A stretch of 64,000 nt of DNA from Balneolaceae bacterium. Its GTDB lineage: Bacteria; Bacteroidota; Rhodothermia; Balneolales; Balneolaceae. The DNA is taken from positions 1 through 64,000 of the forward strand of contig JAEPNO010000009.1 in the NCBI GenBank assembly GCA_017643365.1, in the 5' to 3' direction. A program made the position numbers and the translations under genes. The notes under the pieces were generated by a model, which made no database searches, was not told the origin of the DNA, and saw nothing but the letters and a program-made list of their open reading frames with translations. Below, piece after piece: positions 1-64,000 of the stretch. Numbering within the stretch: the stretch's first letter is position 1; the number at the start of each line of letters is the position of its first letter.

Positions 1-90
1 CATCTAATGGGGATTCTTCACTTTTTTTCTTAGTCATGTGTCTATAGTAATTATGACACACTTAAATAAACAGTCTCGGTGCCAATACTA

Positions 91-2046
91 TTAAACCTTC
101 CCCGCCAGCTCCACAAACACATCCATGGCTTTCGGGTTGCGACTGGCATCGCGGTTCATGTGTTTGCTCACATCGAGGCCCATGAGTGCCTTTTTTACCG
201 GCACTTCCATTTTCTTGCCACTTAGCGTATACGGGATTTCATCCACCGAAAGTATCACATCGGGTACATGTCGCGGCGAGCATTCTTCTTTGAGTTGCTC
301 TTTGATCGTCTCGAACAACTGCATCTTGTTTTCATCAGTATCAATCACCACAAAAAGCGGCATGATGTCCGAGCCGTCTTTCTTTTCGAGGTTTACAATC
401 AACGAATCCTGCACGCCGGGAATGCGATCCAGCACCGAATAAATCTCAGCCGTTCCAATTCGAATTCCTTTCCGGTTGAGGGTAGCATCAGAGCGACCAA
501 AAATCTGTAAACTGCCGTCTTCGTCGATTTGAATCCAATCTCCATGACACCATTTCCCATCGAATTTTTCGAAATACGAACTTTTGTATCTCGCATGATC
601 TTCATCACCCCAAAAGTAAATCGGCATAGAAGGCATCGGATTAGAAATCACCATTTCACCGAGTGAAGCCACCACCTGATTTCCGTCTTCGTCCACACTT
701 TTAAGATCACAACCGAGTGCTCGCCCTTGAATTTTACCGCGACGAACAGGCTTGTCGGGAATTCCACCCACAAAAGCCGTACACACATCGGTGCCACCGC
801 TCATGCTGCACAACCACACGTCTTTTTTAACCTGATCGTACACCCAATCGAAGGCCTCGGGTGGAAGGGGTGCTCCGGTTGAGCCAATCGAACGAAGTGC
901 TGAAAGATCGAAATCTTTACCCGGAGTGAGTTCCTTTTTCATGCAGGCAATCAAATACGGAGCGCTTGTTCCAAAATGATGAATCGGGAGTTCTTCGGTC
1001 AGTTTCCAAAGTGCGTTTAGGTCAGGGCTTCCCGGACTCCCATCAAACAGTACAGGAACGGCGCCGGCCAACATCGAAGCTTGCAGAAAATTCCACATCA
1101 TCCAGCCGGTGGTGGTGAACCAGAAAAAGTGCTCACCGGCCTTCATATCGTTATGGAAATGCATGTATTTAAGATGCTCGAGTAACACACCGCCGTGCGA
1201 ATGGGTGATCGCTTTCGGTTTGCCGGTGGTGCCCGAAGAATACAACACCCAAATCGGATGGTTAAAATCGACGGCTTCGAAAGTGATTTCGGACGCACTT
1301 GTAGCGATCATCTCATCCCAAATCGTAGCGCCTTCAAGCGTTGCATCAGCGTTTAAGGTGGGGATAAGAACCACAGCGTTGATGGATGAAATCGCATCGG
1401 CAATTTGCTTGGCTTCTTCCAAACGATTGATGCGTTTTCCGCCATATTGATATCCATCGCAGGTAAAAAAGAGCTTGGGCTCGATCTGCGAAAATCGGTC
1501 GATTACTGTGTTGATGCCAAAATCGGGCGAACAACAACTCCAAACCGCTCCCAATGAATTCACCGCCAGAAAACAGGCGATCGTCTCCGGCGTGTTGGGC
1601 AAATATCCCGCAACCCGATCTCCTTTTTGGATGCCCTTTGATCGTAAAAATTCCTGAATTGAAGCAACCTGAGCTTCCAATTCCTTCCAGCTTAGCGCTC
1701 GTTGATCACACGCTTCATTTGCAAAAATCAGTGCCGGACGATCCTCCGATTTCATCCTAAAAATATGCTCGGCGTAGTTGAGCGTTGCGCCGGTAAACCA
1801 CCTGGCTCCGGGCATGGACTGAGTGTCGATCACTTGCTCGTAGTCAGAATGGGAAATCACCTCAAAATATTTCCACAACGATTCCCAGAAATCCTCAAAA
1901 TGATCGTTCGACCAGCGCCAAAACTCTTCGTAGTTCTTAAACCGTAGATCGAATTCCTCTTCCAACCAGCGCTCGTACTTTTTCAGTCCGCTATTTTGCA
2001 CAAACTCGTTGCTTGGATTCCAAAGAATATCAGCGTGATCAGCCAT
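91..2046 (-). CDS. aacS: Acetoacetyl-CoA synthetase
   Basis: Predicted to activate acetoacetate to acetoacetyl-CoA with ATP in the cytoplasm. The 651 residues are the usual length for this ANL-superfamily enzyme. The AMP-binding signature YSSGTTGKPK lies at about residues 269-278, an acetyl-CoA-synthetase-like N-terminal region (WxxSN, FWESLWKYF) precedes it, and the C-terminal PYTLSGKKMEVPVKK carries the catalytic lysine region. The start overlaps the end of the upstream flavin-reductase-like gene by 8 bp, so translation is probably coupled. It is the last gene of the homogentisate operon, where it would capture the acetoacetate released by fumarylacetoacetase. A general acetyl/propionyl-CoA ligase is the alternative, but the long N-terminal region and the context favour AacS. 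Confidence 0.93.
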   Translation of the reverse strand: MADHADILWNPSNEFVQNSGLKKYERWLEEEFDLRFKNYEEFWRWSNDHFEDFWESLWKYFEVISHSDYEQVIDTQSMPGARWFTGATLNYAEHIFRMKSEDRPALIFANEACDQRALSWKELEAQVASIQEFLRSKGIQKGDRVAGYLPNTPETIACFLAVNSLGAVWSCCSPDFGINTVIDRFSQIEPKLFFTCDGYQYGGKRINRLEEAKQIADAISSINAVVLIPTLNADATLEGATIWDEMIATSASEITFEAVDFNHPIWVLYSSGTTGKPKAITHSHGGVLLEHLKYMHFHNDMKAGEHFFWFTTTGWMMWNFLQASMLAGAVPVLFDGSPGSPDLNALWKLTEELPIHHFGTSAPYLIACMKKELTPGKDFDLSALRSIGSTGAPLPPEAFDWVYDQVKKDVWLCSMSGGTDVCTAFVGGIPDKPVRRGKIQGRALGCDLKSVDEDGNQVVASLGEMVISNPMPSMPIYFWGDEDHARYKSSYFEKFDGKWCHGDWIQIDEDGSLQIFGRSDATLNRKGIRIGTAEIYSVLDRIPGVQDSLIVNLEKKDGSDIMPLFVVIDTDENKMQLFETIKEQLKEECSPRHVPDVILSVDEIPYTLSGKKMEVPVKKALMGLDVSKHMNRDASRNPKAMDVFVELAGKV

Positions 2047-2935
2047 GGTAGGTGCACAAAATGGTTAAAGCTTTTTCGGTGTTTCCGCCTTCAATTTCGA
2101 TTTTTGCCAGGCGATGGATTTCATCTCGAAGTTCGTAGCCTTCAAACTGTTTGTAAGCCGCGGCAACGGTTTGGAATTGCTTGGCTTCGGTAATGTCTTC
2201 TTCGGATGGAAGCTGCTCGATATTTCCTAGCCGACCCAAATTATTGGCCGAAAGCACGGTGCTTTCCTGCACGTGTTTTGGAAGATGATCCACGCCGATG
2301 CCTTTGGTTTGCAGCGGTTTTGGTATTTCGAACAGGGCATCTACATTCGCTCGCGAATACCAATTCGCGCCTAATCGACCAACTAAATCGAGTTTAGTGT
2401 TATCAAGTTTGCCGTTTTCATCCAAAAAATCGGTGTTTAGATGGATTCGTTGAATACGTGCAATCACCAGATTTCCGGCTCCGCCTTCGGTTCCAAGTTC
2501 TATCACCTGATCAACCGTACATTCAAAAGAAACCGGACTTTCTTTCACTCTTGGCGGTTTAATTTTTTCGGATGGAATCTCCGTAAAACCGGCCTTCACA
2601 AATTCGTTTACACCTTTTTCGTACTCGGTGCTCGCCAGCGACATCTGCTCCACCATCGGGTAATTCACTATATTGATGCACACTTCCGGCACTTCTTTGA
2701 TGTTTTCGTAAGTGTGTTTCGTGGTGTTATCCCGGCCGCGACGTGCAGGGGAGAAAATCAGAATCGGCGGGTTGTTCGAAAACACATTGAAAAAGCTGAA
2801 CGGACTCAAATTGATGTTTCCGGCATTGTCGATGGTGCTGGCAAAACAAATCGGGCGAGGCCCAACCGCCGACGTTAGAATGCCTTGCCGTTCCGGGATG
2901 GAAATATCGTATGGATCGAAGGATTTGATGTTCAT
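2039..2935 (-). CDS. Flavin reductase-like FMN-binding split-barrel protein
   Basis: A 298-residue protein of the flavin reductase-like/DIM6-NTAB split-barrel family. The N-terminal half has the family pattern: GPRPICFASTIDNAGN followed by NLSPFSFFNVFSNNPP, then the phosphate-binding KHTYENI segment and a CINIVNYP strand. The C-terminal ~100 residues are an alpha-helical extension not needed for the barrel. Its start overlaps the stop of fahA by 4 bp (ATGA) and its end overlaps aacS by 8 bp, so it is an integral operon member. Its role in tyrosine breakdown is not known to me. It could reduce flavin for a monooxygenase or act as an FMN/haem-binding oxidoreductase. The family call is firm and the substrate is unknown. 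Confidence 0.82.
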   Translation of the reverse strand: MNIKSFDPYDISIPERQGILTSAVGPRPICFASTIDNAGNINLSPFSFFNVFSNNPPILIFSPARRGRDNTTKHTYENIKEVPEVCINIVNYPMVEQMSLASTEYEKGVNEFVKAGFTEIPSEKIKPPRVKESPVSFECTVDQVIELGTEGGAGNLVIARIQRIHLNTDFLDENGKLDNTKLDLVGRLGANWYSRANVDALFEIPKPLQTKGIGVDHLPKHVQESTVLSANNLGRLGNIEQLPSEEDITEAKQFQTVAAAYKQFEGYELRDEIHRLAKIEIEGGNTEKALTILCTYHG

Positions 2936-4161
2936 TTCGCCGGTAATAATTTTGATCGGACTTCACCGAAGCCAACCCGCGTTCCATCTTTTTCGCAATG
3001 ACCTTTCATGGTTACAGTGTCGCCATCGTTCAGGAATTTGCGTTCGCTGCCATCGTTTAAATTCACCGGGTTTTTCCCTGCCCAGGAAAGCTCCAACATT
3101 GAACCATACGAATCCGGTGATTTGCCCGAAATCGTCCCTGACGCCATCATATCACCAATATTTACGTTGCAACCGTTCACGGTATGATGCGCCAATTGCT
3201 GCGCCATGTTCCAGTACATGTACTTGAAATTCGAATTCGAAACCACTGTCGGCTCGCTGCCATCCGGTTCAATTTCTACGGTCAGATTTAGATCGAAATT
3301 CAACGCCCCGTCTGTTTTCAAATAATCGAGAACCGGAGGATCTTGTTCCGGTCCGGCCACTTTAAAAGGCTCAAGAGCTTCCATGGTTACCACCCACGGT
3401 GAAATAGAAGAAGCAAAGCTTTTACCTAAAAACGGTCCGAGCGGCACGTATTCCCATTTCTGTATATCTCGCGCCGACCAATCGTTGAAAAGCACCATCC
3501 CAAAAATATGATCCATTGCGTTTTCAGTAGTAATCTGATCGCCGAGCTCGGTTGGTTTCCCAACGATAAACGCCATCTCCAGTTCAAAATCCATGCGTTG
3601 TGATGGTCCGTAAACCGGATCTCCTTCCGGCGGTTTTGTTTGTCCTTTTGGGCGATGGATATCCACTCCGGAAACCACAATCGACGACGCACGTCCATGA
3701 TAACCCACGGGCAAGTGCTTCCAATTTGGAAGCAGCGCATTTTCGGGATCACGAAACATTTTACCTACGTTGGTGGCATGCTCGATGCTGGAATAGAAAT
3801 CAGTGTAATCGCCTACTTTTACCGGAAGATGCATTTGAACGTCATTCATTGGAATGAGTGCATCAGAATCTTTTAAAGGAGATGAATCATCGCACAAATG
3901 CTCCTGCAATCTAAGACGAACAGCGTTGGTTGTCGGCTTCCCCAAAGCGATGAAGTCATTTAGAAAGTCGTTTTCGAGCACATCGTTGGTAACATTTAGC
4001 CCATCAAAAGCACCTAGTTCTTGGGCAGCACCCAAATCGATCACATAATCTCCGATGGCCACGCCAACGTGTTTTGACCCCCCATTTTTTGAGAAAATTC
4101 CGAATGGAAGATTATGGATTGAAAAGTCAGAATCGGGAGAAATAGTAAGCCAGGTGTTCAT
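2932..4161 (-). CDS. fahA: Fumarylacetoacetase
   Basis: Hydrolyses 4-fumarylacetoacetate to fumarate and acetoacetate, the last step of homogentisate breakdown. At 409 residues it matches the two-domain fumarylacetoacetase length: an SH3-like N-terminal domain to about residue 110, then the FAH fold. Residues known to matter in the mammalian enzyme can be placed: D121 and H128 in YTDFYSSIEHATN, E193/E195 in FELEMAF, D227 in FNDWSARD and K247 in LGKSF. It follows hmgA after a 143-bp gap filled with palindromic repeats and overlaps the next gene by 4 bp. The enzyme call is secure. Confidence 0.96.
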   Translation of the reverse strand: MNTWLTISPDSDFSIHNLPFGIFSKNGGSKHVGVAIGDYVIDLGAAQELGAFDGLNVTNDVLENDFLNDFIALGKPTTNAVRLRLQEHLCDDSSPLKDSDALIPMNDVQMHLPVKVGDYTDFYSSIEHATNVGKMFRDPENALLPNWKHLPVGYHGRASSIVVSGVDIHRPKGQTKPPEGDPVYGPSQRMDFELEMAFIVGKPTELGDQITTENAMDHIFGMVLFNDWSARDIQKWEYVPLGPFLGKSFASSISPWVVTMEALEPFKVAGPEQDPPVLDYLKTDGALNFDLNLTVEIEPDGSEPTVVSNSNFKYMYWNMAQQLAHHTVNGCNVNIGDMMASGTISGKSPDSYGSMLELSWAGKNPVNLNDGSERKFLNDGDTVTMKGHCEKDGTRVGFGEVRSKLLPAK

Positions 4162-4181
4162 TTGTGATATTTTAACGATTG

Positions 4182-4301
4182 GGCCGATTCATGAATCGGC
4201 CGTACGGTTTAATTATTTATAAATCTGTAGGAGCAATTCACGAATTGCACCTACGATTTGATTGTCAAATTTTAGTTGGTCGATTCACGAATCGATCGTA
4301 C
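4182..4301. repeat. Three REP-like palindromes in tandem
   Basis: The gap between fahA and hmgA contains three related palindromes. At 4182-4201 is a perfect 20-bp palindrome with arms GGCCGATTCA/TGAATCGGCC. At 4227-4254 are arms GTAGG and GCAATTC around AC. At 4280-4295 is TCGATTC-AC-GAATCGA. All share the ATTCAyGAAT core, and at least two end in GTAC or CTAC. They look like repetitive extragenic palindromes, possibly able to fold in the operon mRNA. Confidence 0.75.
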
Positions 4302-4304
4302 AGA

Positions 4305-5465
4305 TCATTTATCCAGCCAGGATTGGTAATACACGCCGTCATCAATGCGCAGTGCACTTTCGGTGACTTGCAACGGCTTGAAGGTATCTACCATTACGGC
4401 GTATTCATCGGTTCCCTTTTTGCCGATGCTCGCTTCGTAGGCTCCCGGGTGCGGTCCGTGTGGGATGCCCGCCGGATGCAGCGAAATGTAGCCTTCTTCA
4501 ACGTGATTTCGGCTCATGAAATCGCCTTCGGCATAGTAAATCACCTCATCCGAATCTATGTTCGAGTGATTGTATGGCGCCGGAATGGCCTTCGGGTGAT
4601 AATCGTACAAACGAGGCACAAACGAGCAAACCACAAACGCGGAAGTCTCGAAAGTTTGATGCACCGGTGGCGGTTGATGAACCCGCCCTGTAATCGGCTC
4701 GAAATTATAAATCGAAAAGCCATATGGGAAATTGTATCCATCCCAACCAATCACATCAAACGGATGCGAAGCGTAAGTTAGTTGGTGAATCATCCCCTGC
4801 TTTTTAATCTTGATCAGGAATTCGCCTTTTTCGTCGTGGGTTTCCAATTCGGTCGGAAGCTTCAAATCACGTTCGCAGTACGGCGAGTGCTCCAGATATT
4901 GCCCAAACCAGTTTCGATAACGTTTGGGAGAGTAAATCGGCACGTTCGATTCGGTGATAAAATGCCGGTTGTTCTCATCGTTAAAGGAAATCTGATAAAT
5001 CACCCCGCGTGGAATCAACAGGTAATCGCCGGGCACAAATTCGATGTTTCCGATAAAAGTTCGGAGGGTACCGCTTCCTTTGTGGATATAAATCAGCTCG
5101 TCGGCATCGGTGTTTTTGTAGAAATATTCCGTGAGCGATTTCTTCGGAGCTGCCAGATGCAGAGTCACATCGCTGTTGGTTAAAATCGCTTCGCGAGCAT
5201 CCAGATAATCGTCTTTGGGAGCAACATCGAGCCCTTTCAGCATCATCGATTTCATGTTATTGCCCACGGCCACTTTCGGCGAAACGTCGATGGCAGACCC
5301 AACTTCTGCAACCATGGTTGGTCGGTGAATGTGGTACGAAAGCGTAGACATCCCATCGAAACCGATGGTGCCAAACAGTTGCTCGTAGTATAAATTTCCG
5401 TCCGGTTTGCGGAATTGCGTATGCCGCTTGGGCGGGATTTTTCCTAAGCGATGATAAATAGGCAT
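4305..5465 (-). CDS. hmgA: Homogentisate 1,2-dioxygenase
   Basis: Fe(II) ring-cleavage dioxygenase converting homogentisate to maleylacetoacetate. The 386-residue cupin protein is of the short bacterial type. Likely iron ligands are H300 and E307 in NHSNIDSDEV and H336 in GIPHGPHPG. The N-terminal half holds the degenerate cupin with HKGSGTLRTFIG and PGDYLLIPRG. First gene of the leftward tyrosine operon. Its start lies 69 bp from an imperfect palindrome at 5534-5549 that also precedes hppD at 49 kb, so both are probably controlled by one repressor. No maleylacetoacetate isomerase follows it. Confidence 0.95.
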   Translation of the reverse strand: MPIYHRLGKIPPKRHTQFRKPDGNLYYEQLFGTIGFDGMSTLSYHIHRPTMVAEVGSAIDVSPKVAVGNNMKSMMLKGLDVAPKDDYLDAREAILTNSDVTLHLAAPKKSLTEYFYKNTDADELIYIHKGSGTLRTFIGNIEFVPGDYLLIPRGVIYQISFNDENNRHFITESNVPIYSPKRYRNWFGQYLEHSPYCERDLKLPTELETHDEKGEFLIKIKKQGMIHQLTYASHPFDVIGWDGYNFPYGFSIYNFEPITGRVHQPPPVHQTFETSAFVVCSFVPRLYDYHPKAIPAPYNHSNIDSDEVIYYAEGDFMSRNHVEEGYISLHPAGIPHGPHPGAYEASIGKKGTDEYAVMVDTFKPLQVTESALRIDDGVYYQSWLDK

Positions 5466-5533
5466 GAGTCTCTTCTTTAAGTTGGTTAGGCAATGCTGAA
5501 TTATATCGAATTCGAAGCATTAAGGCAGAAAAA

Positions 5534-5551
5534 AGTTGTTATAGCAACTAA
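5534..5551. promoter_or_regulatory. Putative operator shared with hppD
   Basis: The sequence AGTTGTTATAGCAACTAA is an imperfect palindrome (AGTTG...CAACT around a TATA centre). The identical 18 bp occur at 49060-49077 in front of hppD. It sits between hmgA and the antitoxin gene. Size and symmetry are those of MarR-type operators. That it controls the hmgA operon is inferred from the exact match upstream of the functionally linked hppD. Confidence 0.7.
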
Positions 5552-5571
5552 TTTTATCTCAGATATAATGA

Positions 5572-5601
5572 TTGCAATTTTTTGATATAAAACTATCTTT
5601 A
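5572..5601 (+). promoter_or_regulatory. Possible Bacteroidota-type promoter of the toxin-antitoxin pair
   Basis: TTG at 5572-5574 and TATCTTTA at 5594-5601 are separated by 19 bp. This resembles the -33 TTG/-7 TAnnTTTG promoter described for Bacteroidota (7 of 8 bases in the -7 element). It ends 20 bp before the antitoxin ATG. Weak evidence from one sequence. Confidence 0.35.
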
Positions 5602-5621
5602 AGGACAATTGAATCAATACA

Positions 5622-5822
5622 ATGAAAGAAATCATAGTAAAAGTTCCTGATGAGAAGCTTGGATTTGTTATCGAGTTGTTAGATCAGCTTGGTTTAGAAA
5701 ACGATTTCGAGATTTCAGAAGCCCATAAAAAAATAGTGCTAGAAAGAATAGAGAGTTCGGTGGAAGAAGATTTAATCCCATGGGAAGAGGCTCGTAAAAA
5801 ACTTCGTACAGAGAAGAAGTAA
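5622..5822 (+). CDS. Antitoxin of a ParE/RelE-type module
   Basis: A 66-residue acidic protein starting MKEIIVKVPDEKLGFVIELL. It has a short beta strand, a helix and a C-terminal amphipathic Glu/Lys-rich tail (EEARKKLRTEKK). This is the usual shape of the small addiction-module antitoxins that precede ParE/RelE toxins in Bacteroidota. Its stop codon is directly followed by the toxin ATG, with no spacer. Such antitoxins bind the toxin and repress their own promoter; no clear operator was seen apart from the candidate promoter. Family inferred from partner and size. Confidence 0.75.
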   Translation: MKEIIVKVPDEKLGFVIELLDQLGLENDFEISEAHKKIVLERIESSVEEDLIPWEEARKKLRTEKK

Positions 5823-6116
5823 ATGGCAAACTATCAATTAATTATTGATAGAAGGGCTATCGCTGAAATACAATCAGCCATCGATTATTACAATGAAGTT
5901 CAAAGTGGACTTGGCTTAGAGTTTGAAAATGAACTGAACGAGAAACTTACTTTTTTATCTGAACAACCATTTTTCCAAATACGATACAAAGACGTTAGGT
6001 GCTTACCTTTAATTCGGTTTCCTTTTATGGTGCACTATCAAGTTGACAATCCTCAAGAAAGAGTAATTGTTCGAGCAGTACTCAATACACGTCGTGATCC
6101 AAAATCTTGGTTGTAA
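5823..6116 (+). CDS. ParE/RelE family toxin
   Basis: A 97-residue protein with the RelE/ParE fold pattern. It has an N-terminal strand (YQLIIDRRAIAEIQSAIDYY), a helical hairpin containing GLGLEFENELNEKLTFLSEQP, and a C-terminal sheet (RCLPLIRFPFMVHYQV, VIVRAVLNTRRDP). The RRDPKSW ending is typical of the ParE-like branch. It starts immediately after the antitoxin stop. ParE members poison gyrase and RelE members cleave mRNA on ribosomes; the sequence alone does not decide which applies. Confidence 0.86.
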   Translation: MANYQLIIDRRAIAEIQSAIDYYNEVQSGLGLEFENELNEKLTFLSEQPFFQIRYKDVRCLPLIRFPFMVHYQVDNPQERVIVRAVLNTRRDPKSWL

Positions 6117-6163
6117 CTTCTCATTGCGAATTATCTATATTTGGGGAGTTTAAAAATTCACTC

Positions 6164-6721
6164 ATGAGCTCAAAAGACAAACCTAAATTAGGTTCAATAA
6201 AACGTGGGGTTTCCGATATGTTTCGGACTTCCTATCGTACCCACATCGAACTAAGCGCCATTGCCGATAACAAATCGAACATCATGATATCCATTAACGG
6301 GATTATCATTTCGATCATCATTGCGTCCATCTCTCCAAAAATCGATTCCAATCCCTGGTTGCTAATCCCAACGGCAGTGTTGCTGCTCACCTGTTTGGGC
6401 TCGATGGTGTATGCGGTGTTGTCTGCTCGTCCGCGAGTGAGTAAAGAGCCGGTTACTTTAGACGACGTTCGGGCGAACAAAGCCAACATTCTCTTCTTCG
6501 GAAATTTCCACACGATGGCCCGCGCCGATTATGTGGAAGGCATGGAGGAGCTCATGCAAGATTCTACTCGACTTTACGACAACATGGCCCGCGACATCCA
6601 CGGTCTTGGCGTGGTGCTTGCAAAAAAGTACACGTTACTCCGCATTTCCTACAACATTTTTATGCTTGGGCTGATTCTCTCGGTGTTCAGCTTTATCGGA
6701 GTGTTTGCGCTGGTGGTTTGA
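6164..6721 (+). CDS. PycTM-domain (Pycsar effector-type, DUF5706) membrane protein
   Basis: A 185-residue protein from the ATG at 6164. An upstream GTG-type start at 6107 would overlap the toxin gene and adds an unlikely extension. The N-terminus has the PycTM/DUF5706 hallmark: FRTSYRTHIELSAIADNKSN followed by a first membrane helix (about 41-58). A second helix follows at about 62-90, then a soluble helical segment (HTMARADYVEGMEELM, LYDNMARDIHGLGVVL) and a third helix at the C-terminus. In Pycsar defence, proteins of this kind open the membrane in response to cCMP or cUMP made by a partner cyclase. No cyclase is adjacent here, so it is an orphan. Its last ~35 bp are duplicated 479 bp downstream. 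Confidence 0.8.
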   Translation: MSSKDKPKLGSIKRGVSDMFRTSYRTHIELSAIADNKSNIMISINGIIISIIIASISPKIDSNPWLLIPTAVLLLTCLGSMVYAVLSARPRVSKEPVTLDDVRANKANILFFGNFHTMARADYVEGMEELMQDSTRLYDNMARDIHGLGVVLAKKYTLLRISYNIFMLGLILSVFSFIGVFALVV

Positions 6722-6739
6722 TTGATATCCTTTACCAAG
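6686..6739. repeat. 54-bp direct repeat, copy 1 (3' end of the PycTM gene)
   Basis: The 3' end of the PycTM gene plus 18 bp after its stop (from TTCAG to TTTACCAAG) recurs at 7165-7218 with a single mismatch (C6691 versus T7170). The two copies flank a 425-bp segment. Confidence 0.9.
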
Positions 6740-7164
6740 AGAGGGGCATGCTGATCCGCCGACTGGCGTAGAAGCATCTAAACGATTAAGTGGCTTGCTT
6801 CAATTTTATATAGGTGATTTGATCAACGTTGATAAAACTAGAAATATGTTTACTTCAATTGCACCTGTCATCTGTTTTGGTTCTTCGATTTCTCTTTACT
6901 CACTTTTGTGTGGACAAAAGTGACAAAAACCACCACCACTGATTTGCTCCGGGCCGAAATTAGCCGCATCAGACAAAACATCGATTGTCGCTACCCGCGA
7001 CCGATGTATCGCTTTTCTGATGCTTTGCAAAATTTCATCAATCCCTGCTCAACTCAGAGTGTGGGATGTTTAGTAGCTAGTTACAAAGTTCTTTGCTCTA
7101 ATTTTGATGGATATACAGAGCTTAATATCAGCTACAAAGTCATCCTAAAGATTCTTCTTCAGTA
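6740..7164. other. Repeat-bearing segment without a convincing gene
   Basis: The 425 bp between the two 54-bp copies hold a REP-like hairpin at 6747-6778 (CATGCTGATC ... GAAGCATC, also found at 50466-50498). A stretch with the interspersed-repeat look CTTTTGTGTGGACAAAAGTG lies near 6905-6925. The only open frame (6908-7204) has no recognisable domain and runs into the repeat copy, so I do not call it a gene. Confidence 0.6.
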
Positions 7165-7218
7165 TTCAGTTTTATCGGAGTGTTTGCGCTGGTGGTTTGA
7201 TTGATATCCTTTACCAAG
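7165..7218. repeat. 54-bp direct repeat, copy 2
   Basis: Second copy of the PycTM 3' end, 53 of 54 bases identical to 6686-6739. The bases just upstream still resemble the gene loosely (GATTCTTCTTCAGTATTCAG against GATTCTCTCGGTGTTCAG). The copy may therefore be the end of a decayed second gene, or the result of an insertion between duplicated ends. Confidence 0.9.
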
Positions 7219-7252
7219 TGATGGGTTTAAACCCAATTATTGGTGAAATGCC

Positions 7253-7456
7253 TCATTCTTCCTTCTCAGTATTCTTATACGCCTCAGTAATCCGCTGATT
7301 CATTAATCGACGGTAGTTTTTGAATTCGTATTCGCTAACGGTGAATTCGGATTTGAACTCGCCATCGAAACATTGGATGAGCAATTTATTGGGGCGGTCG
7401 GCTTTTACTACAGTAACTTGCACCTTGCCGAGTTTGTAAGAATCTATGGGTTCCAT
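7253..7456 (-). CDS. Small hypothetical protein
   Basis: A 67-residue soluble protein. It has two beta-strand-like stretches (GKVQVTVVKADRPNKLLIQC, GEFKSEFTVSEYEF) and a basic helical C-terminus ending KNTEKEE. No signal peptide or membrane segment. I do not recognise the family. It lies 31 bp downstream of the caspase-like lipoprotein gene on the same strand, so the two could be co-transcribed. Codon use looks ordinary, which supports a real gene. Confidence 0.55.
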   Translation of the reverse strand: MEPIDSYKLGKVQVTVVKADRPNKLLIQCFDGEFKSEFTVSEYEFKNYRRLMNQRITEAYKNTEKEE

Positions 7457-7487
7457 GAAAATCTGATTTCATGAAAGATAGAGATTA

Positions 7488-8513
7488 TTACTTACATCCC
7501 CATCCCGAATGGGATTTATCGCGAGCAGTTTTTCCGAATTTTGCAGGACGGTAAAACACCTTCACACCTTTGGAGGATAATTCTTTCGGATAGCCGGGAA
7601 TGGTGCTGCAATCGAACGATTCGGCAGCTATGAAACCTTCTGTTTTAGATTGTTCCAAATACTGTTGATAAGGTTCGTACAATTCATCCACGTACTCCGA
7701 AACTAAGGTCAGATCGTACACCGAAATTGAAACCGGCGTGTACATAGTGGTTGAAAGTCGATCGAAAGATGTTGCTGCAATTTGTTCGGCAATCGTCAGA
7801 GGAGATTGGTTTGGATCAGCTTCGAGTTTAAGTACAGAATCCACATCTAAATAAGAAAGATGGAGCTCGGTCGGAGATGCAACCACGGCTTCCGTCTTGT
7901 CCGCGAGTTGGCGTATCATTGCAGGATTTCCATTATTGCAGCTGGATAACACCGTGAGTTTGATGCTTTCCCCAAACTTCGAAAGATCGTTCGAAAATTC
8001 ACGCGCATTAAATGATGGACCGGACAACGAAGCATGATATACGGCCGAATCAGTTACGGGGATCTCATGCCCGAAATAGAAAAAATATTGATTTTTGTTG
8101 GTTTGTGCCTTGGCTTGATAAATCGCAGCTTCTTGATCGAAACCGGCATCGGTTGGTGAGTATTTGCCGTGATCAACCAGAATTCCGTTTTGGTAGTGAT
8201 AATAGAAGCGATCTTTCTTGGGTAAAAGCCCTAAAATTCGATTTTCAGGTTCTTGATGAAAGATAAATACTTCACCTTTTGTGGCTTCTAAGGCAATATC
8301 GAAAGCATTTTGTAGAGCTTCTTGGTCGGCATATTTTTGATTTCCTTCTTCATGAAATACATAGTTGGCATCGCCATGAATCATGAAAATCAACGAGTAC
8401 TCAGGGTTGCCTGATGGCGGAACTTCAGCAGTGATCGGCTTAACCGACGTACAAGCTGAAATTCCAGCTACGATCAGTAATAATAAAATGTGATATGAGT
8501 GTACTGATTTCAT
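7488..8513 (-). CDS. Lipoprotein with a caspase-like (clan CD) fold
   Basis: A 341-residue lipoprotein with signal peptide and lipobox ending ISAC (Cys21). After the anchor, SLIFMIHGDANYVFHEEG opens an alternating strand/helix domain. H149 in FFYFGHE and C192 in LTVLSSCNNG follow successive strands, the arrangement of the His-Cys dyad in clostripain, gingipain and CHAT peptidases. The LSSCNNG motif is close to the LSACNTG of CHAT proteins. It is probably a membrane-anchored, cell-surface or periplasmic cysteine peptidase or a relative. The precise family is not known to me, and the dyad assignment is inferred from spacing and motif shape. Confidence 0.6.
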   Translation of the reverse strand: MKSVHSYHILLLLIVAGISACTSVKPITAEVPPSGNPEYSLIFMIHGDANYVFHEEGNQKYADQEALQNAFDIALEATKGEVFIFHQEPENRILGLLPKKDRFYYHYQNGILVDHGKYSPTDAGFDQEAAIYQAKAQTNKNQYFFYFGHEIPVTDSAVYHASLSGPSFNAREFSNDLSKFGESIKLTVLSSCNNGNPAMIRQLADKTEAVVASPTELHLSYLDVDSVLKLEADPNQSPLTIAEQIAATSFDRLSTTMYTPVSISVYDLTLVSEYVDELYEPYQQYLEQSKTEGFIAAESFDCSTIPGYPKELSSKGVKVFYRPAKFGKTARDKSHSGWGCK

Positions 8514-8534
8514 ACAGGCAGTGCGTGTTGTTAA

Positions 8535-8972
8535 TTACAGGAGTAAAAGAATAAGTACAATTAACAGCGCCGAGGTAAGGCTTAATGTTACCACGCGGTC
8601 GGCTTGCTCGATGTCTTGCTGCACAAAGTTTGCAAAGTTGTTAAGCTGATTGGCAGGCACTTGAGTAAAACCGGCATCGCCATTTAGCTCTGCTTTTTTG
8701 TCCATTAAATCTTTTTTGAATGCAGCTAATTGAGCTTTATCCTCAGCAGGAACGTTTTCTTTGTTTTCAACTTGTTCAATCGTCTCTACCAAATCAGTAA
8801 GGGAATTATTTAGTAGCGCTCTTTTTTCTTCTGCTGATTCCGTTTGTTCAACTTGTTGTACTACCTCGTTGATATGCTTCTTAAACGCAGTGTGTGGATC
8901 AGAAATTTGTGCAACGGCGGCAGTCGATAAAAACAAGCCGAGTACAAAAGTAAATAGTGTTAGTTTTTTCAT
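8535..8972 (-). CDS. Secreted helical protein with C-terminal membrane anchor
   Basis: 145 residues from the ATG at 8972 (MKKLTLFTF); an in-frame start 12 bp upstream is less likely because it only adds MRLT before a normal signal peptide. The signal peptide ends near AVAQ. It is followed by a Glu/Lys-rich helical region, probably coiled coil, and a final hydrophobic helix (SLTSALLIVLILLLL). The product would be exported and tail-anchored in the inner membrane, facing the periplasm. No known domain recognised. It lies 21 bp upstream of the caspase-like lipoprotein gene on the same strand, so the two may form an operon. Confidence 0.6.
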   Translation of the reverse strand: MKKLTLFTFVLGLFLSTAAVAQISDPHTAFKKHINEVVQQVEQTESAEEKRALLNNSLTDLVETIEQVENKENVPAEDKAQLAAFKKDLMDKKAELNGDAGFTQVPANQLNNFANFVQQDIEQADRVVTLSLTSALLIVLILLLL

Positions 8973-9099
8973 TGTTAACCTCATTGTTAGTTTATGTTTG
9001 CTAACAATAATTACTTAAGAATGAGCTTCATGTTCCGTATTTTAACATTCTAAGAACTTTGAGCCACATCAGAACCCCGAATTATCCCCATAGAAAATT

Positions 9100-9555
9100 A
9101 TGAATAAGAAACTGATTATTACGGCATTGATCGCTGTATTTATTGGCATCTATTTATTTAACGCGTTAAAATCTACGGCCCCTATCGAGATTGAAAACGC
9201 GCCGGACTGGATGACCTTAGCGGCTGCCCAAGAAGAAGCCAAAGAAACCGATAAGCTGATTTTGGTGGACGTGTACGAAGTGGGATGTAAATACTGCCGC
9301 GCTATGGAACGCGAAGTGTATCCCGATTCAACCGTGCGCGCCGTGTTGGATGCCGGGTATATTCCTGCAAAGGTTGATGGAAATTCGGAAGAGTTGATTT
9401 CTTTTAATGGCGAGCAAGTGATGTCGCGCGAGTGGGCCCAAAGTTATGGCGTGTATGTTTTCCCGGGCACGTTAATAATTGATGCCGAAGGAAACCTGAT
9501 CCGATCAAAAACCGGTTTTATGAACGTAGACGAACTTCGCCGATTTTTATATTGA
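9100..9555 (+). CDS. Membrane-anchored thioredoxin-like protein
   Basis: A 151-residue protein with an N-terminal membrane anchor (about 5-22) and a thioredoxin-fold domain. The redox motif is C63-K-Y-C66 in EVGCKYCRAM, after the strand LILVDVY. The family's cis-proline lies in YVFPGTLIID. This fits the thioredoxin_7/DsbD-gamma-like group, which reduces disulfides in the periplasm. It is followed 10 bp later by purU, although a functional link is not obvious. Confidence 0.85.
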   Translation: MNKKLIITALIAVFIGIYLFNALKSTAPIEIENAPDWMTLAAAQEEAKETDKLILVDVYEVGCKYCRAMEREVYPDSTVRAVLDAGYIPAKVDGNSEELISFNGEQVMSREWAQSYGVYVFPGTLIIDAEGNLIRSKTGFMNVDELRRFLY

Positions 9556-9565
9556 TCTAATTTCT

Positions 9566-10429
9566 ATGCAGCAAAATCAACAAGTAATTTTACTTATCCA
9601 CTGCGAAGACCAGCCCGGTATCATCGCTGCGGTTACTGATTTTGTGCATCAGCATGGCGGTAACATCATCGATTTAGATCAACATACTGATACAGTTCGT
9701 AATAAATTCTACATGAGGATTTCGTGGGATGTGGAACATTTCGATCTGAACACCAACGAGATCGAGCAACGTTTTGCGAAGCTTCTTGCTGAACGATTTT
9801 CGATGAACTGGAAGTTTTATGTTACAGGAAAGCCGCAACGACTCGCGCTCTTCGTTTCCAAACAACTGCATTGCCTGTACGACATTCTCGGACGTTGGCA
9901 AACCAACGAATGGGACGTTGAAATTCCACTCATCATCAGTAATCATACTGAAGCAGAAGAAGTAGCGAGCAAATTCGATATTGCTTTTCATCACTTGCCC
10001 ATCACCAAAGAAAACAAAGCAGAACAAGAAGCGGCTCAGCAGCAATTATTGGAACAACATTCCATCGATTTGGTGATTTTAGCACGCTACATGCAGATTC
10101 TTTCGGGCGATTTTATCGATGCATGGCGCAATCGTATCATCAACATTCATCATTCATTTTTACCTGCATTTCCGGGAGCCCGGCCGTATCATTCGGCATT
10201 CGAGCGAGGCGTAAAAATCATCGGAGCTACAAGCCATTACGTAACCGAAGATTTAGACGAGGGACCGATCATCGAACAAGACATTGTGCGTGTAACCCAC
10301 CGCGATGACGTTGAGAGCCTGGTAAGAAAAGGACGCGATCTTGAAACGCTGGTGCTGTCGAGAGCGGTTTGGAAACACATACAGCACAAAACATTGGTAA
10401 CCGACAACCGAACCATCATTTTTAACTAA
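9566..10429 (+). CDS. purU: Formyltetrahydrofolate deformylase
   Basis: Hydrolyses 10-formyl-THF to formate and THF, supplying formate for purine synthesis and balancing one-carbon pools. The 287 residues show an N-terminal ACT domain (LLIHCEDQPGIIAAVTDFVH) and a formyltransferase-like catalytic domain. The family triad is N193, H195 and D231 in INIHHSFLPAFPGA and EDLDEGPII. Normal length and all catalytic residues intact. Begins 10 bp after the thioredoxin-like gene and ends 9 bp before the sugar dehydrogenase gene, a compact run of three. Confidence 0.95.
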   Translation: MQQNQQVILLIHCEDQPGIIAAVTDFVHQHGGNIIDLDQHTDTVRNKFYMRISWDVEHFDLNTNEIEQRFAKLLAERFSMNWKFYVTGKPQRLALFVSKQLHCLYDILGRWQTNEWDVEIPLIISNHTEAEEVASKFDIAFHHLPITKENKAEQEAAQQQLLEQHSIDLVILARYMQILSGDFIDAWRNRIINIHHSFLPAFPGARPYHSAFERGVKIIGATSHYVTEDLDEGPIIEQDIVRVTHRDDVESLVRKGRDLETLVLSRAVWKHIQHKTLVTDNRTIIFN

Positions 10430-10438
10430 TCCATCATT

Positions 10439-11539
10439 ATGAAATCACTAAGCACTTTTATCTTTTTGATTGTGAGTCTCTTTTTGCTGACTCCAATACA
10501 CGCTCAAGAAAATTACAAAGCCGAATTGTATGTAGAAGGAATTGACGTTCCTTGGGGCATGGCATGGCTTCCCAATGGCGATATGCTGGTTACCGAACGA
10601 TCCGGTTCGCTGTATTTGGTTAGAAATGGCGAAATAGTGTCTACCGTTGACAACCTGCCCGGCGATATTGACGCAAACGGCCAAGGTGGTTTTTTGGATG
10701 TGGATGTGCATCCGAATTATGACGAAAACGGATGGATTTACTTCTCGTATTCCTCTTCATCCGGCGAAGGCGATGGATCAAATACGGCAATTATCCGTGC
10801 AAAATTAGAGGGCACTGCGCTAACGGATATCGAAACGTTGTACAAGGCAACTCCCAACAGTAAGCGAGGTCAGCATTATGGTAGCCGCATCGAATTTGAC
10901 CGAGACGGCTATTTATTCTTTACGATTGGGGATCGTGGAAATCGTGATGAATTACCTCAGGATATCACCAAAGACGGCGGGAAAGTGTATCGCATTCATG
11001 ATGATGGTCGAATTCCGGAAGACAACCCATTTGTTGGTCAAGATGGGGCAAAACCGGCGGTTTGGTCGTATGGGCATAGAAATCCACAAGGCATGGCGAT
11101 GAATCCTGTTTCAGGTGTGATGTGGGCGCATGAGCATGGTCCGCGAGGTGGAGATGAAATCAACATCATCAAACCGGGAGCCAATTACGGCTGGCCAATT
11201 CTGAGCTTTGGTATTAATTACAGTGGGACTTCGTTTGCGGAAGGAACTTATCGAGAAGGAATGGAACCGCCAATCACCTATTGGGATCCGTCGATTGCGC
11301 CATCAGGAATGACCTTTGTTACTTCCGATATGTATCCGGATTGGAAAGGACACTTGATTGTTGGTTCACTCAAATTTGCCCAACTTCAATTGGTGAGTTT
11401 AGACGGCGATACTGTAACCGGTCGCACTGAAAAACTTGGTGGAATTGGTCGTGTTCGAAGTGTTAAGCAAGCCCCGGATGGCTACATTTACGTTGGAACC
11501 ACGAGAGGTGGCATACATAGAATTGTACCGGCTGAATAA
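10439..11539 (+). CDS. Secreted PQQ-dependent sugar dehydrogenase (GSDH/Asd family)
   Basis: A 366-residue protein with a signal peptide (cleavage near IHAQ) and a six-bladed beta-propeller of the glucose/sorbosone dehydrogenase family. The family segments are visible: VPWGMAWLPNGDMLVTER, a catalytic-His region in GQGGFLDVDVHP, RGQHYGSRIEFD, SYGHRNPQGMA and HEHGPRGGDEINI, and GANYGWP near the C-terminus. Such enzymes oxidise aldose sugars in the periplasm with PQQ and calcium. No PQQ synthesis genes are in the window. An intrinsic terminator follows. Confidence 0.9.
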   Translation: MKSLSTFIFLIVSLFLLTPIHAQENYKAELYVEGIDVPWGMAWLPNGDMLVTERSGSLYLVRNGEIVSTVDNLPGDIDANGQGGFLDVDVHPNYDENGWIYFSYSSSSGEGDGSNTAIIRAKLEGTALTDIETLYKATPNSKRGQHYGSRIEFDRDGYLFFTIGDRGNRDELPQDITKDGGKVYRIHDDGRIPEDNPFVGQDGAKPAVWSYGHRNPQGMAMNPVSGVMWAHEHGPRGGDEINIIKPGANYGWPILSFGINYSGTSFAEGTYREGMEPPITYWDPSIAPSGMTFVTSDMYPDWKGHLIVGSLKFAQLQLVSLDGDTVTGRTEKLGGIGRVRSVKQAPDGYIYVGTTRGGIHRIVPAE

Positions 11540-11562
11540 GCAGTAAGATTTATTTATGATGC

Positions 11563-11591
11563 AAAGCCCGGAAGAGATTTCGGGCTTTTTT
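11563..11591 (+). terminator. Intrinsic terminator
   Basis: Stem AAAGCCCG (11563-11570) and CGGGCTTT (11581-11588) with a 10-nt loop, continuing into a T run to 11591. It closes the purU-sugar dehydrogenase run and faces the convergent glycosyltransferase gene. Confidence 0.85.
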
Positions 11592-11604
11592 GTGGGCAGA
11601 AGCC

Positions 11605-12726
11605 TTACTTGTACTCCACTTTGTAACCATCGCCCATCCACGCAATATCGCGCTTAAACAAAAAGCTGATTGGAAGCCAGATAAAAGAAATGATAGTGTA
11701 CACAAAGGTAAGAGGAATCAGCCAAATGAGGCCTTTATTTCTAGTTTTTGCACTCAACATCCCATATGCAGCACAATCGGTCACAAATTTAATTGCACCA
11801 AAAATCAGCCCGTATTTAGGATAAGCGATGATCACAAAAATAAAAAAAAGAGAGAACGTCATTGCGAATAGAAGGAGCGATGCAATTAATATTTTCTCAA
11901 GTAAACTCCCTTCAAAACCACCTTTTATCCACCGCCGCTGCTGACTTACAATTTGAGAGTATTTTTTAACCGGCTTAAGTTTAATCTGGATGTTTTCGTC
12001 CATGTGATGAAGGATGCCGTAGCCGTTTTTTTTCATCATACCAAAAAGCGCATGGTCCTCAGCAATTTTGAATTCTGCAGCTTCCAAACCGCCGTGGCGT
12101 TCGTAAAACTCACGGCGGATTGCCATGTTTGGGCCAAGTCCGTTTATTGGAATTCCCCATCCCGCTAAACCCCAGCCAACGGGAATGGTAAAAACTCCGG
12201 CGATTTTCTCAAGCGTAGCCAAAAATGTTTTGTTGATGGTTACAGTGGTACCAACAATCAACCCTGAATTCTCTGTAGTTCGGTACAGCATATGCTGTAT
12301 CCAATTTCGGGGCACAATTGCATCTGCATCTGTGATAAATAGCCACTCGCCCTTTGCTTTAGACGCAGCACGAGCTATTCCTCGCGCTTTTGCTTCAAGA
12401 TGTGTTTCCGGGAATTCATCCCCAGAATAAAACTCAACGTGATCATAAGCTTTTGCAAAGTCTTGAAGAATTTTTGGGGTGTTATCGGTAGAGAGATCAT
12501 CAATTAAGATAATCTGCAGCTTTTCTTTGGGATAGGTGAGTTGAGTGAGCGATTGTAAGCAGTCGGCAACGTCCTCTTCTTCATTGCGACAAGAGATTAA
12601 CAGTGAAACAGTCGGGAGATTCTTTTCAATTGCTTTAGTACGTGGTATACGGATCAAGCCGGAAATAATAAAGATTCCCAGTAGCGCGTAGACGCTAAAA
12701 ACCACCCATGCAATGCTTAGGATCAC
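11605..12726 (-). CDS. Membrane glycosyltransferase family 2
   Basis: A 373-residue GT2 enzyme of the processive/cellulose-synthase-like type. An N-terminal membrane helix comes first. The GT-A domain has SLLISCRNEE, D133-A-D135 (metal/nucleotide), E223-D224 (base) and the Q262xxR265W266 motif. At least three C-terminal membrane helices follow, so it acts at the inner membrane on a lipid or lipid-linked acceptor using a nucleotide sugar. It overlaps the ACP gene by 4 bp and is the last member of a five-gene overlapping cassette. The acceptor is unknown; the context suggests a product of the cassette's ACP and ketosynthase. Confidence 0.87.
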   Translation of the reverse strand: MILSIAWVVFSVYALLGIFIISGLIRIPRTKAIEKNLPTVSLLISCRNEEEDVADCLQSLTQLTYPKEKLQIILIDDLSTDNTPKILQDFAKAYDHVEFYSGDEFPETHLEAKARGIARAASKAKGEWLFITDADAIVPRNWIQHMLYRTTENSGLIVGTTVTINKTFLATLEKIAGVFTIPVGWGLAGWGIPINGLGPNMAIRREFYERHGGLEAAEFKIAEDHALFGMMKKNGYGILHHMDENIQIKLKPVKKYSQIVSQQRRWIKGGFEGSLLEKILIASLLLFAMTFSLFFIFVIIAYPKYGLIFGAIKFVTDCAAYGMLSAKTRNKGLIWLIPLTFVYTIISFIWLPISFLFKRDIAWMGDGYKVEYK

Positions 12727-12977
12727 TTCTCATCCAGTTTGGCTTGGATGACCTTAACTACCTGCTCAACGGTTTCAAATTGGCTTATTTGATCGTTTTC
12801 TATATTTATATCAAATTCATTTTCTATATCAATAACCACGTCGATCACATAAAATGAATCGAGGCCAAGATCCTGTATAAGGTGCGATTCAGGCGTGAGT
12901 GTGTCAATGTTCACTTCATCTTCATCCAGGTAAGGTTCGATAATAGCTTTTAACTTCTCAATAATTTCGCTACTCAT
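12723..12977 (-). CDS. Acyl carrier protein
   Basis: An 84-residue acidic ACP. The 4'-phosphopantetheine attachment serine is in DLGLDSFYVIDVV (Ser41 from this start), followed by the usual helix and an acidic helix III. ATG at 12977 overlaps the ketosynthase stop by 8 bp; an alternative ATG at 12983 adds two residues. It differs from a housekeeping ACP in having DSF rather than DSL, and it is not next to fabD/fabG/fabF. That suggests a dedicated carrier for the cassette. Confidence 0.92.
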   Translation of the reverse strand: MSSEIIEKLKAIIEPYLDEDEVNIDTLTPESHLIQDLGLDSFYVIDVVIDIENEFDINIENDQISQFETVEQVVKVIQAKLDEK

Positions 12978-14256
12978 TTGCATCCCACTTTTTTAAAACG
13001 ATACAGCTGTTTACATCACCAAATCCAAGACTTGCTTTCATCAAATAATTTATCGGCATATCCAGTTCTGTATAATTAATACACTCTGGATCTATCTTTT
13101 CGGTAATTTCGGGGTGTAAGTTATCAATATTTATATTCGGATGTGCAAACTGATGATATAATTGTAATGTCGCTGCGACCATTTCAATCGACCCTGACCC
13201 ACCTAGGCAATGCCCAATCATTGACTTAAGTGTATTGATTCGTGGAAAGTGCTTTCCAGCTTTATTCAATGACTCTGACCAAGCTTCAATTTCGCGAACA
13301 TCTCCAATTGTAGAGGTTAAATGGCCACAAATTAAATCTACGTCTTCACCTGTAATTCCTGCTTCTGCCATAGTTGAATGCATCACTCGCCGCGTTGCAG
13401 CAGGGCTATTTGCGGTGATGGAACCACCGTTACGCTGCCCACCATTTACGAGATCGCCGGCAACAATCTCGCCATAAATTTTTGCACCACGTTCGATTGC
13501 GCTTTCCAAAGATTCAAGTACTAATGCACCGGAACCGGTACCGGGTACAAATCCTCCTGGATTAGCCGACAATGGCCGAGAAGCTTTTTCAGGGTGCTCG
13601 TTTGAGTCGGAACAAATAATGCGTAAAGCCTCAAATCCGCTCCAAATAAAAACGCCCTGGCTTTCCGTGCTTCCGCAAAGCATGCGCTTCGCTTTTCCGG
13701 TTTTAATACGTTCGTACCCCATAATTACCGCCTCGCTTCCGGTAGCACACGCCGAAGAGTTTGCAGTAGCAATGTTTCCGAAACCTATCATTTTATTCAA
13801 ATAAGTAACTGCTCCACTGTTCATGGTTTGTTCTACTACACGGGAGCCGATTTTTCGGGGATTTCCGGATTGGAGAATCTCAAATTTTCCACCAATAAAC
13901 TCATCCATTGCCAAAGCACCAACTCCGAATACTATACCAGTATCCCAGTCTGGGTCTTCATCCTTTGGTGTGAAAGGCAGCCCCGAATCTAACCAAGCTT
14001 CATGCCCGGCAAGGCAGGCATATTTCATTGCTTCGTTTTCAAGTTTGATATACAAGCCTGCAGGTAAAATTTCTTTCAGCTTCGCATTGTCATACTCCGG
14101 TTTAGCAGACACCTGGCATTGAAAGTTCAGTGCTTTAAGCGCTTCATCTGATTGCACTCCCGACTTGCCATTTCGTATAGCTGAATAAAACTCCTGAATT
14201 CCTGTTCCGTTGGGCGATACTACGCCAAGTCCGGTGATAACTACTCGGTTATTCAA
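12970..14256 (-). CDS. Beta-ketoacyl-ACP synthase (FabF/KS-like)
   Basis: A condensing enzyme of 428 residues from the TTG at 14256. That start forms a TTGA overlap with the stop of the dehydratase gene and gives the natural N-terminus NNRVVITGLGVVSPNG; a longer frame to 14310 runs inside the upstream gene. The thiolase-fold catalytic set is intact: Cys170 in SSACATGS, His312 in CGHLTSTIGD, Lys344 and His349 in LKSMIGHCLGGSGS. The first His motif reads CGHLTST instead of the usual AHGTST, placing it outside the standard FabF group and closer to secondary-metabolism KS proteins. It extends an acyl chain on the neighbouring ACP. Confidence 0.9.
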   Translation of the reverse strand: MNNRVVITGLGVVSPNGTGIQEFYSAIRNGKSGVQSDEALKALNFQCQVSAKPEYDNAKLKEILPAGLYIKLENEAMKYACLAGHEAWLDSGLPFTPKDEDPDWDTGIVFGVGALAMDEFIGGKFEILQSGNPRKIGSRVVEQTMNSGAVTYLNKMIGFGNIATANSSACATGSEAVIMGYERIKTGKAKRMLCGSTESQGVFIWSGFEALRIICSDSNEHPEKASRPLSANPGGFVPGTGSGALVLESLESAIERGAKIYGEIVAGDLVNGGQRNGGSITANSPAATRRVMHSTMAEAGITGEDVDLICGHLTSTIGDVREIEAWSESLNKAGKHFPRINTLKSMIGHCLGGSGSIEMVAATLQLYHQFAHPNINIDNLHPEITEKIDPECINYTELDMPINYLMKASLGFGDVNSCIVLKKWDANE

Positions 14257-14726
14257 ATTTTGATACTCTCGTTGGGTAGAAAGATGCCGGAAAGCGTGCC
14301 AGAGCAACAAACATCGCCCCGCTCGTTTCGCATCTTAACTTTGGTTTTGAGTCTGTTTAATCGAAAATAGATATTTTTAGCCTCAACTGTTACTGTGGTT
14401 TCTGGATAAACAGGGGCTCCCACTTTTATTTCTGAATTTGTAAAAATGGGTTTTATACTTTCGAAATCAACCTTCGGGTCAACTTTCGCTAGGTTCACCA
14501 TACCTAATGGAATTAGCCCAATTTGTGCCATACACTCAATTAATATAACACTTGGTGTTATCGGTAATCCGGGGAAATGCCCCGAGTAAAAGTACTCGTT
14601 TTTTTTGAAGTGATAGGTTCCTGTGCAATAATTTTCATCTAACTCTTCGATTGAATCGATAAACCTAAAAGGCTCTTTATGAGGAATGGTACTTAAAATT
14701 ACATTAAAATCTGATAAATCAATCAT
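14253..14726 (-). CDS. FabZ/FabA-like hotdog dehydratase
   Basis: A 157-residue hotdog protein from the ATG at 14726; a GTG six bases upstream is possible. The core GHFPGLPITPSVILIECMAQ contains the dehydratase pair His50 and Glu64, as in 3-hydroxyacyl-ACP dehydratases. It would remove water from the 3-hydroxyacyl intermediate after ketoreduction. No ketoreductase is in the cassette, so one must be borrowed from fatty acid synthesis. It overlaps the GNAT-like gene by 8 bp and the KS gene by 4 bp. Confidence 0.85.
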   Translation of the reverse strand: MIDLSDFNVILSTIPHKEPFRFIDSIEELDENYCTGTYHFKKNEYFYSGHFPGLPITPSVILIECMAQIGLIPLGMVNLAKVDPKVDFESIKPIFTNSEIKVGAPVYPETTVTVEAKNIYFRLNRLKTKVKMRNERGDVCCSGTLSGIFLPNESIKI

Positions 14727-15855
14727 TATCACCTACCCTTTTTATAAAACAGCGCCTTCGCTTAATGTCCTTGTCACCTCCACCGAGTGTTTTCCAGAGA
14801 TTAAACATGCGCTCATTAGTTTCAAGCAAAGGGTTTGCATGTAATGTTTTAACGCCAAGTTTCCAAAACCGCTCCCAAAGTTCGCTAAAAATGATCGATA
14901 CAACTCCTGAGTTCTTGTATTCAGGCACGATTCCAATCAAGTACAAATCTAAGTTTTTACTAAATAACATTGCCTTCCCAATATGTAAAAAACCAAACGG
15001 AAACAATCGTCCTTTAGCCTTTTTAAATGCTTCAGTAAGTGAAGGCATGGCCACACCAAAAGCAATTACTTTATTTTGCTTATCAGCTACTAGAGAAATG
15101 TATTTGGGGGATAGATAACTAAAATATTTATCGACAACATACTTGGATTCTGTTGGTGTTAATCGATAAAATCCATATAAATCACCATATGAATTATTTA
15201 CAGCATTAAAAAAATTAATGCCGTAACTCTTAAGATCCTTAGATGACTTGAATTCTACAGTACGTAAATTAAATCTTTGTTTTACAAAGTCTGCAGTCCG
15301 TTTAATTTTATCCGTTGGTTTTTGATTTATATCGCCCCGTAGTTCGAGCCAATCGGCAGCTTTAGTGTACCCCAGTTGCTCTAAGTGTTGTGGGTAATAC
15401 GGAAAATTATAAATTGTTGCGATGGTTGTTGGTTCTTCAAAACCGTCAATCAGCATCCCCTCAAAATCCATATCATTGAACCCAAGTGGGCCATGCACTT
15501 GAGTTGCACCCAATTCTGATGCCCAAGTTTCTACTTGTGTTAACAGCGCTTGAGAAACCTCCAAATCATCGATAAAATCAATCCAGCCAAACCGTAGTTT
15601 CTTTTCGTTTTCCAACTCAGGGCCATGCTTAATTGCGGCAATTCTACCTACAACTTCCCCATCACGATAAGCCAGCCAAAGTCGAGCATCCGCATATTCG
15701 AAAGCGGGGTTTTTAGTACGATCGAAGGTATCCAACTCGTCTCTTATTAATGGCGGAACCCAAAGTTGAGAGTCAGCATATAGCTGGAATGGGAAATCTA
15801 TGAACGCCCGTAATTCTTGCCGGTTGGTTACTTCTTTAAGGGCAATGTTGCTCAT
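14719..15855 (-). CDS. GNAT-like N-acyltransferase family protein
   Basis: A 378-residue protein with GNAT-type features in both halves. The N-terminal part has DARLWLAYRDGEVVGRIAAI and a conserved GPLGFNDMDFEGMLIDGF segment. The C-terminal part has LYLIGIVPEYKNSGVVSIIF (strand plus pyrophosphate-loop region) and NPLLETNERMFNLWKTLGG. I recognise it as the family often annotated as uncharacterised GNAT proteins in Bacteroidota. It is the first gene of the overlapping cassette. An acyltransferase that unloads the cassette's ACP onto an amine or hydroxyl acceptor is a reasonable inference, not shown. Confidence 0.72.
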   Translation of the reverse strand: MSNIALKEVTNRQELRAFIDFPFQLYADSQLWVPPLIRDELDTFDRTKNPAFEYADARLWLAYRDGEVVGRIAAIKHGPELENEKKLRFGWIDFIDDLEVSQALLTQVETWASELGATQVHGPLGFNDMDFEGMLIDGFEEPTTIATIYNFPYYPQHLEQLGYTKAADWLELRGDINQKPTDKIKRTADFVKQRFNLRTVEFKSSKDLKSYGINFFNAVNNSYGDLYGFYRLTPTESKYVVDKYFSYLSPKYISLVADKQNKVIAFGVAMPSLTEAFKKAKGRLFPFGFLHIGKAMLFSKNLDLYLIGIVPEYKNSGVVSIIFSELWERFWKLGVKTLHANPLLETNERMFNLWKTLGGGDKDIKRRRCFIKRVGDND

Positions 15856-15962
15856 AGATAGATTTTTTTTGCTGCAAACTAAAACGATTAAATAGCTCTA
15901 AAGGGCGAAAAGTAAAAAAAAATCTCTTTACTAAAGATTTTTTGTAAGGACTTCTTCTGAAA

Positions 15963-18380
15963 GTGATCATACCTCATGTGTTAAGTAGGGAAACATATCA
16001 ATTTCCCTTCTCAAGATATCCAGCGATTCGAATAGTATTACTACTTATTTCGGGGGTTCTTTTAGGGAAGGTTTTCTCGGGGGGATATTTCTTGCCGCTG
16101 GTTTTATTTTTATCGGGTTGTGTAGCATTATGGGGGATAAAGAAAGTTAACGTTCTTTCTTTAAATGTTACATTAACCCGTTTTTCTACTCTGCTCTATC
16201 TGTTGTTGATTGTTGTTTTTGGATGGTTTCGCATCGCAATTACAGAAAATGATCAGCTTTCTATCACAGAAAAATGGCTGAACCTGCATCCATGGGAATC
16301 CATCGAAGCTACTGTAGTAGTGCAAAGCTCTTCAATCAATTCACAGGGCAAAAAACGAAGCGATTCACAGGTGATTTTCACGCAAAAAGATTCGCTGCAT
16401 ACTAACGAAAAGTACAACGTCCGTTTGTTATTTGAAGGGCAACCTGAGTTTAAAAATGGTGATACTCTCGTAGTTTCGGGCACAATATTACCCATCGCCG
16501 AAAAGAGAAATCCTCACGAGTTTGATTACAAATCTTATCTGAGCCAGCGCAATATCCATGTTCAGCTTAAAGTGGATGAACTAGTCGAAATCTCAACTTT
16601 AAACAATAAATTGAATTGGGCATGGTGGCAAAATAAAGCAAGTTTGAAAATCGAGGAGTTTTATCAAGAGCACACGGCTCCTTTGGCCAAAGCACTGTTA
16701 CTCGGTTTTAAACAAGATTTAGATCGCGAAACCAGGCAAGCTTTCGCCCGGGCAGGACTTTCACACATCATGGCAGTTTCCGGTTTACATGTAGGCTTTA
16801 TAGTCGCGCCACTTTGGTTTTTGATCCCCACCATCCGCCAATGGAAATACGGAAAAGTATTTGGTGTTTTGATACTTGGAACCATCCTTTTTCTGTATGC
16901 CGGAATAACCGGTTTCACCGTTTCGGTACTCAGAGCTTCGGTTACCGCCGTTTTTCTAACCATCGGCAAACTCTACAACAAATCGTCAAAGTCTATCAAT
17001 TTAACCGCCGCCGCTGCCGTGTGTATTCTAATTTTCGACCCCACCGAGCTATTCTCGATCGGATTTCAACTTTCATTTTCTGCAGTATTTATCATTTTAC
17101 TAGTGCTCCCGACCTTACAACATTGGTTACCGCTCTGGTTGCGCATCAAATGGTACGCTAAACCGCTGATGGTTGTGATTGTATCCATCGTTGTGCAGTT
17201 CGGGTTGTATCCACTTCAGGTATTCTACTTTGGGGAGATCTCTGTCATCAGTCCGGTTGCCAATGCGCTTTTTGTTCCATTTTTAGGACTTTTAGTACCC
17301 TTGGCCATTTTAGGATTATTGTTTTCGCTGTTAGTTCCAGGCCTTGGTTTTTGGCTAAGCCAGCCTTTTGATGCATTTCTATCTCTAATGAATTCCTTTG
17401 TGTTATTTGCGGCCGAAATTCAATGGGCGTGGTATGAAACTGAGCTCATTTCTATTCTGATGTTCCCTTTCTGGTTGTTTTTGATCTGGACCATTGCTGC
17501 TTGGCGCGTACCGGAATTGAAATGGAAATTATGCATTGCGACACTCTTTTTAGGATGTGCGGTTCAACTTTCGGCATTCTTTTCTTCATCAACACAAGGC
17601 GTGCTTACCATCACCTATTTTGATGTTGGCCAGGGGGATGCTGCCTTAATTCAAACTCCCAATCGTAAAACTATTCTAGTTGATGCCGGGGTTTGGTCTC
17701 CCGGCTACAATAGCGGAAAGTCGGTGATCATCCCACACCTGAAAGCTGAGGGCATTACAAAACTAGATGCCGTGGTGTTGAGTCATCCACATGCAGATCA
17801 CATCGGGGGCATTCTCGATATCATGGAAGCCGTGGCTATCGATACCATTTACAACTCGGGATTTGAATATGAGTCGAATCTGTATCAATCCTACATCCAA
17901 AAAGCAGAAGAGTTATCGATCCCGATTAGGTCGGTAAAAGCAGGTGATCGCATCCACATAGATCCGGCGATTCTTGCGCTTGTTTTAGCACCTGAAGGTG
18001 GCAAGTTTAATTCTGATCCAAATCAGCATTCAGTAATTCTGGAAGTAATTTATGGCGAAACAGAATTCTTGTTCACGGGGGATGCCGGGGAAGATCAGGA
18101 AGAACGATTGCTAGAAAACTATGCAGATTTGGTAGATACCGATGTACTGAAAGTAGGTCACCATGGTAGCAAAACAAGCAGTGGTTTTGACCTTATGGAA
18201 ATTACAACTCCGGAACTGGCAGTGATATCGCTGGCACGACAAAATAAGTTCAGGCATCCACACGCTGAGGCTATACAAAGGGTTTCGCAGTTTTCAGACT
18301 CTCTGCTTTTTACCAGCCGAGATAAAGCCATCATTCTAAAATCAGATGGAGAAATCATTTGGCGAGAGGAGTGGGAATAA
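15963..18380 (+). CDS. comEC: ComEC/Rec2 family DNA internalisation protein
   Basis: An 805-residue protein that would form the inner-membrane channel for single-stranded DNA uptake. Domain order is standard. N-terminal membrane helices come first. An OB-like DUF4131 domain (about 80-210) follows. The Competence domain (about 230-490) contains HIMAVSGLHVGF. A C-terminal metallo-beta-lactamase-like domain has FDVGQGDAALIQT and the metal motif SHPHADHIGG (about 605-614), then GHHGSKTSS. The metal ligands are intact, so nuclease activity is plausible. The start is GTG at 15963; no better ATG is in frame. No other competence gene is in the window. Confidence 0.94.
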   Translation: MIIPHVLSRETYQFPFSRYPAIRIVLLLISGVLLGKVFSGGYFLPLVLFLSGCVALWGIKKVNVLSLNVTLTRFSTLLYLLLIVVFGWFRIAITENDQLSITEKWLNLHPWESIEATVVVQSSSINSQGKKRSDSQVIFTQKDSLHTNEKYNVRLLFEGQPEFKNGDTLVVSGTILPIAEKRNPHEFDYKSYLSQRNIHVQLKVDELVEISTLNNKLNWAWWQNKASLKIEEFYQEHTAPLAKALLLGFKQDLDRETRQAFARAGLSHIMAVSGLHVGFIVAPLWFLIPTIRQWKYGKVFGVLILGTILFLYAGITGFTVSVLRASVTAVFLTIGKLYNKSSKSINLTAAAAVCILIFDPTELFSIGFQLSFSAVFIILLVLPTLQHWLPLWLRIKWYAKPLMVVIVSIVVQFGLYPLQVFYFGEISVISPVANALFVPFLGLLVPLAILGLLFSLLVPGLGFWLSQPFDAFLSLMNSFVLFAAEIQWAWYETELISILMFPFWLFLIWTIAAWRVPELKWKLCIATLFLGCAVQLSAFFSSSTQGVLTITYFDVGQGDAALIQTPNRKTILVDAGVWSPGYNSGKSVIIPHLKAEGITKLDAVVLSHPHADHIGGILDIMEAVAIDTIYNSGFEYESNLYQSYIQKAEELSIPIRSVKAGDRIHIDPAILALVLAPEGGKFNSDPNQHSVILEVIYGETEFLFTGDAGEDQEERLLENYADLVDTDVLKVGHHGSKTSSGFDLMEITTPELAVISLARQNKFRHPHAEAIQRVSQFSDSLLFTSRDKAIILKSDGEIIWREEWE

Positions 18381-18528
18381 TCTTATTCTTCGTATTAGGA
18401 TTAAATAAAACACTGGATATCGCTCATTCATAGGAACTAATCTGCGTTTAAATTTTTTAGACAATCGAAGTCGGGAAGCTGCCCGCAAAACTGTATATTT
18501 CAGGTTCTGAAATTTCCGGAATTCCTTC

Positions 18529-21342
18529 ATGTCTGATACCAAAATCGCTGATTCATCAACAAAAAAATCTACTGGAGAACGCCCGATTATTATTAAAGGG
18601 GCGCGAACGCATAATCTCAAAAATGTAGACGTCGAAATCCCTCGAAATAAACTCACGGTGGTAACCGGTGTGTCCGGTTCGGGGAAATCCAGCTTGGCGT
18701 TCGATACCATTTACGCTGAAGGTCAGCGCCGATATGTGGAAAGTCTTTCGAGTTATGCGCGGCAGTTTTTGGAGCGTATGGACAAACCCGATGTGGATTA
18801 CATGCAGGGCATATCGCCGGCGATGGCGATTCAGCAAAAAACCACGACAACCAATCCTCGTTCAACCGTAGGTACCACCACCGAAATTTATGATTACCTG
18901 AGATTGCTGTTCGCTCGCGTTGGGACCACTTATTCTCCAAAATCGGGCAAGCCGGTAAAAAAGGATTCTCCCCGCACAGCGATCAAAGAATTGAAGGAAA
19001 AAGTAGAGGAAGGCACTCGGTTTTATGTGGTGTTTCCGATTCCGCATCATCAAAAGAAGAAGATTGGCGATGAGCTGAAAGTGCTCAAAGAAAAAGGGCT
19101 CACGCGATTATTGAATATCGAAGATGAATCGATGTTGGAACTGTCGGAAGAGGAAGTAGATCTCAGGAAATTTAAAGCCGCAAAGTATCGGGTATTAGTT
19201 GACCGTTTGGTGTTGAAAGACGATGAGGCTGTAATTTCAAGACTTGCAGATTCTCTGGAGACAGCATTTCGTGAAGGTTCGGGAAGATGTGCGATCAAAG
19301 TGCGAGGTGGTGATGAGCTTCCGTTTAGCGAACGTTTTGAACTTGACGGGATGGAGTTTGTTGAACCGACTCCGCAAATGTTCTCCTTTAACAATCCATT
19401 TGGCGCTTGCCCGAAATGCGAAGGCTTTGGAAAAGTAACGGGTATCGACGAAGACTTGGTAATTCCTAATCACGACTTGAGCATTCGTGGCAATTGTATC
19501 GCGCCGTTTGATTCTCCCAAATTTAGCGCCAATCTGAAAGACCTGATCAAAGTGGCTGCTCGAGAAAAATTTCCTATCGATGTTCCCTATCGCGAGTTGT
19601 CGAAAGAAGTGAAGCGTATCATCTGGAAAGGGAAAGATGAGTACATCGGCATTTGGAAGTTTTTTGACGAGGTGAAATCTCAAAACTACAAAGTGCATAT
19701 GCGGGTTTTATATTCGCGGTATCGTGGATATAGCCGTTGCCCGGAGTGTGAGGGATATCGAATTAGAAAAGATGCGCAGTACGTTCGCGTAGGCGATATG
19801 CATGCCGGCGAAGTTTCAGAGTTGACGATTGGCCATGCTCGCGAATATTTCGATACGCTGGAATTGACGAAGTACGAGCAGGAAGTAGCCGGACAGATTC
19901 TCTACGAAATCCAAAAACGATTGCGCTTTCTTGACGAAGTTGGGCTGGATTACCTTACTCTGGATAGGCTTGCAAATACGTTAAGTGGTGGGGAATCGCA
20001 ACGCATCAACTTGGCGAATGCGTTGGGCAGTTCGTTGATTGGGAGCATGTATGTGCTGGATGAGCCGACCATTGGTTTGCATCCGCGGGATAACGATCGC
20101 TTGATCAAGATTTTGGAATCGCTGCGGGATATTGGAAATACGGTATTGGTGGTTGAGCATGATCCGGAAATGATGAAAGCTGCCGATAATATTTTGGATA
20201 TCGGACCATTTGCCGGAGTTCATGGTGGCGAAATTGTGTTTGAAGGTCCGTACGAAGATATCCTAAAAGCCGATTCGTTAACCGGTAAGTTTTTGAGTGG
20301 TCGAAAAGAGATTCCAATCCCGAAGAAGAGAAGAAAAGGAAACGGGAAAATTATCACCTTAGAAGGAGCTTGCGAACACAATCTCAAAAATGTGGATGTT
20401 GAATTTCCGCTTGGCAAAATGGTGGTAGTTACCGGCGTTTCGGGGTCGGGGAAATCGACTTTAGTGCACGATACGCTGTATGCCGGCATCAAAAAGCATA
20501 TTAGTTCCTACAATCAGAAAGTTGGAAAATACACCGATTTGTTTGGCTTGAGTGCTGTCCACAACGTTGAAATGGTTGATCAAAGTCCGATTGGCCGATC
20601 AACGCGTTCCAATCCTGCTACCTACACCAAGGCTTTTGATGGAATTCGGGATGTGTTCTCATCCACTCGTCAGGCCAAAATTATGGGATACACTGCTGGG
20701 CATTTTTCATTTAATGTGCCGGGTGGCCGATGCGAAACATGCCAAGGCGAGGGTGTTCAAAAAATCGAGATGCAGTTCATGGCCGACATCGAACTTACTT
20801 GCGAGGTGTGCAACGGCACGCGATTCCGCAAAGATGTTCTGAATGTAAAATACCGTGGCAAAAACATTCACGATGTATTAGAAATGCCTATTTCGGAAGC
20901 GCTGGACTTTTTTGTGGATGAGAAAACCATCGTAAATAAACTACAACCGCTGGAAGATGTAGGCCTTGGATACCTGAAACTTGGTCAATCAGCTACAACG
21001 CTTTCGGGTGGAGAAGCTCAGCGGGTAAAACTAGCTCGGTTCTTGAGCAAAAGTTCAACCGAACATACGCTCTACTTTTTTGATGAGCCCACAACCGGAC
21101 TGCATTTTGAAGACATCGCCAAATTGCTGGATTCGTTTAACGAGCTGGTAAAATCGGGACACTCGGTCATTATCATCGAGCATAATTTGGATGTGATCAA
21201 GTGCGCAGATTGGATTATTGATGTGGGTCCTGAAGGTGGATTCGGGGGCGGGCAAATCGTTGCTACTGGCACACCCGAAGAAGTTATGGAAGTAGAAGAA
21301 AGTTATACCGGAAAGTTTTTGAAGGAATACATCGGGGAGTAA
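18529..21342 (+). CDS. uvrA: UvrABC excinuclease subunit A
   Basis: DNA damage recognition ATPase of nucleotide excision repair, 937 residues, normal length. Two ABC modules are present: Walker A GVSGSGKSS at 47-55 and again GVSGSGKST in the second half, ABC signatures NTLSGGESQR and TTLSGGEAQR, and Walker B VLDEPTIGLHPRD and FFDEPTTGLH. The C-terminal zinc module (CETCQGEG...CEVCNGTRF) is intact. The first module keeps only one CxxC pair (GACPKCEG); the preceding pair of the E. coli-type finger is absent, as I recall for Bacteroidota UvrA. No lexA box was identified. Confidence 0.97.
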   Translation: MSDTKIADSSTKKSTGERPIIIKGARTHNLKNVDVEIPRNKLTVVTGVSGSGKSSLAFDTIYAEGQRRYVESLSSYARQFLERMDKPDVDYMQGISPAMAIQQKTTTTNPRSTVGTTTEIYDYLRLLFARVGTTYSPKSGKPVKKDSPRTAIKELKEKVEEGTRFYVVFPIPHHQKKKIGDELKVLKEKGLTRLLNIEDESMLELSEEEVDLRKFKAAKYRVLVDRLVLKDDEAVISRLADSLETAFREGSGRCAIKVRGGDELPFSERFELDGMEFVEPTPQMFSFNNPFGACPKCEGFGKVTGIDEDLVIPNHDLSIRGNCIAPFDSPKFSANLKDLIKVAAREKFPIDVPYRELSKEVKRIIWKGKDEYIGIWKFFDEVKSQNYKVHMRVLYSRYRGYSRCPECEGYRIRKDAQYVRVGDMHAGEVSELTIGHAREYFDTLELTKYEQEVAGQILYEIQKRLRFLDEVGLDYLTLDRLANTLSGGESQRINLANALGSSLIGSMYVLDEPTIGLHPRDNDRLIKILESLRDIGNTVLVVEHDPEMMKAADNILDIGPFAGVHGGEIVFEGPYEDILKADSLTGKFLSGRKEIPIPKKRRKGNGKIITLEGACEHNLKNVDVEFPLGKMVVVTGVSGSGKSTLVHDTLYAGIKKHISSYNQKVGKYTDLFGLSAVHNVEMVDQSPIGRSTRSNPATYTKAFDGIRDVFSSTRQAKIMGYTAGHFSFNVPGGRCETCQGEGVQKIEMQFMADIELTCEVCNGTRFRKDVLNVKYRGKNIHDVLEMPISEALDFFVDEKTIVNKLQPLEDVGLGYLKLGQSATTLSGGEAQRVKLARFLSKSSTEHTLYFFDEPTTGLHFEDIAKLLDSFNELVKSGHSVIIIEHNLDVIKCADWIIDVGPEGGFGGGQIVATGTPEEVMEVEESYTGKFLKEYIGE

Positions 21343-21416
21343 GATCGAATAAATATTGGAACATAATGTTGGTTGGAGGGTTAAAAGTACCGAAACAATA
21401 AATAACCAAACACATT

Positions 21417-22010
21417 ATGAACCATACAAAAACCCTGTTTTTTAGCCTTTTCATTTTACTATTCACCTTTACACTAAGCCAGTCGGCCAGCGCTCAGGAA
21501 CGAGCGCAATTAGGTATTAAAGGTGGTGTTAACTTTGCTACTTTTAATGATGCTAATGACGCCCAATACCGACCCGGTTTCGTATTTGGTACCTTTCTTG
21601 ATCTTCCGGTTGAGAACTCACCTCTTTCATTACAACCGGAGTTATTGTTTGCGCAATATGGCTCAAACATTGAAGATTCTGACGCCTATTTTGAGGTAGA
21701 TTATATTCAGATTCCGGTATTGTTAAAGTTCGATTTTGCCGCTGAGTCAAATACAACCCCAAACGTTTATTTCGGACCGTATTTATCGTTTACCACCAGC
21801 TCTGAGGTTAAGAACGAGAACTTTGCCATCAATTTTGAAGACGAAACAGAACCCACCGATTTTGGTGCGATTGTTGGAATTGGTTTTGATACCGAGAACG
21901 CGCAAATCGGTTTCCGTTATACAGCGGGTATCACCAATATTGAAGATTCAAGTTTTGAAAGTGATGCCAAAAACGGAGCGTTTAGTGTAACCGTAGGCTT
22001 AAAGTTTTAA
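21417..22010 (+). CDS. PorT-like outer membrane beta-barrel protein
   Basis: A 197-residue protein with a signal peptide (cleavage near ASAQ) and a small beta-barrel of the outer-membrane beta-barrel family common in Bacteroidota. The typical opening is QLGIKGGVNFATFND; there are repeating amphipathic strands (LQPELLFAQYG, VDYIQIPVLLKF, NVYFGPYLSF, AQIGFRYTAGI) and a terminal strand ending VGLKF. About eight to ten strands are expected. Function unknown; PorT relatives take part in gliding/secretion in some species, but this may be a plain structural barrel. A terminator follows. Confidence 0.83.
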   Translation: MNHTKTLFFSLFILLFTFTLSQSASAQERAQLGIKGGVNFATFNDANDAQYRPGFVFGTFLDLPVENSPLSLQPELLFAQYGSNIEDSDAYFEVDYIQIPVLLKFDFAAESNTTPNVYFGPYLSFTTSSEVKNENFAINFEDETEPTDFGAIVGIGFDTENAQIGFRYTAGITNIEDSSFESDAKNGAFSVTVGLKF

Positions 22011-22041
22011 TTGAAAACTTGATTTAATATCACTCACCATT

Positions 22042-22069
22042 AAGGGCGGCAGTTTGTCGCCCTTTTTTT
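22042..22069 (+). terminator. Intrinsic terminator after the PorT-like gene
   Basis: Arms AAGGGCG (22042-22048) and CGCCCTT (22058-22064) with a 9-nt loop, followed by seven T. It separates the rightward barrel gene from the convergent small gene. Confidence 0.85.
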
Positions 22070-22097
22070 GTGGAATAAACTTAATGCTCCAAATTCT

Positions 22098-22355
22098 CTA
22101 CTTGAGGTACAGTTTTCTAAAATGAGTGATAGGATACCACCAAGACTTATAAAAGGGCACCCACCATTTTCGAAATTCAACTTCTGAGATCTCGCCGAGA
22201 TTATAAAGTCGCTTGCTATCTAAGAAGGATCGGTATACAAATAAATATAAACCTAATAAACACAATCCAAATACTTCATCAACATATGCGCCAATTAGGT
22301 AACTGAAAATGATTGGAGTGAAAGCCAATACTAAATAGGTTGCTCTGTTTTTCAT
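22098..22355 (-). CDS. Small two-helix membrane protein
   Basis: An 85-residue hypothetical protein with two predicted membrane helices (TYLVLAFTPIIFSYLIGAYV and VFGLCLLGLYLFVY). A basic, tryptophan-rich cytoplasmic tail follows (FRKWWVPFYKSWWYPITHF). No recognised family. It stands alone between the convergent terminator and the divergent exporter gene. The amphipathic aromatic tail suggests membrane-surface contact. Gene status rests on length, an ATG start and plausible codon use. Confidence 0.55.
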   Translation of the reverse strand: MKNRATYLVLAFTPIIFSYLIGAYVDEVFGLCLLGLYLFVYRSFLDSKRLYNLGEISEVEFRKWWVPFYKSWWYPITHFRKLYLK

Positions 22356-22504
22356 GGATATAACCTCTTTACGATCATTGGAATGTTATCTTATAATATG
22401 TGATTCAAGGGTAACAGTTTCTATAAGTTAACTTGTTACAATTAATTCTGTAATTATTAAGGCATTCTAAACTCATAGCACTGGCGAAGCAATTATTTTA
22501 AAGG

Positions 22505-24055
22505 ATGTTTTCTAGACTACTCTCACTAAACTGGCGCATATTTCTATCGAACCTGAATCGGTTTCAACTGATGATGATGATTGGCTATATCATGTTTTTA
22601 GGCGTGATGCTGGTTAATCTTATCGGAACAGCAATTGTTGTGGTTTTGATGGACACCGATCCGTGGATGGCCACTCAGCTCCCATGGCTTACCCCAAAAG
22701 TGTACAGCTTTATATTGCTGGTTTTTGCGAATACCTATTGGGTGATGCACTTCTCGTTCACCAACCTGCGCTTACTCAATATCGAAGAAAACAGAAAGCT
22801 GTTGGGTTTCGGTTTTCCGCTCAAGCGGCTAGCACGGTACATGATTATCATCAGTTTTTGCCACCCTGTAAACATCATCTATAATTTTACCTGGCTGGTT
22901 TTTTTGATGATCCAAATCGATTTCTGGTATCAAATTCCGGTGGCAATCCTCGGCGTGATCCTCAATTATGTTCTCATCTACTCCATCAAACATCGTTTTT
23001 TGCAGATTATTGAGCGTCGCTTTATAGCCGTAGTGGTTGGATTCGTAATTCTTGTATTTAGCCTGTTCCAGTTGGTTCAAATGGTATCAACCGAAAATGT
23101 TCGCTTGTTGTATCGCATCGTCCCACGCATCGAAACCATTAATGCCTTTCTTGGTTGGATGCCCGGCGGATTACTTACAAAGGCTGCCAACCTCGATTAC
23201 GGCTTGGTTAATGCCTCCATTTACGCTGCTTTAATGGCCATTCTTATTGGGTTGATTATTGTTGATCACTTCAATAAAACCTGCGACGGACTTCACCGCC
23301 CGGCACTAAAAAAGGTGGAAGAAGTATCCAGCCAATTGTGGAAAGTGTTGCAACGCATCCTAGGTAATAATGCCGGAAAATATTATTACTACGTGATGAT
23401 TCATCCCTATAACAAATTGCAGCTCCTAACTTTGGCAATAATCCCGATTGTGTATGTGCCTTTGTTGTTAAATGTGAATTACGAGATCGCTCAAACCATC
23501 GCAATACCTACGATCTTGGCAGGTATACCGGTTGCTTTACTTGCCATGGGAATGGCCAATATGTACGGCTATGAAAACAGGGAACTGCTACTGCATTTAC
23601 AATTTCCCGTTAAGCTCGAAAAACAACTCAAAGAACGGTTTCTGGGTGTTATCATCTTACCACTTCTGGTGTTTTATCTTATCACCATTTTGGAGATTGT
23701 ATTCATTCCACAAATTGGAAGACCATTGAATATTTTTGTGGGAAACACTTTTATGTTTCTGTGTTTTATGCTGTTGTTCATTTGGAGTTCGTACTATCAA
23801 TATCAAAAAGCGGTGTATTCGTCGTTTAGCTATAAGCACCCCATCATCTCACAAAAAGTAACCTTTGCCATTTCGTTTACCATTTTCACCGTAGGCTACA
23901 TGGTATTTGTGCCGCTAAATGGATTGGAATGGTATCGAATCACCATTATGAGCGTTGTAATTGGAATTATTGGCATATATTTATGGGGACACATGGACGT
24001 ACTTGTTAATCTTTTCAAAAAAAGAATACTCATACGTATTTGGAGTGATCTATAA
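22505..24055 (+). CDS. Polytopic membrane protein, probable ABC-type permease
   Basis: A 516-residue protein with about ten to twelve hydrophobic helices and short loops. I recognise no precise family. An ABC ATPase gene follows two genes downstream (24951) and co-directional lgt lies between them. The overall look, with long hydrophobic stretches at the start, centre and end, fits an exporter permease of the ABC-2 type. Loops carry positive residues (NLRLLNIEENRKLLGFG, RFIAVVVGF). The ATPase partnership is inferred from the neighbourhood. Confidence 0.6.
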   Translation: MFSRLLSLNWRIFLSNLNRFQLMMMIGYIMFLGVMLVNLIGTAIVVVLMDTDPWMATQLPWLTPKVYSFILLVFANTYWVMHFSFTNLRLLNIEENRKLLGFGFPLKRLARYMIIISFCHPVNIIYNFTWLVFLMIQIDFWYQIPVAILGVILNYVLIYSIKHRFLQIIERRFIAVVVGFVILVFSLFQLVQMVSTENVRLLYRIVPRIETINAFLGWMPGGLLTKAANLDYGLVNASIYAALMAILIGLIIVDHFNKTCDGLHRPALKKVEEVSSQLWKVLQRILGNNAGKYYYYVMIHPYNKLQLLTLAIIPIVYVPLLLNVNYEIAQTIAIPTILAGIPVALLAMGMANMYGYENRELLLHLQFPVKLEKQLKERFLGVIILPLLVFYLITILEIVFIPQIGRPLNIFVGNTFMFLCFMLLFIWSSYYQYQKAVYSSFSYKHPIISQKVTFAISFTIFTVGYMVFVPLNGLEWYRITIMSVVIGIIGIYLWGHMDVLVNLFKKRILIRIWSDL

Positions 24056-24091
24056 TTGCTACCTTTCGGGGAATTTTTAAAACACTGATTT

Positions 24092-24949
24092 ATGCTACCA
24101 ATACACCTCGACCTCGGTTTTAATACCATCTACTTTTACGAAGGCATCTATTTTCTGATCTCAATCGCAATAGGCGTATACATTGCTTATGTACGAGTTA
24201 AAAAGTACGGTGGTAAAATTGAACTATTTGATGGACTTGTTACCTGGTCGATTATAGGTGCATTAATTGGTGCACGTGTTTCCCATTTTCTATTTTGGAA
24301 TCTGGACCTCTTTTTATCCAATCCTGCCATTCTTTTCAGTCTTTCCGGTGCCGGAAACAGCATTACCGGTGGCTTAGTTGGTGGTATGCTTGGCGGATTG
24401 TTGTTCGTGCGCCGCAAAAAACTCAATTATTTCGAATATTTTTCGCTGATTTCTCCGGGCTTACTAATCGGGCAAGCTGTTGGGCGAATTGGCTGTTTCC
24501 TAAACGGCGACGCCCATGGAACCGCAACATCGTCGGTTTTTGGGATGGAATTTCCCCGATATGGAACCATGATCCCCGGCTTGGAAACCGAATACGGAAT
24601 TTCAAGCTCTGCGTGGCAATGGTCATATCAGAACGGATTGGTAGATCAGGCGAGCACAGTTTCGGCGGCTCTTCATCCAACTCAATTGTACGAGATGTTT
24701 GGCGATTTCGTGTTGCTAGGAATAGTTCTCTGGGTGTTTAATAAAATCTGGGAGAGTGATAAAAAATCACCACTTATTTTCTTCATTCACACCGGTGGAT
24801 ACGCGCTCCTTCGTTTCAGTCTGGAATTCATTCGTGGTGATCGTGAATTGGTAAATATCGCCAATATGTCGAATCTGCAATTGGTGTTGCTGGCTTATGG
24901 CTTGTTTACCATCGGATATGCCATCAATTATTATCGAAAGCAAAAATAA
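24092..24949 (+). CDS. lgt: Prolipoprotein diacylglyceryl transferase
   Basis: Transfers diacylglycerol from phosphatidylglycerol to the lipobox cysteine of prolipoproteins at the inner membrane. The 285 residues contain seven membrane helices and the family motifs: ALIGARVSHFLF, the Lgt signature GQAVGRIGCFLNGDAHG with the essential arginine, and HPTQLYE near the start of the last helices. It serves the many lipoproteins in this region. Two bases separate it from the ABC ATPase, and 36 bp separate it from the permease-like gene. Confidence 0.95.
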   Translation: MLPIHLDLGFNTIYFYEGIYFLISIAIGVYIAYVRVKKYGGKIELFDGLVTWSIIGALIGARVSHFLFWNLDLFLSNPAILFSLSGAGNSITGGLVGGMLGGLLFVRRKKLNYFEYFSLISPGLLIGQAVGRIGCFLNGDAHGTATSSVFGMEFPRYGTMIPGLETEYGISSSAWQWSYQNGLVDQASTVSAALHPTQLYEMFGDFVLLGIVLWVFNKIWESDKKSPLIFFIHTGGYALLRFSLEFIRGDRELVNIANMSNLQLVLLAYGLFTIGYAINYYRKQK

Positions 24950-24950
24950 C

Positions 24951-25709
24951 ATGGCCAAAGCCGTAAGCATAAACGAGTTAGAAAAACGCTACGAAGACAC
25001 CGTTGTACTCAAAGATTTGAGTCTCGAGGTACCCGAAGGCTCCATTTTTGGATTAATTGGGCCGAACGGCGCCGGCAAAAGTACATTAATTGGTGTGTTA
25101 ACCGGCTTGCTTAGCTACGAGGGCGGATCGATTGAGATCTCTGGACTTGAACTTACTCCCGAGAATGAGCTCGACATTAAGCGGCAAATTTCATCAGTAC
25201 TTCAGCCGCCACTTTTGTTCGAGCAATTTACCAGTCTCGAATTCATCGAATATGTTTGTGAAATCTACGAAATCAGCAAAGATGGATTGATCGAGAAAGC
25301 CTACTCGTTAATGGACTTCTTCGAAATCAAAGATTTTGCCAAGATTAAGGTGAATAAACTTTCGTCAGGAAGTCGCAAAAAACTCGCTTTTGTAACTGCA
25401 GTTTTGGTAGAACCCAAAGTGATGTTTTTGGATGAGCCTTTCGAGGCGGTTGATGTGATTTCCATCGAACGGATGAAAACGGTGCTGCGTAAACTGAAAG
25501 CAAAAGGCGTAACCATCATCGTAACTAGCCACATTCTGGAAGTGGTTGAAAATCTATGCGACGATATTGCCATTTTGCACGACGGCTTGATTATCGCCTA
25601 CCTGGATGAAATCAGCCGCAGGGAGCTTCAAAAAGACTCCAGCCTTCACGAGATCTTCGAGAAATACGTAGAGGTTGAGCACAAAGATGACATCGTTGAC
25701 TGGCTGTAA
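24951..25709 (+). CDS. ABC transporter ATP-binding protein
   Basis: 252 residues from the ATG at 24951, one base after the lgt stop; a longer frame starting at 24897 lies inside lgt and is rejected. Complete nucleotide-binding domain: Walker A GPNGAGKST (37-45), signature LSSGSRKK, Walker B VMFLDEPFEAVD and the H-loop in IVTSHILEVVE. This is the ABC-2/drug-exporter (CcmA-like) group. The likely permease partner is the membrane protein at 22505-24055. Substrate unknown. Confidence 0.9.
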   Translation: MAKAVSINELEKRYEDTVVLKDLSLEVPEGSIFGLIGPNGAGKSTLIGVLTGLLSYEGGSIEISGLELTPENELDIKRQISSVLQPPLLFEQFTSLEFIEYVCEIYEISKDGLIEKAYSLMDFFEIKDFAKIKVNKLSSGSRKKLAFVTAVLVEPKVMFLDEPFEAVDVISIERMKTVLRKLKAKGVTIIVTSHILEVVENLCDDIAILHDGLIIAYLDEISRRELQKDSSLHEIFEKYVEVEHKDDIVDWL

Positions 25710-25737
25710 ATAGATTGCCTTATCAACAGATTGTGCG

Positions 25738-26442
25738 CTAAGTTTGCATCAACTCAGTTATGCTAATGCCCGTCTTCTTCTCATAGGCATCACAAATAAT
25801 TGCCACTGCATCTTCTTGGCTATACGTGGCAATATTTATAGTAAGGTCGTAATTAGAAGCGTCGTTAATGTCTTTATTAAAGTTCACGCGAGTAAATTCC
25901 GCTCGATCTTCATCAGTTGTTAAGAGGATAGCTCGTGCTTCTTCTTTGCTTATTTGGCGGCTTTCTGAAAGTGATTGAATACGGTGAGAAATCGGAGCAA
26001 CAGTGCGCACATTCAAGGCAAGCTGGTTTTGAACGATGTGATTTGCTCCTCGCCCCACAATTATCGCGTTGCCAAACTTTTCGATGGTTTGCACAGCGCG
26101 AACTAAATAGAGCAGGTAGTTCAGATTCGTACTTTTTTGATTTAAAATGCCAAAAATGGTGTCATCAACTAAGTTTTGAGCATGTTCATCTAAGGATTCT
26201 AAAAACTCAACCGAACTTCCCAATTCTTCACTTATCACATTTAGGATTTCTTTATCCCAAACCTTAAACCCGATTTTAGCCTCTAACATTTGAGCAATTT
26301 TGGCACCTTTTGCACCGTAGGCTCTTGAAATTGTAATTACCGGAAACACAGTGCCTTTGGGCCTGGGAGTACGATCTGCGGAATTATTCAATCGCCAGAA
26401 ATGAACCTGTTCTTCTATCATTTGGCTAACTCTCTTTGCCAT
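25738..26442 (-). CDS. Cytidylate kinase-like family protein
   Basis: A 234-residue protein of the cytidylate kinase-like family. The start is the ATG at 26442, because AGGAGG lies 7-12 bases upstream, one of the few clear Shine-Dalgarno sites here. The nucleotide-binding region reads VITISRAYGAKGAKIAQML, a modified P-loop, and the body has the NMP-kinase-like segments AIIVGRGANHIV and RIQSLSESRQISKEEA. Housekeeping Cmk is smaller and has GPSGSGK, so this is a paralogue whose substrate may differ. The usual P-loop lysine is at GAKGAK. Confidence 0.82.
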   Translation of the reverse strand: MAKRVSQMIEEQVHFWRLNNSADRTPRPKGTVFPVITISRAYGAKGAKIAQMLEAKIGFKVWDKEILNVISEELGSSVEFLESLDEHAQNLVDDTIFGILNQKSTNLNYLLYLVRAVQTIEKFGNAIIVGRGANHIVQNQLALNVRTVAPISHRIQSLSESRQISKEEARAILLTTDEDRAEFTRVNFNKDINDASNYDLTINIATYSQEDAVAIICDAYEKKTGISITELMQT

Positions 26443-26541
26443 AACAACCTCCTGCTTCTTATACAACGGACTTAGATTATAACGAGTAGATAGTAATTAC
26501 TACCAAAGATAAATGAAGAAATGATAAAGGGATTTTGCAAG

Positions 26542-27144
26542 CTACATATTATATGCCCAAACGCGGCCGCCGGCTTCTTCAAAAGGTAAGCAGGCATCAA
26601 ACCGCCCCGGCACTTGTATGTATTGCAGAACTTGAGTCATGCCTACTTCGGTAGAAAAATAACCGCTGATTGTTAGCTCTTTCATTTGCCAAATAAATGG
26701 TCGGGGAGCGTCCCAATCTACATTGCCTCTAAAAACGCGATCGTGTTCTGCGTTTACAAAAGTAGTTTGTTGCTCTAGCGTCGCATCATTGAACGAAGTT
26801 CCAATTTCACGTTTAGCTCGTTGCTCAAAACCTTTAAGGTTAGCTAAAAACTGTTCTCGGTCTTCTTCTCCCCACATGTTCATCACCATATCGTCGATGT
26901 AAGTGGGAACTCCAACTTCGGCAGCGCCGGGCGTGTCGGTGGTTGGTATAATGATGTCCGAAACAGAGGTTACCAGCTTTGCCTGCCCTTCGTTTAGTAG
27001 CTGAAATCCTTCCGCATTGGCATTTGCTGAACATCCGTTTAGAAAACCAAGTGCCGTTGGGGCACTTACAACGCCACCCAGTAAAAGTGCAGTACGCTTT
27101 AGTGCTTCTCGTCGATTAATCGGATTTTTTGTGATATCACTCAT
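26542..27144 (-). CDS. Gluconate 2-dehydrogenase subunit 3 family protein
   Basis: A 200-residue exported protein. The N-terminus has a twin-arginine signal (NRREALKRTALLLGG) with a cysteine in FLNGCSANA that could be a lipobox. The mature part has the family pattern LLNEGQAKLVTSVSDIIIPTTDTPGAAEVGVPTYIDDMV. Such subunits partner a flavin-dependent GMC oxidoreductase and help its export and maturation. It follows the GMC gene directly (1 bp apart), so the pair is one complex. Confidence 0.9.
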   Translation of the reverse strand: MSDITKNPINRREALKRTALLLGGVVSAPTALGFLNGCSANANAEGFQLLNEGQAKLVTSVSDIIIPTTDTPGAAEVGVPTYIDDMVMNMWGEEDREQFLANLKGFEQRAKREIGTSFNDATLEQQTTFVNAEHDRVFRGNVDWDAPRPFIWQMKELTISGYFSTEVGMTQVLQYIQVPGRFDACLPFEEAGGRVWAYNM

Positions 27145-27145
27145 C

Positions 27146-28843
27146 TTACAAATTTCCTTTATTTAGTTCTTTTACAGCGTAATCGGCAGCACGAGCCGTA
27201 AATGCCATATAGGTTAACGAAGGATTTTGGCAGCCTGCTGAAGTCATAAACGAGCCGTCGGTTACAAATACGTTTTTAACATCATGTACCTGATTCCACT
27301 TATTAAGCACCGATGTTTTTGGATCGGCACCCATACGGGCAGTTCCCATTTCGTGGATTCCTTTCCCAAGCGCAATGCCATCGTCGTAAGTGCCCACGTT
27401 TTTAAGTCCGGCCGCTTCCAGCATTTCAGCGGCAGCGATTTTGATATCCTCACGCATTTTCATCTCATTCTCACCGGCGCCGGCATCAAAAACCACCGTT
27501 GGCAGCCCAAACTTGTCGGTTACTTCGGTGGTTAGGTACATTTTATTTTCATGATAAGGCAGCCACTCGCCAAAGCCCATAATTCCAAATTGCCATGGTC
27601 CCGGTTCGTTAACCTCTTCTTTCATTTTTGCGCCAATGCTGATCTCAGCAATATTCTTCTTCCAACCGGTACGGCTCGCCCCACCTTGGTATCCATATCC
27701 ACGTATAAAGTCTGGGTGTTTTTCGTTGATATTTCTGAATCGTGGAATGTAAATCCCGTTCGGGCGACGACCGTAATAGTACATGTCGTCAAAACCCTCA
27801 ACAGTTCCGTAAGCACCTACATTTAAATGATGATCCATAATATTGCGGCCGAGTTCGCCGGAAGCATTGCCCATGCCATCGGGGAAATGCTCGGTTGAGT
27901 TCATCAAAATAAACGCTGAGGCTATCGCTGAAGCACAAAGGAATACAATTTTACTGTAATACTCTTTGTATTCCATGGTTTCGGCATCCAAAATTCGAAC
28001 GCCGGTTGCTTTCTGGGTTTCCGGCTCGTACAAAATTTCAGTTACAATCGAGTCAGGTCGAAGGGTTAGATTTCCCGTCGCCATAGCAGCCGGAAGCGTT
28101 GAAGATTGGGTGCTAAAATAAGCGCCAAACGGACAACCTTGAATACACATGTTACGATACTGGCACGATGCACGTCCATTATGAGCGCGAGTTAAATTCG
28201 CAGATCGCCCGATGGTCATCAAACGATCGTTGAATTTTGCCTCAATTCTTTTTTTGATGTCTTTCTCCACACAATTCATTTCCATTGGTGGGAGAAACTG
28301 GCCGTCAGGTAATTGCGGGAGTCCTTCTTTCTTCCCATTAATGCCAGCAAAACGCTCAACTTTATCATACCAAGGTGCTATTTCATCGTACGATACCGGC
28401 CACGGCACGGCGATTCCATCTTTGGCGTTGGCCTCAAAATCCATGGGGCTTAACCGATACGATTGCCGTCCCCACATCAACGATCTTCCACCAACATGAT
28501 AACCACGCATCCAATCAAAACGCTGAATTTCGGTGTAAGGATGCTCGGTATCTTTTACCCACCAGTGTTTTATCGAATGCCGAATAGCATAACCGGTTCG
28601 ATTTTGCTTTTCGTAGTCTTTGAGTTCTTCGGGTGTTAAGCGATTGTTGCGAGGAAACTCCCAGGGATCGCTGGTTGCAGTAGGGTAGTCAACAATATGT
28701 TTTACTTGCCGACCTCGTTCCAACATCAAAGTATTTAGTCCCTTCTCGGTAAGTTCTTTAGCGGCCCAGCCTCCGCTAATGCCACTTCCAACTACAATGG
28801 CATCGTAGGTATTTTCTTGTTTTGATTTGAGATTCAATCGCAT
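27146..28843 (-). CDS. GMC family FAD oxidoreductase
   Basis: A 565-residue GMC (glucose-methanol-choline) oxidoreductase. The FAD-binding loop GSGISG is at 19-24. A cysteine-containing segment MCIQGCPFGAY is typical of the gluconate/glucoside dehydrogenase branch. The C-terminal domain has GIHEMGTARMG with the catalytic histidine region and SAGCQNPSLTYMAF. No signal peptide of its own is seen, so it is probably exported with its Tat-signal partner. Substrate likely a sugar or sugar alcohol; 3-keto-glycoside formation is one option given its neighbours. Confidence 0.92.
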   Translation of the reverse strand: MRLNLKSKQENTYDAIVVGSGISGGWAAKELTEKGLNTLMLERGRQVKHIVDYPTATSDPWEFPRNNRLTPEELKDYEKQNRTGYAIRHSIKHWWVKDTEHPYTEIQRFDWMRGYHVGGRSLMWGRQSYRLSPMDFEANAKDGIAVPWPVSYDEIAPWYDKVERFAGINGKKEGLPQLPDGQFLPPMEMNCVEKDIKKRIEAKFNDRLMTIGRSANLTRAHNGRASCQYRNMCIQGCPFGAYFSTQSSTLPAAMATGNLTLRPDSIVTEILYEPETQKATGVRILDAETMEYKEYYSKIVFLCASAIASAFILMNSTEHFPDGMGNASGELGRNIMDHHLNVGAYGTVEGFDDMYYYGRRPNGIYIPRFRNINEKHPDFIRGYGYQGGASRTGWKKNIAEISIGAKMKEEVNEPGPWQFGIMGFGEWLPYHENKMYLTTEVTDKFGLPTVVFDAGAGENEMKMREDIKIAAAEMLEAAGLKNVGTYDDGIALGKGIHEMGTARMGADPKTSVLNKWNQVHDVKNVFVTDGSFMTSAGCQNPSLTYMAFTARAADYAVKELNKGNL

Positions 28844-28949
28844 ATAGAGTGAGGATAAATCGTTAGTGCAAAAATGGTTAAAGTATATTATTCTGCTGAG
28901 TATATAGAAACGCTTACAATTTTAAAAAAACCGAGTTGTAAAATTCATT

Positions 28950-29816
28950 ATGGCGGTATCACGAAGGGATGCAATTAAAGGGTTAGCAGGCGTTGCCGTT
29001 GCAGGACTTGTCTCAGATTCTGTTGACGCAAAAGAGCGTGTAGTTGAGGTTTCTATCTCATCAATAAAACACTCGGTATGCCGATGGCCTTATGGCCGCA
29101 AATCGCTCGAAGAATTATGCGAAGCCGCCATCGACATTGGAATAAGCTCGGTAGAGTTGATCAATCCCGCCGACTATGAAACGGTAAAACGATATGGATT
29201 AACCTGTGCGATGGTAAATTGTGTGCCATTGAGCTTAACGGATGGCTTCAACAATCCAAATCTGCACAAAAAACTCCAGCAAGAATATTTAGATCTGTTT
29301 CCATTAGTGGCGGATGCCGGTTTTACCAATGTGATTTGTTTCTCCGGTAATCGAAATGGCATATCTGATGACCAAGGCTTGGAGCATTGTGCGGTTGGGC
29401 TAGAGCCCGTTGTCAAAAAGGCACAAGAATACGGGTTAACAGTTTGCATGGAGTTGTTGAATTCGAAAGTTGATCATGCCGATTATCAATGCGATCATAC
29501 AGAATGGGGAGTTGCACTTTGTGAAAAACTTGGGCTTCCAAACTTTAAATTGCTGTACGATATTTATCATATGCAGATAATGGAAGGCGATATTATTGCT
29601 ACCATTCGGAAGTATCATCCCTATATCGCTCATTATCATACCGGAGGAGTTCCCGGGCGTAACGAAATCGATGAGACTCAAGAATTAAACTACAAAGCCA
29701 TTATGCAAGCTATTGTAGAAACCGGTTACGATGGATATATAGCTCAGGAATTTATTCCAACCAATGACAACGTTTTTGCTTCGCTAAGGCAAGGCGTAGA
29801 AATCTGTAACGTATAA
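28950..29816 (+). CDS. Hydroxypyruvate isomerase-like TIM-barrel protein (Tat-exported)
   Basis: A 288-residue sugar isomerase/epimerase-like TIM barrel with a twin-arginine signal (SRRDAIKGLAGVAVAGLV). Predicted metal/catalytic residues lie at strand ends: E168 in CMELLN, D204 and H207 in YDIYHMQ, H230 in HYHTGG and E267 in AQEF, the pattern of the hydroxypyruvate isomerase group. The Tat signal implies a periplasmic role, unlike cytoplasmic Hyi. It is divergent from the GMC oxidoreductase across about 106 bp, suggesting a shared regulatory region and pathway. Confidence 0.84.
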   Translation: MAVSRRDAIKGLAGVAVAGLVSDSVDAKERVVEVSISSIKHSVCRWPYGRKSLEELCEAAIDIGISSVELINPADYETVKRYGLTCAMVNCVPLSLTDGFNNPNLHKKLQQEYLDLFPLVADAGFTNVICFSGNRNGISDDQGLEHCAVGLEPVVKKAQEYGLTVCMELLNSKVDHADYQCDHTEWGVALCEKLGLPNFKLLYDIYHMQIMEGDIIATIRKYHPYIAHYHTGGVPGRNEIDETQELNYKAIMQAIVETGYDGYIAQEFIPTNDNVFASLRQGVEICNV

Positions 29817-29828
29817 AATTACAAACCT

Positions 29829-30515
29829 ATGAAAGCGCTAACTACTTTATTGATTTTATTATTAACGGTTGGTTTTGCAAATGCCCAAACCATGCCTGAT
29901 CCTACAGTTCCGCAAGGCGAAAACTTGAAAGTTCCCGAAGGATGGGAGTTTAGATTAGACAGCCCGAACGACTCTGTGGTGCTTACCGATAATGCTGAAG
30001 ATGAAGGCATTTATTTTGTAAACATGACTCCAGGCTGGCATCTCACCACTGGGCCAAGAGGTATTTTTTGGCATCCTGCTTTTATCGCCGAAGATTCTTT
30101 TACCATCCACACTGATCTACACCTTTTTAATCCCAATGGTAGAAACCGAGAGGGATATGGTTTGTTTTTTGGAGGAAAAAGCATGAAGTCTCCTGAATAT
30201 GAATACATTTACTTTTTGATAAGAAATACCGGCGACTTTTTATTAAAAAAGAGAGTAGGTGAAACTACAGAAACCGTTCAGGGTTGGACGGCATCAAATC
30301 AGATAAAAATTTATGACGACCCTGAAGTTTCATCGGTATTAAATTCCTTAGCTGTAGAGGTTGATGGCAATACAATGAACTTTTTTATTAATAGTGAGCA
30401 AGTTGCGACGATAAATGCAAATGACTTAGAATTAGATGCCAATGGTGTTTTTGGTTTGCGTGTTAATCATGCAGTAAACCTTCATGTTGAAGACATTGGT
30501 GTAAGTACAGAATAA
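29829..30515 (+). CDS. Secreted jelly-roll (concanavalin-like) protein
   Basis: A 228-residue protein with a signal peptide (cleavage near ANAQ) and an all-beta domain. Segments such as GWHLTTGPRGIFWHPAF, FTIHTDLHLF, EGYGLFFGG and YIYFLIRNTGDFLL give the look of a LamG/3-keto-disaccharide-hydrolase-type jelly roll; VEVDGNTMNFFIN and GVFGLRVNH resemble its last strands. It follows the TIM-barrel gene by 12 bp. Function unknown; a carbohydrate-binding or 3-keto-glycoside lyase role is inferred only from fold and neighbours. Confidence 0.65.
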   Translation: MKALTTLLILLLTVGFANAQTMPDPTVPQGENLKVPEGWEFRLDSPNDSVVLTDNAEDEGIYFVNMTPGWHLTTGPRGIFWHPAFIAEDSFTIHTDLHLFNPNGRNREGYGLFFGGKSMKSPEYEYIYFLIRNTGDFLLKKRVGETTETVQGWTASNQIKIYDDPEVSSVLNSLAVEVDGNTMNFFINSEQVATINANDLELDANGVFGLRVNHAVNLHVEDIGVSTE

Positions 30516-30527
30516 ATATCTTGTTTT

Positions 30528-31127
30528 ATGAATATTGAGCGGTACGAAAACGGAAATATTGAGGTAGACATCTCATTTACTTGGATGTCATATTTGGCGT
30601 TATTTGGCACTTTTTGCTGTTTTTTCGGCATCGTATACTTTTGGGCTATAGTAGGCCTGCACATATTTTCGCTACAAATTATTGGCCTTGTAATTGCCGG
30701 AGTTGTGCTTGGTGTTGCTGGCATCATTATCTATGAAAGCTCTAGCTTTTTGTTTGATAATGAAAATGGGGAGTTGCGTTGGCAGAAACGGAAGTATTTC
30801 AGAGCAAAAAAAGGAACCGTTCCTTTTTACGACATCGAAGAAGTGAAAATTGAACGCGCCGATGAAAACACGAAGGAAATGCTCGTTAAAATTCTAACTA
30901 AAAAAGGCGAGTTAAGTCTTTCCGATTCTTACATGCTGAGTAGCGATTACAATGTGGAAGAATTAGCTGGGGAAGTAAAATCTATTACCGGTTTAGGGAT
31001 CGATGTTTCGCCTAAAAACAGAGCTCAAATCCTGCTAGAATTAGGGCAAACTAAAGGGGCTATTGATATAATTAGAGAAGAAATGGAAATGTCGATAGAA
31101 GAAGCCAAAGATTACCTTGGGCTTTAA
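30528..31127 (+). CDS. Two-helix membrane protein with C-terminal helical domain
   Basis: A 199-residue hypothetical protein. Two membrane helices lie at about 18-42 and 46-68. A PH-like beta-rich cytoplasmic segment follows (LRWQKRKYFRAKKGTVPFYDIEEVKIER). The C-terminal EEMEMSIEEAKDYLGL helix resembles the end of ribosomal-protein-L7/L12-like or short helical domains. No firm family. Same strand as the preceding jelly-roll gene, 12 bp apart. Confidence 0.55.
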   Translation: MNIERYENGNIEVDISFTWMSYLALFGTFCCFFGIVYFWAIVGLHIFSLQIIGLVIAGVVLGVAGIIIYESSSFLFDNENGELRWQKRKYFRAKKGTVPFYDIEEVKIERADENTKEMLVKILTKKGELSLSDSYMLSSDYNVEELAGEVKSITGLGIDVSPKNRAQILLELGQTKGAIDIIREEMEMSIEEAKDYLGL

Positions 31128-31141
31128 TTAAACACATTGTT

Positions 31142-32110
31142 ATGAAGCTATCAACGGGGGTGTTATTTATTGGTTTGATTGCGATTGGATGTGGATCAAC
31201 GCATCCAATAACCACCGTTGAGCATACCGATTTATCCGCCGGTATTGATGGGCAGCGAATCAACGAGTTTCCGGCTCCAATTATTGAAGCTCTAGAGTGG
31301 AATAACCTTTCAAGCGCTGAAGAAACAAGCGTAGATGAGGAGTTTCAGATTGCAATTTATTCTGAAACCAGCCCATATCATTTATTCCGCATCTCACCCG
31401 GGAAAAAGAATCCGGGCGACGCTATACTTTTTTGGCCACTAGATGGAAGCTCGAAAAGCGCCGTACCAGAAAAAAATATGCACGAATATCTGAGTACCAT
31501 TTGTGATGAGTTCGAACGTGCCGGCCCGTATGAGTTTTGCATCCCAAAATTTAACAGCGGTAATGATTGGGGAAGAACATATACAAATTTGGAACAGCGA
31601 AATATTTGGACCTTACCCGATGGATCTCAGTTAGAAAGCTCACCGGCAGAAGACGGGCAACTTTGGGGCATGGTATTTCAAATAAGAAAAGGCATGTATT
31701 TTAGAACCATCAGCCATGAAAACCCTGATTTGTACACCGGCACTCCCGAAGCACTTGATGTATTAGCTATAACAGCACAATTGCGGTTGATCGCAAATAA
31801 CTTAGTGCCACCGATCAATTATAATACTTACAGCGGAATCACCAACGGCTTAAAAGGTTCGGCATTTATTCCATGCGGATTGAATGAGCAATGGAGATTT
31901 GATGCAAACATGACCGACTTGATTTCGAGTAAAGGCATTCCCACAGTCATTGAACAGCAAAACGAACTGTTATTTCAAGTGAAAGTAACGGGCATGCTGC
32001 GTGATGAATGGTATGCTAACCGACGATCCACCGGTTACACGAAGATTATAACTCCGGTAGAAATTAGCGAAGTGAGTATTGTTTCCGACAGTACTTGCTC
32101 AGTTAAATGA
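31142..32110 (+). CDS. Hypothetical lipoprotein
   Basis: A 322-residue lipoprotein (signal and lipobox AIGC). The mature part has no domain I recognise. It is rich in aromatic and acidic residues, with segments such as GKKNPGDAILFWPLDGSS, LSTICDEFERAGPYEFC and WGRTYTNLEQRNIWTLPDG. Four cysteines in the second half could form disulfides. 14 bp after the previous gene; probably the last member of the 28.95-32.1 kb run. Confidence 0.6.
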   Translation: MKLSTGVLFIGLIAIGCGSTHPITTVEHTDLSAGIDGQRINEFPAPIIEALEWNNLSSAEETSVDEEFQIAIYSETSPYHLFRISPGKKNPGDAILFWPLDGSSKSAVPEKNMHEYLSTICDEFERAGPYEFCIPKFNSGNDWGRTYTNLEQRNIWTLPDGSQLESSPAEDGQLWGMVFQIRKGMYFRTISHENPDLYTGTPEALDVLAITAQLRLIANNLVPPINYNTYSGITNGLKGSAFIPCGLNEQWRFDANMTDLISSKGIPTVIEQQNELLFQVKVTGMLRDEWYANRRSTGYTKIITPVEISEVSIVSDSTCSVK

Positions 32111-32172
32111 CTCACATTCTTATGCAGGATTAACTGTCTGAACTTTAGGTTACTTTATTCAAAAAAATTAGC

Positions 32173-32649
32173 ATGAAGTATTTCCATTACCTGCCACTCC
32201 TTTGCCTGCTCATTCTAAGTTGCGATATCAACAGCTCAAACAATCAAGTTGTTGATGAGTTGAAAGACGCGCAGCAAGTTTGGCTAAACGCAGACCTATC
32301 AAACTACGAATATACCTATCAAGCGGTGTGTTTCTGTGCTTTTACCGATCAAATGATTGTTGTTATACAAGACGATACGGTATCTCAAGTGCTCGATGTT
32401 GAAACCCGCGAGCCATATACGTTGAACCAAGGCGACGAAGAAATTCAAATTCTCGAATCCTATCCGGATTTATTCCACACAATATCGCAGTTTTACGATC
32501 GCTGGATCGTTGAAATTCCGGTTTCTTACAAAGCAAAGTTTGAATGGGATAAAAAATCAGGAATGCCCATTAAGATGAATATAGATCGCATCGAAAACGC
32601 TGTGGATGATGAAATCTCGTACAACTTTTCCGGTTTGGTAGTTAACTAA
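32173..32649 (+). CDS. DUF6174-like lipoprotein
   Basis: A 158-residue lipoprotein (lipobox ILSC). The mature domain fits the DUF6174 pattern: a tryptophan and DLSNYEYTYQAVCFCAF followed by a strand-rich region with VVIQDDTVSQVLD and a C-terminal FEWDKKSGMPIKMNID. The paired cysteines CFC are characteristic. Function of the family is unknown. The stop codon overlaps that of the convergent TerB-like gene. Confidence 0.72.
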   Translation: MKYFHYLPLLCLLILSCDINSSNNQVVDELKDAQQVWLNADLSNYEYTYQAVCFCAFTDQMIVVIQDDTVSQVLDVETREPYTLNQGDEEIQILESYPDLFHTISQFYDRWIVEIPVSYKAKFEWDKKSGMPIKMNIDRIENAVDDEISYNFSGLVVN

Positions 32650-32999
32650 ATACCAAGCTCAGATTTAATTCTGCTTAGTTTTTCCTGCTCCGCTTTCGAG
32701 ATATTTGAGTCGCAATTCGCAATCGACTCTAGTAGGCTATACACCAAGTTTTTGCCGTCATCAGAAAAATGGGATTTTATATGGCTGATGGCTTCATCAA
32801 CAATAGTATGCAAATTACTGGTGCTCATGCTCCCTAAATGACTTAGCGTTTTATGATAGGTGCTTAAGTCGTATTTCATGTTTTCCAACACGCGCTTCAC
32901 CGCTGTTTGCTCGGCAAACGAAATGCTACCATCGGCGCTTTCAACCCAAAATATTAATACGTCAATCGAAGTTTCGTCGGTTAATGAATAAGTACTCAT
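32646..32999 (-). CDS. TerB-like protein
   Basis: A 117-residue all-helical protein resembling the TerB/DjlA-N tellurite-resistance fold: VLIFWVESADGSISFAEQTAVKRVL near the start (helix, turn with an acidic DG, helix) and a second similar unit ending NCDSNISKAEQEKLSRIK. Such domains bind metal or act as scaffolds. It follows the GAF gene by 20 bp on the same strand. No other ter genes are present. Confidence 0.72.
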   Translation of the reverse strand: MSTYSLTDETSIDVLIFWVESADGSISFAEQTAVKRVLENMKYDLSTYHKTLSHLGSMSTSNLHTIVDEAISHIKSHFSDDGKNLVYSLLESIANCDSNISKAEQEKLSRIKSELGI

Positions 33000-33019
33000 G
33001 GTTTACCCCAAGGTTTAAA

Positions 33020-33496
33020 TTAAAATTCAGCGCTCAGCATTTTACAAATTTTCTCTAAAGCTTCCGATTGTTCGTCGGTTATCGAATTCTTTGTGTTCGA
33101 ATCGATATCTAATTGTGCTACAAAATCGCCATCAACCATAATAGGTACCACAATTTCTGACTGAACATGCATGCTACAAGAAAGGTAATTATCCTCAGCG
33201 TGCACATCTTGCGAAATAAAGGTTTCGTGCGAAAGCGCCACTTGCCCACAAATCCCCGTTCCAAATGGAATGCGAGTGTGATTAGTTGGTTCGCCAACAA
33301 ATGGACCAAGAACTAACTCGTTTTCAGCGTCATCTGCAACTAAATAAAACCCAACCCAATCGAAGGTGGGTACTTCATCAGCTAAAAGTTCACAAACAGC
33401 AAAAAGCTTTTCATTTCTGGTAACCGGTCGATCACAAATTTCTTTCGTGTGGATAATGAGTTTATCGAGCAAGCTAATAGTTTGAGTGGTTGACAT
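33020..33496 (-). CDS. GAF-domain protein of the free methionine-R-sulfoxide reductase type
   Basis: A 158-residue GAF domain of the fRMsr family (YebR-like). Family motifs are WVGFYLV, LVLGPFVGEP, IPFGTGICGQV, SQDVHA and SEIVVPIM. Two of the three fRMsr cysteines remain, C83 in GTGICG and C107 in YLSCSM. The first cysteine position in the TRIP motif is His73. Enzymes of this type reduce free Met-R-SO. The altered cysteine set makes activity uncertain; it could be a sensor instead. Confidence 0.75.
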   Translation of the reverse strand: MSTTQTISLLDKLIIHTKEICDRPVTRNEKLFAVCELLADEVPTFDWVGFYLVADDAENELVLGPFVGEPTNHTRIPFGTGICGQVALSHETFISQDVHAEDNYLSCSMHVQSEIVVPIMVDGDFVAQLDIDSNTKNSITDEQSEALEKICKMLSAEF

Positions 33497-33616
33497 AAGT
33501 CTCTTGTTTTTTTGAGTGAGTGCAAAATATAAGAATAAGAATACTAGAAAAGTTAAGGTTTGGAAATTCTGATACTCCCCCCCTTCTTTTCGGCAAAATC
33601 TCTGTATCTTATAAGC

Positions 33617-34291
33617 ATGGACTTTTTAAGCGATATCATACCATTTTCCACCGATTTTATGGGAGCCGGTGCGTTACTGTTAGCTAGTTTTACATCGTTA
33701 TTTTCGGTTGTAAACCCGTTGGCAGCTATGCCGGTTTTCTTATCATTGATGGACGATCACACCCCGGCAGAACAAATCAGAACCGCACGTAAATCGGCGA
33801 TTTATATGTTCATTGTTCTGGTAACCTTCTTATTTATGGGTACCTACATTTTATCCTTTTTCGGAATTAGTCTTTCCGGAATCAGAATTGCCGGTGGTAT
33901 TGTAATTATGCGCGCAGGTTTTTCTATGATGAACCCGGAAACAGGTGGACGAAAACTCTCGAAAAAAGACACCGAAGCTGCCATGGAAAAGGAAGATGTT
34001 TCGTTTAGCCCGCTTGCAATGCCCTTGCTTTCCGGCCCGGGAAGTATCGCTGTGGTAATCGGTTTTGGTTCGCAAGCTACCGGCACCAGCGATTACATTT
34101 TAAACACCGTAGCGGTGTTTTTAACCGCATTTTTGGCGTGGGGTATTTTGCGTGTGGCGCCTTGGTTAAATAAAGTAATTGGAAAAAGCGGCATGATTGT
34201 AGTTACCCGAATGATGGGTTTTATTGCTTTGGCGATAGGCGTTCAGTTTGTAATTAATGGTATAGCCGGTTTTTTTGGCTTTAACAGTTAA
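33617..34291 (+). CDS. MarC/UPF0056 family membrane protein
   Basis: 224 residues from the ATG at 33617; an in-frame TTG at 33560 adds an unlikely hydrophobic stretch. Six membrane helices with the family segments FTSLFSVVNPLAAMPVFLSL, GIRIAGGIVIMRAGF and PLAMPLLSGPGSIAVVI, and a last helix with TRMMGFIALAIGVQFVINGI. Function of the MarC/SNT family is unresolved; despite its name it is not reliably linked to antibiotic resistance. Confidence 0.9.
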   Translation: MDFLSDIIPFSTDFMGAGALLLASFTSLFSVVNPLAAMPVFLSLMDDHTPAEQIRTARKSAIYMFIVLVTFLFMGTYILSFFGISLSGIRIAGGIVIMRAGFSMMNPETGGRKLSKKDTEAAMEKEDVSFSPLAMPLLSGPGSIAVVIGFGSQATGTSDYILNTVAVFLTAFLAWGILRVAPWLNKVIGKSGMIVVTRMMGFIALAIGVQFVINGIAGFFGFNS

Positions 34292-34300
34292 TCAATAATC

Positions 34301-34756
34301 ATGGATACCCAAAAAATTGATTACGATATATGGGCGAATACTCTGATCCTGAATTCAATTAAATCGGTAGCTGAAGAAGAACTACAATTCGAACTCACCC
34401 GCTTATTTGCGCACTTGTTTAAAGCACAGATAATTTGGTTTAACCGAGTTTATGGCATCAAAGAATCTGTTCAGATTTGGGGCACTTATACCATCGAAGA
34501 ATGTATCAGCCTGCTGAACGATAGCACCGACATGCTAAGCAAAATAACCGAAAAGGCCGGAGAAATTATCGAATATCACGACCTGAAAGGGAACGCATAT
34601 TCTACAGCCGCTGAAGACATTTTTGAACATGTAATCATTCATGGGCAGCATCACCGCGCACAAATTTTGTACCTGTTAAGTAAAAACGGATATAAAGCTC
34701 CTGCAACTGATTACATCTATTTTCTAAGATCATTACAGACTAAGGACAACTTTTAG
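34301..34756 (+). CDS. DinB family protein
   Basis: A 151-residue four-helix bundle of the DinB/DfsA metal-binding family. The opening DYDIWANTLIL is typical, with the first histidine in LFAHLFKAQIIW and a His pair in HVIIHGQHHRAQI; these three positions normally bind a divalent metal. The family includes thiol-transferases and damage-inducible proteins of unknown activity. 9 bp after marC-like gene. Confidence 0.86.
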   Translation: MDTQKIDYDIWANTLILNSIKSVAEEELQFELTRLFAHLFKAQIIWFNRVYGIKESVQIWGTYTIEECISLLNDSTDMLSKITEKAGEIIEYHDLKGNAYSTAAEDIFEHVIIHGQHHRAQILYLLSKNGYKAPATDYIYFLRSLQTKDNF

Positions 34757-34846
34757 TAGTTTTGCCCTGTTTATAATCAAACTCATCACCAAAACCCTGT
34801 TGCTCTGGAAACTATAGATCGCGCGCTGGCCGCATTTTCATCCTTT

Positions 34847-36196
34847 ATGTGGGGAACTCCCCTTGTTATTCTACTGGTAGGTGGTGGATTATACTTTCTT
34901 ATTTACTCACGATTTACCCCTTATCGTTATTTCTTTCACGCCATTGAGATTCTGAGGGGCAAATTCGACGACCCTGACGATCCCGGCGATATCAGTCACT
35001 TTGAGGCACTTTCATCAGCTTTGGCGGCAACCGTTGGCTTAGGTAACATAAGTGGTGTGGCCGTTGCCATTGCGATTGGTGGACCCGGCGCTGTTTTTTG
35101 GATGTGGATTAGCGCCATTGTGGGGATGGCTACAAAGTTCTTTACATGTTCGCTTTCCATCATGTATCGCGGAAAAGATTCCAATGGCGACATTCAAGGC
35201 GGAACCATGTATATGATTGTTGAAGGGCTTGGAAAAAAATGGAAGCCGCTTGCTGCTCTTTTTGCAATTGCCGGTTTATTTGGGCCATTACCAATCTTTC
35301 AGGCAAATCAGGTGACGCAAATTGTTCGCGACTTTGTACTTGTGCCGAATGGTATCACCGATCCCGCAAACACATTCACCAGCGATTTAATTAGCGGTTT
35401 GGTGATTCTTGCAATCGTTTCGATCGTAATTTTTGGTGGAATTAAGCGCGTTGGTAAAGTTGCATCTAAAATGGTGCCGGCTATGGTGCTAATTTACGTG
35501 AGTTGCGTACTTGTTATTCTAACCATTCACATTGATGTACTTGGTCATTATTTAGTGCTCATAGTTACAGATGCTTTTCAAGGTGCATATTTCAATGGCG
35601 ATGCGGCCTTTGGTGGAGTGGTGGGAAGTTTAATTGTGCACGGAACTAAACGGGCTGCCTTCTCAAACGAAGCCGGTATTGGTACGGCAACTCTTGCTCA
35701 TGGGGCTGCTAAAACCAAAGAACCTATACGCGAAGGTTTAGTGGCCATGATGGGACCTTTCATTGATACCCTTGTCGTTTGTACAATGACTGCCCTCGCC
35801 ATTTTGGTTACCGATGTTTGGACATCCGGCGAGTTGAATGGAATCACATTAACGGCTTCAGCCTTTCAAGAGGCTATTGGTCCATTTGGGGTTTACTTGC
35901 TTATTTTTTGTGTGTTGATTTTTGGCTTCAGCTCGTTGTTTACCTATTCGTACTATTCAACCAAGTGCCTAGGCTTTTTAATTGGTGCCGACAAACAGAA
36001 GTACTTCAACTATTTCTATGCTGTGGCAATCATCTTCGGGTCGGTAGCTACCATCAACGCGGTTTTGAATTTTACCGACGGCATGTTTGCTTTAATGAGT
36101 ATCCCAACTATGACTGTGGCCATACTCTTATCACCAAAAGTAATGGCTGCATCCCGCGATTATTTTGAAAGAATGAAAAGTGCCGGAAATCTCTAA
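34847..36196 (+). CDS. Sodium:alanine symporter (AGCS family)
   Basis: Inner-membrane Na+-coupled amino-acid symporter of the AGCS family, 449 residues from the ATG. Motifs include ALAATVGLGNISGVAVAIAI, GPGAVFWMWISAIVGMATKF, FSNEAGIGTATLAHGAA and the tail FGFSSLFTYSYYSTKC. The frame stays open upstream and reads ETIDRALAAFSSF before the ATG, which looks like the normal AGCS N-terminus. No ATG, GTG or TTG is available there, so a CTG at 34805 is a possible true start. Confidence 0.93.
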   Translation: MWGTPLVILLVGGGLYFLIYSRFTPYRYFFHAIEILRGKFDDPDDPGDISHFEALSSALAATVGLGNISGVAVAIAIGGPGAVFWMWISAIVGMATKFFTCSLSIMYRGKDSNGDIQGGTMYMIVEGLGKKWKPLAALFAIAGLFGPLPIFQANQVTQIVRDFVLVPNGITDPANTFTSDLISGLVILAIVSIVIFGGIKRVGKVASKMVPAMVLIYVSCVLVILTIHIDVLGHYLVLIVTDAFQGAYFNGDAAFGGVVGSLIVHGTKRAAFSNEAGIGTATLAHGAAKTKEPIREGLVAMMGPFIDTLVVCTMTALAILVTDVWTSGELNGITLTASAFQEAIGPFGVYLLIFCVLIFGFSSLFTYSYYSTKCLGFLIGADKQKYFNYFYAVAIIFGSVATINAVLNFTDGMFALMSIPTMTVAILLSPKVMAASRDYFERMKSAGNL

Positions 36197-36199
36197 CAA

Positions 36200-36231
36200 C
36201 GGATAGTCCGGCATCCGATTTTATGCTTTTT
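36200..36231 (+). terminator. Weak terminator-like hairpin
   Basis: Short arms CGGAT (36200-36204) and ATCCG (36213-36217) after the symporter gene, followed by an AT-rich tract with a T run. Too weak for more than a tentative call. Confidence 0.3.
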
Positions 36232-36340
36232 ACCTAGTAAATGTTGGAACTCAATGTAGGCGCTGAGGTATCTTTTGAACACGAAAAGGATCATTCATCC
36301 TTCAATCAAAAAATTTGTACATTCTAGAAAGCTTTTCTGT

Positions 36341-38080
36341 ATGATTTTCAGACAATCACTTCTATTTGCATTCATCATTTTTACTACGGCGGCTACCTAT
36401 GCACAATCGGGTGGTTCAAGTCCGCAGAATACCTTGTTACCGGAGATTAATCCGCAGGATATTGAGATCAGAAGTGAATTCAGGGCTCGATTCCCCGGGT
36501 TGAGACGTCAACCCATACTTGGCTTCAACCCAAAGCCGCGCGTGTTTCAAATCGATCCCAATCGAATGCCGTTTATGGAATCGCGCGATCAGGCCGTCGC
36601 CAATATTTCGATCACGCAACTCGACCGCCCCGAGCCACCTGCACGTTCAGTGCTGCCAACTCCAAATCGAACAAATATTTATGTAAAAGGTGGGTTTGGT
36701 TCTTTTACAACGCCCGAAACCGATGCGTACTTTTTTCAAGGATTGGGGTCAAAATCATCGCTAAGTGGGAATTTTTCGATGCTGGCCTCCGATGGGCATC
36801 TTGATAATCAACTTTCCAGTTTTCGTTTTATGGATGGCGATATTCGTTTTAATTCAAAACTAAAGCGAGATCTTTCCATCGAATCATCCATCGGTTTTCT
36901 CAGCGACTTTAACCGGATGTATAATCTTGCACCTATTTACCAAGATGTAATCGGAGAAACAGCTCGTAAAGATTATCTGGGCTTTAGCTGGAATACCAAT
37001 TTACATCAAACTAAAAACTCGCTGGAAGGCTTTTCGGCAGAGCTTACCGTTTCGCATTTCGAGGCCGACTTAAAAGCCGGTGATACCGCAACCCGAAATG
37101 ATGGCTCGTTAATTTCAGGTACAAGTAATGAGCAGTATGTACATGCGCAGGTGAAAAAATATTGGCCGGGCTCACGTTTGTACGAAACACTTGGTATTAA
37201 TGCGAACTTAACCGCAGGAACCTATGCTGGTGGTTCAACAGCTTCTAACAACGTAATACTTGGCGAAATCGGTGCTGAGTACAAAAAGCTGATCAATTTT
37301 AATATGCATGCGTCGGGGGCTGTTAACCTGGCTTATGTAAGCGATGGAGTTGAGAATAAGGTTTACATCGCACCGCAAGCAGAGCTCACATACAACTTAA
37401 AAGATGCCTTAATGCTGAAAGGTGGCATAAAAGGCGGCCCATTATTTAATTCTCTGCAAGAGCATCATCAAACTAATCGCTTTTTAAGCAACCACACTTT
37501 GCTGCGCCACAGTTATCAGTCGAAAGCATTTGGCGAAGTTGGGCTCCAGTTATTTGAAGGAAATCGCGTGTACTCGGGTATTTCTTATCAGATTACCAGA
37601 AACCGGGCTTTTTACAGCCGTGCATCGGAAACCAGAATCGGGCAAGATTACGCGCTGTTTTACACGCTAAATTATGCCAAATCGAATACGCTTGAGCTAT
37701 TTGGCGGAATAACCCAGCAGTTACAGCCTGAGCAGTTTTGGCTGGATGCTAAGATTTATGCACGTCGCCCCAAGCTTTCAACCGGCGAGGACATCCCGTA
37801 TGAGGAGCGTTTTGGCGTTACTGCATCGTTAAATTATAGCATCAAAAAAGGAGTTTTAATAAGCACTTGGATGGATGTAATCGGCAAACGCAGAGCACCA
37901 ACCAACAATCGAGAGTTAAGTGCAATCAACCTTGTTAATGTAAAAGCCGAATACGAATTTTCGGATAGGTTTGGTGTTTATGCGAAAGTATTGAATATTT
38001 TGGGACAGAAGTACGAATTATGGGACGGCTATGAAGAGCGCCCATTTCAGCTCTTCGGAGGGATAATTTTAAAATTGTGA
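36341..38080 (+). CDS. Outer membrane TonB-linked beta-barrel protein
   Basis: 579 residues from the ATG at 36341, which opens a signal peptide ending near TYAQ; a longer frame from a TTG at 36275 precedes it. The mature protein has a Pro-rich N-terminal region (RPEPPARSVLPTPN), then long strand-rich repeats such as TNIYVKGGFGSF, GNFSMLASDGH and KAFGEVGLQLF. It resembles the barrel part of TonB-dependent receptors without a recognisable plug, and ends RPFQLFGGIILKL with the usual terminal aromatic/hydrophobic strand. It is the first gene of an operon with exbB, exbD and tonB. Confidence 0.75.
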   Translation: MIFRQSLLFAFIIFTTAATYAQSGGSSPQNTLLPEINPQDIEIRSEFRARFPGLRRQPILGFNPKPRVFQIDPNRMPFMESRDQAVANISITQLDRPEPPARSVLPTPNRTNIYVKGGFGSFTTPETDAYFFQGLGSKSSLSGNFSMLASDGHLDNQLSSFRFMDGDIRFNSKLKRDLSIESSIGFLSDFNRMYNLAPIYQDVIGETARKDYLGFSWNTNLHQTKNSLEGFSAELTVSHFEADLKAGDTATRNDGSLISGTSNEQYVHAQVKKYWPGSRLYETLGINANLTAGTYAGGSTASNNVILGEIGAEYKKLINFNMHASGAVNLAYVSDGVENKVYIAPQAELTYNLKDALMLKGGIKGGPLFNSLQEHHQTNRFLSNHTLLRHSYQSKAFGEVGLQLFEGNRVYSGISYQITRNRAFYSRASETRIGQDYALFYTLNYAKSNTLELFGGITQQLQPEQFWLDAKIYARRPKLSTGEDIPYEERFGVTASLNYSIKKGVLISTWMDVIGKRRAPTNNRELSAINLVNVKAEYEFSDRFGVYAKVLNILGQKYELWDGYEERPFQLFGGIILKL

Positions 38081-38082
38081 GT

Positions 38083-38280
38083 ATGAAAAAAGAGTTTTTA
38101 GAAGCATTTAGTATTGTTGTGCGCGATCAAATTATTATGAAAAACTCGGTGGAGATTTCGGGTTTAGGTACTTTTAAGGCGGTACACCATAGCCAACATC
38201 AGGAAAAAAGAATAGATGGAAAGACAGTTATGATGCCCCCTCGCGACACTATCGAGTTTGTAGCGGAAATGGAGAGGTAA
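38083..38280 (+). CDS. HU-like DNA-binding protein (short)
   Basis: A 65-residue protein resembling the HU/HU-CCDC81 fold: an N-terminal helix pair (FLEAFSIVVRDQIIMKNSVE) followed by ISGLGTFKAVHH, a strand similar to the HU arm, and PPRDTIEFVAEME at the end. It lacks the long DNA-binding beta arm of canonical HU. The ATG at 38083 is two codons after a GTG that overlaps the preceding stop by 3 bp. Next to a longer HU-SPOR protein (5 bp gap), so they may form a heterodimer. Confidence 0.75.
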   Translation: MKKEFLEAFSIVVRDQIIMKNSVEISGLGTFKAVHHSQHQEKRIDGKTVMMPPRDTIEFVAEMER

Positions 38281-38284
38281 CATC

Positions 38285-40087
38285 ATGCATATCGATCATC
38301 AAAAATTACTTGAACTACTTACTGAAGCTTCTGGATTAGACGCCGAAAAAGCTGAAGAACAACTAAAGGCTTTGGTTGCCGAAATACAGCAATCGCTTAG
38401 CGAAGATGAAGCTTACGAAATTGAAGGTTTTGGGATTTTTAGCAGCCTGGGCAATAGAGTGATGTTTATTCCTTCGAAAGAGCTGGAGACTGAAATCAAT
38501 TTTAAATATGTAGGAATGGAGCCCATCGAAATAGATGAGCCCGCTCCAAGTTTCGACGACCCATTTGAAGGACTTGATGACGATGATGATGATGCGAACG
38601 AAATTGATTTAGAGGCTAAAAAACCAGTCGGCAAAGATCTGGGCACTCGCTTTGCCGGTCTGATTGACGATGATATTAAAGATCCAGATTTAGAACCGGC
38701 TGAAGGTCCCGGCCCGGAAATGTGGGGAGTTGAAGCCCACAAAGAAACAGAAAGCGCTGACCGGCTTTTTGCGAGCTTAATGGGGCAAGAATATGAAGAA
38801 CCGGCCGATGAAGAAGGTGATGTTATAGATACTTCCGATGAGGATGACTTCAGTGGATTAGATAACATTTTTGACGACGATGACGATTCTTCTGGCCTAG
38901 AAGATCTAGACTCGGAAGTTGCGGCTTTTATGGGCGGCGATTCTTCTACAGATTCGGAAGAAAATGAAAAAGACACCGACGATTTTCTTGATGATGTTTT
39001 TGCTGAAATGGAAAGCGACGGTTTAGAATCCGAGGAAGTAACCGAAGACACATTGAATCTTGAAGATTCTGATGTGGTGATCGATTATGCTGAGGTACCT
39101 AAAGATTCCGACACCGACGATGAGGACAATATTATCTCGGCGGATCTTAACTCAATCAGCGAACAAGATGATGAACCATCACTGAACGACCCATTGGGTG
39201 AAGAAGATGAGTTTCCGGAATTCGATCTGGATGAATTAGAAGATGATGCGGAATCGCCGGCAGAAGTTGAAACAGACGACGAAATGGACTTCGAAGATCC
39301 ATTCTTGAATCTAGAAGATGATCAGGTGGATGAGAGCGTGCTGCGCATGGAAGAGTTTGACGACACCGAAATTGTACCGGTGATCAAAAACATTACGACC
39401 AACGATCCTAATCAACCTAAAAAAGAAGAACCAAAAGCTGAGAAGCCGGAAGAAGAAAAGAAAGTAGTTACTTCGAATAAAGAACCCGCACCAACCTGGT
39501 TATGGATTGTTCTTGTTCTGGTTGTAATTGGTGGCGGTGTTGTAGGCTTGGGCTACTTCAACATTATTTCTATTCCTTTCATTAGTTCAGATTCTACAAC
39601 AGTAGCAACTACTTCACAGCCTGCAACTCAAACTTCGCCACCACCGCCGGTAGCTGAGGAAACAACAACTGCCGAAGAATCCTCTACAAATGAGGAACCA
39701 CCGGCCGAACCAACTCCGCAGGAAGAAGCACCAGCTCCGGTGGAACAACCGACTCAACCTGAAGTAACAAATTCCCGGCTGATTGAGAATGCCACGAGCA
39801 ACGATGTTGCCAAATATGGTTTAACAGGCACATTATCTGAAGCCGGCATGGATGGCTATACGATTGTGATGTATTCGCTCAGCAATCAACAAAATGCACG
39901 TTCAGAGCAACAAAAGCTGTTGGATGATGGTTACAGAGCCATGGTAGTGCCCATCGAAAGCGAACGGTACGGCACATTATGGAGAGTAAGTTTAGGGCAG
40001 TTTGCCTCGCTATTCGACGCCGCTGTTGCCGCAGAAGACATTGAATCACTTTTACCTGATAACTACTTCATCAAAAAAATTAATTAA
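38285..40087 (+). CDS. HU-type domain, membrane-anchored SPOR protein
   Basis: A 600-residue modular protein. Residues 1-80 resemble the HU-CCDC81 domain (LTEASGLDAEKAEEQLKALV, YEIEGFGIFSS). Residues 85-370 are very acidic and low complexity. A single membrane helix lies at about 404-430 (TWLWIVLVLVVIGGGVVGLG). A Pro/Glu-rich linker leads to a C-terminal SPOR domain (about 521-600; GYTIVMYSLSNQQNA, LWRVSLGQF). SPOR domains bind denuded peptidoglycan at division sites. The cytoplasmic half could touch nucleic acid or partner proteins. Operon position links it to ExbB/ExbD/TonB. Confidence 0.82.
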   Translation: MHIDHQKLLELLTEASGLDAEKAEEQLKALVAEIQQSLSEDEAYEIEGFGIFSSLGNRVMFIPSKELETEINFKYVGMEPIEIDEPAPSFDDPFEGLDDDDDDANEIDLEAKKPVGKDLGTRFAGLIDDDIKDPDLEPAEGPGPEMWGVEAHKETESADRLFASLMGQEYEEPADEEGDVIDTSDEDDFSGLDNIFDDDDDSSGLEDLDSEVAAFMGGDSSTDSEENEKDTDDFLDDVFAEMESDGLESEEVTEDTLNLEDSDVVIDYAEVPKDSDTDDEDNIISADLNSISEQDDEPSLNDPLGEEDEFPEFDLDELEDDAESPAEVETDDEMDFEDPFLNLEDDQVDESVLRMEEFDDTEIVPVIKNITTNDPNQPKKEEPKAEKPEEEKKVVTSNKEPAPTWLWIVLVLVVIGGGVVGLGYFNIISIPFISSDSTTVATTSQPATQTSPPPPVAEETTTAEESSTNEEPPAEPTPQEEAPAPVEQPTQPEVTNSRLIENATSNDVAKYGLTGTLSEAGMDGYTIVMYSLSNQQNARSEQQKLLDDGYRAMVVPIESERYGTLWRVSLGQFASLFDAAVAAEDIESLLPDNYFIKKIN

Positions 40088-40095
40088 TCATCTAC

Positions 40096-40803
40096 ATGTA
40101 CAACGCATTTCTTATGATTCAGGAATCAATCGCCTCGGTTGATTCTCTGGCCACGTCATTAGAGGGAGAAACCATCACTTTTTTCGACTTAATGATCGAA
40201 GGTGGTATTCTGATGATCCCTATTTTCATCCTTTTTCTGATTTCTTTTTATGTGATTTTTGAACGATGGAGTGCACTTTCTCGCTCGCATACCGATACTC
40301 AACGGTTTTTAGGAACCATCGAGGGCATGCTGAAAACCGGAAAACAATCCGACGCCATTGCTTATTGCGAAGAGTACGACAAACCACTGGCGCGAATCAT
40401 CAAAGCTGGGATTAAACGCCTTGGTCGCCCTATTCGCGATATCGAAGACGCCATCGACAATGCTGGTAAAAAAGAAATTTTCTTTCTAGAAAAACGAATG
40501 AACTGGCTGGCAACCATTGCCGGTGTAGCTCCACTCATTGGCTTTACAGGAACCGTTACCGGTATGATCGAAGCCTTTATGGATATTCAATCGCTGCAAG
40601 GGAATGTAAATCCAAGCGCACTTGCAGGTGGGATTTGGGAAGCGTTGATTACCACTGCTGCAGGCTTAATTGTGGGCTTGATTGCATTCGGTTTTTACAA
40701 CTTTCTACTGGGTAAAATCAACCGTTCGATTTTTGAACTCGAAAATGCGTCGGCCGATTTCATAGATCTACTTCAATCTCCGGCTCCAAAAAAACAAAGC
40801 TGA
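40096..40803 (+). CDS. exbB: ExbB/TolQ-type proton channel protein
   Basis: A 235-residue MotA/TolQ/ExbB family protein with three membrane helices. Key segments are the first helix (ILMIPIFILFLISFYVIFERW) and NWLATIAGVAPLIGFTGTVTGMIEAF and IWEALITTAAGLIVGLIAFGFYN. It forms the proton channel that powers TonB. Start is the first ATG, with a second M at residue 7 possible. Followed directly by exbD (1 bp gap). Confidence 0.93.
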   Translation: MYNAFLMIQESIASVDSLATSLEGETITFFDLMIEGGILMIPIFILFLISFYVIFERWSALSRSHTDTQRFLGTIEGMLKTGKQSDAIAYCEEYDKPLARIIKAGIKRLGRPIRDIEDAIDNAGKKEIFFLEKRMNWLATIAGVAPLIGFTGTVTGMIEAFMDIQSLQGNVNPSALAGGIWEALITTAAGLIVGLIAFGFYNFLLGKINRSIFELENASADFIDLLQSPAPKKQS

Positions 40804-40804
40804 T

Positions 40805-41221
40805 ATGGCACGCGATTTTAGAAGAGGAGATAAACGACTAACCCCATTGTCGCTGTTTTCGCAGTCGTCGTTGACGGATATTGTGTTGTTGTTACTGATT
40901 TTCTTCCTGCTCACTTCTTCGTTTGTTACCAACTTTGGCATTCAAGTGAACATCCCCAAAGCAGAAAGTGGAGCGGTTACACAGGCTGAATATATTTCGG
41001 TGGCTATAACCAACGAGGGTGAGTTTTATGTTGAAGGAGAACTAACCGCCCGAGGCTCGCTTGCAGGCGCCATCCGCGAAGCAAGAAATACTAAACCCGA
41101 AGGCATGATCGTACTACGGGCAGACAAAGATGCAACGGTAGACGACGCGGTTCGTGTTCTGAACATAGGAAAGGCGCTGAACCTAAAATTGGTGATGGCT
41201 ACCGAGCAAGGCTCACTCTAA
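40805..41221 (+). CDS. exbD: ExbD/TolR-type protein
   Basis: A 138-residue ExbD/TolR protein. One N-terminal membrane helix contains the channel aspartate in LTDIVLLLLIFFLLTSS, followed by a periplasmic domain (IQVNIPKAESGAVT, VLRADKDATVDDAVRVL). It works with ExbB and TonB to convert proton motive force. Starts 1 bp after exbB and ends 7 bp before tonB. Confidence 0.94.
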   Translation: MARDFRRGDKRLTPLSLFSQSSLTDIVLLLLIFFLLTSSFVTNFGIQVNIPKAESGAVTQAEYISVAITNEGEFYVEGELTARGSLAGAIREARNTKPEGMIVLRADKDATVDDAVRVLNIGKALNLKLVMATEQGSL

Positions 41222-41228
41222 ACAAATT

Positions 41229-42047
41229 ATGCAACCACAGTTCACAAAAGACGACTCAAGAGCATTGATAGCAACCATTGGTGTTGCGGGACTGCTTATT
41301 GCGATTTCGCTTTGGATCACCATTGATATGGGGCGAAATATTCGTCCATCTTTTATTGAAGTGGAGTTCGGGGAGTTCCAGACTGGTCGCTTAACCGAGT
41401 TCTCCGAAGTTGAAAACGAACAAGTTGCCACACGCCCCAATCCATCGGAAGTTGAAACCGAGGAGCCTACCGAGGAAACTCCTGATCCCGAAGATATTCC
41501 CGAAACCGAGGCACAAGAAGACACCAAGCCGGTTGATTTACCCGATGAAGTGGAGGAGGTAATTGAGGAAGCCATCGAGACGCCGGTAACCGAAGAAATT
41601 GATCCCACGCAAACGGCTGAAGAAAACACCGAAGAAGAAATTGAAATTGCACCGGTTGCTCAAGAAGACATCGACACACAGGAAGGAGCCGAGGAAAGTG
41701 GCGATGTGGAAGGATCAACCGGAGAAACCGATTCTGATCAAGGTCTGGGAAATGATGATGATAAAACCGCTCCCTATGAGCTCCAATGGGAAGGCGACAT
41801 CGAACGTGCACCTATGGTACAACCACTTCCCACCAATACAGCAAACACCGAAGCGGTTATCACTGTACGATTTGAAGTGCGCCCGAATGGAACTGTGGGC
41901 CGAATTATTCCTATCAAAAAAATGAGCCCGGAACTGGAACGCGAAGTGATGAGTACTTTACGAACCTGGCGTTTTTCTCGCTTGCCGGGCGGGGTTCCAC
42001 AAACCGTGCAATGGGGCTCTATTACATTCCGATTCGTGTTTAATTAA
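41229..42047 (+). CDS. tonB: TonB family energy transducer
   Basis: A 272-residue protein. An N-terminal membrane anchor (about 12-32), a long Glu/Thr/Pro/Asp-rich periplasmic linker (about 50-185, acidic rather than the usual Lys/Pro) and a C-terminal TonB domain (ITVRFEVRPNGTVGRIIPIK, REVMSTLRTWRFSRLPGG, GSITFRFVFN). It transduces energy from ExbB/ExbD to an outer-membrane receptor, presumably the barrel encoded at the head of the same operon. Confidence 0.92.
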   Translation: MQPQFTKDDSRALIATIGVAGLLIAISLWITIDMGRNIRPSFIEVEFGEFQTGRLTEFSEVENEQVATRPNPSEVETEEPTEETPDPEDIPETEAQEDTKPVDLPDEVEEVIEEAIETPVTEEIDPTQTAEENTEEEIEIAPVAQEDIDTQEGAEESGDVEGSTGETDSDQGLGNDDDKTAPYELQWEGDIERAPMVQPLPTNTANTEAVITVRFEVRPNGTVGRIIPIKKMSPELEREVMSTLRTWRFSRLPGGVPQTVQWGSITFRFVFN

Positions 42048-42158
42048 ACGAAGCCCATCCCCTTCACAATTTTTTACCCAAGTCTTGATTCTGAATAGCT
42101 ACCTTCGGTAATTCTTAACCGCTCTTCGCGCTAATCATTTAAAATAAACGGGATACTT

Positions 42159-45100
42159 ATGAAGCGATTTTTAAGTCTAGCAATCTGCTTTGTACTTGCT
42201 CTGTGTACTGCAGAATCATTACAAGCACAGGTATTTGGCCATGGTGCCGAAACCGACTCACCAACCTACGAATCTTCTCTTTTTCAGGATTTGGAATACC
42301 GAGAAATCGGACCCTTTAGAGGTGGCCGTTCGGTTGCAGTTGCCGGGCACGACGATCAACCTTACATCTATTATGTTGGCTTTACCGGTGGCGGTGTTTA
42401 CAAAACCGTTGACGGCGGAAATACCTGGGAAAACGTTTCGGATGGATATTTTAAAACCGGATCGGTTGGCGCCATCGACGTAGCAGATTCCGACCCGAAC
42501 GTGATTTACGTTGGAATGGGTGAAACCGATATCCGTGGAAATATGAGCGCCGGTGACGGAATGTATCGTTCTACCGATGCCGGAAAAACCTGGGAATATC
42601 TGGGCTTAGGTAACACAGAATTTATTGGCGACATCGAAATACACCCAACCAACCCGGATGTAGTTTGGATTGCAGCCATGGGTAAATTATTTGGCAATGT
42701 AGAAAGCACCGATCGTGGTGTTTACAAAACTACCGATGGCGGAAAAACCTGGAACAAAGTGCTCTATCGCGATAACAAAACAGGTTCGGTTGATATTGCT
42801 GTTGACCCAAACAACCCGCGAATTTTGTACGCTGCAATGTGGGAAGCTTATCGTAACGAATATGAAATGAGTAGCGGTGGCGAAGGCTCAGGTTTATTTA
42901 AAAGTACTGATGGCGGCGAAAGCTGGAAAGAGATCACTCGCAATCCCGGAATGCCAAAAGGTATGATCGGCAAAATCGGGGTTTCCGTTTCACCGGTTAA
43001 TTCCGATCGAGTGTTCGCTATTGTAGAAAACGCCCGTGGCGGCGGATTGTTTAGAAGTGAAGATGCCGGGGCAACCTGGACTCGCGTAAGCGCGGATAGA
43101 AATTTACGCCAACGCGCTTGGTACTACTCAAAAGTGATCACTGATCCACAAAACGAAGATGTGCTTTATGTACTGAATGTAGGCTTCTGGAAATCGATTG
43201 ATGGCGGTAAAACCTTCAGCAGAATTTCTACACCTCACGGCGATCATCACGATCTTTGGATTGCAACCAACAACCCGCAACGCATGGTAATTGGCGATGA
43301 CGGTGGTGGGCAGGTTAGTTATAACGGCGGCCAAACGTGGACGTCTTATCACACATCTGCAACTGCTCAAATTTATCAAGTGGCGGTTGATAATCAATTC
43401 CCGTACATGATTTATGGCGCGCAGCAAGATAACTCTACCTTCGCGATTATGAGCCGAACGAATGGGTTTGGAATCGACGAAGACGATTGGTGGAGAGTTG
43501 CCGGTTGTGAATCTGGCTACATCGCAGTTGATCCTGAAAATCATGACGTAACTTATGGCGGTTGTTATGGCGGATCACTTTCGCGCTACGATGCCAAACT
43601 TCGCCTCAACGATCGCATCGATATTTGGCCGGATAACCCAATGGGTTCAGGTGCCGATCAATTGAAGTATCGTTTCCAGTGGACGTTCCCGATTATCGTT
43701 TCCCCACACAATCCTGATGTGCTTTATGCTACTTCGCAATACGTACATCGCTCTACCGATGAGGGAATGAGCTGGGAAGACATCAGTCCGGATCTAACCC
43801 GAAACGACAAAGCCAAGCAAGGCGAGTCGGGCGGTCCAATCACAAAAGATGATACCTCGGTTGAGTATTATAACACCATTTTCACCTTTGTTGAATCTAC
43901 GCTCGAACCCGGTTTAATGTGGGCAGGATCGGATGACGGTTTAATCCATATCAGCCGTGATAATGGCGAAACTTGGGATAATGTAACTCCTCGCGGCTTA
44001 CCCGAATCTATGATCAGTATTTTAGATGCCTCGCAACACGATCCGGGCACCGCTTATTTTGCGGCCAATCGTTATAAGTTTGGGGATTACCAGCCGATGA
44101 TTTATCGCACTACCAATTATGGCCGTAGTTGGGATAAAATTACCGATGGCATTCCTGCCAAAGATTTTACCCGTGTAGTTCGCGAAGATCCAAATGTTGA
44201 AGGTTTACTTTATGCAGGTACCGAAACCGGATTGTATGTTTCTTTTAATGCCGGCGACGACTGGCAGCCATTTCAGTTAAATCTGCCGGCTACTCCGGTA
44301 ACCGATTTAGCGGTACACAAGCGTGATAAAGATTTGATTGTAGCGACTCAAGGCCGCTCATTTTGGGTGCTTGATCACCTGCCTGTGTTACACCAAATGA
44401 CCGAAGATATCGCAAATGCTGATCATCACCTTTTTGATCCAGAAGATCCATATTTATTTGGTGGCGGCGGTTCTAATGGTGGTCCATTAGTAGGTCAAAA
44501 CCCGGAAAATGGTGCTGTTGTATTTTTCAAATTGGATGAAAAGCAGGACGAAGAAATTAAACTGGAATTTCTAGACATGCGTGGCAACACCATTCAAACC
44601 TATTCCAGCACCGAAGATACCCGGGGTCGCGCGGTGAAAGAATCTCCTCTTTTCTTTGAAGAAGAAGATCGCACCCGACCTAATGTAGTACCAAATAAAG
44701 CCGGACTTAATAAATTTGTTTGGAACCTTCGTTATCCGGGAGTTACCAATTTAGATGGCCGCCAAATTCTGTGGGCGGGTAATACTTCAGGACCGTTAGC
44801 CGTGCCGGGAACTTATACCGTTCGCATGCTTATTGGCGACGAAATGGTTGGCGAACAACAATTTGAAGTGAAAAAAGATCCTCGTTTGGTAGATGTAAGC
44901 CAGGAAGATTTAATTGCCCAGTTTGAGTTGGCGCAAACCATCAACGCGAAGTTAGATACTACGCATAAAGCCATTAATGAAATTCGATCCGCTACAAAAG
45001 AGATCAACGAAATGATGTCGGAAATCTCGAACGAAGAGTTGGCTGAGCGCGTAAAAGCACTCACAAAAGCGATTGGCGAAATCGAGATGGAATTGGTGCA

Positions 45101-45344
45101 AACTAAGGCAGAAGCCATTCAGGATGTGCTGAATTTCCCAATCAAACTGAACAACAAATTAGCTGCATTAAAGAGTACGGTTGCAACCGGTTTTGGGCGA
45201 CCAACGGCTCAGCAATATGCCGTATTCGAAGATTTAGCGGCTAAAGTGGACGTACAGCTCGAAAAACTCCAAGCCATCTGGAATGGAGAATACGAACAAG
45301 TAATTGGCGAAATCGAAAATCCGGCCGTGCCTATTAACAGATAA
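42159..45344 (+). CDS. Secreted BNR/sortilin-like repeat protein (VPS10-type)
   Basis: A 1061-residue exported protein (signal peptide ending near LQAQ). The body is a large beta-propeller with many BNR/Asp-box repeats of the type SxDGGxTW: TVDGGNTWE, STDAGKTWE, TTDGGKTWN, STDGGESW, SEDAGATWT, DNGETWD. About residues 20-760 form the propeller; a beta-sandwich segment follows (LKLDEKQDEEIKLEF region, NKFVWNLRYPG), then a helical C-terminus. This is the common glycosyl-hydrolase-like/sortilin family of Bacteroidota. Enzymatic activity is unproven. A terminator follows. Confidence 0.9.
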   Translation: MKRFLSLAICFVLALCTAESLQAQVFGHGAETDSPTYESSLFQDLEYREIGPFRGGRSVAVAGHDDQPYIYYVGFTGGGVYKTVDGGNTWENVSDGYFKTGSVGAIDVADSDPNVIYVGMGETDIRGNMSAGDGMYRSTDAGKTWEYLGLGNTEFIGDIEIHPTNPDVVWIAAMGKLFGNVESTDRGVYKTTDGGKTWNKVLYRDNKTGSVDIAVDPNNPRILYAAMWEAYRNEYEMSSGGEGSGLFKSTDGGESWKEITRNPGMPKGMIGKIGVSVSPVNSDRVFAIVENARGGGLFRSEDAGATWTRVSADRNLRQRAWYYSKVITDPQNEDVLYVLNVGFWKSIDGGKTFSRISTPHGDHHDLWIATNNPQRMVIGDDGGGQVSYNGGQTWTSYHTSATAQIYQVAVDNQFPYMIYGAQQDNSTFAIMSRTNGFGIDEDDWWRVAGCESGYIAVDPENHDVTYGGCYGGSLSRYDAKLRLNDRIDIWPDNPMGSGADQLKYRFQWTFPIIVSPHNPDVLYATSQYVHRSTDEGMSWEDISPDLTRNDKAKQGESGGPITKDDTSVEYYNTIFTFVESTLEPGLMWAGSDDGLIHISRDNGETWDNVTPRGLPESMISILDASQHDPGTAYFAANRYKFGDYQPMIYRTTNYGRSWDKITDGIPAKDFTRVVREDPNVEGLLYAGTETGLYVSFNAGDDWQPFQLNLPATPVTDLAVHKRDKDLIVATQGRSFWVLDHLPVLHQMTEDIANADHHLFDPEDPYLFGGGGSNGGPLVGQNPENGAVVFFKLDEKQDEEIKLEFLDMRGNTIQTYSSTEDTRGRAVKESPLFFEEEDRTRPNVVPNKAGLNKFVWNLRYPGVTNLDGRQILWAGNTSGPLAVPGTYTVRMLIGDEMVGEQQFEVKKDPRLVDVSQEDLIAQFELAQTINAKLDTTHKAINEIRSATKEINEMMSEISNEELAERVKALTKAIGEIEMELVQTKAEAIQDVLNFPIKLNNKLAALKSTVATGFGRPTAQQYAVFEDLAAKVDVQLEKLQAIWNGEYEQVIGEIENPAVPINR

Positions 45345-45363
45345 ATTTCATCTTGTTTTGATG

Positions 45364-45397
45364 AAGCCACTTTCAGAAATGGAAGTGGCTTTTTTTT
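45364..45397 (+). terminator. Intrinsic terminator after the BNR gene
   Basis: Arms AAGCCACTT (45364-45372) and AAGTGGCTT (45383-45391) with a 10-nt loop, followed by a run of eight T starting inside the second arm. Confidence 0.88.
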
Positions 45398-45524
45398 GTG
45401 GATGAAACTCAAATAAAGGTGCTGTCAACCCCTTTCGATATAAGGCTCTTTGTTCCCATATAAGATTTTCATACTCTCGACGTTTCCACCTTGAACAACA
45501 TCAATTTTTGAAACGGGTACATTC

Positions 45525-46745
45525 ATGGGTTCTATTCAATCACGCGTTATTGCTTCGCTATTTCTGCTATTTAGTCTTTCAATTTCAGTAACTGCACAAG
45601 AGGAGGAGTTGCAACGAATCTTCTCTGAAGATGATCTTTCAACACTGCTTTCCACTTACGATACCGACAACGAAGCTCAGTATCTACATCAGAGTATTGT
45701 CCACGAAGCAGACCAAATATTGGCGCATTTATTAGAACAAGACATCGATCCCAATCTGCCAAACGAAAGTGGATTCACTCCTTTGCATCAGGCGATTATG
45801 GCGAGCAACCTAAACGCATTCGAGCGATTGATTGATGCCGGCGCGGATGTAAACAAGCAAAGAATCGGTGGATTGGAAAGTACTCCACTGATGTACGCCG
45901 TTTCGCAACCGGGAACTGATTTTTCTGAACTCTTGATCGCCAACAATGCCGATTTGAATATTGTGGACAGCAACCTCGATCCGGCGCTAAATTGGGCTGC
46001 TTATTACGGTCATGTTGATCAGATGGAGTTGTTGATCGATTCCGGTGCCGATTTAACTCTTGAAAGCATCCATGGCAACGCTGCTGATGTGGTGCCCCGA
46101 CTTTGGCATGCCGACTCTGTACTGCACGTGTTCCGCTCCACCCATTTGATGGGAGACCTTTCCGATCAAAACATGCAATTATTACAAGCCGTGAGAGAAG
46201 AAAATATTCCGGTTGTGCTTGATTTACTTAGCGAGGGAGTGGACCCAGATTCCACCGATGGTTTAGGAAATCCGTTGCTTCAAATAGCCGCATCTAACGG
46301 AAACACCCAAATAGTTGCCAATTTTATCCTAAATGGTGCGGACGTGAATCAGTTTAACCGAGTGGGACAAACTCCCTTGGCGTTTGCGGCGCGGTTTGGT
46401 CATGAAGAAATCGTTGACTTATTACTGGAATGGGAGGCCGATGTAAACCGGGCCGGAGATGAATATCAACTAACACCGCTAATTGGGGCCGCAATTGGTG
46501 GCGACACCGGCATCGGCAAAAAATTACTTGCAGCAGGCGCGGAAATCGATCACAGAGATGTAATTAATAGTGGCTCGCCATTGCTTTGGGCGATCATGTA
46601 CTCCAACACCGATTTTGCTGAGATGTTAATAAACGAAGGAGCAGAATTTCACTCGGAAGATGAAAACGTATTTTCGGCTTACACTTTTGCCCAACAAATG
46701 GGAAACCAGCATCTCGTGAACTTGATGGAATCTATGATGGAATAA
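45525..46745 (+). CDS. Secreted ankyrin-repeat protein
   Basis: A 406-residue protein with a signal peptide (cleavage near VTAQE) and about nine ankyrin repeats. Recognisable units are GFTPLHQAIMASNLNAFERLIDAGADVN, GNPLLQIAASNGNTQIVANFILNGADV and GQTPLAFAARFGHEEIVDLLLEWEADV (each given here only in outline). Repeats bind proteins; partner unknown. It stands alone between a terminator and a repeat-rich stretch. Confidence 0.85.
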   Translation: MGSIQSRVIASLFLLFSLSISVTAQEEELQRIFSEDDLSTLLSTYDTDNEAQYLHQSIVHEADQILAHLLEQDIDPNLPNESGFTPLHQAIMASNLNAFERLIDAGADVNKQRIGGLESTPLMYAVSQPGTDFSELLIANNADLNIVDSNLDPALNWAAYYGHVDQMELLIDSGADLTLESIHGNAADVVPRLWHADSVLHVFRSTHLMGDLSDQNMQLLQAVREENIPVVLDLLSEGVDPDSTDGLGNPLLQIAASNGNTQIVANFILNGADVNQFNRVGQTPLAFAARFGHEEIVDLLLEWEADVNRAGDEYQLTPLIGAAIGGDTGIGKKLLAAGAEIDHRDVINSGSPLLWAIMYSNTDFAEMLINEGAEFHSEDENVFSAYTFAQQMGNQHLVNLMESMME

Positions 46746-47037
46746 GGAGACTTGTTTAGAATATATTCACTATAATTTTGTTAACACTGGTTTTGTTGAA
46801 TGACCGGAATACTGGTGTTACTATTCGAAAAGTGCATTTTTTGGGGACTATAATTAGTGAGATTATCACCTTTTTTGGATCGAAAAGAGATTGATGGACC
46901 AGAATCGAATGGGAGCAGGCTCCCAAAAATGTACCGCATTGGAGCTACGGAACGAGGATAACTATGTTGCTAATAATCCTGCAAGTACAGTTACGAGGTT
47001 ATTGTGATCGCAGTTAAAACCATTAAACATATATAAT
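46746..47037. other. Gene-free stretch with a small hairpin
   Basis: 292 bp without a credible gene. A compact inverted repeat GGGAGC-AG-GCTCCC is at 46911-46924. I see no promoter, tRNA or terminator I can support. Confidence 0.5.
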
Positions 47038-47253
47038 ATGCTAGGAGGGTTAATTTTTCAATTTATAGGTGCTTTACTCCGTTATCTATATAATAGATTA
47101 GCACAAAAGGAAAAAAGGAGCTTTCAATATTTTTATAATGGAGATAAAACATTTTCTGATATTGAATTAGTGAAAAATGACTCACTAAGTTATTCTATCG
47201 GGTTAGTATTTTTGTTAATAATTTCCATAATTATTGTGGTCTTTAGTTTGTAA
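47038..47253 (+). CDS. Small membrane protein A
   Basis: A 71-residue hypothetical protein. It has an N-terminal hydrophobic segment (GGLIFQFIGALLRYLYN), a charged middle (AQKEKRSFQYFYNGDKT) and a C-terminal membrane helix (IGLVFLLIISIIIVVFSL). It is lower in GC than its neighbours. It is followed 65 bp later by a 58-bp repeat that also follows the next small ORF. No family recognised. Confidence 0.5.
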   Translation: MLGGLIFQFIGALLRYLYNRLAQKEKRSFQYFYNGDKTFSDIELVKNDSLSYSIGLVFLLIISIIIVVFSL

Positions 47254-47317
47254 ATATGAGAAACGAAATTATACCCTCATCTTGCCCCCCAATGATGTTT
47301 TAAGTCTGTGACTTACC

Positions 47318-47375
47318 CCACCTAGCGTAAGCATCCGCTTATGCGAAAGGAAAGCAATGGATATGAATAATGTTA
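47318..47375. repeat. 58-bp interspersed repeat, copy 1
   Basis: Runs from CCACCTAGCGTAAGCATCC to AATGTTA. 52 of 58 bases match copy 2 at 47752-47809. It contains a hairpin GCGTAAGC-ATCC-GCTTATGC. It lies 65 bp after small membrane protein A. Confidence 0.85.
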
Positions 47376-47482
47376 AGGCACAATTGGTGAACAAGGTTCA
47401 AGACCCATAACACCCTCTGTTGCACCTTTAATCGGACCGGTTATTCAGCAAGTAACTCCATAAAAATAAACCCGATTATGAG

Positions 47483-47728
47483 ATGGAAACAAAAAGACAG
47501 TTCTTAGCAAGGAAACTAATTGATTATTTGGACAAGTATGAAATAGATGTAATTCAGTTTGCTTTGCTACTTTTTTTGGTGCCTCTTTCTTTTATGGCGA
47601 TCACTACAATTCTTAATTTAAAGAACAATGATCCTACCATAAGAAATAAGAAAATCAGATATGGTGATATTGAATTTATAATTATCGTATTAATTACACT
47701 ATTTATATTTATCAAATTGAATTTATAA
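47483..47728 (+). CDS. Small membrane protein B
   Basis: An 81-residue hypothetical protein with two membrane helices (VIQFALLLFLVPLSFMAITTIL and IEFIIIVLITLFIFIKLNL) separated by a basic loop. AT-rich, unlike the flanking core genes. Followed 24 bp later by the second copy of the 58-bp repeat. No family recognised; its size and position parallel small membrane protein A although the sequences are not alike. Confidence 0.5.
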   Translation: METKRQFLARKLIDYLDKYEIDVIQFALLLFLVPLSFMAITTILNLKNNDPTIRNKKIRYGDIEFIIIVLITLFIFIKLNL

Positions 47729-47751
47729 TCTTGATTTCTTCCCCACCCTCG

Positions 47752-47809
47752 CCACCTAGCGTAAGCATCCGCTAGTTCGAAAGGAAAGCAAAGGATCTGA
47801 AAAATGTTA
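47752..47809. repeat. 58-bp interspersed repeat, copy 2
   Basis: 52 of 58 bases match 47318-47375; six substitutions are spread along it. The inner hairpin is weaker here (TAGCG ... CGCTA). It begins 24 bp after small membrane protein B. Confidence 0.85.
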
Positions 47810-48113
47810 CGGTTCAAGCGGATGTATGCTTAATTAGTCACTCCGAGGAACCGAGGATTCTTCACAATCTAATTATGGGCTAAACAGAATTATGAGGATT
47901 CTTCCTCTCGTTCCCAAGCTCGAGTTTGAGTAACGCATTACAGTAGCGCCTGCTTCCATTTTTTTTCGACCTCACCCTTTTTTAACATGATTCAGGATAG
48001 AATAAAGGCAAAATGCTGACTTTTCTTCACTTTGTCACTCAGTACCTCTGTCCCTATGCCCCTTTCTTCCTTTGGCATCTTATATTCCTTCTTAAATCAG
48101 CTATCACACATTC
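47810..48113. repeat. Gene-free stretch with interspersed-repeat fragments
   Basis: About 300 bp without a gene. 47835-47867 (TAGTCACTC ... CTTCACAA) resembles 48780-48813 and the general family of REP-like sequences of the GTCATTCTGAGCGAAG type. Near 48017-48062 a C/T-rich phrase (TTCTTCACTTTGTCACTCAG) recurs in modified form near 48899-48950. Confidence 0.55.
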
Positions 48114-48677
48114 ATGCTTTATCTAATCAGTGGCGCTTCTCGATCCGGAAAAACATTGCTTGCCCAAAAGCTACAGGCCGAAAAAAATTTGCCATACCTA
48201 TCGCTCGATTGGTTGATGATGGGATTCTACAATGGCATCCCTGAATATGGGATTCACCCGTTATTAATGCCGGATGAAATCGCTAGAAAAATGTGGCCTT
48301 TTTTGAAGGGTATGATCGACAACTTGATTTACGACGACATAGATTATGTGATCGAAGGCGAGGCTATGCTGCCGGAATTACTCATCGAACTCAAAAAGAA
48401 ATACCCGGGAAAGACCAAGGCAGTGTTTCTTGGTTTTGCGGATGTCGATCCCAACTTAAAATTCGACCAGATCAAAACATATAGCACCGGAGTTGATGAC
48501 TGGCTGATCAAAGAATCGGATGCGTACATCAAAGATCATATTGAGAATATGATTCGTCATAGCACGATGATCAGGGAAGAGTGCGCGAAATGGAATCTCT
48601 CTTATTTTGAGACATCAATAGAGTTTTTGGATGTACTTAAAGAGGCGGAGATGACTTTGGTTGGTAATAATGAATAA
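48114..48677 (+). CDS. P-loop NTPase, small kinase-like
   Basis: A 187-residue P-loop protein: Walker A GASRSGKT at 7-14, then PYLSLDWLMMGFYNG, where the aspartate after the strand resembles the DxD/acceptor site of small-molecule kinases, and YDDIDYVIEGEAMLP as the Walker B-like strand. A LID-like segment and C-terminal helix follow. It looks like an adenylate-kinase/shikimate-kinase-like phosphotransferase of unknown substrate. It stands in a repeat-rich island. Confidence 0.75.
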   Translation: MLYLISGASRSGKTLLAQKLQAEKNLPYLSLDWLMMGFYNGIPEYGIHPLLMPDEIARKMWPFLKGMIDNLIYDDIDYVIEGEAMLPELLIELKKKYPGKTKAVFLGFADVDPNLKFDQIKTYSTGVDDWLIKESDAYIKDHIENMIRHSTMIREECAKWNLSYFETSIEFLDVLKEAEMTLVGNNE

Positions 48678-49059
48678 TTTTGTTGCTCTCGTTCCAATGC
48701 TCCTGCTTCCATTTATAAAAGTAGCACATTCAATCATCTGTCAGACGGACTCAAGCCGTCAGACAGATTCAATTCATAATAGTCACTCAGAACGAAGTGA
48801 TGAGTCTTCACAAACTAGTTTTGGTTGGACTGAACTGTGAAGATCCATCGCATTCGCTCTTGATGACTTGCCTACCAAGCTTTAATCTTGGTCGAGGCGC
48901 TTCTTCACTTTGCAACTCTGTCACTTAGTAACTTTGTGCCTTTGCCCCTCTGGTTTTTTGGCTAATCACTGGAGATTCCGGATCAAGTCCGGAATGACGA
49001 CTTTAAAATAAAATCTTAATATAAAAGCGCTTTTCCTAGTCCTTCAGAAAGCTTAAATT
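48678..49059. repeat. Repeat-rich gene-free stretch before hppD
   Basis: Holds several repetitive palindromes. 48736-48768 has 13-bp arms ATCTGTCAGACGG/CCGTCAGACAGAT with one mismatch and a 7-nt loop. 48780-48813 is a second copy of the TAGTCACTC repeat. 48975-48995 has perfect 8-bp arms ATTCCGGA/TCCGGAAT around TCAAG, a motif common in bacterial intergenic repeats. No gene is supported. Confidence 0.7.
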
Positions 49060-49077
49060 AGTTGTTATAGCAACTAA
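49060..49077. promoter_or_regulatory. Putative operator upstream of hppD
   Basis: AGTTGTTATAGCAACTAA, identical over 18 bp to 5534-5551 upstream of hmgA. It ends 23 bp before the hppD ATG, where bound protein could block transcription or its start. Regulator unknown; a MarR-type protein is a reasonable guess from motif form. Confidence 0.7.
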
Positions 49078-49100
49078 ATAAGTAAATCAAAGAGAAGCCC

Positions 49101-50225
49101 ATGGAAACCCTGACTGATCCTGTTGTAGACCAAGAACAAGACTTTATGCCGATTCTCGGCACCGATTACGTAGAATTTTATGTAAGCAACGCCAAGCAAG
49201 CCGCTCATTTTTATAAATCAGCATTTGGCTTTCAGTCGCTAGCCTATGCCGGATTAGAAACCGGATTGAAAGACCGCGAATCGTATGTGGTGGTTCAGGA
49301 TAAAATCCGCCTCGTGTTAACTTCACCACTACACAGTGGCACCGATATTGGAAGGCACATCGATCAGCATGGCGATGGCGTAAAAGTGATTGCCCTTTGG
49401 GTAGAAGATGCGGCTTATGCCTATAACGAGGCTGTAAAACGTGGAGCGGAATCTTACTTCGAGCCGGTAACCGAATCGGATGACCATGGTAAAGTGGTTC
49501 GAGCAGGAATTCACACCTACGGCGATACCGTTCACATTTTTGTAGAGCGCAAAGATTACGAAGGCACTTTCCTACCCGGTTACAGAAAATGGGATTCGCA
49601 TTACAATCCAGAAACGATTGGGCTTAAATACGTAGATCACATGGTGGGTAACGTTGAACTTGGGGCTATGAATACTTGGGTTAAGTGGTACGAAGATGTA
49701 CTCGGTTTCAAGCAAATCTTATCCTTTGATGACAAAGACATTTCCACCGAATACACTGCTCTAATGAGTAAGGTGATGAGTAATGGAAATGGTCGAATCA
49801 AATTCCCGATTAACGAGCCGGCCGCCGGTTTAAAGAAATCACAAATTGATGAGTACATCGACTTTTACGAAGGTGCCGGTGTACAGCATGTAGCCGTTGC
49901 AACCGATGACATCGTGCATACTGTAACCGAGCTCCGCAATCGAGGCATCGAGTTTATCACCGTTCCAACTACTTATTATGATGTATTGGAAGAGCGAGTA
50001 GGAAAAATCGACGAGCCAATCGACAAACTGAAAGAACTTGGAATCTTGGTTGATCGCGATGATGAAGGCTACTTGCTTCAGATTTTCACTCGTACGCTTC
50101 AAGCTCGACCAACGATGTTTTTTGAAATCATCCAGCGCAAAGGAGCCACTTCTTTTGGTAAAGGAAATTTCAAAGCACTATTCGAAGCGATTGAACGCGA
50201 GCAAGAAATGCGCGGAACGCTTTAA
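49101..50225 (+). CDS. hppD: 4-hydroxyphenylpyruvate dioxygenase
   Basis: Fe(II) enzyme turning 4-hydroxyphenylpyruvate into homogentisate, the substrate of hmgA at 4.3-5.5 kb. 374 residues, normal length, two vicinal-oxygen-chelate halves. Iron ligands H180 (KYVDHMVGNV), H263 (GVQHVAVATDD) and E342 (FFEIIQRKG) are present, as is the C-terminal lid GNFKALFEAIE. It has its own terminator downstream and the shared operator upstream. It is 44 kb from hmgA but tied to it by that operator. Confidence 0.96.
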   Translation: METLTDPVVDQEQDFMPILGTDYVEFYVSNAKQAAHFYKSAFGFQSLAYAGLETGLKDRESYVVVQDKIRLVLTSPLHSGTDIGRHIDQHGDGVKVIALWVEDAAYAYNEAVKRGAESYFEPVTESDDHGKVVRAGIHTYGDTVHIFVERKDYEGTFLPGYRKWDSHYNPETIGLKYVDHMVGNVELGAMNTWVKWYEDVLGFKQILSFDDKDISTEYTALMSKVMSNGNGRIKFPINEPAAGLKKSQIDEYIDFYEGAGVQHVAVATDDIVHTVTELRNRGIEFITVPTTYYDVLEERVGKIDEPIDKLKELGILVDRDDEGYLLQIFTRTLQARPTMFFEIIQRKGATSFGKGNFKALFEAIEREQEMRGTL

Positions 50226-50254
50226 AACAGTTTAAGAAGTTCATCCACCTTCGG

Positions 50255-50287
50255 AAGGCGGTTTGTGAAAGCAAATCGCCTTTTTTT
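50255..50287 (+). terminator. Intrinsic terminator of hppD
   Basis: Arms AAGGCGGTTTG (50255-50265) and CAAATCGCCTT (50272-50282) with one mismatch and a 6-nt loop, followed by a T run to 50287. Confidence 0.85.
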
Positions 50288-50320
50288 ATAGCTTTGGGTT
50301 AATTTAAACCCACTCTATGG

Positions 50321-50417
50321 GCGAATGGTTGAAACCATTCACTTGATAAATATTACCTCAAATAAATTCAGTGGGTTTTACCAAGTGAAGCACTTTAGTC
50401 CTTCACAAACAGAGTGG
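50321..50417. repeat. 97-bp interspersed repeat, copy A
   Basis: Runs GCGAATGGTTG ... AGAGTGG. It matches copy B at 50722-50818 at roughly 85 percent over the same 97 bp. It contains inverted parts (GAATGGTT/ACCATTC and the GTGAAG ... CTTCAC region). Confidence 0.8.
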
Positions 50418-50721
50418 TTTTCGATGAATTTTAATTCTTTTTAAGCATGACCTCATATTGATTGTCATGCTGATCCCGCAATAGCGGGACGAAGCATCAA
50501 CGATAAGATCGAGCCAGCAAGAAATGAAGTGTTAATTCAAAGTTCTGCTGATCCTTCTCCGCCAGCCGGCGGATCTGGATGACTAAGACTAATAATTTCA
50601 CTTCAGTCGATTAACATAAAAACTAAATCAAAAAGTCCTCTCCCATAGCATAGGGGAGAGACAGAGAGGGGTGAATTTCCCGATTGGCCAAGAAAAACAT
50701 CAATAAAAAACCTGGTGGTGC
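50418..50721. other. REP-like palindromes between the two 97-bp copies
   Basis: No gene. 50466-50498 is a CATGCTGATC ... GAAGCATC hairpin like 6747-6778. 50558-50573 is a perfect TCCGCC-AGCC-GGCGGA hairpin. 50638-50660 has arms CTCTCCC/GGGAGAG. The block looks like accumulated intergenic repeats. Confidence 0.65.
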
Positions 50722-50818
50722 GCGAATGGTTAACCCCATTCGCTTGATAAAATATCACCTCAAATAAATTAGCTGGTTTTACCAAGTGAAGGACTTAAGT
50801 CCTTCACAACCAGAGTGG
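50722..50818. repeat. 97-bp interspersed repeat, copy B
   Basis: Second copy of the element at 50321-50417. It contains a perfect 22-bp palindrome at 50786-50807 with arms GTGAAGGACTT/AAGTCCTTCAC, degenerate in copy A. It ends 14 bp from the marR stop codon. Confidence 0.8.
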
Positions 50819-50831
50819 ATCTTGAGAAATC

Positions 50832-51254
50832 TCAACCTTTCGAATAGCTATTGAACACTTTATCGAGCAAAGTACGCAGTTGAGTGTATTCATCTTCGTT
50901 GATGTTTTCCCAGCCTAATTCGCGAGAAGCATACACGTGTTCTTGGGCTCGCTTTGTTTCTGATTTACCGTTTTCGGTGAGTTGAACAAGGTATCGGCGA
51001 CCATCGTCGGGGTCTTGGCTTCGGGTGACGAACCCTTTCTTTTGTAGTAAATCGATGATTCGCGAAACGGTGTGTTTATCCTTAAAGCTCTCGCTGGCTA
51101 AATCGGCCTGACTCAAAGTTGATCCGTTGAGTTTCGATAAAATCACCCATTGTTCGGGCGTAATATTTATGCCTGCTTTTTTAAATCTATTGATCAGATC
51201 CTGCCGAACCACTTTGTAGGTTCGATCGATGTACACTCCGATTTCTTTTTTCAT
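50832..51254 (-). CDS. MarR family transcriptional regulator
   Basis: A 140-residue winged-helix regulator: dimerisation helix, then TPEQWVILSKLNGSTLSQADLA (recognition region), HTVSRIIDLLQKKGFVTRS and the wing DPDDGRRYLVQLTENG typical of MarR. It overlaps the cyclase gene by 4 bp, so the two form one operon with the palindromic candidate operator at 53226-53249 upstream. The ligand is unknown. It is the only MarR protein in the window and lies near hppD, so it is a candidate (unproven) for the AGTTG-type operator. Confidence 0.93.
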   Translation of the reverse strand: MKKEIGVYIDRTYKVVRQDLINRFKKAGINITPEQWVILSKLNGSTLSQADLASESFKDKHTVSRIIDLLQKKGFVTRSQDPDDGRRYLVQLTENGKSETKRAQEHVYASRELGWENINEDEYTQLRTLLDKVFNSYSKG

Positions 51255-53209
51255 GCATTCATCATTTTCAACGTTGGGAGCCCAATCCGTTCTCTAACCT
51301 GTTGGTAACGTGGATCTGAAACCAAGTTCTTAAAAGGTATCATAGAATCAAAAAATATCATTGCGCCAAGGCCTTTATCAATGCCTTCGTTAATATAATT
51401 GAAGGCTGTATCAGCATCACCCATTCCCGCATATACACAGGCAAAATCGAGTGATAAATCCAGGTGAGGTTTTTCTTCGCTTCGTTTTTTAATTTTTTCG
51501 ATGTTTTTGATCGCACCTTCCATATCGCCCTGAATGGCTGCTATGTATCCCAAAAATGCACCTCCGGTATTAGGTTCTTTAACCAGTTTTAAATACTTAC
51601 GTGCGTATTTAAGGGCGTTATCGAAGTCTCCTTTTTCCAGATAAATCATCGAAATACCTTCGAAAGCTGCTCTGAATAGCGGATCTAATTCCAGTATCTC
51701 GTGAAACAATGCTTCACTGTTTTCATAATCGCCAAGCAACACATATGCTCGAGCTAATTCTAACTTTGCAGGTAGCGATAAAGGATCGATTTGACAAGCC
51801 GCTTTATTGTGATGAATCATTCGATCAAACTCGCTTGTTGCCCGGTATAAATAGCCAAGCCCAATTCGTGCATCTAAATATTCAGGTTCAAGCGTAATCG
51901 CCTTTCGTAAATTGGCTTCAGCTACTTCAAAATTCCACTTCGAAAATAAATTTACTAAGCCAAGTGCCGCATAAGATTCTGCCCGGGTGCTGTTTAACTC
52001 AACCGATTTAATGGCATACTCTTCGGCCTGCTTATAAGCCTCGTTGGCTGGTAAATGACCTATCGCACCTAAAAAACTATAGCAATTTGCTAGTGCTGAA
52101 TATGCGTTGGTATATGTTGTGCAATAGTTTATGGCATGCTCGAAAACTGTAATGGCTTTACGAACCGACTCGGGCGTTCGCTTATTCCAATGGTATAGTC
52201 CTTCCAAATAATGATTGTAGGCTACTACACTATCGGTGGATGCCTCGTATAATTTACCCGAAGAATCGAAGAAGGAATCTGCTACTAATTTTTCGGCGAT
52301 CTTTTTTGCTATTTCATCCTGTACACCAAAAATATCCTTCATTTCACCGTCGAAATTCTCCGACCAGATATGAAATCCATCATCGGCGTTAATCAACTGT
52401 GCAGTAACCCTGATGCGGTCTCCGGCTTTTCGAACGCTACCTTCTAGAATCGCAGCTACGTTTAATTCTTTAGCTATTTGGCGGATGTCCTTTGACGTGT
52501 TTTTATAAGCAAAAACCGATGTTCGGGACGTCACCGAAAGATCACCAACTTTTACGAGCGCATTGATAATTTCTTCGGTTATCCCATCGCTAAAATATTC
52601 ATCGGCCGGATCTCCCGAGAAGTTCGCAAAAGGCAGCACCGCTACGCTATTTTGATAAGAACCCGTAATCTCTTGAATGTGCCGTTGCTCGGGCACTTTA
52701 ATGCCATCGTTTGCAAGGGCAAAAATACCTGTGGTTTGAAACACGTTTTTCAATTCGTGTTCGCCAAAAGCCTCAACGCGTATTCCCGGGTGGTTTTTGA
52801 TCTCTTCAAACACTTTGCCGGACATCATCACAGAACCTGGAATCCCTAAACCCTGAACGCGAGCCGCTAAGTTAACTGCATCCCCAAAAATGCCTTCATC
52901 ATCATACACAACATCGCCTAAGTGGATGCCGATTCGCAACGGTACTTCCGGATCTTTTTGCAGTTCTAATTGGATACTTCTCGCAGCATTCACCGCTTCG
53001 ATGGCGCTACCAAACATGCTTAAAGTCCCATCCCCATAATACTGCATTACTTGTCCGCGATGCTCTGCGATGTAGTTATCTACCACCTTCCGTTGGCGAT
53101 CGCGCAGCTCTTTTGCCAATGCTTCATCCTGCTGCATCAATTTGGTATAGCCAACCATGTCGGCAAACATGATGGCAGCAAGTAATCGTATGTTTCTGTT
53201 CTCGGGCAT
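51251..53209 (-). CDS. Class III nucleotidyl cyclase with TolB-like and TPR regions
   Basis: A 652-residue soluble protein. Residues 1-170 form a class III cyclase domain: metal aspartates D17 (FADMVGYT) and D60 (YYGDGTLSMF), and FGDAVNLAARV for the transition-state Asn/Arg. The usual base-selecting lysine position reads Gln56 and the neighbouring Asp position reads Gly, so substrate choice is uncertain. Next is a TolB-like segment (VAVLPFANFSGDPADEYFSDG, about 188-300), then many TPR units to the C-terminus. Comparable architecture is common in cyclases of soil bacteria. Starts at ATG 53209. Confidence 0.9.
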   Translation of the reverse strand: MPENRNIRLLAAIMFADMVGYTKLMQQDEALAKELRDRQRKVVDNYIAEHRGQVMQYYGDGTLSMFGSAIEAVNAARSIQLELQKDPEVPLRIGIHLGDVVYDDEGIFGDAVNLAARVQGLGIPGSVMMSGKVFEEIKNHPGIRVEAFGEHELKNVFQTTGIFALANDGIKVPEQRHIQEITGSYQNSVAVLPFANFSGDPADEYFSDGITEEIINALVKVGDLSVTSRTSVFAYKNTSKDIRQIAKELNVAAILEGSVRKAGDRIRVTAQLINADDGFHIWSENFDGEMKDIFGVQDEIAKKIAEKLVADSFFDSSGKLYEASTDSVVAYNHYLEGLYHWNKRTPESVRKAITVFEHAINYCTTYTNAYSALANCYSFLGAIGHLPANEAYKQAEEYAIKSVELNSTRAESYAALGLVNLFSKWNFEVAEANLRKAITLEPEYLDARIGLGYLYRATSEFDRMIHHNKAACQIDPLSLPAKLELARAYVLLGDYENSEALFHEILELDPLFRAAFEGISMIYLEKGDFDNALKYARKYLKLVKEPNTGGAFLGYIAAIQGDMEGAIKNIEKIKKRSEEKPHLDLSLDFACVYAGMGDADTAFNYINEGIDKGLGAMIFFDSMIPFKNLVSDPRYQQVRERIGLPTLKMMNA

Positions 53210-53225
53210 TAATACAATTTGGCTC

Positions 53226-53249
53226 GATTGTTTGGTGTACTAAACAATC
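53226..53249. promoter_or_regulatory. 24-bp palindrome, likely auto-operator of the cyclase-marR operon
   Basis: Arms GATTGTTT and AAACAATC (8 bp) with an 8-bp centre GGTGTACT; 10 of 12 symmetric pairs match. It lies 17-40 bp upstream of the cyclase ATG. A TATATTTT sequence on the minus strand just upstream could be the -7 element. Size and form are typical of MarR-family autoregulatory sites. Confidence 0.7.
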
Positions 53250-53280
53250 AAAATATAATCAATTATCGTGCCGTCGGAAG

Positions 53281-56200
53281 CTAAAAGAAAAAGCCTGCCT
53301 TAATTTCAAAACTGTTTTCGTTGCCAGAGGTGCCATAGGTTGCACTTATCAAAAACTGATCGAAAACGTTGAACCAAACTCCGCCACCATAACCTTTGTG
53401 CCAAGTGTCGGATTCCTCGCCGTCTGTCCATACTCTCCCGCTATCGACAAAAGTGAGAATTCCGCCTTTGCCACCCAATATGTAGCTATAAAAATCAACG
53501 AGTTCTATGCGTAATTCAGCGTTGGTATACAGGCTTGTTCTGCCCGAAAACCGCTGATTATTAAATCCACGAATCGTTCTTCTAGCGCCAATTGTGTTTG
53601 CCTCATAAAAAGGAAAGTTTCCGATGATGTGCTCACTGCCAAAACGTCCTGCAAATGTGAACTGTCGCTTTGAAGGGCTAGTAACATAAAATGCAGATTC
53701 TCCGGTTAAGCGTAGATGAGATTTGCTAGCCTCGTTCATCCCTAAATTAGCCAAACTATTCAGCGAAATTCTAAAACCATGTTTCGGATTTGCCGAACTG
53801 TCGATATCGTTTAGGACTACACCCGTGGTTACTTGTCCATAATATTGGTTTGAAAATATATTCGGATTGATACCCAATCGAGGCTCATTCAAAATGCTGG
53901 ATTCACCCTCCACATCATCAATTTTGGTGAATTGCAGCCCGGCCCCAACGAAGTATGAAAACATATTCCTCACGTTAATGCTAGCCTTTCCTAGTACTTG
54001 ATATTGCTCTAATCGAGCCCGATAAAATTCTGAGGAAAGTTGCTCTTCGCGATGTGTATCATTTCCCAGACCGAAGAAATAACGATAACTTTCGGGAAGC
54101 AGGGCTTTGCCATCAATGTTTCCATTCCAGTTTTTAGTGAAGCCATTCCATGCGCCATTGTAGCGGATGTTTGCTGCGCCGGTTATGGCCGCATAATTCG
54201 CCCTGATGTAATGTTCTTGCGCCGGGGATTTCCTAAAACCATGCTTCACAAATTTTGGTCCGCCACCGATAAAAATTCCATCGTCATCGTTGAAGGCAAA
54301 GAAGAATCCTATTTGCGTCGAATTCCATTGAAAATCGTTTTTGTAGTAATATTGATTGATTGCCGGGTCGTCTGAAAGGTTGAAATCAGCGTTGCTTTTG
54401 AAGGCTTCGGGGTTTGAGATGTCGGTGTCGTAAACATGAAGGTTTCTTTTGATGCCCGGATTTTCATCCACAAAAACATCCTCGCCGGAACCACCAACCA
54501 ATCGTAGTTTTATATTCGATTTCCTGTTTCCATCCAATACAAACTCATCATCACCACCCATCACATACACGCGCACTTCTTTGGTTAGATCGGAGCTGAA
54601 AGTTCGGTCGTAGTACTTTTCTCGAAGCTTTCCTTTGCCCGAAAGTTTAAAAACCTGAACTCGAAGCGAATCTTTGTTGGTGATGTTTATCACCACTCGT
54701 TCTCGTTTATGGCTTCCGTTTATTGTAACCACTTGATTAATTAAGGTGGCATATTCGAGAGCTATTTCGGGCAGTAAATCTCTTCTCGCTTTCAGTATTT
54801 CGATGGTTTCTTCTCCAAACTCCTCAAAAATGGGTTGCGGATACGCCCGCACCGCTTCTTCGATGGCTTCATCAGTCAGGCTCTGCTTGATTTCGAACGC
54901 CAATTCTACCCAACCGTTTTCATCGATCTGATTGGTGAACCTTCGGGTTAAGCCAAGTGAGTTTTGATTCATTCCTTTCAGGTGCCCGTACGTTTTATCG
55001 AAATTTTGGTATTGCACAAATGGACCAAGTTTAGCCAAAGTTGGAATCAAGCCGTTTAACTTCATCAACGCCACGTCTCGATCGCGCGGGATGGGACGAT
55101 AAATTTTACCTTGCTCGTCATCCGGCTCAAACGCTCCCCATCGCCATTGATCAGCATGGCGATCCCAATCAGCAATTAACATGTCGAACAGTCGAGAGCG
55201 AGCGAATAATTTTTGATCTACCCGGTGATCGATATCGCCATCTACTTCACGCATAAAATCGAGATGAGAAAGCACTTCTTCTGGTCGCCCAACCGAAGCC
55301 AAATCACTCATATCGTTATCGGGTTTGCGTTCGAATAATGCCAGCGTTCCTGCCATCAAATCGCCATAACCACCGAGTAATGGATCATCCGGAACCACAA
55401 AATATTGGGGATTGGTGTGATAAACACCGCTTTGTGCTGCAAGTTGAGCAACAACTAATGCTGCGTACGGATTTAGCATCGAAAATTGATCTTGAGCTAC
55501 TTCCAGTGCAAAGGACTTTTTCAGCGATTCATCCCAAACTTTTCCTGCTTGCTTATCCACCGATCGAAGCACAAATTCTTTATCATCCTCGCCATCTAAA
55601 TGAAGCGTGTTCGACTGCCCACGACCTCCAAATCGAACCGGCTGCAATCCTCCTTCTACTTTCATCACATCAAAAACTGGAAAGTCTGCTTCCACCGACC
55701 ACATCTCTCTACGATTTTCTCCCAATAAACCTCTATACAATTTACCGCCTCGGTCATACTCTTTGTTTGCAGCTATCGTGGTTGGTGTATTCGCAAGAAT
55801 TTGCTCTCGATTTTCGGTAGTCTCTGTTTCATCGATTGCAGAATTGGGTTCCTGCACTTGGGTTCGATAAATGAGCGTGCCTTCGTTTCCATCTTCGTTC
55901 GGCGCCCAAGCTTCCGTCCAAACTGAACCATCGGTGTAGAATTTTAAAATCATAAAGCCATTGCCACCATATGCGAAGTTGGCTCCTTTTCCGTTGGCCA
56001 CATAATCGGTTTTTGAACCAGACCCACTAACCAGATAATGCGTGTTGTAGCGCTTACTTTTCGTCTTTTTGTGATATTGAAGCGTATGCGCATGCCCCGA
56101 CACATAAATAACGTCTTCTTTTTCGCTGAAGGCACCTTTGAATGCATCCGCCATGGCCGAGTAGCGATGATGCGGAATGTCTTGAATGTACCCGAATAGC

Positions 56201-57006
56201 TTTCGATACAGCACATAAATTGAACCAAAAATCGGCGGCGTAAAATGGGTTTTCAGCGGAAAGTAACCACCATGCGACTCATTGGAGTAAAGCGGGTGAT
56301 GTGCGGCCACAATCAAATAATCGTTTTTCCGATCACGGACAATATCCTGCAATTCGTTAATCACATCGCCGGCATCGTTTACATAAAAGTCGCCGTTATC
56401 GCCGTAAGATTTTTCGTAATCGTGCAGCCACCAATGGGTGTCTAGAGCTACCAGGCGGATGTCGTGGCGTAGTGCCGGGTGTTCGTCATCGTCCATTAGC
56501 TCAATTTCATGCGGACCGGGAAAGCCATTATCAGGCAAAAAGGTATTCCCTCTATCCAGATATTCTTCGATGTATTTTTCTTGGCGATTAACCGTCTCAA
56601 GCCCACCTTCTAATCCGTTATTCCAATCATGATTACCGGGCACAAAAACCACACGGCCTTTATAATTAGTTACTGTATTGAGTTGCGCATTTAATCGTTG
56701 TTCGTAAAAATCCCGCCTGGGATGAGTTGAATCGGGCAGGCCATAATTGTAGATGTTATCGCCCAGAAAGATTGCGGCGCTGTTTTCATCAGCTTCTTCC
56801 AGAAACCGCTCAAACAAGTTTAGGGTTGGATCATTTTCGAGATCCGGGGCGCCGGCATCGCCCAGAAGATATACGGAGTAAATGGTTTCTTCGTTTTCCG
56901 GTGGAGGATTACTTTCCCAATCCCGCGAATTCTGTTCGATGTACAAACCGGTAGTTCCACATGCCGATACGAATAAACTAAGTATGGCAAGGTAAATTAC
57001 GCGCAT
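53281..57006 (-). CDS. Lipoprotein metallophosphoesterase fused to an Omp85-like outer membrane barrel
   Basis: A 1241-residue two-part protein. A signal peptide with lipobox VSAC (Cys16) is followed by a calcineurin-like phosphoesterase domain (about 40-370): LGDAGAPD (D50), GDN at 82-84, GNHD at 124-127, AHHPLYS and GHAHTLQ, all five blocks. A linker and a middle domain of about 400 residues (RDLLPEIALEYATLINQ, DSLRVQVFKLSGKG) follow. The C-terminal third is an Omp85-type barrel with the IRGF motif and a terminal aromatic GFFF. The phosphoesterase would face the outside or periplasm beside the barrel. The fusion is known in Bacteroidota but its substrate is not. Confidence 0.85.
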   Translation of the reverse strand: MRVIYLAILSLFVSACGTTGLYIEQNSRDWESNPPPENEETIYSVYLLGDAGAPDLENDPTLNLFERFLEEADENSAAIFLGDNIYNYGLPDSTHPRRDFYEQRLNAQLNTVTNYKGRVVFVPGNHDWNNGLEGGLETVNRQEKYIEEYLDRGNTFLPDNGFPGPHEIELMDDDEHPALRHDIRLVALDTHWWLHDYEKSYGDNGDFYVNDAGDVINELQDIVRDRKNDYLIVAAHHPLYSNESHGGYFPLKTHFTPPIFGSIYVLYRKLFGYIQDIPHHRYSAMADAFKGAFSEKEDVIYVSGHAHTLQYHKKTKSKRYNTHYLVSGSGSKTDYVANGKGANFAYGGNGFMILKFYTDGSVWTEAWAPNEDGNEGTLIYRTQVQEPNSAIDETETTENREQILANTPTTIAANKEYDRGGKLYRGLLGENRREMWSVEADFPVFDVMKVEGGLQPVRFGGRGQSNTLHLDGEDDKEFVLRSVDKQAGKVWDESLKKSFALEVAQDQFSMLNPYAALVVAQLAAQSGVYHTNPQYFVVPDDPLLGGYGDLMAGTLALFERKPDNDMSDLASVGRPEEVLSHLDFMREVDGDIDHRVDQKLFARSRLFDMLIADWDRHADQWRWGAFEPDDEQGKIYRPIPRDRDVALMKLNGLIPTLAKLGPFVQYQNFDKTYGHLKGMNQNSLGLTRRFTNQIDENGWVELAFEIKQSLTDEAIEEAVRAYPQPIFEEFGEETIEILKARRDLLPEIALEYATLINQVVTINGSHKRERVVINITNKDSLRVQVFKLSGKGKLREKYYDRTFSSDLTKEVRVYVMGGDDEFVLDGNRKSNIKLRLVGGSGEDVFVDENPGIKRNLHVYDTDISNPEAFKSNADFNLSDDPAINQYYYKNDFQWNSTQIGFFFAFNDDDGIFIGGGPKFVKHGFRKSPAQEHYIRANYAAITGAANIRYNGAWNGFTKNWNGNIDGKALLPESYRYFFGLGNDTHREEQLSSEFYRARLEQYQVLGKASINVRNMFSYFVGAGLQFTKIDDVEGESSILNEPRLGINPNIFSNQYYGQVTTGVVLNDIDSSANPKHGFRISLNSLANLGMNEASKSHLRLTGESAFYVTSPSKRQFTFAGRFGSEHIIGNFPFYEANTIGARRTIRGFNNQRFSGRTSLYTNAELRIELVDFYSYILGGKGGILTFVDSGRVWTDGEESDTWHKGYGGGVWFNVFDQFLISATYGTSGNENSFEIKAGFFF

Positions 57007-57073
57007 AAATTGGAAGTGATTAGAGCCGTTTAGATGAGATACAGGTTAGTATATTTGTGCGGCAGATACAACA

Positions 57074-57102
57074 AAGGCCAGCAGTTTGCTAGCCTTGTTT
57101 TT
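57074..57102 (+). terminator. Hairpin with T run in a divergent promoter gap
   Basis: Arms AAGGCCAGCA (57074-57083) and TGCTAGCCTT (57087-57096) with one mismatch and a 3-nt loop, then GTTTTT to 57102. It lies between the phosphoesterase gene (leftward) and the HTH gene (rightward). It may be a terminator/attenuator for transcripts entering the HTH gene rather than an ordinary terminator. Confidence 0.5.
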
Positions 57103-57245
57103 GAGTAACTGGCACTAATATACGGCGGGAAGCGGCCCTCGACCAAATCAAATTTATATTGTATAAGTAATGATAATTAACAATAATTTGATCTATATTT
57201 ACCGCCCATTAAAACTAAAAGACTAGTCATAATCGAAAGAGATAC

Positions 57246-57662
57246 ATGCCACGTAAAATAGGAGAACTAACCCTTTATTCTGTTGATGATCTGCATGAGA
57301 TGCTGGGCGTGTCGAAATTGACACTCCGTTCGTACATCAGAAATGGGAGAATAAGAGGACGTAAACTGGGCGTAAGTTGGTACGTTACTGAAGACGCAAT
57401 TCGAGAATATTTTGAACAACCACAGGAGCTGCCAACGACTTCGTCATCACCAAAAAAAGAAACACCAAAATATGTGGTGCAGGGAGTGAATGATTTAGTG
57501 AGCGAAACGGAAGAGTGCGAAACTATCGATGAGGTGTTGTCGCTTTTAAATGAACAGCCTATCATTAGTTTGTTTCAGGTGCAGATTGTGAACCGCACCA
57601 CCAACGAAATTGTAGAAATTATTAAAGCCCGAGATTTTATTGAACAACATGCGAACCGTTAA
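57246..57662 (+). CDS. Helix-turn-helix (excisionase/MerR-like) protein
   Basis: 138 residues. Residues 10-60 form an excisionase-family helix-turn-helix: LYSVDDLHEMLGVSKLTLRSYIRNG followed by GRKLGVSWYVTEDAIREYF. The C-terminal part (LVSETEECETIDEVLSLLNEQ) has no recognised domain. The next gene overlaps its end by 14 bp. It may be a regulator or a DNA-binding adaptor. Confidence 0.8.
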   Translation: MPRKIGELTLYSVDDLHEMLGVSKLTLRSYIRNGRIRGRKLGVSWYVTEDAIREYFEQPQELPTTSSSPKKETPKYVVQGVNDLVSETEECETIDEVLSLLNEQPIISLFQVQIVNRTTNEIVEIIKARDFIEQHANR

Positions 57663-57933
57663 AGATACCTCGCTCGAAACCTTTCAATTTGGCGATAACG
57701 CCGAAGACAAATATTACCTGCTCATTGATCTGGTTAAAAATGAAAACGGAATTGACTTAGCCAAACTCACGAATGCCGATCCGCGCATGTTCGATACTGT
57801 GCTAAACGAGATGGGGTGTGTATTGATGCTAAGTGGTGATGAAATGGAGGAGCTGATTCGTCGTGGAGATGTTGCAAAAGATGATATGCACGGCTCTTTA
57901 TTTGCGCTTGCGCAACAAGAGGGTTTGTTATAA
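57649..57933 (+). CDS. Hypothetical protein overlapping the HTH gene
   Basis: A 94-residue acidic protein from the ATG at 57649 (MRTVKDTSLETF), overlapping the HTH gene by 14 bp; a TTG three codons earlier is the longer alternative. Mixed helix/strand content, no membrane segment. A possible dimerisation helix follows KDDMHGS. It is probably co-translated with the HTH protein and may act with it. No family recognised. Confidence 0.6.
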   Translation: MRTVKDTSLETFQFGDNAEDKYYLLIDLVKNENGIDLAKLTNADPRMFDTVLNEMGCVLMLSGDEMEELIRRGDVAKDDMHGSLFALAQQEGLL

Positions 57934-58497
57934 GCTCCTTAACTGATCCCGTTGTTGATACCAGCTCCAAACTCGCTGAAGGCAAACGATCGATTTTCCA
58001 TCGTTGATTTTACCTGTATCAATCATGTTCATAGCACTTGTAAATGGCGTTCTGGTAAGTGTTACAAACTCATCGGCATCGGTGTTTTGTTGCTGCATAC
58101 TGATACCCGTTGCAGCGTAAATGTGAATCACTTCATCGGAATACCCGATAGCAGGATAAAAGTGCCCGATATAATGTATCTGATCAGCTACTAACCCTGT
58201 TTCTTCTTTGAGTTCACGCTCAGCTGTTTGGTCAGGGGTTTCATTTTTGTCGATTTTACCGGCCGGCACTTCAATAAAAAGTTGTTTACATGAATAGCGA
58301 TATTGCTCTATTAAGAGGATGTCGCCGTTATCAAAAATCGGTACAACAGCACATGCGCCGGGGTGCTTAATCCAATCACGAGTAGCAGTTGCGCCATTCG
58401 GTAAGCGTACCTCATCCACATACACTTTCAGTAAATTGCCATCGTAAACCTGCTTCGATGACCTCTTTTTCTCTACAAGTTCCTGGGCGTGTTTCAT
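57928..58497 (-). CDS. Nudix hydrolase, ADP-ribose pyrophosphatase type
   Basis: A 189-residue Nudix enzyme. The Nudix box runs from GKIDKNETPDQ through AERELKEETG, with the metal-binding REL-EE set. Upstream QYRYSCKQLFIEVPAGKI is typical of ADP-ribose/ADP-sugar pyrophosphatases (NudF-like). It hydrolyses ADP-ribose-like compounds in the cytoplasm. It overlaps the hypothetical gene on the other strand by a few bases at its 3' end. Confidence 0.9.
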   Translation of the reverse strand: MKHAQELVEKKRSSKQVYDGNLLKVYVDEVRLPNGATATRDWIKHPGACAVVPIFDNGDILLIEQYRYSCKQLFIEVPAGKIDKNETPDQTAERELKEETGLVADQIHYIGHFYPAIGYSDEVIHIYAATGISMQQQNTDADEFVTLTRTPFTSAMNMIDTGKINDGKSIVCLQRVWSWYQQRDQLRSL

Positions 58498-58560
58498 AGT
58501 GGTTTTATCTAAATAATGGCTTTAACTTTCAGCTTCTAATATCGGAAATAATCCTACGCA

Positions 58561-59151
58561 TTGGGTATCACAGAAAATATCGACGGAAATAAAGTAACGG
58601 TCTCTGGCCGAGTATTTACTATATCGAATTTCATTTCGTTTAGTAGGGTTTTTATTGTGTTTCCTGTGGTCTACATCCACTATCGAAACAACCTGATGTA
58701 CAACACCGAGGTTATTGTATTATTGATATATGGCTTGATTTCTGATTATTTGGATGGATTGGTCGCACGAAAAACCAACACCATTTCGGAAGTGGGTAAA
58801 ATGATCGACCCAATCTCTGATAAGCTTTGCGCCGGAGCGTTATTTATTTACACGGTTTGGCTGGGATGGGTACCTACGTGGTTTTTGATCTTTTTCATCG
58901 TGCGCGATGTGCTCATTATTTTAGGATCGACTTTCATCAAAATTAAATACGGCAAAGTTGCGATGAGCACCATGAGTGGAAAGATTTCTGTGAACATTAT
59001 TTCAGCCTATTGGCTTGCTGTTTTCTTTCTGCGAGACGCGGCCGAAATTCATCAGTTTTTATTAGGCTTATCGGTACTAATAATGACCATTTCCTTTCTG
59101 GATTATTTTAACCGATATCGCCGTATTATGATGGGAGCACAATTTAATTAG
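58561..59151 (+). CDS. CDP-alcohol phosphatidyltransferase
   Basis: A 196-residue membrane enzyme with the family signature DG(x)2AR(x)8G(x)3D(x)3D: DGLVARKTNTISEVGKMIDPISD. About four to six membrane helices follow. Most likely phosphatidylglycerophosphate synthase-like. Start is TTG at 58561; no ATG in frame gives a full N-terminus. Five bp before ftsY. Confidence 0.87.
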   Translation: MGITENIDGNKVTVSGRVFTISNFISFSRVFIVFPVVYIHYRNNLMYNTEVIVLLIYGLISDYLDGLVARKTNTISEVGKMIDPISDKLCAGALFIYTVWLGWVPTWFLIFFIVRDVLIILGSTFIKIKYGKVAMSTMSGKISVNIISAYWLAVFFLRDAAEIHQFLLGLSVLIMTISFLDYFNRYRRIMMGAQFN

Positions 59152-59155
59152 CATT

Positions 59156-60109
59156 ATGGGTTTATTTGAAAAACTAGGATTCAAGAAAAAAGAAACGCTC
59201 GATAAAGGTGTTGAAAAAAGCCGTTCTGGTTTACTTGATAAATTAGGCAAAGCCCTTGCCGGCAAAGACACCGTTGACGACGCCACGCTCGACGAACTCG
59301 AAGATATTTTGATCACTTCGGATGTGGGCGTTAAAACCACCATCGAAATTATTGGCCGCATCGAAAAAAGGGTAGCCCGCGATAAGTTTGTAACTCAGGC
59401 TGAGCTTCAAACGATGTTGAGAGAAGAAATCATTGCTCTGCTGCAAGAAAACAGCGCCGATAAACCCGCAGAGTTTGATGCCGAATTACCTAACAAACCT
59501 CATGTTGTGCTCATTGTAGGCGTGAACGGAGTGGGCAAGACAACCACTATTGGGAAGCTGAGCTACATGTATAAAACCGCCGGCAAAAACGTTTTGCTTG
59601 GCGCTGCCGATACCTTTCGTGCTGCTGCGGTTGATCAGCTTAAAATTTGGAGCGAACGTGCGGATGTCCCCATCATTGAGCAGGGCCAAAATGCCGATCC
59701 TGCTGCAGTTGCTTTCGATACTGTTTCAGCCGCCAAAGCTCGTGGAACCGACATCGCACTAATCGACACTGCCGGACGACTACACAACAAAAAAGCTTTG
59801 ATGGATGAGTTAGGTAAAATCAAACGCGTGATGAGCAAAGTGGTTGAAGACGCTCCTCATGAGGTTATACTAGTGCTGGATGCATCCACCGGCCAAAATG
59901 CTATGCAACAGGCCAAAGCCTTTACCGAAACGGTTGACATCACCGGGCTGGCACTTACCAAATTGGATGGAACGGCAAAGGGTGGAATCGTAATTGGGAT
60001 TTCGAATGAGCTAAAGGTGCCGGTTAAATACATCGGTTTAGGTGAGAAGATCGAAGACCTTCAAGTTTTTGATAAAGTTGCCTTTGTAAACGCTTTATTT
60101 GGCGAATAG
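59156..60109 (+). CDS. ftsY: Signal recognition particle receptor FtsY
   Basis: A 317-residue SRP-GTPase that docks SRP-ribosome complexes at the membrane. Short N-domain (A region reduced to FEKLGFKKKE), then the NG domain: G1 GVNGVGKTT (122-130), DTFRAAAVDQL, DTAGRLHNK and TKLDGTAKGG. All GTPase motifs intact. A terminator follows its stop. Confidence 0.97.
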   Translation: MGLFEKLGFKKKETLDKGVEKSRSGLLDKLGKALAGKDTVDDATLDELEDILITSDVGVKTTIEIIGRIEKRVARDKFVTQAELQTMLREEIIALLQENSADKPAEFDAELPNKPHVVLIVGVNGVGKTTTIGKLSYMYKTAGKNVLLGAADTFRAAAVDQLKIWSERADVPIIEQGQNADPAAVAFDTVSAAKARGTDIALIDTAGRLHNKKALMDELGKIKRVMSKVVEDAPHEVILVLDASTGQNAMQQAKAFTETVDITGLALTKLDGTAKGGIVIGISNELKVPVKYIGLGEKIEDLQVFDKVAFVNALFGE

Positions 60110-60136
60110 AAAAAGCCCGCATATAGCAGGCTTTTT
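60110..60136 (+). terminator. Intrinsic terminator of ftsY
   Basis: Arms AAAAAGCCCGC (60110-60120) and GCAGGCTTTTT (60126-60136) with one mismatch and a 5-nt loop. The A/T-rich arms would also work on the other strand, where they lie about 10 bp after the micro-ORF stop. Confidence 0.83.
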
Positions 60137-60144
60137 ATAATAAT

Positions 60145-60252
60145 TTATGGTTCTGTTACTTCTTCGCCATCATTAGGTGGACCTGGTGGTGGTGGTGGTG
60201 GATCATCTCCCCCGCCTCCGGGGATCATATGTGCGATCTTTTCTAATTTCAT
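60145..60252 (-). CDS. 35-residue Gly/Pro-rich micro-ORF
   Basis: An ATG at 60252 opens a 35-codon frame ending in TAA at 60147-60145. The peptide starts MKLEKIAHMIP, continues with four glycines, two aspartates, six prolines, then GPPND and an acidic tail. AGGA lies about 8-12 bases upstream of the ATG as a possible ribosome site. The clean GG-type junction after a charged start and the bidirectional terminator just past its stop favour translation. It is divergent from the TPR-CHAT gene 74 bp away. Function unknown; a processed peptide is one idea. Too short for certainty. Confidence 0.5.
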   Translation of the reverse strand: MKLEKIAHMIPGGGGDDPPPPPPGPPNDGEEVTEP

Positions 60253-60326
60253 AAGCTGTCCTGTTTATTTCGTTTTTGGAGTTCCATAAATAAACGTGAT
60301 ATTACCATGAAAGGCAATGAAATCAC

Positions 60327-63242
60327 ATGTATAACTTCTTAAAAAAACTACTCTATACCGTTTCAGTTTTTTGTGTAAGCACTTCGGCAGTATTTGCACA
60401 AAATGCTGCGGATCAGTTTGATGAGCTCTTCAAAAAGGGTGACGAGTTATACTATTCCTACAAATATGACGAAGCTATTCCCATCTTTCAACAAACGCTT
60501 GAAATAGCATTAAGAGAAAATCTCGAATTTTCTAAGGTTTATTATTCTTTGTTTTCTATTTCATTGAGTTATAAAAACGGATATAAGTATCAAGAAGCTA
60601 TAGACCATTACATCTATACTATCGAGGAATATGGTGAAGATATGAACGAAGAGCAGCTTGGGTTACAATACCATCAGCTGGCAAATGTATACTTAGAAAC
60701 CGATCAATTTGATGAAGCTCTAACAACCTACGAGATAGCGATAAACTACTACCTCTCCTCAGAATCATGGGAGTATTTAGCCCGAACATATACCTCCCGA
60801 GGGATTGCATATATTGAAATAGACAAATACGAGCTGGCACTTCAAGATTTAAAAGAAGCTGAAAAAATAGTTCCGGAAAACAGCGACCGTGCTAAATCAC
60901 TTTTATACACCACCTACTATAGCTTGTATGAATATCTGGGAGCTCCGGCCAAGGGCGTACCTTATCTCGAAAAATCTTACGAACTGGCTAAGAAAACAGG
61001 GAGAAAAGTAGATCAACTTAATAACGCAATCTATTTAGCCAACGACTTAATTAATGAAAACAGGTATAGCGAAGGATTACGGTATGCAAATGAGGGGCTT
61101 TCTCTGGCAAAAGAGACGAAAGACCTGCATCAACTATCTGCTATTTATGAAATAATTGGACGCATTTACTACGGGCTGGCAGAATACAGCCAAGCAGTTC
61201 TCCATTTTAACGAAGCAATCGACATCTACCGAGAAATTAACTTAATGAAACAAGTTGCAGCGTTAGAAATTGCGGTTGCACGAATAGCTTTTCGGCAGGG
61301 CGAATACGAAACGGCCGAATTACTTTTATCAGATGTAGATTTAGATATTTTGACCGACCGTTATAAATTATTTTTACTGCTCAAACAAGCTGATGTCCAA
61401 ATAGCGCTTCAAAACTACGATCGGGCAAGTGCATATCTAGCAGAAGCAACCGGGCTAATTGATGAAGACCTCGCTGTTTTGAAGCCACAGATTTACTTCA
61501 TGTATCTCAAGTTTCCGGATGAGATCATTTCACATTCTGAAAAACTGAACTATAACCGGTTAATTTTACGCAGCACTGATTCAGGTTGGCTTGTTAATAA
61601 AATGGGAGCCGAAATGAATATGGCTCGCTTATTTGAACCGGTAAATACCGACAGTGCCTTTTTCTATGCATACAACACGATAGATAATCTTGAGAACCGA
61701 AGAATCAGTACGCAATCAAGTACGCTCAAAAACTCTTTAAATGCGAACTGGCAGCATTTCTACTACACGGTTGCAAGCTGGGAAGCCAATCATAACAACA
61801 ACTACTCTAGTACTTTTAACCTTTTTGAGAGAGCGAAATCACGCGCATTGTTCGACCAAATTTATGAGCGCCGGTTCTTCTCTTTGTTTGATGCCGACAA
61901 TCCCTCATCCATCCGATTATTAGAATTGCAGAAAAAAATCGACCGATTATTTCAACAAGAAGAGACTGCAACAATCAATGATGATAACTCCACCGAGCTT
62001 CAAATCGCAGAGCTTGAACTGGAATATCAAGAGTTGCAGGATGAATTGATTAAAGCCAATCCTAGTATACAGCAAATCGAGTATCCCGAAGTAACTACCC
62101 TTGAAGAAACTCAGGATATGCTCGATAATAAAACGGCGGTTATCAGTTACGGAGTTACCAAGAACGATCTTTACACTTTTGTGATCCGTAGAGATAATTT
62201 TAAGTTTTTTGAGGCACCCAATCCTGATACAAGAAATCAACTCACTGATGCTATTGAAGCATTCAGAACTGCGATTATTTTCCAACAAGATGAGGAACAA
62301 CTTCGCCAAACTTCAAACACATTAACAACTCAATTGCTTCAGCCGATATTGAACGAGCTGGACGGAATCGAGCATTTGATCATCATCCCCGATGGACCGT
62401 TACATTTGCTACCATTTGAAGCGTTAATGTTGGAGGATCAATACCTCATCGAGAAATTTGCCATAAAATACACCCCATCAATTTCGGTGCTAAACGTAAT
62501 TCAAGAGAATCTACCCATCGATTTTGAGCGAGATATGCTTGGCTTGGCGAGTTCGGGCTTCGAATCCGGTGATGATCTAGCCGTTGCCCGATCTCAAAAT
62601 TCCTTTTCAACGTTGCCTTATACTTTAGCCGAAATCGATTCTATCCGCACCAGTTTTCCCGGATCAAAAATTCTTAAAAACGAAGAGGTAACCGAAGCGG
62701 CATTCAAAAACTTAACGCTATCAGATTATCGATATCTACACTTTGCTACTCACGGCAACATAAACGAATCGGTGCCTGATCAAAGCGGACTTATCTTATC
62801 CAAAAAAACAGAAACTGAAACCTTATTTGGTGAGGACGGGTACCTCAATGCTCGCGAAATATCTCAGCTTGATTTGCGCGCTAATCTTGTGGTTCTAAGC
62901 GCCTGTAATACGGGAGTGGGGCGAATTATTAATGGAGAGGGTGTGATGGGATTGCAACGCTCGTTTTTAGCTGCCGGGGCATCATCGGTAATGGTGAGCT
63001 TGTGGAATATTTTTGATCGAAGCACCCCGATTTTTATGGATCTGTTTTACGAGAACCTGAATGAAATTGAAGATGATGAAACTTCTTTGCTCGACTTGGC
63101 TTTGATGTATACCAATTTATATCGATCTGATATAGTAGATTTTAAGATGTTGGCGCTTCAAAAAACCAAGAAGCAGATGATTGAGCACCCTTACTACAAT
63201 CATCCGGTTCATTGGGCTCCGTTTGTACTAAACGGAAAATAA
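60327..63242 (+). CDS. Exported TPR-CHAT caspase-like protein
   Basis: A 971-residue protein with a signal peptide (ending near VFAQ), about ten TPR units (residues 25-400: SYKYDEAIPIFQQTLEIA, DQFDEALTTYEIAI, YSQAVLHFNEAIDIY), a coiled-coil helical region (about 530-590) and a C-terminal CHAT peptidase domain (about 650-971). The caspase-type dyad is H809 in FATHGN and C860 in LSACNTGVG, with RSFLAAGASSVMVSLW after it, so it looks active. The signal peptide puts the protease outside the cytoplasm, unlike cytoplasmic CHAT effectors of gasdermin or CRISPR systems. No partner gene is adjacent apart from the divergent micro-ORF. Confidence 0.9.
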   Translation: MYNFLKKLLYTVSVFCVSTSAVFAQNAADQFDELFKKGDELYYSYKYDEAIPIFQQTLEIALRENLEFSKVYYSLFSISLSYKNGYKYQEAIDHYIYTIEEYGEDMNEEQLGLQYHQLANVYLETDQFDEALTTYEIAINYYLSSESWEYLARTYTSRGIAYIEIDKYELALQDLKEAEKIVPENSDRAKSLLYTTYYSLYEYLGAPAKGVPYLEKSYELAKKTGRKVDQLNNAIYLANDLINENRYSEGLRYANEGLSLAKETKDLHQLSAIYEIIGRIYYGLAEYSQAVLHFNEAIDIYREINLMKQVAALEIAVARIAFRQGEYETAELLLSDVDLDILTDRYKLFLLLKQADVQIALQNYDRASAYLAEATGLIDEDLAVLKPQIYFMYLKFPDEIISHSEKLNYNRLILRSTDSGWLVNKMGAEMNMARLFEPVNTDSAFFYAYNTIDNLENRRISTQSSTLKNSLNANWQHFYYTVASWEANHNNNYSSTFNLFERAKSRALFDQIYERRFFSLFDADNPSSIRLLELQKKIDRLFQQEETATINDDNSTELQIAELELEYQELQDELIKANPSIQQIEYPEVTTLEETQDMLDNKTAVISYGVTKNDLYTFVIRRDNFKFFEAPNPDTRNQLTDAIEAFRTAIIFQQDEEQLRQTSNTLTTQLLQPILNELDGIEHLIIIPDGPLHLLPFEALMLEDQYLIEKFAIKYTPSISVLNVIQENLPIDFERDMLGLASSGFESGDDLAVARSQNSFSTLPYTLAEIDSIRTSFPGSKILKNEEVTEAAFKNLTLSDYRYLHFATHGNINESVPDQSGLILSKKTETETLFGEDGYLNAREISQLDLRANLVVLSACNTGVGRIINGEGVMGLQRSFLAAGASSVMVSLWNIFDRSTPIFMDLFYENLNEIEDDETSLLDLALMYTNLYRSDIVDFKMLALQKTKKQMIEHPYYNHPVHWAPFVLNGK

Positions 63243-63252
63243 CAGATCAGCT

Positions 63253-64000
63253 CTATTCTTCGCTTTCTCTTGTCTTTTCGATGAATTGTTGATTGTCTAC
63301 AACGGGTCGATCATCGTCGTTAGCGAGTAATGCGGTAGTCATAAAGATCAACTTGGTTCTCTTTTGCAGCGCTTCAAAATCGATTTTTTCGATCTCATCT
63401 GATGGGCGGTGGTAATCGGCGTGGGTTCCATTAAAGAAAAAGATGAACGGCACACCTAATCGGCCAAAGTTCCAGTGATCGCTACGTCGGTAAAATTGAT
63501 TGGGGTCGTTGAGGTCGTTATAACGGTCGCTCAACTCCAGGTTCACACTCATTGCGTTGGCTTGCTCTAAGGTAGCCTGCAAACCGCTTGAAATGATCTT
63601 ACCGCCAATCACATAAATGTAATTCGGATTGTCGGCAAATTGATTGTCTCGACGGCCAATCATATCAGAATTTAAATTGGCAACCGTATTTTCGATCGAA
63701 AAGATGGGGTGATCTGAATAATATCTTGAACCCAATAGGCCTTTTTCCTCGCCTGACACATGAAGAATTAATACGCTACGTTTAATCTCCGCACCCGATT
63801 GTTTTGCAGAAGCTAGTGCCTGAGCGGCGTGTAACAAACCGACGGTTCCACTTCCATCGTCATCGGCACCATTATAAATGGCATCGCCGGTAGAGTCGGG
63901 AGTACTTATGCCCACATGATCATAATGCGAACTTAGCACAACCACTTCGTTTTTAAGTACCGGATCGGTTCCTTCTAAGAATGCAACTATGTTTTTGGTT
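63253..64000 (-). CDS. M28 family metallopeptidase (truncated by the window edge)
   Basis: The C-terminal part of an M28 aminopeptidase. The reading frame is open through 64000, so the start lies outside the window. Zinc ligands are visible: H in SSHYDHVG, D in NGADDDGSGT, the E-E pair in VSGEEKG, D in NLNSDMIG and H in HADYHRPSDE. Such enzymes release N-terminal residues from peptides and are often exported in Bacteroidota. Ends 11 bp after the convergent CHAT gene. Confidence 0.9.
   Translation of the reverse strand, partial: TKNIVAFLEGTDPVLKNEVVVLSSHYDHVGISTPDSTGDAIYNGADDDGSGTVGLLHAAQALASAKQSGAEIKRSVLILHVSGEEKGLLGSRYYSDHPIFSIENTVANLNSDMIGRRDNQFADNPNYIYVIGGKIISSGLQATLEQANAMSVNLELSDRYNDLNDPNQFYRRSDHWNFGRLGVPFIFFFNGTHADYHRPSDEIEKIDFEALQKRTKLIFMTTALLANDDDRPVVDNQQFIEKTRESEE

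Follow-up and report, generated by a model that had tools for sequence, protein, structure and literature searches.

A palindrome shared by hmgA and hppD as the probable operator of a MarR-family regulator of the homogentisate pathway in a Balneolaceae bacterium

The presence of one 18-bp word ahead of both hmgA and hppD in a Balneolaceae bacterium raises the question of whether the two genes answer to a common regulator, and to which one. In the window, i.e. the whole stretch of 64,000 nucleotides analysed, AGTTGTTATAGCAACTAA precedes hmgA at 5534-5551 and hppD at 49060-49077, identical base for base, which bears out what a sequence-only reading of this DNA had claimed. Both sites are very probably operators of one MarR-family repressor, a dimer of the protein encoded at 50832-51254, which would coordinate the homogentisate pathway from two places and be relieved by a metabolite.

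The word is specific to these two places. The whole genome (3.77 Mb, 51 contigs) contains two exact copies, those before hmgA and hppD, and the genome-wide search that the earlier reading had called for thus returned no other exact match; by pattern search the next best match has 2 mismatches and the remainder 3. Within the window no further site with up to 3 mismatches was found, apart from the overlapping match that the hppD palindrome gives on the minus strand, the number of such matches expected from window shuffles being 0.08. The longest word common to two simulated 200-bp regions of the window composition never exceeded 14 bases in 5000 trials.

AGTTGTTATAGCAACTAA forms the core of a 20-bp palindrome, TTAGTTGTTATAACAACTAA. 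The symmetric unit at hppD comprises all 20 bp (TTAGTTGTTATAGCAACTAA, 49058-49077), with the edge of its 16-mer 25 bp from the ATG. The operator-like palindrome ahead of hmgA covers 5532-5551, with a 16-bp core, AGTTGTTATAGCAACT, at 5534-5549 whose edge lies ∼67 bp from the ATG; here the symmetry is broken by the outer two bases (TTAGTTGCTATAACAACTTT on the gene side). As the two genes lie on opposite strands, hmgA minus and hppD plus, the sites are oppositely oriented relative to their genes, as reverse complements, and the identity between the two copies reflects the palindrome. A position weight matrix built from fifteen conserved sites gives 30.8 bits for the hppD site and 28.0 bits for the hmgA site, the genome-wide scans having been run by pattern and not with the full matrix. 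Scores of at least 26 bits are expected 0.006 times per genome and of 24 bits 0.02 times, and none of the other matches in this genome that were scored exceeded 20 bits.

Several weaker candidates were discarded. A match with 1 mismatch, AGTTGGTAGAGCAACT, recurs in many genomes and was read, by sequence, as the D-arm of a tRNA gene. The weak matches at C50:99979 (12.9 bits), at C51:71372 (15.7 bits, between glycine-transporter and ParE-like genes), at G007:C1:1046970 (21.2 bits, within an ORF) and at G025:C3:241328 (12.8 bits, within a long ORF) did not recur before the orthologous genes and were taken as chance.

The genes behind the two sites belong to one pathway. The product of hppD (49101-50225, plus strand) is 4-hydroxyphenylpyruvate dioxygenase, which yields homogentisate (TIGR01263, 457.7 bits against a cut-off of 277). 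The hmgA gene (4305-5465, minus strand) encodes what appears to be a short, divergent protein of the homogentisate 1,2-dioxygenase type; it passes the Pfam cut-off for PF20510 (HgmA_N) and reaches 67.5 bits with TIGR01015, so far under the cut-off of 510.75 that its name rests on the HgmA_N domain and on the operon with fumarylacetoacetase. Downstream of hmgA, also on the minus strand, follow fahA for fumarylacetoacetase (2932-4161; TIGR01266, 599.4 bits), a gene for a flavin-reductase-like protein (2039-2935; PF01613 and synteny), which overlaps fahA by 4 bp, and a gene for acetoacetate--CoA ligase (91-2046; TIGR01217, 802 bits), an enzyme activating acetoacetate, an end product of the pathway. 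The four genes share one strand and close spacing, and their order is kept in relatives. The phhA gene of this genome (G000, contig C11) has no operator site within 8 kb and was ruled out as a third member; the regulon in this genome is therefore restricted to the homogentisate pathway.

Relatives were searched for hppD, hmgA, the MarR protein and the motif, and 36 hppD-bearing Balneolales genomes were compared. An orthologue of the MarR protein (64-100% identity) is encoded in ten Balneolaceae genomes. The palindrome precedes hppD in all ten, the edge of the 16-mer being 12-29 bp from the ATG, and hmgA in nine, where this distance is 59-67 bp, amid flanks that have diverged beyond alignment. 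The conserved sites score 23.5-32.9 bits with the matrix made from fifteen of them. The marR gene is linked to hppD in most genomes; in G002 and G007 it has been relocated away from hppD and the sites are still present, as expected for control in trans. The one genome lacking the hmgA site, G019, has both the MarR protein and the hppD site. Beside its hmgA (locus L161, G019:C20) lies a divergent TetR-family gene at 3618-4196, with a TetR-like word, GAACAAGCGTTC, in the gap, which suggests a swap of regulator.

The site is missing where the MarR protein is missing. In 25 other members of the order, none of which has a close MarR orthologue, no site was found in the hppD locus or within about 1.5 kb on either side of it, even at 7 bits. 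The hppD of G017 is of the same lineage as the site-bearing ones, yet this genome has neither MarR orthologue nor sites, so that the site near hppD is absent in 26 out of 26 order members examined that are without this MarR. Within the single genus g17, G060 and G064 have the MarR protein and both sites, and six other species have neither a MarR orthologue nor an hppD site. In the hppD tree, which is weakly supported, the genes accompanied by MarR and site fall into what is essentially a single lineage (one label change), and the genome counts are therefore not independent events. The co-occurrence of MarR and site comes close to one evolutionary event, plus the exception of G017, and a regulator carried along as a passenger in the cassette could account for part of the pattern.

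The protein proposed to bind both sites, pointed out by Pfam, an AlphaFold model and its co-occurrence with the sites, is a regulator of 140 aa encoded at 50832-51254 on the minus strand. It exceeds the Pfam cut-offs of PF01047 (48.7 vs 24.6) and PF12802 (48.5 vs 27). Its AlphaFold model (mean pLDDT 73.7) displays the MarR-type helix order, with the recognition helix and a two-strand beta wing in place; the best PDB matches of the model are MftR with operator DNA, MarR with operator DNA, and MexR. In Balneolaceae marR has a conserved neighbour, the gene for a class III nucleotide cyclase/TPR protein (51251-53209, minus strand; assigned by Pfam), whose last 4 bp here coincide with the marR start, so that marR is probably co-transcribed behind it. 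Autoregulation was considered and rejected, as the operator site was not found before marR in eight orthologues; marR is probably transcribed by read-through from the cyclase/TPR gene.

Indications of how the sites might act come from their position relative to putative promoter elements. A scan with the sigma-70 consensus gave no promoter reading into hppD or hmgA, so the promoters were placed by conservation. A putative −10 box of hmgA, TATAAT, is located at 5500-5505 (minus strand), 28 nt downstream of the operator core, and a TATAAT, TATACT or TATCAT box recurs at 28-30 nt in nine out of nine genomes; if this box is right, the centre of the operator is near −48. At hppD, a putative −10/−7-like box, TAAATT (49054-49059, plus strand), abuts the operator, and an AT-rich box of the TAnnWT kind (TAAATT, TATTTT, TATAAT, TACATT(T)) does so in all ten genomes.

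In the mechanism proposed here, the MarR dimer would occupy TTAGTTG-N6-CAACTAA when substrate is lacking. At hppD the operator starts directly after the TAnnWT box, and a dimer bound there would cover the transcription start. At hmgA, where the TATAAT-type box lies 28-30 nt past the operator, the bound dimer would sit at the promoter's upstream edge, immediately before the probable −33/−35 region, and would hinder the entry of RNA polymerase. During tyrosine degradation an aromatic acid of the pathway would bind the dimer, which would then leave the DNA; judging from MarR biology, 4-hydroxyphenylpyruvate or homogentisate may be guessed as the most likely ligand. On release, hppD and the hmgA-fahA-flavin reductase-acetoacetate--CoA ligase operon would be expressed together.

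A second perfect palindrome, AAAAGCGCTTTT, lies 66 bp before hppD, at 49023-49034. About a third of the 36 genomes have this word, with no more than one mismatch, 50-73 bp before hppD; it occurs in both hppD lineages and independently of the MarR site, and is possibly the operator of another regulator or a part of the promoter.

Other explanations of the shared word have to be weighed against that of a MarR repressor. The idea that it stems from chance, a dispersed repeat or an RNA hairpin, and not from protein binding, draws on the ability of palindromes to form hairpins and on the two copies in one window, which could be a repeat. It is scarcely credible, given that the genome holds only these two copies, that the same two places are occupied in nine genomes, that the chance expectation at 26 bits does not exceed 0.006 per genome and that no terminator-like sites were found; moreover, the hppD copy, as it abuts the −10-like box, would not be transcribed in full to form a leader hairpin. 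It is likewise improbable that the sites are operators of another transcription factor encoded elsewhere, with the linked MarR a bystander. The site tracks this MarR across the 36 hppD-bearing Balneolales genomes and also within one genus, in Bacteroidota marR lies close to hppD with no cyclase/TPR gene beside it, and the winged-helix family and the form of the palindrome fit each other, although marR is not beside hppD in G002 and G007, travels with the cyclase/TPR gene, and is accompanied in this genome by further genes for MarR-type proteins, and although binding is inferred.

The sign of the regulation is a separate matter. Most catabolic MarR proteins repress, although some members of the family are activators, and it is unlikely that the present protein binds the sites and activates, or acts with opposite sign at the two promoters. 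Such an action would suit the hmgA operator, which lies upstream of the conserved TATAAT-type box with its centre near −48, a position less typical of a blocking repressor and used by activators too; the hppD site, however, lies immediately against the −10-like box and would mask the start point, which fits blocking. Control of both sites by one MarR protein, the one that the sequence-only reading had named, is supported by its co-occurrence with the motif, the linkage to hppD and the passage of the motif together with MarR into Bacteroidota. The earlier test in relatives with the same genes points the same way, the motif being kept with the MarR orthologue at hppD (10/10) and hmgA (9/10) and absent without it.

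The regulators known for the homogentisate pathway are HmgR (IclR family), HmgQ (LysR family), TyrR/PhhR and HmgS (MarR family) (PMC5343134). HmgS is a MarR regulator of hmgAB in Alteromonadales, predicted by comparative genomics from 3 genomes and 6 sites (PMC5343134). The present protein resembles it, when compared by description, in its family, in its small local homogentisate-pathway regulon and as a non-orthologous replacement of TyrR, HmgR and HmgQ; it differs in its phylum and in its targets, hppD and the four-gene hmgA operon. The HmgS-like arrangement of hmg genes under nearby sites is found here ahead of hmgA and hppD, as judged by conservation alone. HmgR of Pseudomonas putida, for which homogentisate is the anti-repressor (PMC5343134), follows the logic proposed here, that of a dedicated hmg-operon repressor relieved by a pathway metabolite, but belongs to the IclR family, unrelated to MarR. 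HpaR (TIGR02337) and Saro_0803 (PMC10046596) share with the present protein the fold, the winged-helix DNA-binding domain and the local control of aromatic catabolism; it is nevertheless a member of neither group, since it scores 43.9 bits against the HpaR equivalog cut-off of 121.2 and 53.7 bits against that of the Saro_0803 equivalog (NF053777, 200). No description of a MarR regulator of the homogentisate pathway in Balneolota or Bacteroidota was found among the open-access papers searched. The operator pair exemplifies a common form of regulation in a phylum that has received little study, and the assignment of factor to operator appears well supported on sequence grounds. For aromatic amino acid catabolism in Balneolota it supplies a concrete pair of transcription factor and operator that can be tested, and the protein could serve as a sensor of homogentisate-pathway metabolites.

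Among the named genomes scanned with the MarR alignment, orthologues with 58% identity were found in Ekhidna lutea DSM 19307 and the Cytophagaceae MAG ECT2AJA-110-C. In both, marR lies within ∼4 kb of an hppD with 79% identity, and the site is directly ahead of that hppD (22.1 and 20.6 bits). As marR has no cyclase/TPR neighbour in these Bacteroidota, the partner common to both phyla is hppD. The Ekhidna hmgA has a candidate site of 26 bits, ∼131 bp before its ATG; it falls within the 3′ end of the gene ahead of hmgA and has no counterpart in the sister genome. In a search of 390 genomes of Ekhidna's order, relatives of the MarR protein (∼33-46%) were recovered in 133 further genomes; those of ∼40% adjoin hppD, fumarylacetoacetase or phenylalanine 4-monooxygenase (phhA) genes in 8 of 29 loci read, whereas for other MarR paralogues the count is 0 of 31. 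The distant Cytophagales MarR loci yielded no clear version of the motif. It is conceivable, if tentative, that the protein belongs to a broad unnamed clade of regulators of phenylalanine/tyrosine degradation spanning Bacteroidota and Balneolota, which passed between the phyla in the company of hppD and its operator and later acquired the hmgA operon as a second target by operator gain. The protein may act as a seed for naming the MarR clade beside tyrosine-degradation genes in Bacteroidota.

In the same two Bacteroidota genomes, TTAGTTGCATTAACAACTA (∼20 bits, flanks diverged) precedes a gene for a pyridoxal-dependent decarboxylase related to tyrosine/serine/histidine decarboxylases (loci L216 and L220), a possible third regulon member there.

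Some neighbouring genes of the window deserve mention. The hmgA operator and a PycTM-type membrane gene (6107-6721; Pycsar-effector-like, PF18967), which adjoins hmgA divergently, are separated by a small ORF of 97 aa (5823-6116), itself directly preceded by another small ORF. The 97-aa ORF has no PADLOC match; judging by sequence, the two may represent a toxin-antitoxin pair. Both are absent in G014, G025 and G060, where hmgA and the PycTM gene are directly divergent. The class III cyclase/TPR gene beside marR shows a weak match to Pycsar cyclases, and its linkage to marR, like that of the PycTM gene to hmgA, is conserved in the Balneolaceae having this cluster.
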